Of a DNA stretch of 33,367 bases, positions 1 through 33,367 are shown piece by piece (the stretch's first letter is position 1; every line of letters starts with the position of its first letter). The translations under genes were made by a program, and so were the position numbers. The DNA comes from Candidatus Ignatzschineria merdigallinarum (GTDB taxonomy: Bacteria > Pseudomonadota > Gammaproteobacteria > Cardiobacteriales > Wohlfahrtiimonadaceae), in assembly GCA_019113305.1 (NCBI GenBank), contig DXHP01000136.1:1-33367 (forward strand), in the 5' to 3' direction. The notes beneath the pieces are model-generated. The model made no database searches, was not told the DNA's origin, and saw only the letters and a list, made by a program, of their open reading frames with translations.

Positions 1-1975
1 CATCGCTAAACCAGTGAAACGTTCAGCTAAAATCGATGACGATAATAAGTCTGACAAAAAAACCCGTAAATCAGGATCGCGTCGCCGTGGTCGTGATGAA
101 GATGATGACCGCGCAGAAATTTCACTAAAACGTGAAAACAAACGCACTACTCGTCGTCAAACAAGACGCAATGCACAGCCTCAACAACATGGTTTCCAAT
201 TACCAACGGCAGCCAAACAGATTGAAGTAGAATTAGGTGAAACAATTAGTGTTGCAGATCTTGCACACAAAATGTCAATCAAAGCAGCGGAAGTTATCAA
301 AGCATTGATGAACCTAGGTTCGATGGTGACTATTAACCAATTGCTTGACCGCGAAACAGCAGCAATCGTTGTTGAAGAGATGGGTCATACTTACAAGTTT
401 GTGAGTGAAAATCCTCTTGAAGATGAGTTAATTGCATCAATCGAACAAGGTGGTGCAGATCTTCTTAAACAGCGTCCACCAGTTGTCACAATTATGGGTC
501 ACGTTGACCATGGTAAAACATCACTTCTCGACTATATTCGTAAAGAACATGTTGCAAGTGGTGAAGCCGGCGGGATTACTCAGCATATCGGTGCCTATCA
601 TGTAAAAACAAGCAAAGGCGTGATCTCGTTCCTTGATACTCCGGGACACAGTGCGTTCGCTGCAATGCGTGCTCGTGGTGCAAAAGTTACCGATATTGTC
701 GTTCTTGTTATCGCGGCAGATGATGGCATCATGCCACAAACAATCGAAGGAATTCAGCATGCGAAAGCATCGAATACGCCGGTAATTGTTGCTGTTACGA
801 AAGTAGACAAACCTACTGCTGACAAAGATCGTATCATGTCAGAACTGACACAGTACGGCATTGTTTCTGAAGAATGGGGCGGAGAAAACCTCTTTGCTTT
901 TGTTTCTTCAAAAACAGGAGAAGGAATTGATCATTTACTCGATCAAATTCTTGTTCAAGCAGAAGTTCTCGAACTCAAAGCAATTGCAGAAGGCCCTGCT
1001 CGTGGTTCTGTTATTGAATCAAAACTCGATCGTGGTCGTGGTCCTGTTGCTTCTATTCTCGTTCAATCAGGTTGCCTCAAAAAAGGAGATATCCTCCTTG
1101 CCGGTTATGAATATGGCCGCGTAAGAGCATTGATCGATGAAAATGGTCAACAGGTTGAAAGCGCATCACCATCGATTCCTGTTGAAGTAATCGGTTTATC
1201 AGGTGTTCCAAATGCCGGTGATGAAGTCATGGTCGTTCCTGATGAACGTAAAGCACGTGAAATCGCGCTATTCCGTCAAGGTAAATTCCGTGAAATCAAA
1301 TTAGCAAGACAGCACAAATCAAAACTTGAAAATCTCTTTAGTTCAATGGGCGAAGCAGAAACAAAACGTCTTAACATTGTACTTAAAGCCGACGTTCAAG
1401 GTTCTATTGAAGCTATTGTTAACGCTCTTCATGAATTATCAAATGATGAAGTAACCGTTTCTGTTGTTGCAAGTGGCGTGGGTGGTATTACAGAATCAGA
1501 TGCAAACTTAGCCGTTTCATCAGATGCGCTGGTCATTGGATTTAACGTCCGTGCGGATAATAGCGCGCGTAAGATTATTGAAGATGAAGGCTTATCACTT
1601 TACTACTACAGCGTCATCTATGATGTCATTGATGAAGTAACGAAAGCATTAATTGGTAAACTTGCACCGCAATTTAAAGAACAAATTATCGGTATTGCTG
1701 AAGTTCGTGATGTCTTTAAATCACCAAAACTTGGAGCGATTGCTGGTTGTATGGTTACGGAAGGTTTAATCAAACGTCATAGCCCAATTCGTGTCCTTCG
1801 TGATAACATTGTGATCTATGAAGGTGAACTTGAATCATTACGTCGCTTCAAGGATGACGTTAATGAAGTTCGCGCAGGTATTGAGTGTGGTATCGGTGTG
1901 AAGAACTATAATGATGTTCGCACAGGTGACCAAATCGAAGTATTTGAAACTGTTGAAGTAGAACGCAAACTATAA
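1..1975 (+). CDS. infB: Translation initiation factor IF-2 (5' truncated by window edge)
   Basis: GTPase that places initiator fMet-tRNA on the 30S subunit and promotes subunit joining. The frame is open to the left edge (the triplets before the track's GTG at base 14 continue it), so this is the C-terminal ~658 residues of a protein usually 830-900 aa long. The visible part starts in the charged Lys/Arg/Asp-rich linker, then an IF2_N helical domain ([20 protein letters not shown]), the G domain with GHVDHGKTS (G1), DTPGH (G3) and TKVDK (G4), then beta-barrel domains and the C-terminal fMet-tRNA-binding domain. Its TAA overlaps the rbfA ATG by one base (TAATG), so translation is coupled. First gene of infB-rbfA-truB as seen here; nusA would be expected upstream. 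Confidence 0.98.
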
Positions 1976-2367
1976 TGAGTAATAATTCACGTTTAAAACG
2001 CATTGATGAGCAGCTCCGTCAGGAGCTCTCAATGCTAATTCGCAAAGAAATCAGTGATTCACGCGCGATGATGGTTTCCATCACGCTCGTGGAGACCGTT
2101 CGGGACTTTTCCCAAGCGAAAGTCTACGTGACCTACTTAGGTCCGGAAGAAGAGCGCGGGGATGTCATCGATCTACTCCACGAGTATGGACCAGAGTTTC
2201 GCCGTCAATTAGGTAAAATATTACGCTTACGGACCATTCCTCGTTTCCATTTTATCTACGATGATCTCCTTGAAAAGAGCAACAAGATGACTTCCTTAAT
2301 TACAGAAGCCATTCGTTCCGATGAAATGAAAGCAGAGAAAAGTCGCACAGATGAATCAGAAGATTAA
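1975..2367 (+). CDS. rbfA: Ribosome-binding factor A
   Basis: Small KH-like 30S maturation factor that helps process the 16S 5' end and is needed at low temperature. The 130-aa length fits the family. Characteristic segments are RIDEQLRQELSMLIRKEI near the N terminus and the later RTIPRFHFIYDD. It starts on the last base of the infB stop codon and overlaps truB by 17 bp, so the three genes form one translationally coupled operon. The acidic/basic C-terminal tail is variable in the family. Confidence 0.97.
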   Translation: MSNNSRLKRIDEQLRQELSMLIRKEISDSRAMMVSITLVETVRDFSQAKVYVTYLGPEEERGDVIDLLHEYGPEFRRQLGKILRLRTIPRFHFIYDDLLEKSNKMTSLITEAIRSDEMKAEKSRTDESED

Positions 2368-3271
2368 ACATAAACGCCGTCATATTGACGGCATTTTGCT
2401 TTTAGATAAACCTAAAGGCATGACAAGTAACAATATTCTTCAAAGAGTTAAGAGAATCTTCAATGCCGAAAAAGCAGGTCATAGTGGCACATTAGACCCT
2501 ATGGCAACCGGCATGTTACCGATCTGTTTTGGAGAAGCGACTAAATTTGCAGGACAGTTACTCGATAACCACAAAACATACCAATTCACCTGTCAATTAG
2601 GCGAAAAAACCTCGACAGGCGATGCAGAAGGTGAGGTTATTGACACAGTAACCATCCCGCAAAATCTTACAAGAGAACAATTAGAGGCAACATTTGCAAG
2701 ATTTCTAGGGGAGATCGAGCAAGTACCGCCGATGGTTTCTGCCCTTCATCATGAAGGGAAACGGCTGTATGAGTTAGCAAGAGAAGGCATTGAAGTTGAA
2801 CGTCAAGCACGGCGCATTACAATTCATGCTTTATCTCTTGATGAAATTACATCAACCTCCTTTACGGCAACAGTCACCTGTTCAAAAGGGACTTATGTTC
2901 GAGTATTAGCTGAAGATATCGCGAAAGCTCTCGAAACACTTGGGCACTTAATCATGCTCCGCCGTATCACAATTCATCCTTTTGAAAATGAGACGTTGGT
3001 GCCATTTTCAGAAATAGAAGCATTGGCAGATCAATTAGATAGTTTAGATGCGCTCTTACTCCCAATTGATCGAGCAGTCACAGACTTGCCAATCCTCACA
3101 TTCAACCAAGAAGATACCGCCCGTATTCTTCATGGACAAAGGATACGAATTGAAGGTACACTCGATAGTAATTTATATCGCCTCTACAGTGACGATAACC
3201 AATTTTTAGGGATCGGTGCGCCAAATACGCCAACCTCAATTGGCCCGAAACGCATCATCCAACAAAGTTAA
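2351..3271 (+). CDS. truB: tRNA pseudouridine(55) synthase
   Basis: Converts U55 of the tRNA T-loop to pseudouridine. The catalytic aspartate lies in GHSGTLDPMATG (about residues 43-54), and the N-terminal GILLLDKPKGMTSN motif is the standard TruB opening. KGTYVRVLAEDIA is the conserved second core motif. At 306 aa it is full length, with a C-terminal PUA-like part. It begins inside rbfA, 17 bp before the rbfA stop. rpsO and pnp, which often follow truB in gammaproteobacteria, are absent; icd comes next after 54 bp. Confidence 0.97.
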   Translation: MNQKIKHKRRHIDGILLLDKPKGMTSNNILQRVKRIFNAEKAGHSGTLDPMATGMLPICFGEATKFAGQLLDNHKTYQFTCQLGEKTSTGDAEGEVIDTVTIPQNLTREQLEATFARFLGEIEQVPPMVSALHHEGKRLYELAREGIEVERQARRITIHALSLDEITSTSFTATVTCSKGTYVRVLAEDIAKALETLGHLIMLRRITIHPFENETLVPFSEIEALADQLDSLDALLLPIDRAVTDLPILTFNQEDTARILHGQRIRIEGTLDSNLYRLYSDDNQFLGIGAPNTPTSIGPKRIIQQS

Positions 3272-3325
3272 TTTTTAATTGAGATTCACTTTTTTAATTT
3301 TTGATTTTATTTTTTGGAGGGTTTT

Positions 3326-4579
3326 ATGAGTTATCAACATATTGTTGTACCACAGGGCGAGAAAATTACCATTAATAAGGATTTTTCTCTCAATGTTCCT
3401 AATCATCCCATCATCCCTTTTGTTGAAGGAGATGAAGTGGGTGCTGAAATCACGCCTGTGATGAAAAAAGTGATCGATGCTGCAGTGGAAAAAGCATACG
3501 GTAATGCAAAGAAAATCGCTTGGATGGAAGTTTATGCCGGTGAGAAATCAACAAAAGTTTATGGTAAAGATGAGTGGTTACCAAAAGAAACTTTAGAAGC
3601 ACTAAAAGATTTCATCGTTTCAATCAAAGGTCCTTTAACAACCCCTGTTGGCGGCGGTATTCGTTCATTAAACGTGACAATGCGTCAAACCCTTGACCTT
3701 TATCTCTGTATGCGTCCTGTACAGTACTTCCAAGGAGTTCCTTCACCTGTGAAAGAACCAGAAAAAGTAGATATGGTAATCTTCCGTGAAAACTCAGAAG
3801 ATATCTATGCAGGTATCGAATGGGAAGCGGGTTCTCCTGAAGCGAAAAAAGTCATTGATTTCTTACAAGGTGAAATGGGCGTTAACAAAATTCGTTTCCC
3901 AGAAACTTCAGGAATCGGAATTAAACCAGTCTCAGAAGAAGGCACTAAACGTTTAGTTCGTAAAGCTATCCAATATGCGATTGACAATGATAAACCCAAT
4001 GTGACACTCGTTCACAAAGGCAACATCATGAAATTCACAGAGGGTGGTTTCCGTGATTGGGGATATGAGCTTGCCCGTGAAGAGTTTGGGGCAACCTTAA
4101 TCGGTAATGGTCCATGGTGTGAATTCAAAAACCCTAAAACAGGGAATATGATTACGATTAAAGATAGTATTGCTGATGCATTCTTACAACGTATTCTATT
4201 TGAACCAGAAAAATACAGTGTTGTCGCAACATTAAACTTAAATGGTGACTACATCTCTGATGCGCTCGCAGCACAAGTTGGCGGTATTGGTATTGCGCCA
4301 GGCGCGAACCTTTCTGATTCGATCGCGATCTTTGAAGCAACTCACGGAACAGCACCTGACATCGCCGGCAAAAATATTGTGAACCCAGGTTCCATGATTT
4401 TATCTGCAGAAATGATGTTACGTCATTTAGGTTGGACTGAAGCTGCTGATTTAGTCGTTAAAGCGTTAAATGGGGCGATCTCTTCGAAGAAAGTGACTGC
4501 TGACTTCGCTAAGATGATGAAAGATGCGACACAAGTCTCTACAAGCGAATTTGGCGATGTGATGATTTCTAATATGTAA
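3326..4579 (+). CDS. icd: NADP-dependent isocitrate dehydrogenase
   Basis: TCA-cycle enzyme oxidising isocitrate to 2-oxoglutarate with NADP. The 417-aa protein is close to E. coli Icd in length and sequence. [13 protein letters not shown] holds the substrate-binding serine that AceK phosphorylates in E. coli. The metal/substrate motif [17 protein letters not shown] and the NADP-region [13 protein letters not shown] are intact. I chose ATG 3326 with GGAGGG just upstream; the track's earlier TTG at 3314 lies before this ribosome-binding site and would add MEGF. A strong hairpin terminator follows. No aceBAK genes are in the window, so phospho-control cannot be judged. Confidence 0.97.
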
Positions 4580-4606
4580 TGATCAATTATCTCTAGATAA
4601 GGAAAA

Positions 4607-4635
4607 AGCCTCTAATAAAATTAGAGGCTTTTTTT
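4607..4635. terminator. Bidirectional terminator between icd and csp
   Basis: AGCCTCTAA / TTAGAGGCT is a perfect 9-bp stem with a 5-nt loop. It is followed by a T run on the plus strand and preceded by an A run, so it can end both icd (plus) and the cold-shock gene (minus). Confidence 0.9.
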
Positions 4636-4731
4636 GTGTCCGGTTATTTTTGTTCTAGAGGTTACTAATTAAAAATGCATAACTAACAATTCAATGGAAC
4701 AACTAACTCCTAGACTCTCTTACTTAAAATA

Positions 4732-4935
4732 TTAAGCAGGTTTGCAAACAGTTGTTTGAAGACCACGATCTGACTCTTTCGCTTCAAACTCAACTTTTTG
4801 ACCTTCCGCTAAAGTACGAAAGCCATCACCTTGGATTGTAGAGAAATGTACGAATACATCTGCACCACCGTCATCAGGAGTGATAAAACCGAATCCTTTG
4901 GATTCATTGAACCATTTTACAGTTCCAATACGCAT
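4732..4935 (-). CDS. Cold-shock protein, CspA/CspE family
   Basis: A 67-aa single cold-shock domain, a five-stranded OB fold binding single-stranded RNA/DNA as an RNA chaperone. RNP1 (KGFGFI) and RNP2 (VFVHF) are intact, and [11 protein letters not shown] is the classic start. The track ORF extends to 5028, but the extra 31 residues do not fit the family. ATG at 4935 has GAGG about 6 nt upstream on the minus strand and gives the normal size. It converges on icd across a bidirectional terminator. The upstream region has two inverted repeats (separate entry). Which Csp paralogue this is cannot be decided from sequence. Confidence 0.96.
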
Positions 4936-4957
4936 AAAAAACCTCAAAAATAAATCT

Positions 4958-5018
4958 ATATGATTTAAAATCATATTTAAAAATAGAAACTGTCTACGCA
5001 TCAATTTCAGGTAGACAG
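4958..5018 (-). promoter_or_regulatory. Hairpins in the presumed csp 5' leader
   Basis: Two inverted repeats lie just upstream of the csp start: ATATGATT-taa-AATCATAT (4958-4976) and CTGTCTAC / GTAGACAG (4990-5018, 13-nt loop). Cold-shock mRNAs are known to carry structured leaders that change fold with temperature. That these hairpins act this way is inference. Confidence 0.4.
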
Positions 5019-5086
5019 CTTCTAACATTAAGCGGAAATTCCACTAAATGCAAGATATATATTTTAATTATTAAAAAAGGGCTTCT

Positions 5087-5566
5087 ATGCACATCGCCTA
5101 TCTCTCCCTCGGTTCAAATCTTAATAATCCTCTTGAGCAGATCAAAATCGCCATCAAAGAGATTGATAATATTCCAGAAATTAATCTCATTAATCGATCA
5201 TCTCTCTATAAAACTCCCCCTATTGGACCTGAACAACCCGATTTTATTAATGCTGCAATAAAAATCACGACAACCCTTTCTGCGCATGATCTTCTCACAA
5301 AAATGCAAGAAATTGAGCAAGCACATCATCGAGAACGCATCATTCATTGGGGACCTCGAACATTGGATATTGATCTTATTTTATTTGATGAAGAGAGCAT
5401 TTTGACAGATCGCTTAACCATTCCCCATCCTTTTATGCAAGAACGCGCTTTTGTCTTAGTGCCTTTATTAGAGATCGAACCAATGCTTAAAACCCCACAG
5501 CATGGCTCTCTACAAACAATTTTAGAAACATTAGAAGATCGCCATGATATTAAAATCGTAGAATAA
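5087..5566 (+). CDS. folK: 2-amino-4-hydroxy-6-hydroxymethyldihydropteridine pyrophosphokinase
   Basis: HPPK transfers pyrophosphate from ATP to hydroxymethyl-dihydropterin in folate synthesis. The 159-aa length is typical. Family signatures seen are YLSLGSNLNNP at the N terminus, YKTPPIGPEQPDFINAA, and the ATP/Mg motif WGPRTLDIDLILFD, followed by LTIPHPFMQERAFVLVPL. The start ATG has AAGGG upstream. folK is often beside folP, pcnB or panB; here it stands alone between csp (divergent) and rdgB. Confidence 0.96.
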   Translation: MHIAYLSLGSNLNNPLEQIKIAIKEIDNIPEINLINRSSLYKTPPIGPEQPDFINAAIKITTTLSAHDLLTKMQEIEQAHHRERIIHWGPRTLDIDLILFDEESILTDRLTIPHPFMQERAFVLVPLLEIEPMLKTPQHGSLQTILETLEDRHDIKIVE

Positions 5567-5847
5567 TATTAATGACTAATAACTTTATAATTAAAAAATT
5601 AAATCATCCTTAAATCTAAAAAATATTTTTTGCTCTTTTTTCATCATTATTGACAGAAGAGATCACATAAAAATTGATAATCCTTACCAAAATCAATCTT
5701 GGAGATTCAGTATTAATCAACTTCCCACACTTTGAGGATAAAAATTTCTACAAAATGATCACTCATCTCTCTAGAAATATCTGATTAATCATAACAATCA
5801 ATGAATCTCTCTTCTATTTCACTCTATTCATTAATTGCAGGTTTTTT

Positions 5848-6441
5848 ATGAAAAAAATTGTCATCGCTAGCAATAATGCCGGCAAAATTGCAGAGTTTAA
5901 AGCACTTTTCACGCCACTCGGGATCGAAACGCTCTCCTTAAAGGAAGCAGGAATTATCTCCGATCCTGAAGAAACAGGATTAACCTTCATCGAAAATGCT
6001 CTGATTAAAGCCAGAAATGCCGCAAAAATTAGCGGCTTACCCACCTTAGCCGATGATTCAGGACTTGTCGTTCCCCATTTAAATGGGGAGCCGGGGATTT
6101 ATTCCGCTAGATATAGCGATGAGGCCACCGATGCTGCGAACAATGCTAAGCTCCTCGAAAAAATGCAGTTCCTCACAGAAAATCAACGTGCCGCATATTT
6201 TAAAGCCGTTTTAGTACTCGTCCGTCATGAAAAAGATCCGGTTCCCTTGATAGCAGAAGGGGAAGTTCATGGTTTTATTACACCCAATATCCAAGGTTCT
6301 GGAGGATTTGGTTATGATCCTCTCTTCTATTTTCCTGATAAATCTCAAACTTTTGGTGAATTATCGAGTGAAGAAAAAAATGAAATATCTCATCGTACTA
6401 TCGCTCTTAAAAAATTATCGACAAAACTAAATACTTTGTAA
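5848..6441 (+). CDS. rdgB: XTP/dITP pyrophosphatase (RdgB/HAM1 family)
   Basis: House-cleaning nucleotidase hydrolysing dITP, XTP and ITP to monophosphates, keeping deaminated purines out of DNA. The 197-aa protein opens with IVIASNNAGKIAEF, the family nucleotide-binding motif. It carries LADDSGLVVPHLNGEPGIYSARYS, GSGGFGYDPLFY and SHRTIALKKL at the usual places. It follows folK after a 281-bp AT-rich spacer in which I see no clear gene. Downstream is a DnaA-box-rich spacer with no T-rich hairpin terminator. Confidence 0.95.
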   Translation: MKKIVIASNNAGKIAEFKALFTPLGIETLSLKEAGIISDPEETGLTFIENALIKARNAAKISGLPTLADDSGLVVPHLNGEPGIYSARYSDEATDAANNAKLLEKMQFLTENQRAAYFKAVLVLVRHEKDPVPLIAEGEVHGFITPNIQGSGGFGYDPLFYFPDKSQTFGELSSEEKNEISHRTIALKKLSTKLNTL

Positions 6442-6458
6442 TCAATAAGATAAATACG

Positions 6459-6641
6459 TTATCCACAAAAACAGTTCTCTTGTAGGAGGATAAGTTATCC
6501 ACAAAAATGTGGATAACTCGTGGATAACTTTCCATTTTTTTATCGACAAACTCCTCCATATATTTGTGCATGGACTTTTCAACAGTTAAAAATAGGCTTA
6601 AGATAAGTTATTCACTGATTTTTACCAAAAACTGTGGATAA
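6459..6641. promoter_or_regulatory. Cluster of DnaA boxes between rdgB and brnQ
   Basis: Exact 9-mers TTATCCACA or its complement lie at 6459-6467, 6495-6503, 6508-6516 and 6633-6641, with a one-mismatch box at 6519-6527. Those at 6495 and 6508 form a head-to-head palindrome. DnaA, the replication initiator, binds this 9-mer. No dnaA, dnaN, gidA or rpmH is nearby, so an ordinary oriC is not indicated. A DnaA-titrating, reactivating or regulatory site is possible, but this is inference. Confidence 0.6.
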
Positions 6642-6672
6642 CTATAGCTGCTCATCATCATCTATTCTTTAT
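6484..6672. repeat. Degenerate ~180-bp spacer repeat, copy A
   Basis: Matches 8262-8453 in order: AGGATAAgTTATCC near the left end, GGCTTAA at 6595, then a DnaA box 38 bp later. The box starts TGTGGATAACT, then 7 nt, then CTCATCATCAT. Copy A lies between rdgB and brnQ. Confidence 0.6.
6493..6518. repeat. 11-bp perfect palindrome of two DnaA boxes
   Basis: AGTTATCCACA-aaaa-TGTGGATAACT. Both arms are complete DnaA boxes facing each other across 4 nt. No T run follows, so it is not a normal terminator. Confidence 0.85.
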
Positions 6673-6850
6673 AAAAGAGATGATATTAATAAACGTCTAC
6701 AAGAATTTATTCATTTGATAGCAGTTTGGATCCGATCATTTATCCAATGATCAACAAAATTTAAAAGTTATGAAATTTGGTTTTTAAGTTTTAATTTTTA
6801 TATCAATCGTTAAAAATACGATTAAAACTCAAATTTAATAGAGAATTTGT

Positions 6851-8182
6851 ATGTCAAAAAGAACATTATTTATAGGGTTTATGTTATTTGCCCTGTTTTT
6901 TGGTGCAGGAAACTTAATATTCCCACCTACTGTAGGCCAGTTAAGTGGCAGTAACTTTATGCCGGCAATTATTGGGTTTATTGTGACTGGGGTTGGTCTA
7001 CCGCTCATTGGAATCATCGCAGGATCTTTCTCAGAAGAAGGTTTTAGATCTGAAGCAAAACGTATTCATCCGGCATTTGCGATTTTATTTATGGTGACAA
7101 TCTATCTCACTATTGGACCATTCTTTGCGATTCCTAGAACCGCAATGGTGTCATATGAGATGGCAGTACTCCCATTTTTAGATGGCGGTATTGAAACAAT
7201 GAATTCCAAGATTGGATTTGCCGTTGTCTATTTTGGATTAGCGTTTTATCTTGCACTCAATCCTTCTAAGTTAGTGGAAAGAGTGGGACAAATTCTTACT
7301 CCAGCACTCTTAATTACTATCGTTTTACTAATTATCAGCGCATTTTTTAAATTAGATACTCCTATTACAACCATTAATCCACAATTTGCGAAAGATCCTT
7401 TCTTTGTAGGTTTTTCTGAAGGCTATCAAACGATGGATACCATCGCAGCAGTTGCCTTCGCAATGATTGTAATTACTGCAGTAAAAGCTACAGGCTTAAC
7501 TTCACAAAAAGACGTTTTTAAACAATCGGCTATTGCAGCAGTGATTGCGGGTGTGGGGTTAGGTTTAGTCTATATCTGCCTTGCATGGATCGGAAATCAT
7601 TATCCATTAACAGCAGAAGAAGCTGCCGGCGGTAATATGGGAACGTCTATTTTAACCGGCGTTGCACGTTTAACATATGGGGAAGGTGGTCGTGTACTCT
7701 TAAGCTTAATCGTCTCACTCGCATGTTTAACAACCGCTATTGGCTTAATTGTAGCGGTGAGTAGTTATTTCCACGAACTCTATAGCAAGATCTCATACCG
7801 AGTATATGCCGTTATCTTTACGCTCATTAGCTTCATTTTAGCGAGCCAAGGCTTAAGTACGATCATTATGGGTGCTGTCCCTATCTTGTTAATCATCTAT
7901 CCGATTACAATCGTTTTAATCGTTTTAATCTTCATTGATCGATTATTAAAAGGGATGCCTAATCTTGCATTTCAATTACCGATTTTAGTCACGCTAATCA
8001 TTAGTGCTCTATCTGTCACATTAGGTTATATCGGTGATTCAACATTTAAACTCAAAGCCACTGAGCTTTTAGCTTATTTACCTTACCAAGATAGTGATAT
8101 GGGCTGGATGATCCCAGCAGTGATCGCACTTCTTTTAGGAATTATCTTAGGAAAAGTATTCAATACAAAACAAGGTCTCTAA
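6851..8182 (+). CDS. brnQ: Branched-chain amino acid:cation symporter
   Basis: LIVCS-family inner-membrane carrier importing leucine, isoleucine and valine with Na+ or H+. The 443-aa protein has about 12 hydrophobic segments. The N-terminal FMLFALFFGAGNLIFPP is the family signature, and GPFFAIPRTAMVSYEMAV is the second conserved loop. The start ATG has only a weak purine stretch upstream. The gene is flanked on both sides by related ~180-bp repeats carrying DnaA boxes and ends at a strong terminator. The direct role is clear; regulation is not. Confidence 0.95.
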   Translation: MSKRTLFIGFMLFALFFGAGNLIFPPTVGQLSGSNFMPAIIGFIVTGVGLPLIGIIAGSFSEEGFRSEAKRIHPAFAILFMVTIYLTIGPFFAIPRTAMVSYEMAVLPFLDGGIETMNSKIGFAVVYFGLAFYLALNPSKLVERVGQILTPALLITIVLLIISAFFKLDTPITTINPQFAKDPFFVGFSEGYQTMDTIAAVAFAMIVITAVKATGLTSQKDVFKQSAIAAVIAGVGLGLVYICLAWIGNHYPLTAEEAAGGNMGTSILTGVARLTYGEGGRVLLSLIVSLACLTTAIGLIVAVSSYFHELYSKISYRVYAVIFTLISFILASQGLSTIIMGAVPILLIIYPITIVLIVLIFIDRLLKGMPNLAFQLPILVTLIISALSVTLGYIGDSTFKLKATELLAYLPYQDSDMGWMIPAVIALLLGIILGKVFNTKQGL

Positions 8183-8208
8183 TCCAGAAATCCTGTTAAA
8201 ATTCAGCA

Positions 8209-8235
8209 AAAAGCCGCCACAAGCGGCTTTTTTTA
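8209..8235 (+). terminator. Terminator of brnQ
   Basis: AAGCCGC-cacaa-GCGGCTT followed by a long T run, 29 bp after the brnQ stop. Confidence 0.9.
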
Positions 8236-8261
8236 TGCAAGGAAAAATCGAAAAGAGTAAC

Positions 8262-8453
8262 TTAGGATAATTATCCGCACAAAAACGGTAGAAATCTGTG
8301 GATAACTATGCGATAAAAAAGAGAGCTATTTATCCAAATCTTCATCCAAAGATTTATATCAAGAGATATTCACATAAAAAAAATGGCTTAAAGGTTGATT
8401 ATCCCTAGAAAAAAGGGAAAAATTGTGGATAACTCTGTTACCTCATCATCATT
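8262..8453. repeat. Degenerate ~180-bp spacer repeat, copy B
   Basis: Related to 6484-6672: AGGATAATTATCC, GGCTTAA at 8385, a DnaA box 39 bp further, then 7 nt and CTCATCATCAT. Lies between brnQ and the amino-acid binding protein, so brnQ sits between direct repeats. Confidence 0.6.
8271..8432. promoter_or_regulatory. DnaA boxes upstream of the amino-acid binding protein
   Basis: Exact TGTGGATAA at 8297-8305 and 8424-8432, with one-mismatch boxes at 8271-8279 and 8330-8338, all within copy B of the spacer repeat. Confidence 0.55.
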
Positions 8454-8526
8454 TTATATTTTTAGAAACTTAAGATATAAAAAATAGAGACAGGAAGTTT
8501 AGTATTTTTATCATTGGGAGATCGGT

Positions 8527-9297
8527 ATGTTAAAAAAATTATTTATCGGAAGTTCATTACTTCTCGCAACACAAGTTATGGCTCAAGATGTTATTAAAAT
8601 CGGGATTGAAGGTTCATACCCACCATTTAGCTACATTTCAGAAACTCAAACTATTGAAGGGTTTGAGCCAGATTTGGCAAAATTGTTTTGTGAAAAGATG
8701 GAACAAAAATGCGAAATCGTTCAAGTTGATTTTGATGCATTAATTCCTTCACTCAATACCAAACGTATTGATGCAATTTTAGCGTCGATGTCCATTACAG
8801 ATACGCGTAAAAAAGCGATTAATTTTAGTAACAAGTATTATCAAACACCTGCTAGATTCGTCATTCCTACAGGGAAAACTATTGAAATTACAGATGAAGG
8901 CTTAAAAGGAAAGCGTATTGGTGTTCAAAGTGGAACAATTCATGAAATTTATATGAATGATAAGTACAAACGCTCTTCAGATGTTCGTAGTTATCGTAGT
9001 CTTGATGAAGCGATGATGGATCTTGAAACAGGTCGTATAGATCTTGTATTTGCGGATGTTGTTCCATTAGATATCGGCTATTTACAGAAAGATTATGCTG
9101 ATAAAGTTGAATTTATCGGACCTGCTTTCTTTGAAGAAGAGTGGTTAGGAGAAGGAGTTGGCGTGGGTATTCGTAAAGCGGATAATGAATTGTTAGATCG
9201 CTTCAATGCCGCTATTAAAGCCACTCGCGAAGATGGATCTTACAAAGAAGTCGAGGCTAAATACTTCACCTATGATGTTTATGGCGAAGAAAAATAA
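8527..9297 (+). CDS. Periplasmic basic-amino-acid binding protein (ArgT/HisJ/ArtJ-like)
   Basis: Solute-binding protein of a polar/basic amino acid ABC importer. A clear signal peptide (MLKKLFIGSSLLLATQVMA) is followed by the SBP_bac_3 fold. IKIGIEGSYPPFSY, IEGFEPDLAKLFCEKMEQKC, VDFDALIPSLNTKRIDAI and SMSITDTRKKAINFS track the lysine-arginine-ornithine/histidine proteins, including the cysteine pair of that family. The C terminus ends DGSYKEVEAKYFTYDVYGEE, again ArgT-like. A good ribosome-binding site (GGGAGA) precedes the ATG. No permease or ATPase gene adjoins, so its partner complex is encoded elsewhere. Ligand is inferred from similarity only. Confidence 0.9.
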   Translation: MLKKLFIGSSLLLATQVMAQDVIKIGIEGSYPPFSYISETQTIEGFEPDLAKLFCEKMEQKCEIVQVDFDALIPSLNTKRIDAILASMSITDTRKKAINFSNKYYQTPARFVIPTGKTIEITDEGLKGKRIGVQSGTIHEIYMNDKYKRSSDVRSYRSLDEAMMDLETGRIDLVFADVVPLDIGYLQKDYADKVEFIGPAFFEEEWLGEGVGVGIRKADNELLDRFNAAIKATREDGSYKEVEAKYFTYDVYGEEK

Positions 9298-9442
9298 TCC
9301 GTAAAATTCTATAAATGCTGTTTTTGATCACTAATTGTTCAAAATTCTCATCTAAGATGCTCTGTAAAAGATATTTTATATCACTAAGTATTCTGAAAAA
9401 TAGATAATTTACGGTGTTATGGATTTTTTGTAATTTTATAGA

Positions 9443-9476
9443 ATAGATCTTATCAAGCGATAAGATCTATTTTTTT
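9443..9476 (+). terminator. Terminator downstream of the ArgT-like gene
   Basis: Perfect 12-bp stem ATAGATCTTATC-aagc-GATAAGATCTAT followed by six T. It lies ~145 bp past the stop codon; the DNA between shows no gene. Confidence 0.85.
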
Positions 9477-9508
9477 ACCCACAGATTTAACCTCAAAGCT
9501 GTGGATAA
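9475..9508. promoter_or_regulatory. DnaA box pair upstream of aroA
   Basis: TTACCCACA (one mismatch, 9475-9483) and exact TGTGGATAA (9500-9508) face each other just after a terminator. Confidence 0.45.
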
Positions 9509-9569
9509 CTTCTAGATAAAACTTGTACATTTCGAACGCCTTTTTGGGGAATAGGTGCTTTCTATGGAG

Positions 9570-9599
9570 TTATGCTAATATCTTGGAGGATTAGCATAA
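9570..9599. repeat. 10-bp inverted repeat upstream of aroA
   Basis: TTATGCTAAT / ATTAGCATAA with a 10-nt spacer holding GGAGG. As DNA it could be an operator; as RNA the hairpin would display a Shine-Dalgarno-like sequence 12 nt before the ATG at 9603 of a possible 30-residue upstream ORF (9603-9695) that overlaps the aroA start. Confidence 0.5.
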
Positions 9600-9663
9600 A
9601 TCATGATAGATCTCATGAAGATATCGCTAGATTGCGCTTATTTACGATCTTTTGAGGAAGAAT

Positions 9664-10965
9664 GTGAACGATATGGAAAAGTTGTTATTACCTAAAATTA
9701 CCAAAGCTGCCGGAATTGCCACGATTCCCGGCTCTAAAAGTATTTCAAATCGTATTTTACTTCTTGCTGCGATGACAGAAGGTGACACGGTTATCCACAA
9801 TCTTCTCAAAAGTGACGACACAGAGCGTATGCTTGAAGCCTTAACCCTGTTAGGGATTGAGGTCACATTACTGAATGAAGATACTCGATCATTTCGGGTG
9901 ACAGGAACAGGTCATGGTTTTCCCAATAAGAAAGCAGGTCTCTTTCTTGGAAATGCCGGCACCGCATTTCGCTCTTTAACTGCAGCTGTCGCGATTAATG
10001 GTGGGGAATATACACTTTCGGGGATTCCTCGAATGCATGAACGTCCGATTAAAGATCTAGTGGATGCCTTAACTGCTCTAGGTTTTCAGATTGAGTACCT
10101 CGGTAATGAGGGATATCCTCCTTTAAGGATTGGTCAAGGGAACTTAACTTCACATCAAGTATCGATTAAAGGGGATGTTTCAAGCCAATATTTAACGGCA
10201 CTTTTAATGACATTACCGCTCTTAAAAGCAAAAATCGAGATCGTGATTGATGGCGAGTTAATCTCTAAACCTTATATCGAGATCACATTAATTTTACTTC
10301 GCGCCTTTGGTGTGGAGATTCAACATGATGATTACCAACATTTTTTTATTCCGGATAATGCTGAATTTAAAACGCCGGGAGAATTCTACGTGGAAGGAGA
10401 TGCTTCGAGTGCTTCTTACTATTTGGGATTAGGCATGTTAGCCGGACCGTTAACGATTAAAGGCGTGGGCACAAGCTCGATTCAAGGCGATATTCGTTTT
10501 ATTGATGCCTTAGAATTAATGGGCGCGATTGTTGAATGGCGTGAGAATGAGGTGATTGTTTCTCCACCGAAAGATGGCGTGATTCAAGGGATTGACCTTG
10601 ATTGCAATCATATTCCTGATGCAGCAATGACTTTAGCGACATTAGCGGTCTTTGCGAATCAAAAAACAACGTTACGAAATATTGGCAGTTGGCGGGTGAA
10701 AGAGACGGATCGTCTACACGCCATGGCAACGGAATTAACAAAGTTAGGGGTGATGGTGGAAGAATCTGCAGAATCATTGGTCATTTATCCCCAGGAAACA
10801 TTAATCTCGAATGTAGAGATTGAAACTTATGATGATCATCGAATGGCTATGGCATTTTCATTATTAGCATTGAAAGAGCCCTTAATAATTTTAGATCCGA
10901 AATGTGTGGATAAAACATTCCCCACCTATTTTGAATTATTCCAAAAAATTACGGCATCAGCCTAA
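9664..10965 (+). CDS. aroA: 3-phosphoshikimate 1-carboxyvinyltransferase (EPSP synthase)
   Basis: Sixth shikimate-pathway step: joins shikimate-3-phosphate and PEP to EPSP in the cytoplasm. Hallmarks are PGSKSISNRILLLAAM near the N terminus, LFLGNAGTAFRSLTAAV (PEP site), GDVSSQYLTALLM, and the C-terminal WRVKETDRLHAMATEL and YDDHRMAMAFS. About 433 aa, normal for the family. The track begins at a TTG inside the ribosome-binding site. GAGGAAG is best placed for GTG 9664; ATG 9673 (MEKLLLPK) is the alternative and aligns with E. coli AroA. The glycine corresponding to glyphosate sensitivity lies in GNAGTAFR, matching the sensitive class I pattern. Confidence 0.96.
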   Translation: MNDMEKLLLPKITKAAGIATIPGSKSISNRILLLAAMTEGDTVIHNLLKSDDTERMLEALTLLGIEVTLLNEDTRSFRVTGTGHGFPNKKAGLFLGNAGTAFRSLTAAVAINGGEYTLSGIPRMHERPIKDLVDALTALGFQIEYLGNEGYPPLRIGQGNLTSHQVSIKGDVSSQYLTALLMTLPLLKAKIEIVIDGELISKPYIEITLILLRAFGVEIQHDDYQHFFIPDNAEFKTPGEFYVEGDASSASYYLGLGMLAGPLTIKGVGTSSIQGDIRFIDALELMGAIVEWRENEVIVSPPKDGVIQGIDLDCNHIPDAAMTLATLAVFANQKTTLRNIGSWRVKETDRLHAMATELTKLGVMVEESAESLVIYPQETLISNVEIETYDDHRMAMAFSLLALKEPLIILDPKCVDKTFPTYFELFQKITASA

Positions 10966-10983
10966 AAGGATTGAGTTTTTCAG

Positions 10984-11415
10984 ATGTTTAACAGCCCTTT
11001 TAAGACGCTTTACAAACAAGGTTTTTCATTAGTTGAACTGATGATTCTCTCTGTGATTGTTGCGATCTTAATTACCATGTTTTTGCAAAATGTTCTCGGC
11101 ATTAATGACGAGTCTAAGCTGACGACGGCGAATCAAAACTTGCGATCGATTGAGGGTGCGTTGAGTATTTATCGGGATGATCATGCGCGTTACCCTAATA
11201 ATGAAGAAGGGTTAAGTGCATTAGTCGAGCCTTCTGATAATCCGCGTTGGCAAGGACCATATATTCAAAAAGAGATGTTGATCGATCCGTGGGGGATTCC
11301 TTACTATTATGAGTTAACAGATACGCAATATCTGCTAATTACGTTAGGGCAAGATCAAAAAATGGGCGGTAAAAAACTAGATCAAGATATTGTGTATCAA
11401 AAAGATATTCCTTAG
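10984..11415 (+). CDS. GspG-like type II secretion pseudopilin (orphan)
   Basis: Prepilin-type protein of 143 aa. A 13-residue positively charged leader ends in Gly, followed by FSLVELMI with Glu at mature position 5, the prepilin peptidase (GspO/PilD) site and methylated Phe. One hydrophobic N-terminal helix follows. The soluble part has GALSIYRDDHARYPNNEEGLSALV and IDPWGIPYYYEL (about residue 100), the GspG/PulG signature. Odd points: no other gsp gene is present, it lies between aroA and truC 18 bp after aroA, and the transmembrane helix reads LSVIVAILITMFLQN rather than the usual VVxxLGxLAALVVP. It may serve a T2SS encoded elsewhere or a minimal competence-type pilus. Confidence 0.82.
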   Translation: MFNSPFKTLYKQGFSLVELMILSVIVAILITMFLQNVLGINDESKLTTANQNLRSIEGALSIYRDDHARYPNNEEGLSALVEPSDNPRWQGPYIQKEMLIDPWGIPYYYELTDTQYLLITLGQDQKMGGKKLDQDIVYQKDIP

Positions 11416-11476
11416 ATGCTTGTTTAACTGATGATGTGAAATTAAACCTCTTTACTGAATATAGACGAGTTTAGGA

Positions 11477-12259
11477 ATGAATATAGAAGATTCGGCTGTT
11501 GCCGTTGAAAATAAATCTCTTGAATATGTGCAAACGTTAGAGATTCTCTATCAAGATGAAGAAATTATAGCTGTGAATAAGCCCAGTGGCTGGTTTGTTC
11601 ATCGGTCTTTATTAGATCCAAAGGTGACCGATATTGTCTTACAGCATTTGCGAGATCAAGTGGGGCGTTATCTTTATCCTGTTCATCGTTTAGATCGTCC
11701 TACATCTGGCGTATTACTCTTTGCTTTCACTGCCGAGAGTGCGCGTTTTTTATCAGAGCAACTGATGGATAATCGTGTGGAGAAGATGTATTTAGCGATT
11801 GTTCGAGGATATGTCACTGATTCTGGGGAGATCGATTATCCTCTTACCGTCATTCACGATAAGATTGCCGATAAAGATAAGGGGGAAAAAGAAGCACAAG
11901 CAGCTTTCACGATTTATTCAGGATTAGCTCAAGTTGAACTTAACTTATCCACAGGAAAATATCCTACATCACGCTACTCTTTAGTTGCATTAAAACCATT
12001 AACCGGTCGTAAACATCAATTAAGACGACATATGAATCATATTGCACATCCAATTGTTGGAGATACGACATATGGTGATTTACGGCATAATAGGCTCTTT
12101 TTAAGAGAGTTTGGGGTTGATCGATTACTATTGCATGCGCATAAAATGACGATTATTCATCCACGCACAAAAAAGGAGCTGACAATTGTCGCTCCTTTGG
12201 ATGAGTTGTGGATAACTCTGTTAATAGCATTGGGATGGGATTCCACGCTATTTAATTAA
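11477..12259 (+). CDS. truC: tRNA pseudouridine(65) synthase
   Basis: RluA-family enzyme. It matches E. coli TruC along its length: LEILYQDEEIIAVNKPSGWFVHRSLLDPK, the catalytic HRLDRPTSGVLLFAF with the active Asp, KIADKDKG, GRKHQLRRHMNHIAHPIVGDTTYGDLRHN and the C-terminal LHAHKMTIIHP. TruC modifies U65 in certain tRNAs, and the insert KIADK separates it from RluA/RluC. About 20 extra N-terminal residues precede the domain; a start further in is possible. Two exact DnaA-box 9-mers lie inside the gene (11945, 12207). It converges on the Sel1 gene with only 4 bp between stop codons and no room for a separate terminator. Confidence 0.92.
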   Translation: MNIEDSAVAVENKSLEYVQTLEILYQDEEIIAVNKPSGWFVHRSLLDPKVTDIVLQHLRDQVGRYLYPVHRLDRPTSGVLLFAFTAESARFLSEQLMDNRVEKMYLAIVRGYVTDSGEIDYPLTVIHDKIADKDKGEKEAQAAFTIYSGLAQVELNLSTGKYPTSRYSLVALKPLTGRKHQLRRHMNHIAHPIVGDTTYGDLRHNRLFLREFGVDRLLLHAHKMTIIHPRTKKELTIVAPLDELWITLLIALGWDSTLFN

Positions 12260-12263
12260 AATC

Positions 12264-14474
12264 TTATTTGGGACCAAAAACTTCTAAGATTCCTTCAAAG
12301 AGATTTCCCATTCCTCCTTCGATCGGATTACGTTCTTTTTGCGGTTCTGTATTCTCTTCTTCAAAGAAATCAGTATCATCTAAAGATTCAGCTGCGAGCT
12401 CTTCTGGTTGATAATAACGGCGTAATCTTGCCGATTGATCACAACCATCAAGATCCCCAAGTTCACAGGCTTTTTGATACCATTTTTCCGCTTCAACTTC
12501 ATCTCTCGTCACAAATTCTCCGTGATGATACATAAAGCCGACATTGTATGTTGAATCTGGATGACCTAATGCTGCGGCTTGGTTATAAAGTGCAAATGAT
12601 TTTTCTTGATCTTTCGCGATGCTACCTAAGCCTTCATCATAGATGGTTGCAAGGTAGAAGAGTGCCTCGGGGTGTTCTTGATCAATTTTTTCGAAGAACT
12701 CTAGTGCTTGTTGATAGTTTGTTTCTACTGAATTTCCGTGAAAGTTCATCACACCGAGATAAAAGAGTGCATCTTCTGAGCCTTGTTCAGCAGCTTTTTC
12801 TAATAAGGCATAAGATTGTGCAAAAGTATGATCATTACTATTTTCTAAACCTTCAAGATAGAAGAGATAGCCTGTTAAAAAGAGGCTTTCAACATCCTGT
12901 TCATTCTTCACTTTTTCCAATAACAGATCTGTTTGAGAGGTTAAATATTTTCGTGCATCGCTAGGATCGGCATTTAAAATGCTGTCTCGTGTGAGTTCTA
13001 ACTCCTCTGGTGGAAGTTCATTCCCCATAATCTCATTGAAGAGCGATTCTAATTCTGGATTGGATTCAGAGTAGTTGTCAGATGCTTTATTACCGATGAT
13101 ATTAACGGCATAACAACCATCACTGTAATCGTTATCACAGGCTTTTTGATACCATTTTTTTGCTTCATCGAGATCTTTATCAACAAACTCCCCATATTCA
13201 TACATATAACCGATGTTAAAGATCGATGGTGTATGTCCTAATTCCGCCGCTTTATTGAAGAGCGCAAATGATGTTTCATAATTTTGCTCTACGCCTTCGC
13301 CGGTATCATATTGTACCGCGCGGCTAAAGACGGCTTCTGGATGGTTATCGAGTTTTGGATCATTGTAGAGCGTTAACGATTTCTCATAATCACGTTCTAC
13401 GCCATTTCCGTAATAGTAGAGTTCGGCTAGTTCATAAATAGCATCTGTAGAACCTAAGTCGATCGCTTTCTCGTAAAGAATGCGGGCTTGTCCATAGGCG
13501 TATTCATCGTATGAATCATCCCCTTGTCCTTGATGATAGAGACCTAAAAGATAGATTGCCTCATGATTGTTTTTTTGGGATGCCGCAATAATCTCTGGTA
13601 AATAATCGTTGAGCATGATGTCACGATCATAATCATCGAGCGTGGTAAATGCACTGACAAGCGGTAATTTACGTGTCGCTTTTAATGCAGCATGTTTTTG
13701 AACGATCTCTGCGAGCACTGAATCGAAATTAAGTGTATGAATTTTTAAGCGACTGACAGAGTCACAACCATGAGAATCCCCTAAATCACAAGATTGTTGA
13801 TACCATTTTGCAGATTCAGTGAGATCCACTTCGATTGCCGCATTGTCGCCTGATTCATAGAAATATCCGAGGCTATTAATAGAGGTAATATCTTGAAGCG
13901 CTGCTGCCTTTTGGTAATATTCGACCGCTTTTGCTGGATCTTCATCGAAACCAAAGCCACTTAAATAGAGTGATCCTAAGCTAAATACGGCATTTTTTTG
14001 CTGTAGAGCTGCTGCTTTTTCATAATATTTTGCGGCAGTGAGATAATTTTGTTCCACACCTTCGCCATAATAGTAGAGTTCTCCTAAAAGATAGATCGCA
14101 TCTTTAGAACCTAACTTTTCAGCTTGTAAGAAATACTCTTTAGCTTTGTGGAAATCTTCTTCTTTAGAGTTATCTTCCGCTTCAGAATAGTAGTAATACC
14201 CTAATAGAAAGAGATCTTGAGGATTATTTTTTGCTGCGCCAGCTTCTACCGTTTCTAACATATTGGTCAGTGCAGCATGGCGATCATAATGATCCATTGC
14301 AAGGAGCTGTTCTGCGGTTGTCGTCGTTTTTACTGATGGAGAATCTGCATTATTATTTTGACGATTAATGGTTTGATCAATGTAGCTTTCAAGCGGAGAT
14401 GTGGCGAATGCCGGCATCAAAAAACTAGAAATGAGTAGGGATAATAGTACTTTTTTTGAAGATGTTTTAAACAT
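12264..14474 (-). CDS. Exported Sel1-repeat protein with three super-repeats
   Basis: 736 aa with a signal peptide (KKVLLSLLISSFLMPAFA) and then Sel1-like/TPR-like alpha-helical repeats, protein-interaction solenoids. The repeats are ordered in three super-units of ~220 aa. Each starts with a variable helical segment, then an AYYLLG/LFLTGY-type unit, a YYYGEGVEQNY-type unit, and ends in WYQxxCxxxxxxGC. The six cysteines (CDLGDSHGC, CDNDYSDGC, CELGDLDGC) pair within the final Sel1 unit of each block, as in Helicobacter cysteine-rich Sel1 proteins, which fits disulfides in the periplasm. The C terminus is acidic and low complexity. No function can be assigned from context; neighbours are truC (convergent) and an MFS gene. 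Confidence 0.88.
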   Translation of the reverse strand: MFKTSSKKVLLSLLISSFLMPAFATSPLESYIDQTINRQNNNADSPSVKTTTTAEQLLAMDHYDRHAALTNMLETVEAGAAKNNPQDLFLLGYYYYSEAEDNSKEEDFHKAKEYFLQAEKLGSKDAIYLLGELYYYGEGVEQNYLTAAKYYEKAAALQQKNAVFSLGSLYLSGFGFDEDPAKAVEYYQKAAALQDITSINSLGYFYESGDNAAIEVDLTESAKWYQQSCDLGDSHGCDSVSRLKIHTLNFDSVLAEIVQKHAALKATRKLPLVSAFTTLDDYDRDIMLNDYLPEIIAASQKNNHEAIYLLGLYHQGQGDDSYDEYAYGQARILYEKAIDLGSTDAIYELAELYYYGNGVERDYEKSLTLYNDPKLDNHPEAVFSRAVQYDTGEGVEQNYETSFALFNKAAELGHTPSIFNIGYMYEYGEFVDKDLDEAKKWYQKACDNDYSDGCYAVNIIGNKASDNYSESNPELESLFNEIMGNELPPEELELTRDSILNADPSDARKYLTSQTDLLLEKVKNEQDVESLFLTGYLFYLEGLENSNDHTFAQSYALLEKAAEQGSEDALFYLGVMNFHGNSVETNYQQALEFFEKIDQEHPEALFYLATIYDEGLGSIAKDQEKSFALYNQAAALGHPDSTYNVGFMYHHGEFVTRDEVEAEKWYQKACELGDLDGCDQSARLRRYYQPEELAAESLDDTDFFEEENTEPQKERNPIEGGMGNLFEGILEVFGPK

Positions 14475-14572
14475 TCAAATCACCTAAGAGATTGTCTTTA
14501 AAAGAGAGATGTTCATCAGGGAACATTTTGAATAAATTGTCTTATCGTTGAGTCATAGTATAAACGGAAAGT

Positions 14573-14613
14573 AAAAAGGGCTTTGAATTTTCTTTCATTC
14601 AAAGCCCTTTTAA
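14573..14613 (-). terminator. Terminator of the MFS gene
   Basis: 15-bp perfect stem AAAAGGGCTTTGAAT / ATTCAAAGCCCTTTT with an 8-nt loop and a T run on the minus strand, immediately past the MFS stop. It also insulates the Sel1 gene. Confidence 0.88.
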
Positions 14614-14644
14614 AATAAGTAATTCAATTAACTAGGAAAGTGAA

Positions 14645-15859
14645 TTAATCGAGGAGTTTACCTTTTGTCTCTGGAATTAAGAAGATAAAGGCCAGTGCTG
14701 ATAGGAGATAAACACCAGAAATTAAGCCAAGCGCGTAGCTGATGCTATATTGCATTGCGAGCGTTCCGATAATTAATGGGGCAAAACCTGCGATTCCGCG
14801 ACCAACGTTAAAGATAATATTTTGTGCTGATGAACGAGCTTCTGTTGGATAGTGTTCAGAAAGTAGCGCTCCATATCCCCCCATCATGCCGTTGACGAAA
14901 AATCCTAAGATGGCGCCTAAGAACATTAAGACATAATAGTTCGATTGTTGGAAGTAGATCCAAACGAAAGCAGCACTGACTAATAAGAAGAAAATATAGG
15001 TTGGGCGGCGACCAAATTTATCAGAAGAAGCTCCAAAGGTGAGCGTTCCAATTACCATGCCGATGGTGGTAATTAAAGTCCAATAGAATGTGCCGGAAAG
15101 GGTAAAGTTATGCTCTTTTGCAAGCATAGTTGGCATCCAGATCATAATGCCGTGGAAACCAAAGTTTTGGACGCTCGTAGCAATGACTAAACCTAATGTT
15201 GTTAAGGTTGTACGGGTATCTTTAAATAGTGGTTTGATAGAGATTTTATTGTGATTTTCTTTCTTAATTTGTAACCAAATCTCAGGTTCTTGTAAGTTAC
15301 GGCGCGTCCACCAAACAAGTAATGCCGGTAATGCACCAATTAAGAACATCCCATGCCAGCCGATATAAGGAGATAGTAGGCTCACCAATGCTGCTAGCAC
15401 AATCCCGACTTGGAAACCAATAGCAACTACGGCTGTGGCGCGTGAGCGTTTTTTTGCAGGCCAGGTTTCTGCGACTAATGTCATCCCAATCCCAAATTCT
15501 CCTCCAAGTCCGAGTCCGGCGATAAAGCGAAAGACGGTGAACATCTCAGCGGATGTTGAGATTGCCGCAAGTCCTGTAAAGAGAGAAAAGAGCAAAATGG
15601 TCCAGTTAAAAACACGAACACGGCCATATTTATCTGCCAGCATTCCAAAGAAGATTCCCCCAATCACGGTACCAATTAAGGTGATGGTTTGAATCATTCC
15701 GCCTTCGGCATCTGTTAAACCAAATTCGGCTTTAATCAGAATTAGTGCGAAGGCGAGAATCATAATATCGAGGCCATCCATTGCGTAGCCTAATGTGGAA
15801 GCGAGCAGAGTCTTCCGATCCCCTTTCTCGATAATCGGGGCGTGATTGTGCTGTGTCAT
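14645..15859 (-). CDS. MFS transporter, metabolite/aromatic-acid:H+ symporter type
   Basis: 404-aa inner-membrane protein with about 12 transmembrane segments. The loop 2-3 motif FFGMLADKYGRVRVF and the repeat in the second half (FGASSDKFGRRPTYI) are MFS hallmarks. TLGYAMDGLDIMILAFAL at TM1 is typical of the AAHS/sialate/organic-acid group (MhpT, PcaK, NanT relatives). AETWPAKKRSRATAVVAIGF is the sugar-porter-like loop 4-5. The track starts at MKGCF; I prefer the ATG five codons later, which has AAAGGA upstream. Substrate is unknown: no catabolic genes adjoin. It is divergent from queF, sharing a ~150-bp promoter region. Confidence 0.88.
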   Translation of the reverse strand: MTQHNHAPIIEKGDRKTLLASTLGYAMDGLDIMILAFALILIKAEFGLTDAEGGMIQTITLIGTVIGGIFFGMLADKYGRVRVFNWTILLFSLFTGLAAISTSAEMFTVFRFIAGLGLGGEFGIGMTLVAETWPAKKRSRATAVVAIGFQVGIVLAALVSLLSPYIGWHGMFLIGALPALLVWWTRRNLQEPEIWLQIKKENHNKISIKPLFKDTRTTLTTLGLVIATSVQNFGFHGIMIWMPTMLAKEHNFTLSGTFYWTLITTIGMVIGTLTFGASSDKFGRRPTYIFFLLVSAAFVWIYFQQSNYYVLMFLGAILGFFVNGMMGGYGALLSEHYPTEARSSAQNIIFNVGRGIAGFAPLIIGTLAMQYSISYALGLISGVYLLSALAFIFLIPETKGKLLD

Positions 15860-16007
15860 AAAACATCCTTTCATGAACGTGTGGTGGGAAAATTTGAGAT
15901 GATACTTGAGAAATTTAAGCGCGAAGTATTATAGCAAGTGATCGAGAATTACGCACACATAATCCTTTCATTTGTCAATAAACGTGAAAAGAAAGGCAGA
16001 AGAAGCG

Positions 16008-16036
16008 TTGTATTTAACTGGTAAAGAAAATACAAT
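16008..16036 (+). promoter_or_regulatory. Sigma-70 promoter of queF
   Basis: TTGTAT, 17-nt spacer, TACAAT. Transcription would start near 16043, placing the preQ1 riboswitch at 16064 within the 5' leader. Confidence 0.65.
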
Positions 16037-16063
16037 AGCCGCACTTTGGCGCATGTTTGCGTC

Positions 16064-16099
16064 TGTGGTTCGTAACCATCCCACATTAAAAAACTAGGA
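16064..16099 (+). ncRNA. PreQ1-I riboswitch controlling queF
   Basis: TGTGGTTCGTAACCATCCCACA followed by the A-rich tail TTAAAAAACTAGGA. P1 pairs TGTGG (16064-16068) with CCACA (16081-16085). The loop TTCGTAACC resembles the aptamer core of translational preQ1-I elements, and the A-rich tail would form the H-type pseudoknot with CC of the loop pairing to GG of the tail. That GG is part of AGGA, the queF Shine-Dalgarno. Known biology: preQ1 binding hides the ribosome site. The expected effect here is shut-off of queF when preQ1 is plentiful. Confidence 0.88.
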
Positions 16100-16112
16100 A
16101 TTGATAATCGAT

Positions 16113-16586
16113 ATGACACAACCTAAAAAAGAACAGCTTGAAAATTTGACCTTATTAGGCAATCAAGCAACGGTTTATCCGACAGAATATACTCCTTCGG
16201 TTTTAGAAACCTTTAAGAATGATCATCCAGAGCGTGAGTATTTTGTAAACTTTCATTGTCCAGAGTTTACAACACTTTGTCCTATGACGAATCAGCCTGA
16301 TTTTGCGACGATTTTTATCTCCTATGTTCCTCAAGTTGAGATGGTAGAAAGTAAATCTTTAAAGCTCTATCTCTTTAGCTTTCGTAATCATGGATCGTTT
16401 CATGAAGATTGTATTAACATTATTTTGAATGATTTAATCGCGTTGATGGATCCGCTTTATATTGAAGTTCGAGGAGAGTTTACGCCAAGAGGTGGAATTT
16501 CTATTCATCCTTATGCGAACTATGGAAAACCAGAAACGCGTTGGCAAAATGTTGCGGAACGACGTTTAGAAAGCTTCGAATTTTAA
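16113..16586 (+). CDS. queF: NADPH-dependent 7-cyano-7-deazaguanine reductase
   Basis: Reduces preQ0 to preQ1 in queuosine synthesis, the only known biological nitrile-to-amine reduction. 157 aa, the short single-domain (YkvM) class. The catalytic Cys56 and Asp63 lie in [12 protein letters not shown], and [21 protein letters not shown] is the QueF family motif; the C terminus has [16 protein letters not shown] 16113 is chosen over the track's TTG at 16101, which abuts the AGGAA ribosome site. A preQ1-I riboswitch lies directly upstream, which supports both the identity and product-feedback control. The next gene, yhhQ, imports the same precursors. Confidence 0.97.
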
Positions 16587-16623
16587 TCATGACGAACATG
16601 ATTGATTGTCACAAATTTCATAT

Positions 16624-16757
16624 TTAATAAACAGCAACTCAACGAGATTAAACCTAGCAAAGTCTCTCTCCATTAGGAGAGACAGATGACATATTAATTT
16701 TGCTCCATTCATTAATATTCAAAAATCATCGGATTTCAAAGAGTTGCTGTTTATTAA
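16624..16757. repeat. 134-bp structured element with 17-bp inverted ends, queF-yhhQ spacer
   Basis: Perfect 17-bp ends TTAATAAACAGCAACTC / GAGTTGCTGTTTATTAA enclose 100 bp. Inside are hairpin GTCTCTC / GAGAGAC (16662-16683) and hairpin GATGAcATATTAAT / ATTAATATtcaaaaaTCATC (16685-16730). AAACC (16650-16654) can pair with GGaTTT (16731-16736), extending the outer stem. The RNA would be a three-way junction ending 42 nt before the yhhQ start. It could be a regulatory RNA, or a MITE-like element; no clear target duplication flanks it. Confidence 0.7.
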
Positions 16758-16799
16758 TTTTGTGTTGTCATCGTGATCTCAAAACAGAAAAGGTTTCAC

Positions 16800-17465
16800 A
16801 TGGAACAATTTATATACAGATCGGAAGAAAAATCTCGAGCATTACCTTGGTTGGTGTTATTTCATATTATTGTGATTGCATCGAGTAATTTTTTAGTCCA
16901 AATTCCGATGGAGTTATTTGGCTTTCATTCCACTTGGGGAGCATTTAGTTATCCCTTTATTTTCTTAGCGACAGATTTAACGGTGAGGATATTTGGCGCC
17001 GCACCGGCACGACGAATCATCTTTTTTACGATGTTTCCGGCATTGATTGTCTCTTATCTTATTTCGGTCTTATTCGATGGTGGTGCTTGGCAAGGTTCCA
17101 TGGCTTTTGTGGCATTTAATCGGGGCGTTGCTCAGATCGCTTTTGCTAGTTTTGCTGCTTATGTTATTGGGCAGATGATGGATATCGTGGTATTTAATCG
17201 TTTTAGACAAAATTATCAGTGGTGGATTGCGCCATTTCTTTCCGGCATTATTGGCAATTTAGTAGATACCATCGCTTTCTTCGGCATTGCCTTCTTTAAA
17301 ACAGATGATCCTTATATGGCAGAGCATTTAGTGGAAGTCGCAAGTGTCGATTACTTCTTTAAAATGGGGATTTCAGTCCTTCTATTCTTACCGGCATATG
17401 GCGTGATTTTAAAAGTTATTACGCAATCTTTAATTGGTAAAGCAGCGAGATATCAAGAACCGTAA
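16800..17465 (+). CDS. yhhQ: Queuosine precursor transporter (YhhQ/DUF165)
   Basis: Inner-membrane importer of preQ0/preQ1 (VUT/DUF165 family). About 221 aa with six hydrophobic segments. FHIIVIASSNFLVQIP, WGAFSYPFIFLATDLTVRIFG, FVAFNRGVAQIAFASFAAYVIGQMMDIVVFNR and GNLVDTIAFFGIAFF match the family. The start is ATG 16800 with AAAAGG upstream; the track's earlier start adds nine residues before the ribosome site. It follows queF in the same direction, separated by a 213-bp structured spacer and ending at a strong terminator. Having both enzyme and importer suggests the cell can make preQ1 from preQ0 and also salvage it. Confidence 0.94.
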   Translation: MEQFIYRSEEKSRALPWLVLFHIIVIASSNFLVQIPMELFGFHSTWGAFSYPFIFLATDLTVRIFGAAPARRIIFFTMFPALIVSYLISVLFDGGAWQGSMAFVAFNRGVAQIAFASFAAYVIGQMMDIVVFNRFRQNYQWWIAPFLSGIIGNLVDTIAFFGIAFFKTDDPYMAEHLVEVASVDYFFKMGISVLLFLPAYGVILKVITQSLIGKAARYQEP

Positions 17466-17495
17466 TTAATCTGTTTTGTGAATCTATTGATCGTA

Positions 17496-17535
17496 AAAAA
17501 GCCGAGATATGAGGCAAAATATCTCGGCTTTTTTT
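17496..17535 (+). terminator. Terminator of yhhQ
   Basis: GCCGAGATAT-gaggcaaa-ATATCTCGGC, 10-bp perfect stem flanked by A and T runs. Confidence 0.93.
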
Positions 17536-17848
17536 ATGCGTGTTTTTCACATTTTTGGGAGAGTGTTTCATAAAGTTTTGTAAAAAATTGTCCTACTGAG
17601 TCGTTACTTTGAAAGCAATTTTTAGTATGAATATGGAGAGTTATTGCGGTTGAAGCAGTCGTTGTTATTGTTTACGCAAGATTGGTAAAAGCATTTTTCT
17701 TAGCCGCGCTTCCATGATAAAAAATTCTAGAGCGGTAGTATAAAATCGATTGCCGAATAAAACGGGTTTCTCTCTAATATCAATTCTGCTATACAATGCG
17801 TTACGTTAATTTTGTCAGATATATCACTCAACCAATGTGGATAACGCT
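17536..17848. other. Gene-free spacer before the SMI1/KNR4 gene
   Basis: About 310 bp without a convincing ORF. TGCTATACAAT near 17790 resembles an extended -10 element. An exact DnaA box (17836-17844) overlaps the possible GTG start of the next gene. Confidence 0.4.
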
Positions 17849-18394
17849 ATGCAATACTTTACTGTAAATGATTTAAAAGATCTCTGGGATGATAGTTCCT
17901 ACTCTCAAGAAAATTATGAAGAACCCATACCTACGGGCGAGGTAATTGCAGCTGTTGAGGCTGCCTTAGGGGGATATAAGTTACCAGCATCTTATATCGA
18001 ATTGATGCGGTTGAAGAATGGATTTAGTTTACAACGTGATTTCTTTAAACTGGCGAATGATGATGATTTTGCAGATGCTTGTATTTGGGTTTCTGACATT
18101 ATGGGGATCGGTTTTGAGAAGCGCTATGCATTATGTGGTGAAATTGGCAGCCAATTTATGATTGAAGAGTGGGGATATCCAGAGATTGGAATCTGTTTTG
18201 CCAGCACTCCTAGTGCCGGTCATGAGATGTATATGCTCGACTATCGTGAATGCGGTAAAGCGGGAATTCCTAAAGTGGTGCATGTGGATCAGGAAGGGGA
18301 TTACGAGATTACGCCAATCGCCGATACTTTTGAGGACTTCATTAAAGGTTTAGTGACAGAAGAAGAGGCATTTGAAGATTCTTTAGATGAGTGA
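17849..18394 (+). CDS. SMI1/KNR4 (SUKH-1) family protein
   Basis: 181-aa soluble protein with the SUKH fold. VEAALGGYKLPASYIELMRLKNG is the recognisable SMI1_KNR4 motif (helix, then L-P-xx-Y-xx-xx-xx-NG). GIGFEKRYALCGEIGSQFMIEEWGYPEIGICFASTPSAGHEMYMLDY and PKVVHVDQEGDYEITPIADTFEDFI complete the family pattern. Many bacterial SUKH proteins are immunity proteins against contact-dependent or polymorphic toxins, but stand-alone ones of unknown role are common. No toxin is beside it. The track uses GTG 17837 (MDNA...); ATG 17849 is equally possible and neither has a good ribosome site. Large spacers on both sides suggest a separately acquired single gene. Confidence 0.85.
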   Translation: MQYFTVNDLKDLWDDSSYSQENYEEPIPTGEVIAAVEAALGGYKLPASYIELMRLKNGFSLQRDFFKLANDDDFADACIWVSDIMGIGFEKRYALCGEIGSQFMIEEWGYPEIGICFASTPSAGHEMYMLDYRECGKAGIPKVVHVDQEGDYEITPIADTFEDFIKGLVTEEEAFEDSLDE

Positions 18395-18544
18395 TTCTGC
18401 GGTATTTATGGGTGATGATGCGGGGATATCTGATGATTGATCGAATGTATGTTCATTATTGTCGTGAGCCGCTGTTAATTGACATCTGTTGTAAAAAAGC
18501 TGCCATTAATCTAATTCCAACTATCATTAATAAGTTTTTTATTC

Positions 18545-18582
18545 AATAATTATGCCTATAAAATAGGCAGTCAAGAATTATT
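18545..18582. repeat. Nested hairpin in the SMI1-prpB spacer
   Basis: TGCCTAT-aaa-ATAGGCA (18553-18569) inside AATAATT / AATTATT arms (18545-18551, 18576-18582). Role unknown; too few T for a clear terminator. Confidence 0.5.
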
Positions 18583-18626
18583 TTATAAAAAGTTCTCTTA
18601 TTATTGATTTATTTTTAAAAAGATTT

Positions 18627-18671
18627 AGCGAATGTAATCCATTGATAAAGCTGGATTACATTCGCTTTTTA
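18627..18671 (+). terminator. Terminator between the SMI1/KNR4 gene and prpB
   Basis: 14-bp perfect stem AGCGAATGTAATCC / GGATTACATTCGCT with a 12-nt loop, then five T. It lies 230 bp after the SMI1 stop, so it could also end an unrecognised small RNA. Confidence 0.85.
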
Positions 18672-18961
18672 CATGGATTATTCAAAATTAAGCTTGTTTT
18701 ATTATATTTATAATTTGGGAAACGCTATCTGAGTTTGCTATGTTGTTAATGAAGGATATGGAGATAGCTTGTAGAGCCGATAAATAGCGACATTATATAA
18801 AAATGGGCTCACAAACTATGGATAACGCTAGCATCGAAAGTTATTGAAAAGAGTTCTAACAAAATTTAAGAAATAGAACCGACATAACAAAATGTTTGAA
18901 AAAGAATTCATTGAAAAATGATTTTTTAACCATGATGTAGTTACACCAAAGGAGGCTCATA

Positions 18962-19849
18962 ATGAGCATATATTCAGCAGGAAAAAGATTCCGTGAAGCA
19001 CTCGCTGAGGAATCCCCACTGCAATTAATGGGAGTGATCAACGCAAACCATGCGTTATTAGCAGAAAGAGCAGGATTTAAATCGATCTATCTTTCTGGTG
19101 GCGGTGTTGCCGCTGGTTCGCTTGGAATTCCAGACTTAGGAATTACCACACTCCAAGATGTTTTAATCGACATCGATCGTATTACCAATGTGACAGATCT
19201 GCCGCTGATTGCTGATGCGGATATCGGATTTGGAACATCTGCATTTAATGTGGCAAGAACGGTAAAATCCTTTATTAAAGCCGGCGCTGCGGGACTTCAT
19301 ATTGAAGATCAAGTGGGCGCGAAGCGTTGTGGACATCGTCCGAATAAAGAGATTGTTCCCCTAGATGAGATGGTGGACCGTATTAAAGCTGCCGTGGATG
19401 CGAAGACAGATCCAGACTTTATGATTATTGCGCGAACAGATGCATTAGCCGTAGAAGGATTAGAAGCATCATTAGAGCGTGCAAAAGCCTATATTGATGC
19501 GGGTGCCGATGGATTATTTCCAGAAGCGATTACGGAACTGTCGATGTATCAAAATTTTACCGAGGCTGTGGATGTTCCTGTCCTTGCTAATATTACTGAA
19601 TTCGGGCAAACGCCGCTTTTTACGGTGGAAGAATTAAGAAGCGTCAATATTGCGATCGCACTCTATCCGTTATCGGCATTTAGAGCCATGAATAAAGCCG
19701 CGGAAACGGTCTATCAGACGATCCGCAAAGAAGGTTCTCAAAAGAGCGTCCTTCCCCTTATGCAAACTCGTGATGAGCTTTACCAAAGCATTCGCTATTA
19801 CGATTATGAAGATCAACTCGATCAACTGTTTGCGTCGAAGAAGAAGTAG
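18962..19849 (+). CDS. prpB: 2-methylisocitrate lyase
   Basis: Last step of the 2-methylcitrate cycle: splits 2-methylisocitrate to pyruvate and succinate. ICL/PEP-mutase superfamily, 295 aa. The catalytic KRCGHRP loop is present, with [28 protein letters not shown] (metal-binding acidic residues), GLHIEDQ and [13 protein letters not shown] as in PrpB. Start ATG has GGAGG 6 bp upstream. It leads a prpB-prpC-prpD row with 193- and 308-bp gaps. prpR, prpE, acnD and prpF are absent nearby, so propionyl-CoA formation and control genes lie elsewhere. Confidence 0.96.
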
Positions 19850-19987
19850 AGATTTCACCATAATAACTGATGCTAAGAAACTCTATTTAATCACTTATCT
19901 CAAGTGAATCACTGAAATATTAATGACGATGGTTTTTTGATCACTGGCAGATTTCTCCATATCTGGCCGGCGGCGAAATACAACCTC

Positions 19988-20000
19988 AATAATCATTATC
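19988..20000 (+). promoter_or_regulatory. Fur-box-like half site upstream of prpC
   Basis: ATAATCATTATC matches the last 12 bases of the 19-bp Fur consensus exactly; the other half matches poorly (13/19 overall by eye). A single site in AT-rich DNA may be chance. Confidence 0.25.
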
Positions 20001-20042
20001 GATATAGAAGATTCCAATAGGTTTATCCTGAAGGAGGATATT

Positions 20043-21197
20043 ATGACGACGACTACGTCAGGCACTTTTCGACCCAAAAAATCTGTAGCACTCTCTGGTA
20101 CGATTGCCGGAACAACTGAATTATGCACGGTTGGACGCAATGGTAATGAGCTTCATTACAGAGGTTACAACATTATGGATTTGGCAGAACATTGTGAATT
20201 TGAAGAGGTGGCACATCTCTTGATTCACGGGAAACTGCCGAATGAAAATGAATTAAGATTATATAAACAAAAACTACAAGCGCTTCGGGGGATTCCGGTC
20301 TCGATGCGTAAAGCTTTAGAAACATTGCCGATGTCTGTACATCCGATGGATGTCTTACGAACTGGCGTTTCCTTATTAGGTTGTATCTCGCCGGAGAAAG
20401 ATGATCACAATATTGCCGGCGCGAAAGACATTGCGGATCGTTTGATTGCATCATTAGGCTCAATGTTACTGTATTGGTATCACTACAGTCATAATGGTGT
20501 GCGTATTGAACTGGAGAGTAAAGAAGATTCGATTGGCGGGCATTTCCTCCATCTGCTTCATGGTAAAAGACCCGCAAAATCTTGGGTAAAAGCGATGCAT
20601 ACGTCTCTAATTCTCTATGCCGAGCATGAGTTTAATGCTTCAACCTTTACAGCGCGCGTGATTGCCGGCACCAACTCTGATATCTATTCGGCGATGGCAG
20701 GAGCGATTGGTGCGCTTCGTGGTCCAAAACATGGCGGCGCCAATGAAGTGGCGTTTGAAATTCAGCAGCGTTACGGTTCACCGGAAGAAGCGGAAGTCGA
20801 TATTTTAGAGCGTATCGGCAATAAAGAGATCATTATTGGTTTCGGGCATCCTGTTTATACTATTGCCGATCCGCGACATGAAGTGATTAAACGTATTGCC
20901 TTAGAGTTATCGGAAGAAGCGGGAACGGTACGCATGTATAACATTGCAGATCGCATTGAAGAAGTGATGAAAAGTCATAAAGCGATGTTCCCGAATCTCG
21001 ATTGGTTCTCGGCGGTGTCGTATCACATGATGGGCGTGCCAACGGCAATGTTTACACCACTTTTTGTGGTATCACGAGCAACCGGTTGGGCGGCACATAT
21101 TTTAGAACAGCGTAAAGATAATAAGATTATTCGTCCTGGCGCTGAATATACCGGACCGGAAGAAGTCGCATTTATCCCGATTGCTGAGCGCGAGTAG
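20043..21197 (+). CDS. prpC: 2-methylcitrate synthase
   Basis: Condenses propionyl-CoA with oxaloacetate. Type II citrate synthase-like fold, 384 aa, the short PrpC length rather than the ~430-aa GltA. Motifs: [14 protein letters not shown] and [27 protein letters not shown] near the N terminus, [16 protein letters not shown] with catalytic His, [18 protein letters not shown], and the C-terminal [41 protein letters not shown] precedes ATG. The gene order with prpB and prpD separates it from a housekeeping citrate synthase. Confidence 0.95.
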
Positions 21198-21210
21198 TCA
21201 TATTGAAGCA

Positions 21211-21271
21211 CTTCCATTGGCGATCTTTACGGATCACTTGAGTTCGTGATCTCCCAATGGAAGGTTTCTTT
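21211..21271 (+). terminator. Terminator-like hairpin after prpC
   Basis: Outer stem CTTCCATTGG / CCAATGGAAG (21211-21220, 21254-21263) with inner GATCAC / GTGATC, then GTTTCTTT. The T run is interrupted, so partial read-through to prpD or an mRNA-stability role is possible. Confidence 0.55.
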
Positions 21272-21505
21272 AAATAACGCTTCACAGCGCAATAAATCGT
21301 GTTATGCCGGTTGAATAAAATTGTTTAAGAAGTTTTATGGTGTTCTTTAGCACGAGATTAATTAATTCTGATGAGTACATCGCTTTTATATTATTTCAGC
21401 GCGGCAAGAAAGAATCATCTGATAATTGCAGCCGATTTTACGATATATCGAATTTTATGAGTTTTATTTTGATGTTTTATGTTAATTATTGATAGGAGAT
21501 ACTAT

Positions 21506-22948
21506 ATGACACAAGAAGTCACCCAGAAGTTTGATGAGGTTCTTGAAACCATTGTCGATTATGTGCGCGATTATGAGATCAAGTCAGATTTGGCTTATAA
21601 GATTGCCCAATATTGCTTGATTGATACATTAGGCTGCGGTTTGGAAGCCTTAGATTATCCAGAATGTGCCAAATTAATGGGACCGATCATTCAAGGAACG
21701 GTTGTGCCAAATGGTGCGAAAGTCCCTGGAACGCAATTTCAATTAGATCCTGTTCAAGCGGCATTTGATATTGGGATGATGGTACGCTGGCTTGATTTTA
21801 ATGATACTTGGCTTGCCGCAGAATGGGGTCATCCTTCGGATAACTTGGGCGGAATTTTGGCAGTTGCAGATTGGTTATCTCGTGTGGCAATTGCTAATGG
21901 CAAAAAGCCCTTAACGATGAAAGCAGTCTTAACGGCGATGATTAAAGCACATGAAATCCAAGGTTGTATCGCGCTTGAAAATGCCTTTAACCGAGTGGGA
22001 TTGGATCATGTTATTTTGGTAAAAGTTGCTTCAACAGCGGTAGTCTCCGAGCTTTTAGGCTTATCTCGTCAAGAAGCATTGAATGCGCTATCGCTCGCAT
22101 TTGTCGATGGACAATCCCTACGAACCTATCGTCACGCACCGAATACGGGATCCCGTAAATCTTGGGCGGCAGGAGATGCAACATCTCGCGCGGTTCGTTT
22201 AAATCTCATGGCCCAAAAAGGAGAGATGGGATATCCATCCGCATTAACGGCAAAAACATGGGGTTTTTATGATGTCTTATTTGAAGGAAAACCCTTTAAA
22301 TTCCAGCGTGATTACGGCACTTATGTGATGGAAAATGTGCTCTTTAAGATCTCATTCCCGGCAGAGTTCCACTCCCAAACCGCCGTAGAGTGCGCCATGA
22401 CTTTAAAGCAAAAACTGGATGCTATGGGGAAAACCTCAGATGACATTGAGCGAATTGATATTAGAACGCATGAAGCCTGTATTCGTATTATTGATAAGAA
22501 AGGTCCACTCAATAACCCCGCTGACCGCGATCATTGTATTCAATATATGGTGGCAGTTCCGCTAATTTTCGGTCGCTTAACGGCGAGTGATTATGAAGAT
22601 AACATTGCCAAAGATCCGCGAATTGATGCCCTTCGTGATCGTATTATCTGTACCGAAGATCCGGCATTTACGAAGGATTATTTCGATCCAGAGAAACGCT
22701 CGATCGCCAATGGATTAACGATTACTTTAAAAGATGGTACGAAACTGGATGAAGTGATGGTGGAATATCCGATTGGACATGCGCGCCGTCGTGAAGAAGG
22801 AATGCCGGTATTAGTTGAAAAATTCAGAACAAACGTGGCAAGACGTTTCCCTGCAAAACAGCAAAAAGCGATTCTAGATGTTTCATTAGATCGTGACAAA
22901 CTTTGGGAAATGCCCGTCAATGAATACGTAGATCTTTACGTTATTTAA
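21506..22948 (+). CDS. prpD: 2-methylcitrate dehydratase
   Basis: Dehydrates 2-methylcitrate to 2-methyl-cis-aconitate; MmgE/PrpD family, no iron-sulfur cluster. 480 aa from ATG 21506, which has AGGAG well spaced; the track start adds nine residues upstream of that site. Family sequences include [99 protein letters not shown] and the C-terminal [17 protein letters not shown]. It completes prpBCD and ends at a terminator. The next enzyme, hydrating to 2-methylisocitrate, would be aconitase B encoded elsewhere. Confidence 0.95.
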
Positions 22949-22990
22949 GTCGAAATTTATTGTTTCTTTAAATCTTATTTTTTATCATTT

Positions 22991-23026
22991 CGCTCGGCAG
23001 AAGGTGATCCGCCGAGCATTTTTTTG
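22991..23026 (+). terminator. Terminator of prpD
   Basis: GCTCGGC / GCCGAGC 7-bp stem, 12-nt loop, then ATTTTTTT. Confidence 0.87.
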
Positions 23027-23410
23027 GTAAAAATGTAAAGAATAATGCCGGAAATAAAGTATCGTGAAATCGGCTTAAAACTATCTGATTAAAGATTCTA
23101 TTTAAAGGTCGATGCCTGACTGGAGAGAATAGTTGCACTCTTTTAGCAATCCCGCGCCAGCAGTTATCAAAGCTCTTTTAAACCAAAATGACTATATTGT
23201 TATTGTGGTCATACGATGGATAAAATCTTACAAACATTCTTTCGAGCGATGCATGATTATTCAAAGAGCGTTTTGATCGACTTCATCAATCTCTTGAAAA
23301 TAGGTTTCATTCTGAAACCCATTTTTAGCATTATTTTAAACGTAATTCCGCTATATTGAATGGGAAGAGCGATTCATTTAAAAAATGAGAAGAGGAAAAG
23401 TAGGATAAAG
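23027..23410. other. Spacer before the YbfB-like gene, with a possible small ORF
   Basis: Holds an ORF of 47 codons (23216-23359, MDKILQTFFRAMHDYSKS...) with no visible ribosome site, and the hairpin GGTTTC-attct-GAAACC (23303-23319) flanked by AAAAT/ATTTTT. The small ORF stops 51 bp before the chosen MFS start. Not enough support to call it a gene. Confidence 0.3.
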
Positions 23411-24592
23411 ATGGGGATAAAAGCGAAACATTATCTATTTAGTATTGCGATATTAACATTGGGAATGGGCTTAGGCAGATTTATCTACACCGGCATGATG
23501 CCGCTGATGTTTAATGAAGGAATTTTTGATTTCCAAGCGTTATCTTATATTGCGAGTAGTAATTATTTGGGCTATCTATTTGGCGCGTTACTCTTCTCTT
23601 TTGCGCTATTTCATCGATCTGAAAAACTTAAAATCTCTTTAATAGTGAGCGTGATATCCACAGTGTTATTACTCTATCTAATGTCGATGACAACGAATTT
23701 TATGGGCGTTTTGATTATCCGTTTTCTTGCGGGAATCAGTAGTGCCGCAGCGATTATATTTGGCTCTATTACCGTAATTAAATATTTCTCCTCACGCTTG
23801 ATGACGGCTGCTTTTTTCTCCGGCGTTGGTTTAGGGATTTTGGTGGGCAATGAACTGGTGAATATCTTGAGTTTTCAACAGGATTCTTCGCTACAAATTT
23901 GGTTCTATGCGGCGATTTTAGCGGCGGTTATTGCCGGCTTAATCTTTGTTTTTTATCCTAAAAAAGAACAATCAGCCATTTCTACATCGGTTTATGAATC
24001 AGCTAAACAGGGGCAGGTTCAATCATTACAACATTCAGAAATCTCATGGATTTCATTGATCATTCTCTATGGTTTTGCGGGCTATGGTTATATTATTACG
24101 GCAACCTATCTGCCCGTGATCGCACAATCATTGCCGGCATCGCTGGTGACTTCACACTTATGGTCATTGGTTGGGATCGGGGCAATGATCAGTTGTTATT
24201 TATGGCTCTTCATAGAACAGAAAATCGGCACATTGTCGGCTCTTTTTTGGAATTTATTGACTCAAAGTCTCTTTGTATTATTGTCTATTTTTAGTGATTC
24301 ATTACTGTTGTTGATTATCAGTGCTTTAGGGTTAGGCGGAACATTTATGGGAACAACCTCTTTGGTGATGCCGCTTGCACGGCGCTTAAGTGTTCCGAAA
24401 ACTTTAAATCTTGTGGGATTAGTCACTTTAACCTATGGGATAGGACAAATTTTAGGACCGATAGCCACGAGTGTCATTGAGACTATGACAGGCTCCTTAT
24501 TATTTGCAACAATCTCCGGTGCTGTCGCGTTATTGATCGCTAGCTTAATGGTGCTTTATGAGAAGAGATCTCGTGGTTTTGCATCCGCTTAG
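23411..24592 (+). CDS. YbfB/YjiJ-family MFS transporter
   Basis: 393-aa membrane protein with about 12 hydrophobic segments. ILTLGMGLGRFIYTGMMPLMF at TM1 is the YbfB/YjiJ signature (GxGxGRFxYTxxLPxM), and IRFLAGISSAAAIIFGS and GVGLGILVGNEL follow the family. The track begins at 23360; ATG 23411 has TAGGAT five bases upstream and places TM1 at the normal position, so I prefer it. Substrate unknown. It converges on the DUF1275 gene with a 19-bp gap and no obvious terminator between. Confidence 0.87.
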   Translation: MGIKAKHYLFSIAILTLGMGLGRFIYTGMMPLMFNEGIFDFQALSYIASSNYLGYLFGALLFSFALFHRSEKLKISLIVSVISTVLLLYLMSMTTNFMGVLIIRFLAGISSAAAIIFGSITVIKYFSSRLMTAAFFSGVGLGILVGNELVNILSFQQDSSLQIWFYAAILAAVIAGLIFVFYPKKEQSAISTSVYESAKQGQVQSLQHSEISWISLIILYGFAGYGYIITATYLPVIAQSLPASLVTSHLWSLVGIGAMISCYLWLFIEQKIGTLSALFWNLLTQSLFVLLSIFSDSLLLLIISALGLGGTFMGTTSLVMPLARRLSVPKTLNLVGLVTLTYGIGQILGPIATSVIETMTGSLLFATISGAVALLIASLMVLYEKRSRGFASA

Positions 24593-24611
24593 CAAACTTT
24601 AGTGAGCTGAT

Positions 24612-25277
24612 TTATGAAGGTCGTTTATCGGTTAAGTCTTGCAGAAAGCTCAAAAATAACGCGATAAAACTCAAACCTAAAATCACCATATAACTTGCTA
24701 ATCCCTGTTTCGTTGCAATCATTGCACCCGCAAAAGCACCTAAAATAAAGGTACTAATGAGTAGTGGCAAGATGATTTTACTATTGTGGGTTTTAAGGGG
24801 ATCTTTCGTTGTTCTCATCAGTGCGCTAATGAGTGATGTGGTCATTCCGGTAATATAAGTCGTATGTGTGCTAACGCCCATGGTTTGATTAAAAAAGCCA
24901 TTTTGGATACCCATTGCCATACTGACGAAGCTTATCATCATGAATTTACTATTAGAGCTACCAGTACTGCCAAGATATCGATGAATGATAACCGTTGCTA
25001 GCAGCAATAATATGATTAAAAAGAGCGTGAAACTTCTGGTAAACCGGTCATTAAACCGAGTTCTGATAATAGCACCATTGATCGAACCTATTAAAAAGCA
25101 GATTAAGGCGATGATGGAGAGTAAAAATAGCGGCCTATTATCTTGTACGACATAGATCGCACTCAGGATACTATTACCCGTTAAATGGCCCGTAAAGACT
25201 TCAAAATTAATAAAGGAGCTGGCATCTGTAAAACCACCGATAAATGCGAGCAAGAGGTAGAGGATATTATTTTTCAT
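24612..25277 (-). CDS. YoaK/DUF1275 family membrane protein
   Basis: 221-aa protein with six predicted transmembrane segments. LLLAFIGGFTDASSFINFEVFTGHLTGNSILSA is the hallmark DUF1275 N-terminal motif (GxxDA...FxxxxTGN), and SMAMGIQNGFFNQTMGVSTHTTYITGMTTSLISAL is the second repeat-like motif. The family is widespread and its transport or regulatory role is not established. It is convergent with the YbfB-like gene. No strong ribosome site is visible before the ATG. Confidence 0.88.
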   Translation of the reverse strand: MKNNILYLLLAFIGGFTDASSFINFEVFTGHLTGNSILSAIYVVQDNRPLFLLSIIALICFLIGSINGAIIRTRFNDRFTRSFTLFLIILLLLATVIIHRYLGSTGSSNSKFMMISFVSMAMGIQNGFFNQTMGVSTHTTYITGMTTSLISALMRTTKDPLKTHNSKIILPLLISTFILGAFAGAMIATKQGLASYMVILGLSFIALFLSFLQDLTDKRPS

Positions 25278-25529
25278 AAGTGATGGTTAGCATCAAGTGT
25301 AGATAGGGAATCTCTATAAAGTATCCCAGATAAAGGGCAATTGACATTAAAACCTATCAGGAAAGTTGTGATCTTGATGACTTTATCATGAATGATTAGT
25401 GAATAAAGGAAGATTGGCGGGTGAAGATTTTTAAAGTGCAACGGCTATAGTATTATTAATCGGGTGTTTTTGAATAAGAGTTCTAATAAACGATGATTTA
25501 TCAAAAATCGCTTATAAAAAAACACTTAT
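25278..25529. other. Spacer between DUF1275 and DUF1622 genes
   Basis: About 250 bp without a credible gene. On the minus strand it must hold the DUF1275 promoter; I do not see a convincing -35/-10 pair. Confidence 0.35.
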
Positions 25530-25563
25530 AAAAAAAGAGTGCTCATGATAGAACACTCTTTAA
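25530..25563 (-). terminator. Terminator of the pyrF-pyrE-DUF1622 operon
   Basis: AAAGAGTGcTC / GAaCACTCTTT inverted repeat with a T run on the minus strand, 30 bp past the DUF1622 stop. Confidence 0.85.
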
Positions 25564-25593
25564 GGATTAATTGCCTGAACCTTATTGTGGAAA

Positions 25594-25953
25594 CTACTCT
25601 TTCTCAGCCTCTTTGGCGCGCTCTTCCATTCCCGCTTCGATCTCTTTTCCTAAGAAGTAAGAGATTGCGGTTCGAATGACGACAATGCCGGCAAGTATCA
25701 ACATATCTTCGATCGAAGGATTCATGATTGTCTCGATAATATCAGAGGCAATCAGTACTTCTAAGCTTAAGAGGATATAGGATCCTAAATAGATTTTGAT
25801 GCCATTATTCTTTGTTGCAATCTCAAAGTGATCGCCTTTTGAAAACTCATTACGAATAAAATCAAAAGCCGCTTTAATAACGCCTACAAGCAGAATAATG
25901 ACAGAAAATGCATTGAGCGCATGAACAATATATTCAACAATTTCCATTAACAT
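25594..25953 (-). CDS. DUF1622 family membrane protein
   Basis: 119-aa protein with about three hydrophobic helices: near residues 8-30, around IYLGSYILLSLEVLIASDIIETI, and MLILAGIVVIRTAISYFLGKEIE. The last two are the recognisable DUF1622 core (LGxxLLLxLExLIAADI...VIRTxISYFL). Function unknown in the family. It starts 6 bp after the pyrE stop and precedes the operon terminator, so it is co-transcribed with pyrimidine genes. A second ATG two codons in is an alternative start. C-terminal tail is acidic/charged (EERAKEAEKE). Confidence 0.82.
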   Translation of the reverse strand: MLMEIVEYIVHALNAFSVIILLVGVIKAAFDFIRNEFSKGDHFEIATKNNGIKIYLGSYILLSLEVLIASDIIETIMNPSIEDMLILAGIVVIRTAISYFLGKEIEAGMEERAKEAEKE

Positions 25954-25959
25954 GGTGGA

Positions 25960-26586
25960 TTATTTTCCCCAATTACCTGGATCTTTATTCCATTCAGTCA
26001 GTGCAACGCGCTCTTCTTCATTGATAATGTTCTTTGCAAGTGCTGTTTCAAGTAGTGCGGGGTAGTTACTTAATGTTGCGTAGCGAAGCCCTTCTTTTTC
26101 GAAGTTTTCAGCGGCAATTGGTAACTCATAGGAGAAAATAGCAGCAACGCCAAGAACTTCTGCACCGGCTTCACGAAGCGCATGCGCACAAGTGATGGAG
26201 CTTCCACCTGTTGAGATTAAGTCTTCCACAATTACTACTTTTTGACCAGGTTTGATAATCCCTTCGATCATATTGCCGCGACCATGTTTTTTCGGTGAGC
26301 TTCTAACATAAACCATTGGTTTTTCTAAAACAGCGCTCACCCATGATGCATGAGGAATTCCTGCTGTTGCAGTTCCGGCAACGACTTCTGCTTCTGGGAA
26401 TTTCTCTTCGATCAATTTGATGAGATTTTTAGAGATAAATTTACGTACCACGGGATAGCTCACAATTAATCTGTTGTCACAGTAAATTGGTGATTTAATC
26501 CCTGAAGCCCACGTAAAAGGCTCATTGGGTGAGAGTGAAACTGCATTAATAGAGAGGAGTGCTTCGGCAACATCTTGTTTAATCAT
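25960..26586 (-). CDS. pyrE: Orotate phosphoribosyltransferase
   Basis: Fifth step of pyrimidine synthesis, orotate + PRPP to OMP. 208 aa. The PRPP-binding motif [14 protein letters not shown] is intact, and [17 protein letters not shown] provides the conserved catalytic-loop Lys/His region. [16 protein letters not shown] is the substrate-side signature. Overlaps pyrF by 4 bp (ATGA), so the two are translated in a coupled way, matching their consecutive reactions. Controlled with pyrF by the upstream leader/attenuator. Confidence 0.97.
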
Positions 26587-27293
26587 AGTGTTCTATCCCA
26601 TTCTTCTTTAACTGTGTAATAAGCTTGTAATGGATCTTTTGCTTGTGTAATTGAGCGACCCACAACAATGTAACTGGAACCATTTTTCTTCGCTTCATGT
26701 GGTGTCATGATACGTCTTTGGTCATCGGCAGCATCTGAAGCTAAACGAATCCCTGGCGTGACACAAAGGAAGCTCTCGCGCGTATTTTCTTTAACCATTT
26801 TTGCTTCAAGTGCAGAGCAAACAACACCATCAAGACCGGAGTTATTGGTCATTTTACTATAATGAATGACCGATTCTAAAAGGCTTGTTTGGATATTTTG
26901 CTCTTGTTGCATCTCTTGCTCGCTCATACTGGTTAATTGTGTCACGGCAATTAAACGAGGGCGTTTTGAGTTACCACTACCAATTTCTAAACCTTCGAGC
27001 GCTTCTTCCATCATGCGTTTGCCACCGGCAGCGTGAACGTTCACCATATCTACGCCCATTTTCGCAAGTCCGATCATTGCACTTTTGACGGTATTAGGAA
27101 TGTCGTAAAGCTTCAAGTCTAGGAATACTTCATAGCCTCTTGCTTTTAAAGTTTCTACTAACATCGGACCTTCATTGTAGAAAAGTTCCATGCCGATCTT
27201 AATATAGAGCTCTTCTTCTCTTGGCATCATTTCCAAAAATGCCTTGGTTTCAAGGTAGTTTGGAAAGTCGAGTGCAATAATTGGTTTTGTCAT
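26583..27293 (-). CDS. pyrF: Orotidine 5'-phosphate decarboxylase
   Basis: Final UMP-forming step, OMP to UMP. TIM barrel of 236 aa. The catalytic Asp-Lys-Asp array lies in [13 protein letters not shown], and [21 protein letters not shown] plus [17 protein letters not shown] form the phosphate-binding end. First gene of pyrF-pyrE-DUF1622. A 38-bp gap separates it from a 20-residue leader peptide and a strong hairpin with nine T, so expression is very likely set by UTP-sensitive attenuation. Confidence 0.97.
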
Positions 27294-27318
27294 TATTTAT
27301 TCTACTTTTATTTTTTTC

Positions 27319-27344
27319 CAAAAAAAAACCGACTAGTGTCGGTT
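27319..27344 (-). terminator. Attenuator of pyrFE
   Basis: On the minus strand AACCGAC-acta-GTCGGTT followed by nine T, located between the leader ORF and pyrF. The leader stop codon TAG lies in the hairpin, so a ribosome reaching it would block folding. Confidence 0.9.
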
Positions 27345-27395
27345 ATTCATTAAATAAAAAGAATCGCGGTAAGGTGATGTTTTTACATATCTCAT
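27333..27395 (-). CDS. Pyrimidine operon leader peptide (20 aa)
   Basis: ATG-led ORF encoding MRYVKTSPYRDSFYLMNNRH, with a perfect AAGGAG seven bases upstream. The segment TTCTTTTTATTTAATG just before the terminator makes a U-rich transcript where polymerase would pause when UTP is low. This mirrors the E. coli pyrBI leader: slow transcription lets the ribosome close up and prevent the terminator. The peptide sequence itself is not similar to PyrL and is probably unimportant. Too short for the ORF track. Confidence 0.82.
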   Translation of the reverse strand: MRYVKTSPYRDSFYLMNNRH

Positions 27396-27443
27396 AGCGT
27401 TTCTCCTTATTGTGCATTTTTTATGTTCTCAAAAATTTGCAAT

Positions 27444-27473
27444 ATTTTAGCATTCGAAAAGCAGAATAGGAAA
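27444..27473 (-). promoter_or_regulatory. Likely promoter of the pyrFE operon
   Basis: Minus strand TTTCCT, 18 nt, then extended -10 TGCTAAAAT, about 50 bp upstream of the leader ATG. The -35 is weak. Confidence 0.4.
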
Positions 27474-27492
27474 TATTATTTTCTTGTAAGCT

Positions 27493-27540
27493 TGTGGATA
27501 AGTTTGTGAGTAACTTAGAGGATAATTCTGTGGAATAACT
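27493..27540. repeat. DnaA box and partial copy of the spacer repeat
   Basis: Exact TGTGGATAA at 27493-27501, then GAGTAACTTAGaGGATAATT, which matches GAGTAACTTAGGATAATT at 8255-8272 (copy B) apart from two extra bases. It lies between the pyrF leader and the kinase gene. Confidence 0.5.
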
Positions 27541-27622
27541 CTGAATATTTTATTCATTAACAGCTTACTCTTGAAAATGCCGGCATTGATGATCGGAGAG
27601 CCCGTCAGTTATCTATTTATAC

Positions 27623-28126
27623 TTAATACGTAGGCGCTGTTGAGAGAATCTTCTCAACACATTGTTCAGGAGAGAGCAATGCCGTATCAAGTATCAGATG
27701 CGGCCGATCCCAAGATTCATAAGGGCGATGTAAAATAGCATCCCATGTTGGGTTTACTAATCCTGAGATATCACTCGTGCGCTGCTTTACCCGATTTTCA
27801 TGCTGCTGTCGGTCTGAACAATAAATCTCTATTTCTAAATAAGGTAGTTGCAATGATTGCGCAATATCTCGATAGGCATCACGGACTAAGCGAAGATCAT
27901 TGACAGAATCGGTGATCACTGTTGATCCTAATTTTAAGTTTTCTCGTGCGAGTTCATAAAGTATCAGGTAGCCTTCAGGGCCGACTTCCTGCATTGACGG
28001 TATGTGAGATCGCAGCGCTTGTTCGATGGTATCAACTCGTAAATAGACCGCTTTAATTTTTTGAATCAACATTTTTGCAATCGTGCTTTTTCCCGTGCCG
28101 GGTAAACCACTAAAGATAAATAACAT
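27623..28126 (-). CDS. Small P-loop kinase (AAA_33 type), function unknown
   Basis: 167 aa. Walker A GLPGTGKST at residues 7-15, a switch-like YLRVDTIEQALR (DxxE/R after strand 2), and a mid-domain TVITDSVNDLRLVRDAYRDIA. LEIEIYCSDRQQHENRVKQR resembles the lid arginine segment of nucleotide and sugar kinases. Such predicted kinases include small-molecule and antibiotic-modifying kinases; I cannot name a substrate. Start is well supported by AAGGAG nine bases upstream of the ATG. It is a single-gene unit, divergent from the siderophore-binding gene. Confidence 0.8.
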   Translation of the reverse strand: MLFIFSGLPGTGKSTIAKMLIQKIKAVYLRVDTIEQALRSHIPSMQEVGPEGYLILYELARENLKLGSTVITDSVNDLRLVRDAYRDIAQSLQLPYLEIEIYCSDRQQHENRVKQRTSDISGLVNPTWDAILHRPYESWDRPHLILDTALLSPEQCVEKILSTAPTY

Positions 28127-28617
28127 CGATGCTCCTTATTTATAAAACGGAATCACTCAGGGGAATATCATATCTTCTTTAACCGATAAAAGAATCCTTA
28201 CAAGGAGCATTGGATATGAAAAGCGCTTCTTTTTAGGAAAAGATCCGCAATCTTTGCAATTTTTTTAATCATTTTTTGAAATTTTTATAGAAGAATTTTA
28301 GAAAATGAATAGAAAAAGCGATGTTTTACCGAGAATGCTTAAATGTTTTTTATATTTATCCTATTGATTTGAATGTTTTTTTAAAAATAATAAATAATTT
28401 TTTCAAAAAGAGTAGACAAATGAAATGGAATAACTAATAATAATGACTCTCAACAGAGATTAAAGATCAATTGAGAACTGAAACATTGGGTGATACACTT
28501 CATTAATCGCGATGATAGTAATTATGATTATCATTTGCTTTAAATGAAAATAAGTATATAACAAAACCGATAATGAATTGTCGATTTAAAAACATTTTGA
28601 TTAAAGAGAGAGCTTTG
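28127..28617. other. 491-bp spacer between the kinase and the siderophore-binding gene
   Basis: AT-rich control region. It has a six-codon mini-ORF (28216-28236) with AAGGAG in front, a copy of the AAGGAGCAT that precedes the divergent kinase. It also has a Fur-like box at 28520-28538, and a weaker one at 28439-28457 (AATAATGACTCTCAACAGA, 11/19 by eye). Confidence 0.45.
28520..28538 (+). promoter_or_regulatory. Fur box of the siderophore-binding gene
   Basis: AATTATGATTATCATTTGC matches 14 of 19 positions of GATAATGATAATCATTATC, 80 bp before the start codon. Iron repression by Fur is the natural inference for an iron-siderophore binding gene. Confidence 0.6.
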
Positions 28618-29481
28618 ATGAAAACTTTATTAAAACGTAGCATGCTTGTATTACCTCTTATGATGAGTTTATCTTTGGCAAACCCAGCTGAATCAGCGAG
28701 TGGTGTTGTGATGGACTTTGGTGCCGTTGATACTTTAGTTGTACTTGATAAAACAGATGCTATTGCGGCATTGCCGATGAAGAATCTTCCAAAATATTTA
28801 GGAAATATCGATACGGCAAACATGAAAGATGGCGGCGGCATGAAAGATCCTAATGTGGAACTTTATGCAGAGATTAAGCCTGGATTTATCGTGATCTCTC
28901 CTCGTCTTGGTGGTCGAGTAGAAGAGCTCTCTAAATATGCGCCTGTTTTAAACTTTACGGCAAATGCAGATGATTATTACGCATCTGTACAGAAGAATAT
29001 TGTTGAGCTTGGTAAGTTGATTGATGCTGAAGATCAAGCGAATAAAGCGCTAAAAGAATTAGATCAAAAATTAACGGAGATTCAAAAAGAGATTGCACAA
29101 AGCGATAAACGTGCATTAGTGATGATGCATAACGCAGGCAATACTTTTGCAGCCTCAGAAAGTGGTCGTGGCCAATTCGTTCATGAATTTATGGGCGTAA
29201 AGAAAGCGGATAATGATCCGCAAGAGCGTCAAGCGATCGATGCAGAATACCTTAACAAGGTTCAACCAGATGTTCTCTATATCGTGGATAGAAGTTCAGC
29301 AATTGGTCAAGATCCGTTAGATGTTGCGGTATTTACAAAAGAAGTTGTTTCGAATGCAAAAACCAAAGATGGGAAAGAGATCAACGTTGTTTATCTTGAT
29401 CCAACACTTTGGTACTTATCAGGTAATGGCTTGATGAGTATGGAAATTCAAGCAAAAGAAGTTCTTGAAGGACTCAAATAA
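28618..29481 (+). CDS. Periplasmic iron-siderophore binding protein (CeuE/FatB/YclQ-like)
   Basis: 287 aa with a signal peptide (LKRSMLVLPLMMSLSLANPAESA) and no lipobox Cys. VVMDFGAVDTL, PMKNLPKYLGNI, ELYAEIKPGFIVISPRLGGRVEELSKYAP and VVYLDPTLWYLSGNGL follow the CeuE/FatB family; the Tyr of WYL matches the iron-ligand Tyr of CeuE. Oddities: the usual ~20-25 residues before VVxLD (first beta strand) are missing, the signal peptide running straight into the domain. The His ligand of CeuE is not seen (NDPQERQAID there). The track's start at 28573 is upstream of the real site; ATG 28618 has AGAGAG before it. No fepBCD-type permease adjoins. Confidence 0.87.
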   Translation: MKTLLKRSMLVLPLMMSLSLANPAESASGVVMDFGAVDTLVVLDKTDAIAALPMKNLPKYLGNIDTANMKDGGGMKDPNVELYAEIKPGFIVISPRLGGRVEELSKYAPVLNFTANADDYYASVQKNIVELGKLIDAEDQANKALKELDQKLTEIQKEIAQSDKRALVMMHNAGNTFAASESGRGQFVHEFMGVKKADNDPQERQAIDAEYLNKVQPDVLYIVDRSSAIGQDPLDVAVFTKEVVSNAKTKDGKEINVVYLDPTLWYLSGNGLMSMEIQAKEVLEGLK

Positions 29482-29547
29482 GAAGACTTGGATTTACCTT
29501 AAATTTTCACACAATTATGTTGTTATTTTAGTAGTTTCTGCTCTTGG

Positions 29548-29640
29548 CCCTGACTTTTAGAAATAAAAATTTGTTGACTTCCTCCAAAAACCATGCAAAT
29601 TATATCCTAAGAATTTCTAAAAGATCAGGGTTCTTTTTTT
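29548..29640 (+). repeat. 17-bp inverted repeat followed by T run
   Basis: CCCTGACTTTTAGAAAT (29548-29564) pairs with ATTTCTAAAAGaTCAGGG (29613-29630), one bulged A, 48-nt interior, then TTCTTTTTTT. It can act as a terminator for the siderophore gene, but the long interior holds TTGACT and ATTATATC, promoter-like sequences. Confidence 0.65.
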
Positions 29641-29676
29641 GTCCTGATTCCCAAAGCGTCATGACAAAAAAAGAAC
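29630..29676. repeat. 14-bp perfect inverted repeat overlapping the previous one
   Basis: GTTCTTTTTTTGTC (29630-29643) / GACAAAAAAAGAAC (29663-29676), 19-nt loop. ATCAGG (29624-29629) can alternatively pair with CCTGAT (29643-29648), so three mutually exclusive stems are possible. Confidence 0.65.
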
Positions 29677-29731
29677 TTATGTAGTGGATCTATCAATGCT
29701 TTTAGCGCATTGCACTATCTTCCGATCTTTG

Positions 29732-29763
29732 GAATTCTCAATAAAATAGTGATTAGAGAATTC
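29732..29763. repeat. 8-bp inverted repeat upstream of trpL
   Basis: GAATTCTC / GAGAATTC separated by 16 nt, 38 bp before the leader peptide start; possible operator or leader hairpin. It does not match the E. coli TrpR operator closely. Confidence 0.4.
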
Positions 29764-29801
29764 ACTTGTTTTGTTTATCCATATTTATTAGGAACTTTTC
29801 C

Positions 29802-29891
29802 ATGATTGCAATTGCATCAATTCGCATTATTCGTCGTTGGTGGTTACGCGCATTATTGAGCGGGCAATCACTGTACTTGAGTGGAAAATAG
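29802..29891 (+). CDS. trpL: trp operon leader peptide
   Basis: 29-aa ORF MIAIASIRIIRRWWLRALLS... with two adjacent Trp codons (29838-29843) preceded by Arg codons, upstream of trpE and followed at once by an attenuator. AGGAAC lies nine bases upstream of the ATG. Stalling at the Trp pair when charged tRNA-Trp is scarce would free the antiterminator. It is too short for the ORF track. Length and layout are those of gammaproteobacterial TrpL, although the sequence differs. Confidence 0.92.
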   Translation: MIAIASIRIIRRWWLRALLSGQSLYLSGK

Positions 29892-29945
29892 AAAAGTAAA
29901 ACAGTGACTAGAAATGAAGAGCCCGCAATATGCGGGCTTTTTTTT
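29860..29945 (+). promoter_or_regulatory. trp attenuator: antiterminator and terminator
   Basis: Terminator AGCCCGCA-ata-TGCGGGCT with eight T (29920-29945). Its 5' arm GCCCGC (29921-29926) is also complementary to GCGGGC (29860-29865) inside the leader ORF, 16 nt after the Trp codons, giving the competing antiterminator. I could not define the 1:2 pause hairpin confidently. Confidence 0.88.
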
Positions 29946-29985
29946 CACCCTAATTATTGCGGCAATATCAGAAGAGAGGGGAAAA

Positions 29986-31695
29986 ATGTCAGAAGTTGTA
30001 TTTAAAAGGTCAGAGATTTTTACGATTAGCCGTGAAATTAGCATCGATTTTGAGCCATTCAAGCTGTTTAAAGCAATTATGCAACATGAACAAAAATCGC
30101 ATGGCATGCTATTTGAGTCCGCAAGAACGGATGATCAAAGTGCTTTAAAAAGTATGTTAATCACAAAAGTATCTTTAAGAATTACCGCCCTTAAAGATGT
30201 GGTCACGGTAACGGCTACGACGTTAATAGGGCAATATTTATTATCATTTTTAAAAAATAGTCTCGCAACGGAGTTGATTGTGGATGAAGCGAAGGAAGCA
30301 CAGTTCTATTTTAGGAATGATAAAACGCGTTATCCCCGTGGTGTATTAACGATTTTAGATCCCCTTTTAAGCCTGAAAAATCCAGAGTTTGATCCTTTTA
30401 TTGGCGGCTTATTTGGCTATGATTTGGTTGGTGAGTTTTATGAAGTGCCGGTGCCGGAGAAGAATCGAGAACGCGATTTATGTCTCTATTTTGCAGAAGA
30501 GATGATCGTGTTAGATCATAAAGCGCAAACGGCTACTTATGAACATCTCTATTTAGATGCAGTGATGGCATCGAGAATGGATGCTTATCGTTCATTCAAT
30601 CAGCAAGCTGAGGCTTATCAAGTTTTGGTTCATCGACTCAATCATGAAACAGAAACTTCTCTCCCCACAATATCCCCAGAGTTATCCACAAGTGCTGTGA
30701 CTGATCAGGAAACTGTGGGTATCGATAAATTATCCTCATCTCATCGACAAGCTTCTCCGCAATCTTATCAACAAAGTTATCCACAGCTTGAGATTCAAGC
30801 GCCGATCGTTAGCGCTCAAAATGGTGTAAATGTACCGGATAGTCAGGGATTTAAAAAGGCGGTTTATCAATTTATTGAGCAAATCAATGCCGGTAAACTC
30901 TTACAGATCGTGCCATCACGGGCATTTACATTGCCTTGCCCAGATCCTTTCGCTAGTTATCAAACGCTAAAAGAAGCTTATCCTAGCCCTTATCTCTTCT
31001 ATCTTCATGATGAAGACTTCACGTTGTTTGGTGCTTCTCCAGAATCGGCTTTGAAATACTCTCCTGAAAATAGAGAGTTAGAGCTCTATCCGATTGCCGG
31101 CACGAAGAAGCGTGGCATGATAGATGGGGAGATTGATGAAGAATTAGATTTAGCGATGGAAACCTCTTTAAAAGCGGATAAAAAGGAAGTCTCCGAGCAT
31201 ATGATGTTGGTCGATCTTGCAAAGGAAGATCTTTTACAGATTTCCGAGCCGGATTCTGTACATGTGAAAGATCTCATGAAGATTGATCGTTATCGTTATG
31301 TGATGCATTTGGTATCTCGCGTTGCCGGGAAATTGAAAGCAGGTTTATCGCCGATAGATGCTTATTTAGCGGTGATGAATATGGGAACATTAACCGGTGC
31401 ACCAAAGGTTTATGCGATGGAAGAAATCTATCGTTATGAAACAGAAGCGCGTGGCAGTTACGGCGGTGCGATTGGTTATATTCAAGGAACCCTGTATGGC
31501 GATCGTTTTGATAGCGCAATTGTGATTCGTTCTGCTTATGTGAAAAATGGGATCGCAAAAGTTCAAGCAGGTGCCGGTATCGTTGCAGATTCTATTGCCG
31601 ATAGCGAAGTGGAAGAGACGGAGAATAAAGCCAGTAGTGTTGTGATGGCAATTCTAAAATCCCAGCCACGAGTATCGTCATCGGAATTGGCATGA
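29986..31695 (+). CDS. trpE: Anthranilate synthase component I
   Basis: Makes anthranilate from chorismate with ammonia supplied by TrpG. The track starts at an ATG inside the terminator stem; ATG 29986 with GAGGGG upstream is the real start, 569 aa. The N-terminal domain carries MLFESA (41-46), the counterpart of the LLESA Trp-feedback site. The chorismate-binding domain has ELYPIAGTKKRG, TLTGAPKVYAMEEI, GSYGGAIGYIQG and QAGAGIVADSIADSEVEETENKA. Between the domains (about 220-275) is a Gln/Ser/Pro-rich, probably disordered insert, which makes it longer than E. coli TrpE. The insert's DNA has two DnaA-box 9-mers. trpG and later trp genes do not follow. Confidence 0.96.
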   Translation: MSEVVFKRSEIFTISREISIDFEPFKLFKAIMQHEQKSHGMLFESARTDDQSALKSMLITKVSLRITALKDVVTVTATTLIGQYLLSFLKNSLATELIVDEAKEAQFYFRNDKTRYPRGVLTILDPLLSLKNPEFDPFIGGLFGYDLVGEFYEVPVPEKNRERDLCLYFAEEMIVLDHKAQTATYEHLYLDAVMASRMDAYRSFNQQAEAYQVLVHRLNHETETSLPTISPELSTSAVTDQETVGIDKLSSSHRQASPQSYQQSYPQLEIQAPIVSAQNGVNVPDSQGFKKAVYQFIEQINAGKLLQIVPSRAFTLPCPDPFASYQTLKEAYPSPYLFYLHDEDFTLFGASPESALKYSPENRELELYPIAGTKKRGMIDGEIDEELDLAMETSLKADKKEVSEHMMLVDLAKEDLLQISEPDSVHVKDLMKIDRYRYVMHLVSRVAGKLKAGLSPIDAYLAVMNMGTLTGAPKVYAMEEIYRYETEARGSYGGAIGYIQGTLYGDRFDSAIVIRSAYVKNGIAKVQAGAGIVADSIADSEVEETENKASSVVMAILKSQPRVSSSELA

Positions 31696-31760
31696 GAGAA
31701 GACTAATCGTATTTCTAATAACGATAAATGTTAAAAAATGTGAATAATAAAATAAGGTGC

Positions 31761-31779
31761 TTTAAGAGCGGTTCTTAAA
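31761..31779. repeat. Short inverted repeat between trpE and the BASS gene
   Basis: TTTAAGA-gcggt-TCTTAAA, 52 bp before the BASS start. No T run; perhaps an operator. Confidence 0.3.
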
Positions 31780-31830
31780 CTATTTCATGATGTTTAATTT
31801 GTGAATATCAATCATTAAAGGAGTGTTTTA

Positions 31831-32790
31831 ATGCAGGCATTAATCCGTCTGAGTCAATTTGTGGGGAAAACCTTTGCATTATGGGTTTTACTATTTGCCG
31901 GCATGGCTTTTGTCACGCCGGAAACATTTAAGGTGATCGGACCTTATGTTCCTTGGTTACTAGGCATTGTGATGCTCGGAATGGGAATGACATTAACAGT
32001 TGCTGATTTTAGTGAGATTATCAAACACCCTAAAGCCGTGGTTTTAGGAGTGGTTGCACAGTTTGTGATTATGCCGCTGTTGGCTTTTGGATTATCAATG
32101 CTCTTCTCTTTGCCTCCGGCTATTGCCGTGGGCGTGATCTTAGTCGGTTCTTGTCCCGGCGGAACAGCATCAAACGTGATGACCTATCTTGCCAAAGGAA
32201 ATGTTGCATTATCAGTGGCTTGTACCTCAGTTTCGACATTATTAGCACCTTTATTAACGCCGATAGTCTTTTATCTATTAGCTAGCCAGTGGATCGATAT
32301 TTCACCCAGCGCGATGTTTGTTTCAGTATTGAAGATGGTGTTATTACCGATTGCTTTAGGCGTTATCTTACGGATGATCTTTAAAACATCGATTATGAAA
32401 GCGACAGAAGTTTTACCATTAGTTTCTGTAATAGCAATTGTACTGATCGTTGCTGCCGTTGTGAGTGGCAGTAAACAGTCAATTATTGAATCTGGGTTAT
32501 TAATCTTTGGAGTTGTGATTTTACATAATGGTTTGGGATATTTGTTAGGTTTCTGGGCGGCAAAATTTTTAAAATTGGATGATAGTGATGCAAAAGCCGT
32601 TTCTATAGAAGTAGGAATGCAAAATTCAGGATTAGGAGTGGCATTAGCGAAGACACATTTTGCTTTAGATCCAGTGACTGCTGTTCCAAGTGCTATTTTT
32701 AGTTTTTGGCACAATATTTCAGGGCCTTTATTGGCAACTTATTGGTCTTCTAAAGCACGAAAATCAGAGAAGATAGATCGTCAATCATAA
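31831..32790 (+). CDS. Bile acid:sodium symporter (BASS) family transporter
   Basis: 319 aa with nine to ten transmembrane segments. [61 protein letters not shown] and [18 protein letters not shown] are BASS/SBF signatures; the last two are the crossing-helix motifs that hold Na+ and substrate. Bacterial members transport diverse organic acids, including pantothenate (PanS) and 2-keto acids. The closest assigned relatives by eye are YocS/PanS, but I do not assign a substrate. The start has AAAGGAG at good spacing. Followed by a strong terminator; no co-transcribed partner. Confidence 0.9.
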
Positions 32791-32818
32791 AATAAAAGTA
32801 CTTCAATACGTTAGGTTT

Positions 32819-32847
32819 AAGCTGATGCATTTGCATCAGCTTTTTTT
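32819..32847 (+). terminator. Terminator of the BASS gene
   Basis: GCTGATGCA-tt-TGCATCAGC, 9-bp perfect stem followed by seven T. Confidence 0.92.
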
Positions 32848-33353
32848 GTGTTAAAACTATACAAATCATCGCTTTTAATGATAAATTAATAAGCAAAATT
32901 GATCGATATCGAATATTTATCAGACAAAAGAATGTGACTGATTGTCATCATTCTCCTTGTTAAAGGATTTCTTCATCGGTTGTATGAAGTCTATAGAAGA
33001 GCATTATTGAATATTGAGAATCTTGCTAATCATCAGTAATGATCGGTGATTTTGTACGAATGATGATTGAAACAATTTTTGAGAGTATGACTTTTGAAGA
33101 TAGTTTTTGAAAAGTTCTAAAAAAGGAGAAATATTTTGGTGATGGAAGATCATAAAAAATAGATATTTAACTAAAAGAAGAACAATAAAACACTATCTAT
33201 CTCTTTTTGAGATGCTTGAGTAGGCGTTGGATTATAAGATAATAAAAAATCATTAAGTCTATTTTAGAGATATCATTAAAGAATATACAACACCGGCTGA
33301 AATGTGATGAATGATCATTTCGAACAGATGAAATAGATTAATAAAGGTTCTCT
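32848..33353. other. 506-bp AT-rich spacer at the right end
   Basis: No ORF of note in either strand and no hairpin terminator seen. It probably contains the promoter of the gene beginning at 33354. Confidence 0.4.
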
Positions 33354-33367
33354 ATGCAAAAGATATA
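33354..33367 (+). CDS. Start of a gene cut by the window edge
   Basis: ATG with AAAGG eight bases upstream; only MQKI is visible. Nothing can be said about the product. Confidence 0.4.

Follow-up and report, generated by a model that had tools for sequence, protein, structure and literature searches.

We asked what the strong inverted repeat between queF and yhhQ in Candidatus Ignatzschineria merdigallinarum is: a new structured RNA, a mobile element or something else? It lies in the window, the whole 33,367-nt stretch of DNA that was analysed, which belongs to a draft genome (G000; 2.33 Mb in 233 contigs). NCBIfam profiles identified queF as the gene of a type II QueF preQ0 reductase (16113..16586, + strand; TIGR03139, 169 bits, cut-off 86.9) and yhhQ as that of the 7-cyano-/7-aminomethyl-7-deazaguanine transporter (16800..17465, + strand; NF008406, 321 bits, cut-off 252). 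The gap between them is 213 nt long. The two genes follow each other on the same strand, a consensus scan found no sigma-70 promoter in the gap, and an inverted repeat with a T-run follows yhhQ, indicating that queF and yhhQ form one operon. This likely terminator (17495..17534, + strand; a 16-bp stem, a short loop and the T-run) was missed by the consensus scan. Upstream of queF, a preQ1-I riboswitch (RF00522; 16059..16103, + strand; cmscan 47.3 bits, gathering score 39) was the sole Rfam family matched in the window at gathering score, and this match lies outside the inverted repeat. A probable Shine-Dalgarno sequence of yhhQ (AAAAGG, 16788..16793, + strand, assigned from the sequence) also lies outside it, and AAAGGTTTCACATGGAACA at this site is common to the window and a 3.07-Mb, single-contig relative (G004). 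The predicted fold has a further small hairpin, AATCATG...CATGATT, at 16585-16607, directly 3' of the queF stop codon. Short ORFs occur in the gap as well, the interior of which has little or no conservation.

The element spans 134 nt (16624..16757, + strand). Its outer stem is formed by a left arm, TTAATAAACAGCAACTC (16624..16640, + strand), and a right arm, GAGTTGCTGTTTATTAA (16741..16757, + strand), which are perfect complements over 17 bp, as the original prediction had stated. The predicted minimum free energy (MFE) structure also contains the other parts of the proposed three-way junction, namely a 6-bp inner extension (16644-16649/16732-16737), an inner hairpin A (16662..16683) and a bulged inner hairpin B (16685..16730), all on the + strand; these are MFE predictions specific to the window. 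The + strand folds with -40.9 kcal/mol (z -8.3, equalled by none of 200 shuffles) and the - strand with -44.6 kcal/mol (z -7.4). As both strands fold significantly, the fold alone does not tell which one is the RNA. The 17 bp of the outer stem exceed the longest perfect inverted repeat in 400 shuffles of the gap (13 bp), and in the 33-kb window no other perfect repeat of at least 14 bp has a spacer of 40-300 nt.

We then compared the queF-yhhQ gap with that of three Ignatzschineria relatives, G001, G004 and G008. The arms contain a 13-base core, AATAAACARCAAC, which occurs exactly twice in the window genome and exactly twice in G004, in both cases forming one inverted pair between queF and yhhQ. 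The gap of G001 has the same arrangement, except for a single base change in one of the arms. The perfect arms measure 17, 19 and 14 bp in the three carrier genomes, and the arm duplexes have energies of -22.3, -20.2 and -12.8 kcal/mol. The arms of the three sequences (G000, G004 and G001) were anchored by hand in the alignment, since MAFFT had misplaced those of G001. Over the 17 outer-stem pairs, 96% of the cells were paired: 11 pairs are invariant, five changed on both sides (two U-A/A-U, one A-U/G-C, one U-A/C-G and one A-U/C-G) and one is a C.A mismatch in G001 on the + strand. Five such changes were reached in only one of 500 shuffles, and when the partners were shifted by one to three columns, no more than two were counted. 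Thus, three Ignatzschineria genomes have complementary arms in this position, the two arms have changed together, and the covariation expected of a new structured RNA was found for the outer stem.

The interior behaved differently. Its sequence, length and fold differ between the species, which leaves the three-way junction unconserved and private to the window. What is conserved is the outer stem, and the proposal of a structured element is supported for this part alone. In queF and yhhQ, 60-66% of the four-fold sites differ between the window genome and G004 or G001. Neither the upstream flanks nor the interiors can be aligned, save for a weak stretch shared in the same orientation by the window genome and G004. 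Together, this indicates that the arms are held by constraint. The gap of G008 (123 nt) lacks the element and holds an unrelated 10-bp hairpin. As G008 is the sister of the carrier G001 in the yhhQ tree (support 98/99), loss in G008 is the simplest history. For the method, the lesson is that comparison with relatives reduced a conspicuous three-way junction, predicted from one genome, to a single conserved outer stem.

Our preferred reading, to which we give a probability of only about 0.42, is that the element forms an intercistronic stem in the transcript of queF and yhhQ, single-copy and lineage-specific. Rather than being mobile or a new riboswitch, the hairpin probably belongs to the mRNA as a local structure and, by analogy with RNase III-type stem-loops, probably serves in processing or stability. 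We prefer this reading because the stem is unlike a translational switch (see below), both genes point in one direction, the gap has no consensus promoter, and the inverted repeat with its T-run follows yhhQ; gene order and promoter scan are compatible with an intercistronic stem in a co-transcript. In the proposed mechanism, the bicistronic mRNA would start behind the preQ1-I riboswitch and the outer stem would form within it. The stem could then act as a double-stranded landmark, either as a target of RNase III-type processing or as a shield for the upstream 3' end. The messages for the enzyme and the importer would thereby be able to differ in stability. The interior would be mostly spacer, free to change. 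A gene for RNase III (rnc) is present in the genome. Against this reading stand the number of sequences, just three, the lack of the element in G008, the sister of G001, and the weaker stem of G001 with its C.A mismatch.

Known repeat elements provide the analogy. The Correia repeat enclosed element (NEMIS) of Neisseria likewise has inverted terminal arms, measures ∼104-157 bp, lies next to genes and is found within transcripts (PMC2649163); a role in mRNA has been reported for it, as RNase III binds or cleaves its stem (PMC2649163). The enterobacterial ERIC (IRU) element is an intergenic stem-loop of ∼127 bp that alters the stability of neighbouring messages (PMC2229807); we set it beside our element by description, not by sequence. 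Both are multi-copy families, Correia/NEMIS being mobile with a conserved core, whereas the element described here is single-copy, has a non-conserved interior and is conserved in its arms only.

Could the element itself be a mobile element, the alternative named in the original prediction? Like a MITE or a Correia element, it has terminal inverted repeats. However, these families have several copies per genome, whereas the element was single-copy in the window genome and in two related genomes. Near-matches to the core with up to two mismatches were about as frequent as those to a reversed control pattern. A looser two-arm pattern, in a gapped search where the known arm pairs have spacers of 104-105 nt, matched each genome about as often as its control. 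No relatives of the element were found in plasmid and phage collections. The element is therefore a local feature and not a member of a repeat family, and the data do not support a recent MITE. A covariance-model search of 32 genomes missed the query itself, probably owing to the N-filled interior of the model, and is no evidence of absence. As for inverted repeats in general, 400 kb sampled from G004 contained three other perfect ones of at least 14 bp with spacers of 40-300 nt; perfect G004 repeats with long spacers include one of 22 bp and one of 17 bp (L137:1576-1869 and L125:10053-10261).

An old MITE-like insertion with no present function is the strongest of the alternatives, though we consider it unlikely. 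Its symmetry would have survived by chance or by quasi-palindrome correction in replication. The size (110-134 bp), the perfect terminal inverted repeats, the variable interior and the absence from G008 are all in its favour, as is TTAA, a possible target-site duplication, at both ends in the window genome and G004, where it lies within the palindrome itself; in G001 TTAA is missing. The single copy, the control-level near-matches and the lack of plasmid or phage relatives speak against it. Quasi-palindrome correction could match changes in both arms without selection, but by itself it would not preserve the core sequence where ∼60% of the four-fold sites have changed.

The arm core is almost unchanged and might just as well be a site where a protein binds: 11 of its 13 pairs are identical in all three species, which points to constraint on the sequence and not on pairing alone. 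This favours a DNA-binding protein that recognises two operator sites in inverted orientation, or acts on an invertible segment. We nevertheless regard this as improbable, since the motif is not enriched elsewhere, no promoter was found inside the element, and pairing is the simplest explanation of the symmetrical changes in five pairs. Any alignment between the interiors of the window genome and G004 is in the same orientation and gave no support to an inversion between them. The boldest reading, that importer and reductase of a salvage-only queuosine operon are tuned against each other by a new regulatory RNA specific to Ignatzschineria, its arm core being read by a specific protein, appears to us a long shot.

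The element lies before a precursor importer gene and folds strongly, as a preQ1 or preQ0 riboswitch for yhhQ with a three-way junction would, and preQ1 riboswitches of classes I, II and III likewise precede queuosine genes such as yhhQ. Such a sensor had been suggested here, but a new preQ1 riboswitch is unlikely because a preQ1-I riboswitch already stands before queF in this operon, as it does before all Ignatzschineria queF genes checked; we give it very little weight. Among 13 related loci scanned, preQ1-I preceded queF in all eight queF loci, and also yhhQ in the five species in which yhhQ lies apart from queF. The class I riboswitch is 0.5 kb upstream here, and the element fits no class: it gave no match to the preQ1-I, -II or -III models at gathering score, and a relaxed Rfam search of the gap (E<=10) returned chance-level matches only. 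The inner parts, common in neither sequence nor fold, contain no conserved ligand-binding core among the relatives. The yhhQ start follows the right arm by 42 nt in the window, ∼141 in G004 and ∼33 in G001 (with starts assumed from the alignment), a more than 3-fold variation, and the Shine-Dalgarno sequence lies outside the stem, which makes the stem unlike a translational switch. We found no paper naming both Ignatzschineria and a riboswitch. Equally improbable is an antisense small RNA transcribed from the minus strand of the operon: the C.A of G001 would become U.G and the G004 minus fold is stronger in absolute energy, but z-scores have no consistent strand preference, no promoter-like site was found on the minus strand right of the element, and the interior is not conserved.

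Finally, we asked in which lineages the queF-yhhQ operon occurs. A QueD-family protein was absent from the operon-bearing G000, G004, G001, G008 and G011 (provisionally, as several are drafts; G004 is a single contig) and present in all five Ignatzschineria genomes in which queF and yhhQ are separate and each of the two has its own preQ1-I riboswitch. Strong QueC matches split in the same way in the six genomes tested. This suggests that the operon coincides with an apparent loss of de novo preQ0 synthesis, leaving salvage via YhhQ and QueF. Between the operon clade and the five other Ignatzschineria genomes, identity is only 55-57% for YhhQ but 84-86% for QueF; from these identities, yhhQ may have been replaced or exchanged. 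A more distant relative, G023, has two adjacent queF copies before yhhQ (L047:543-1437). If the stem uncouples the queF and yhhQ messages, importer and reductase would stand behind one preQ1-I riboswitch with their levels still set separately, and this arrangement would be found in a lineage apparently without de novo preQ0 synthesis.
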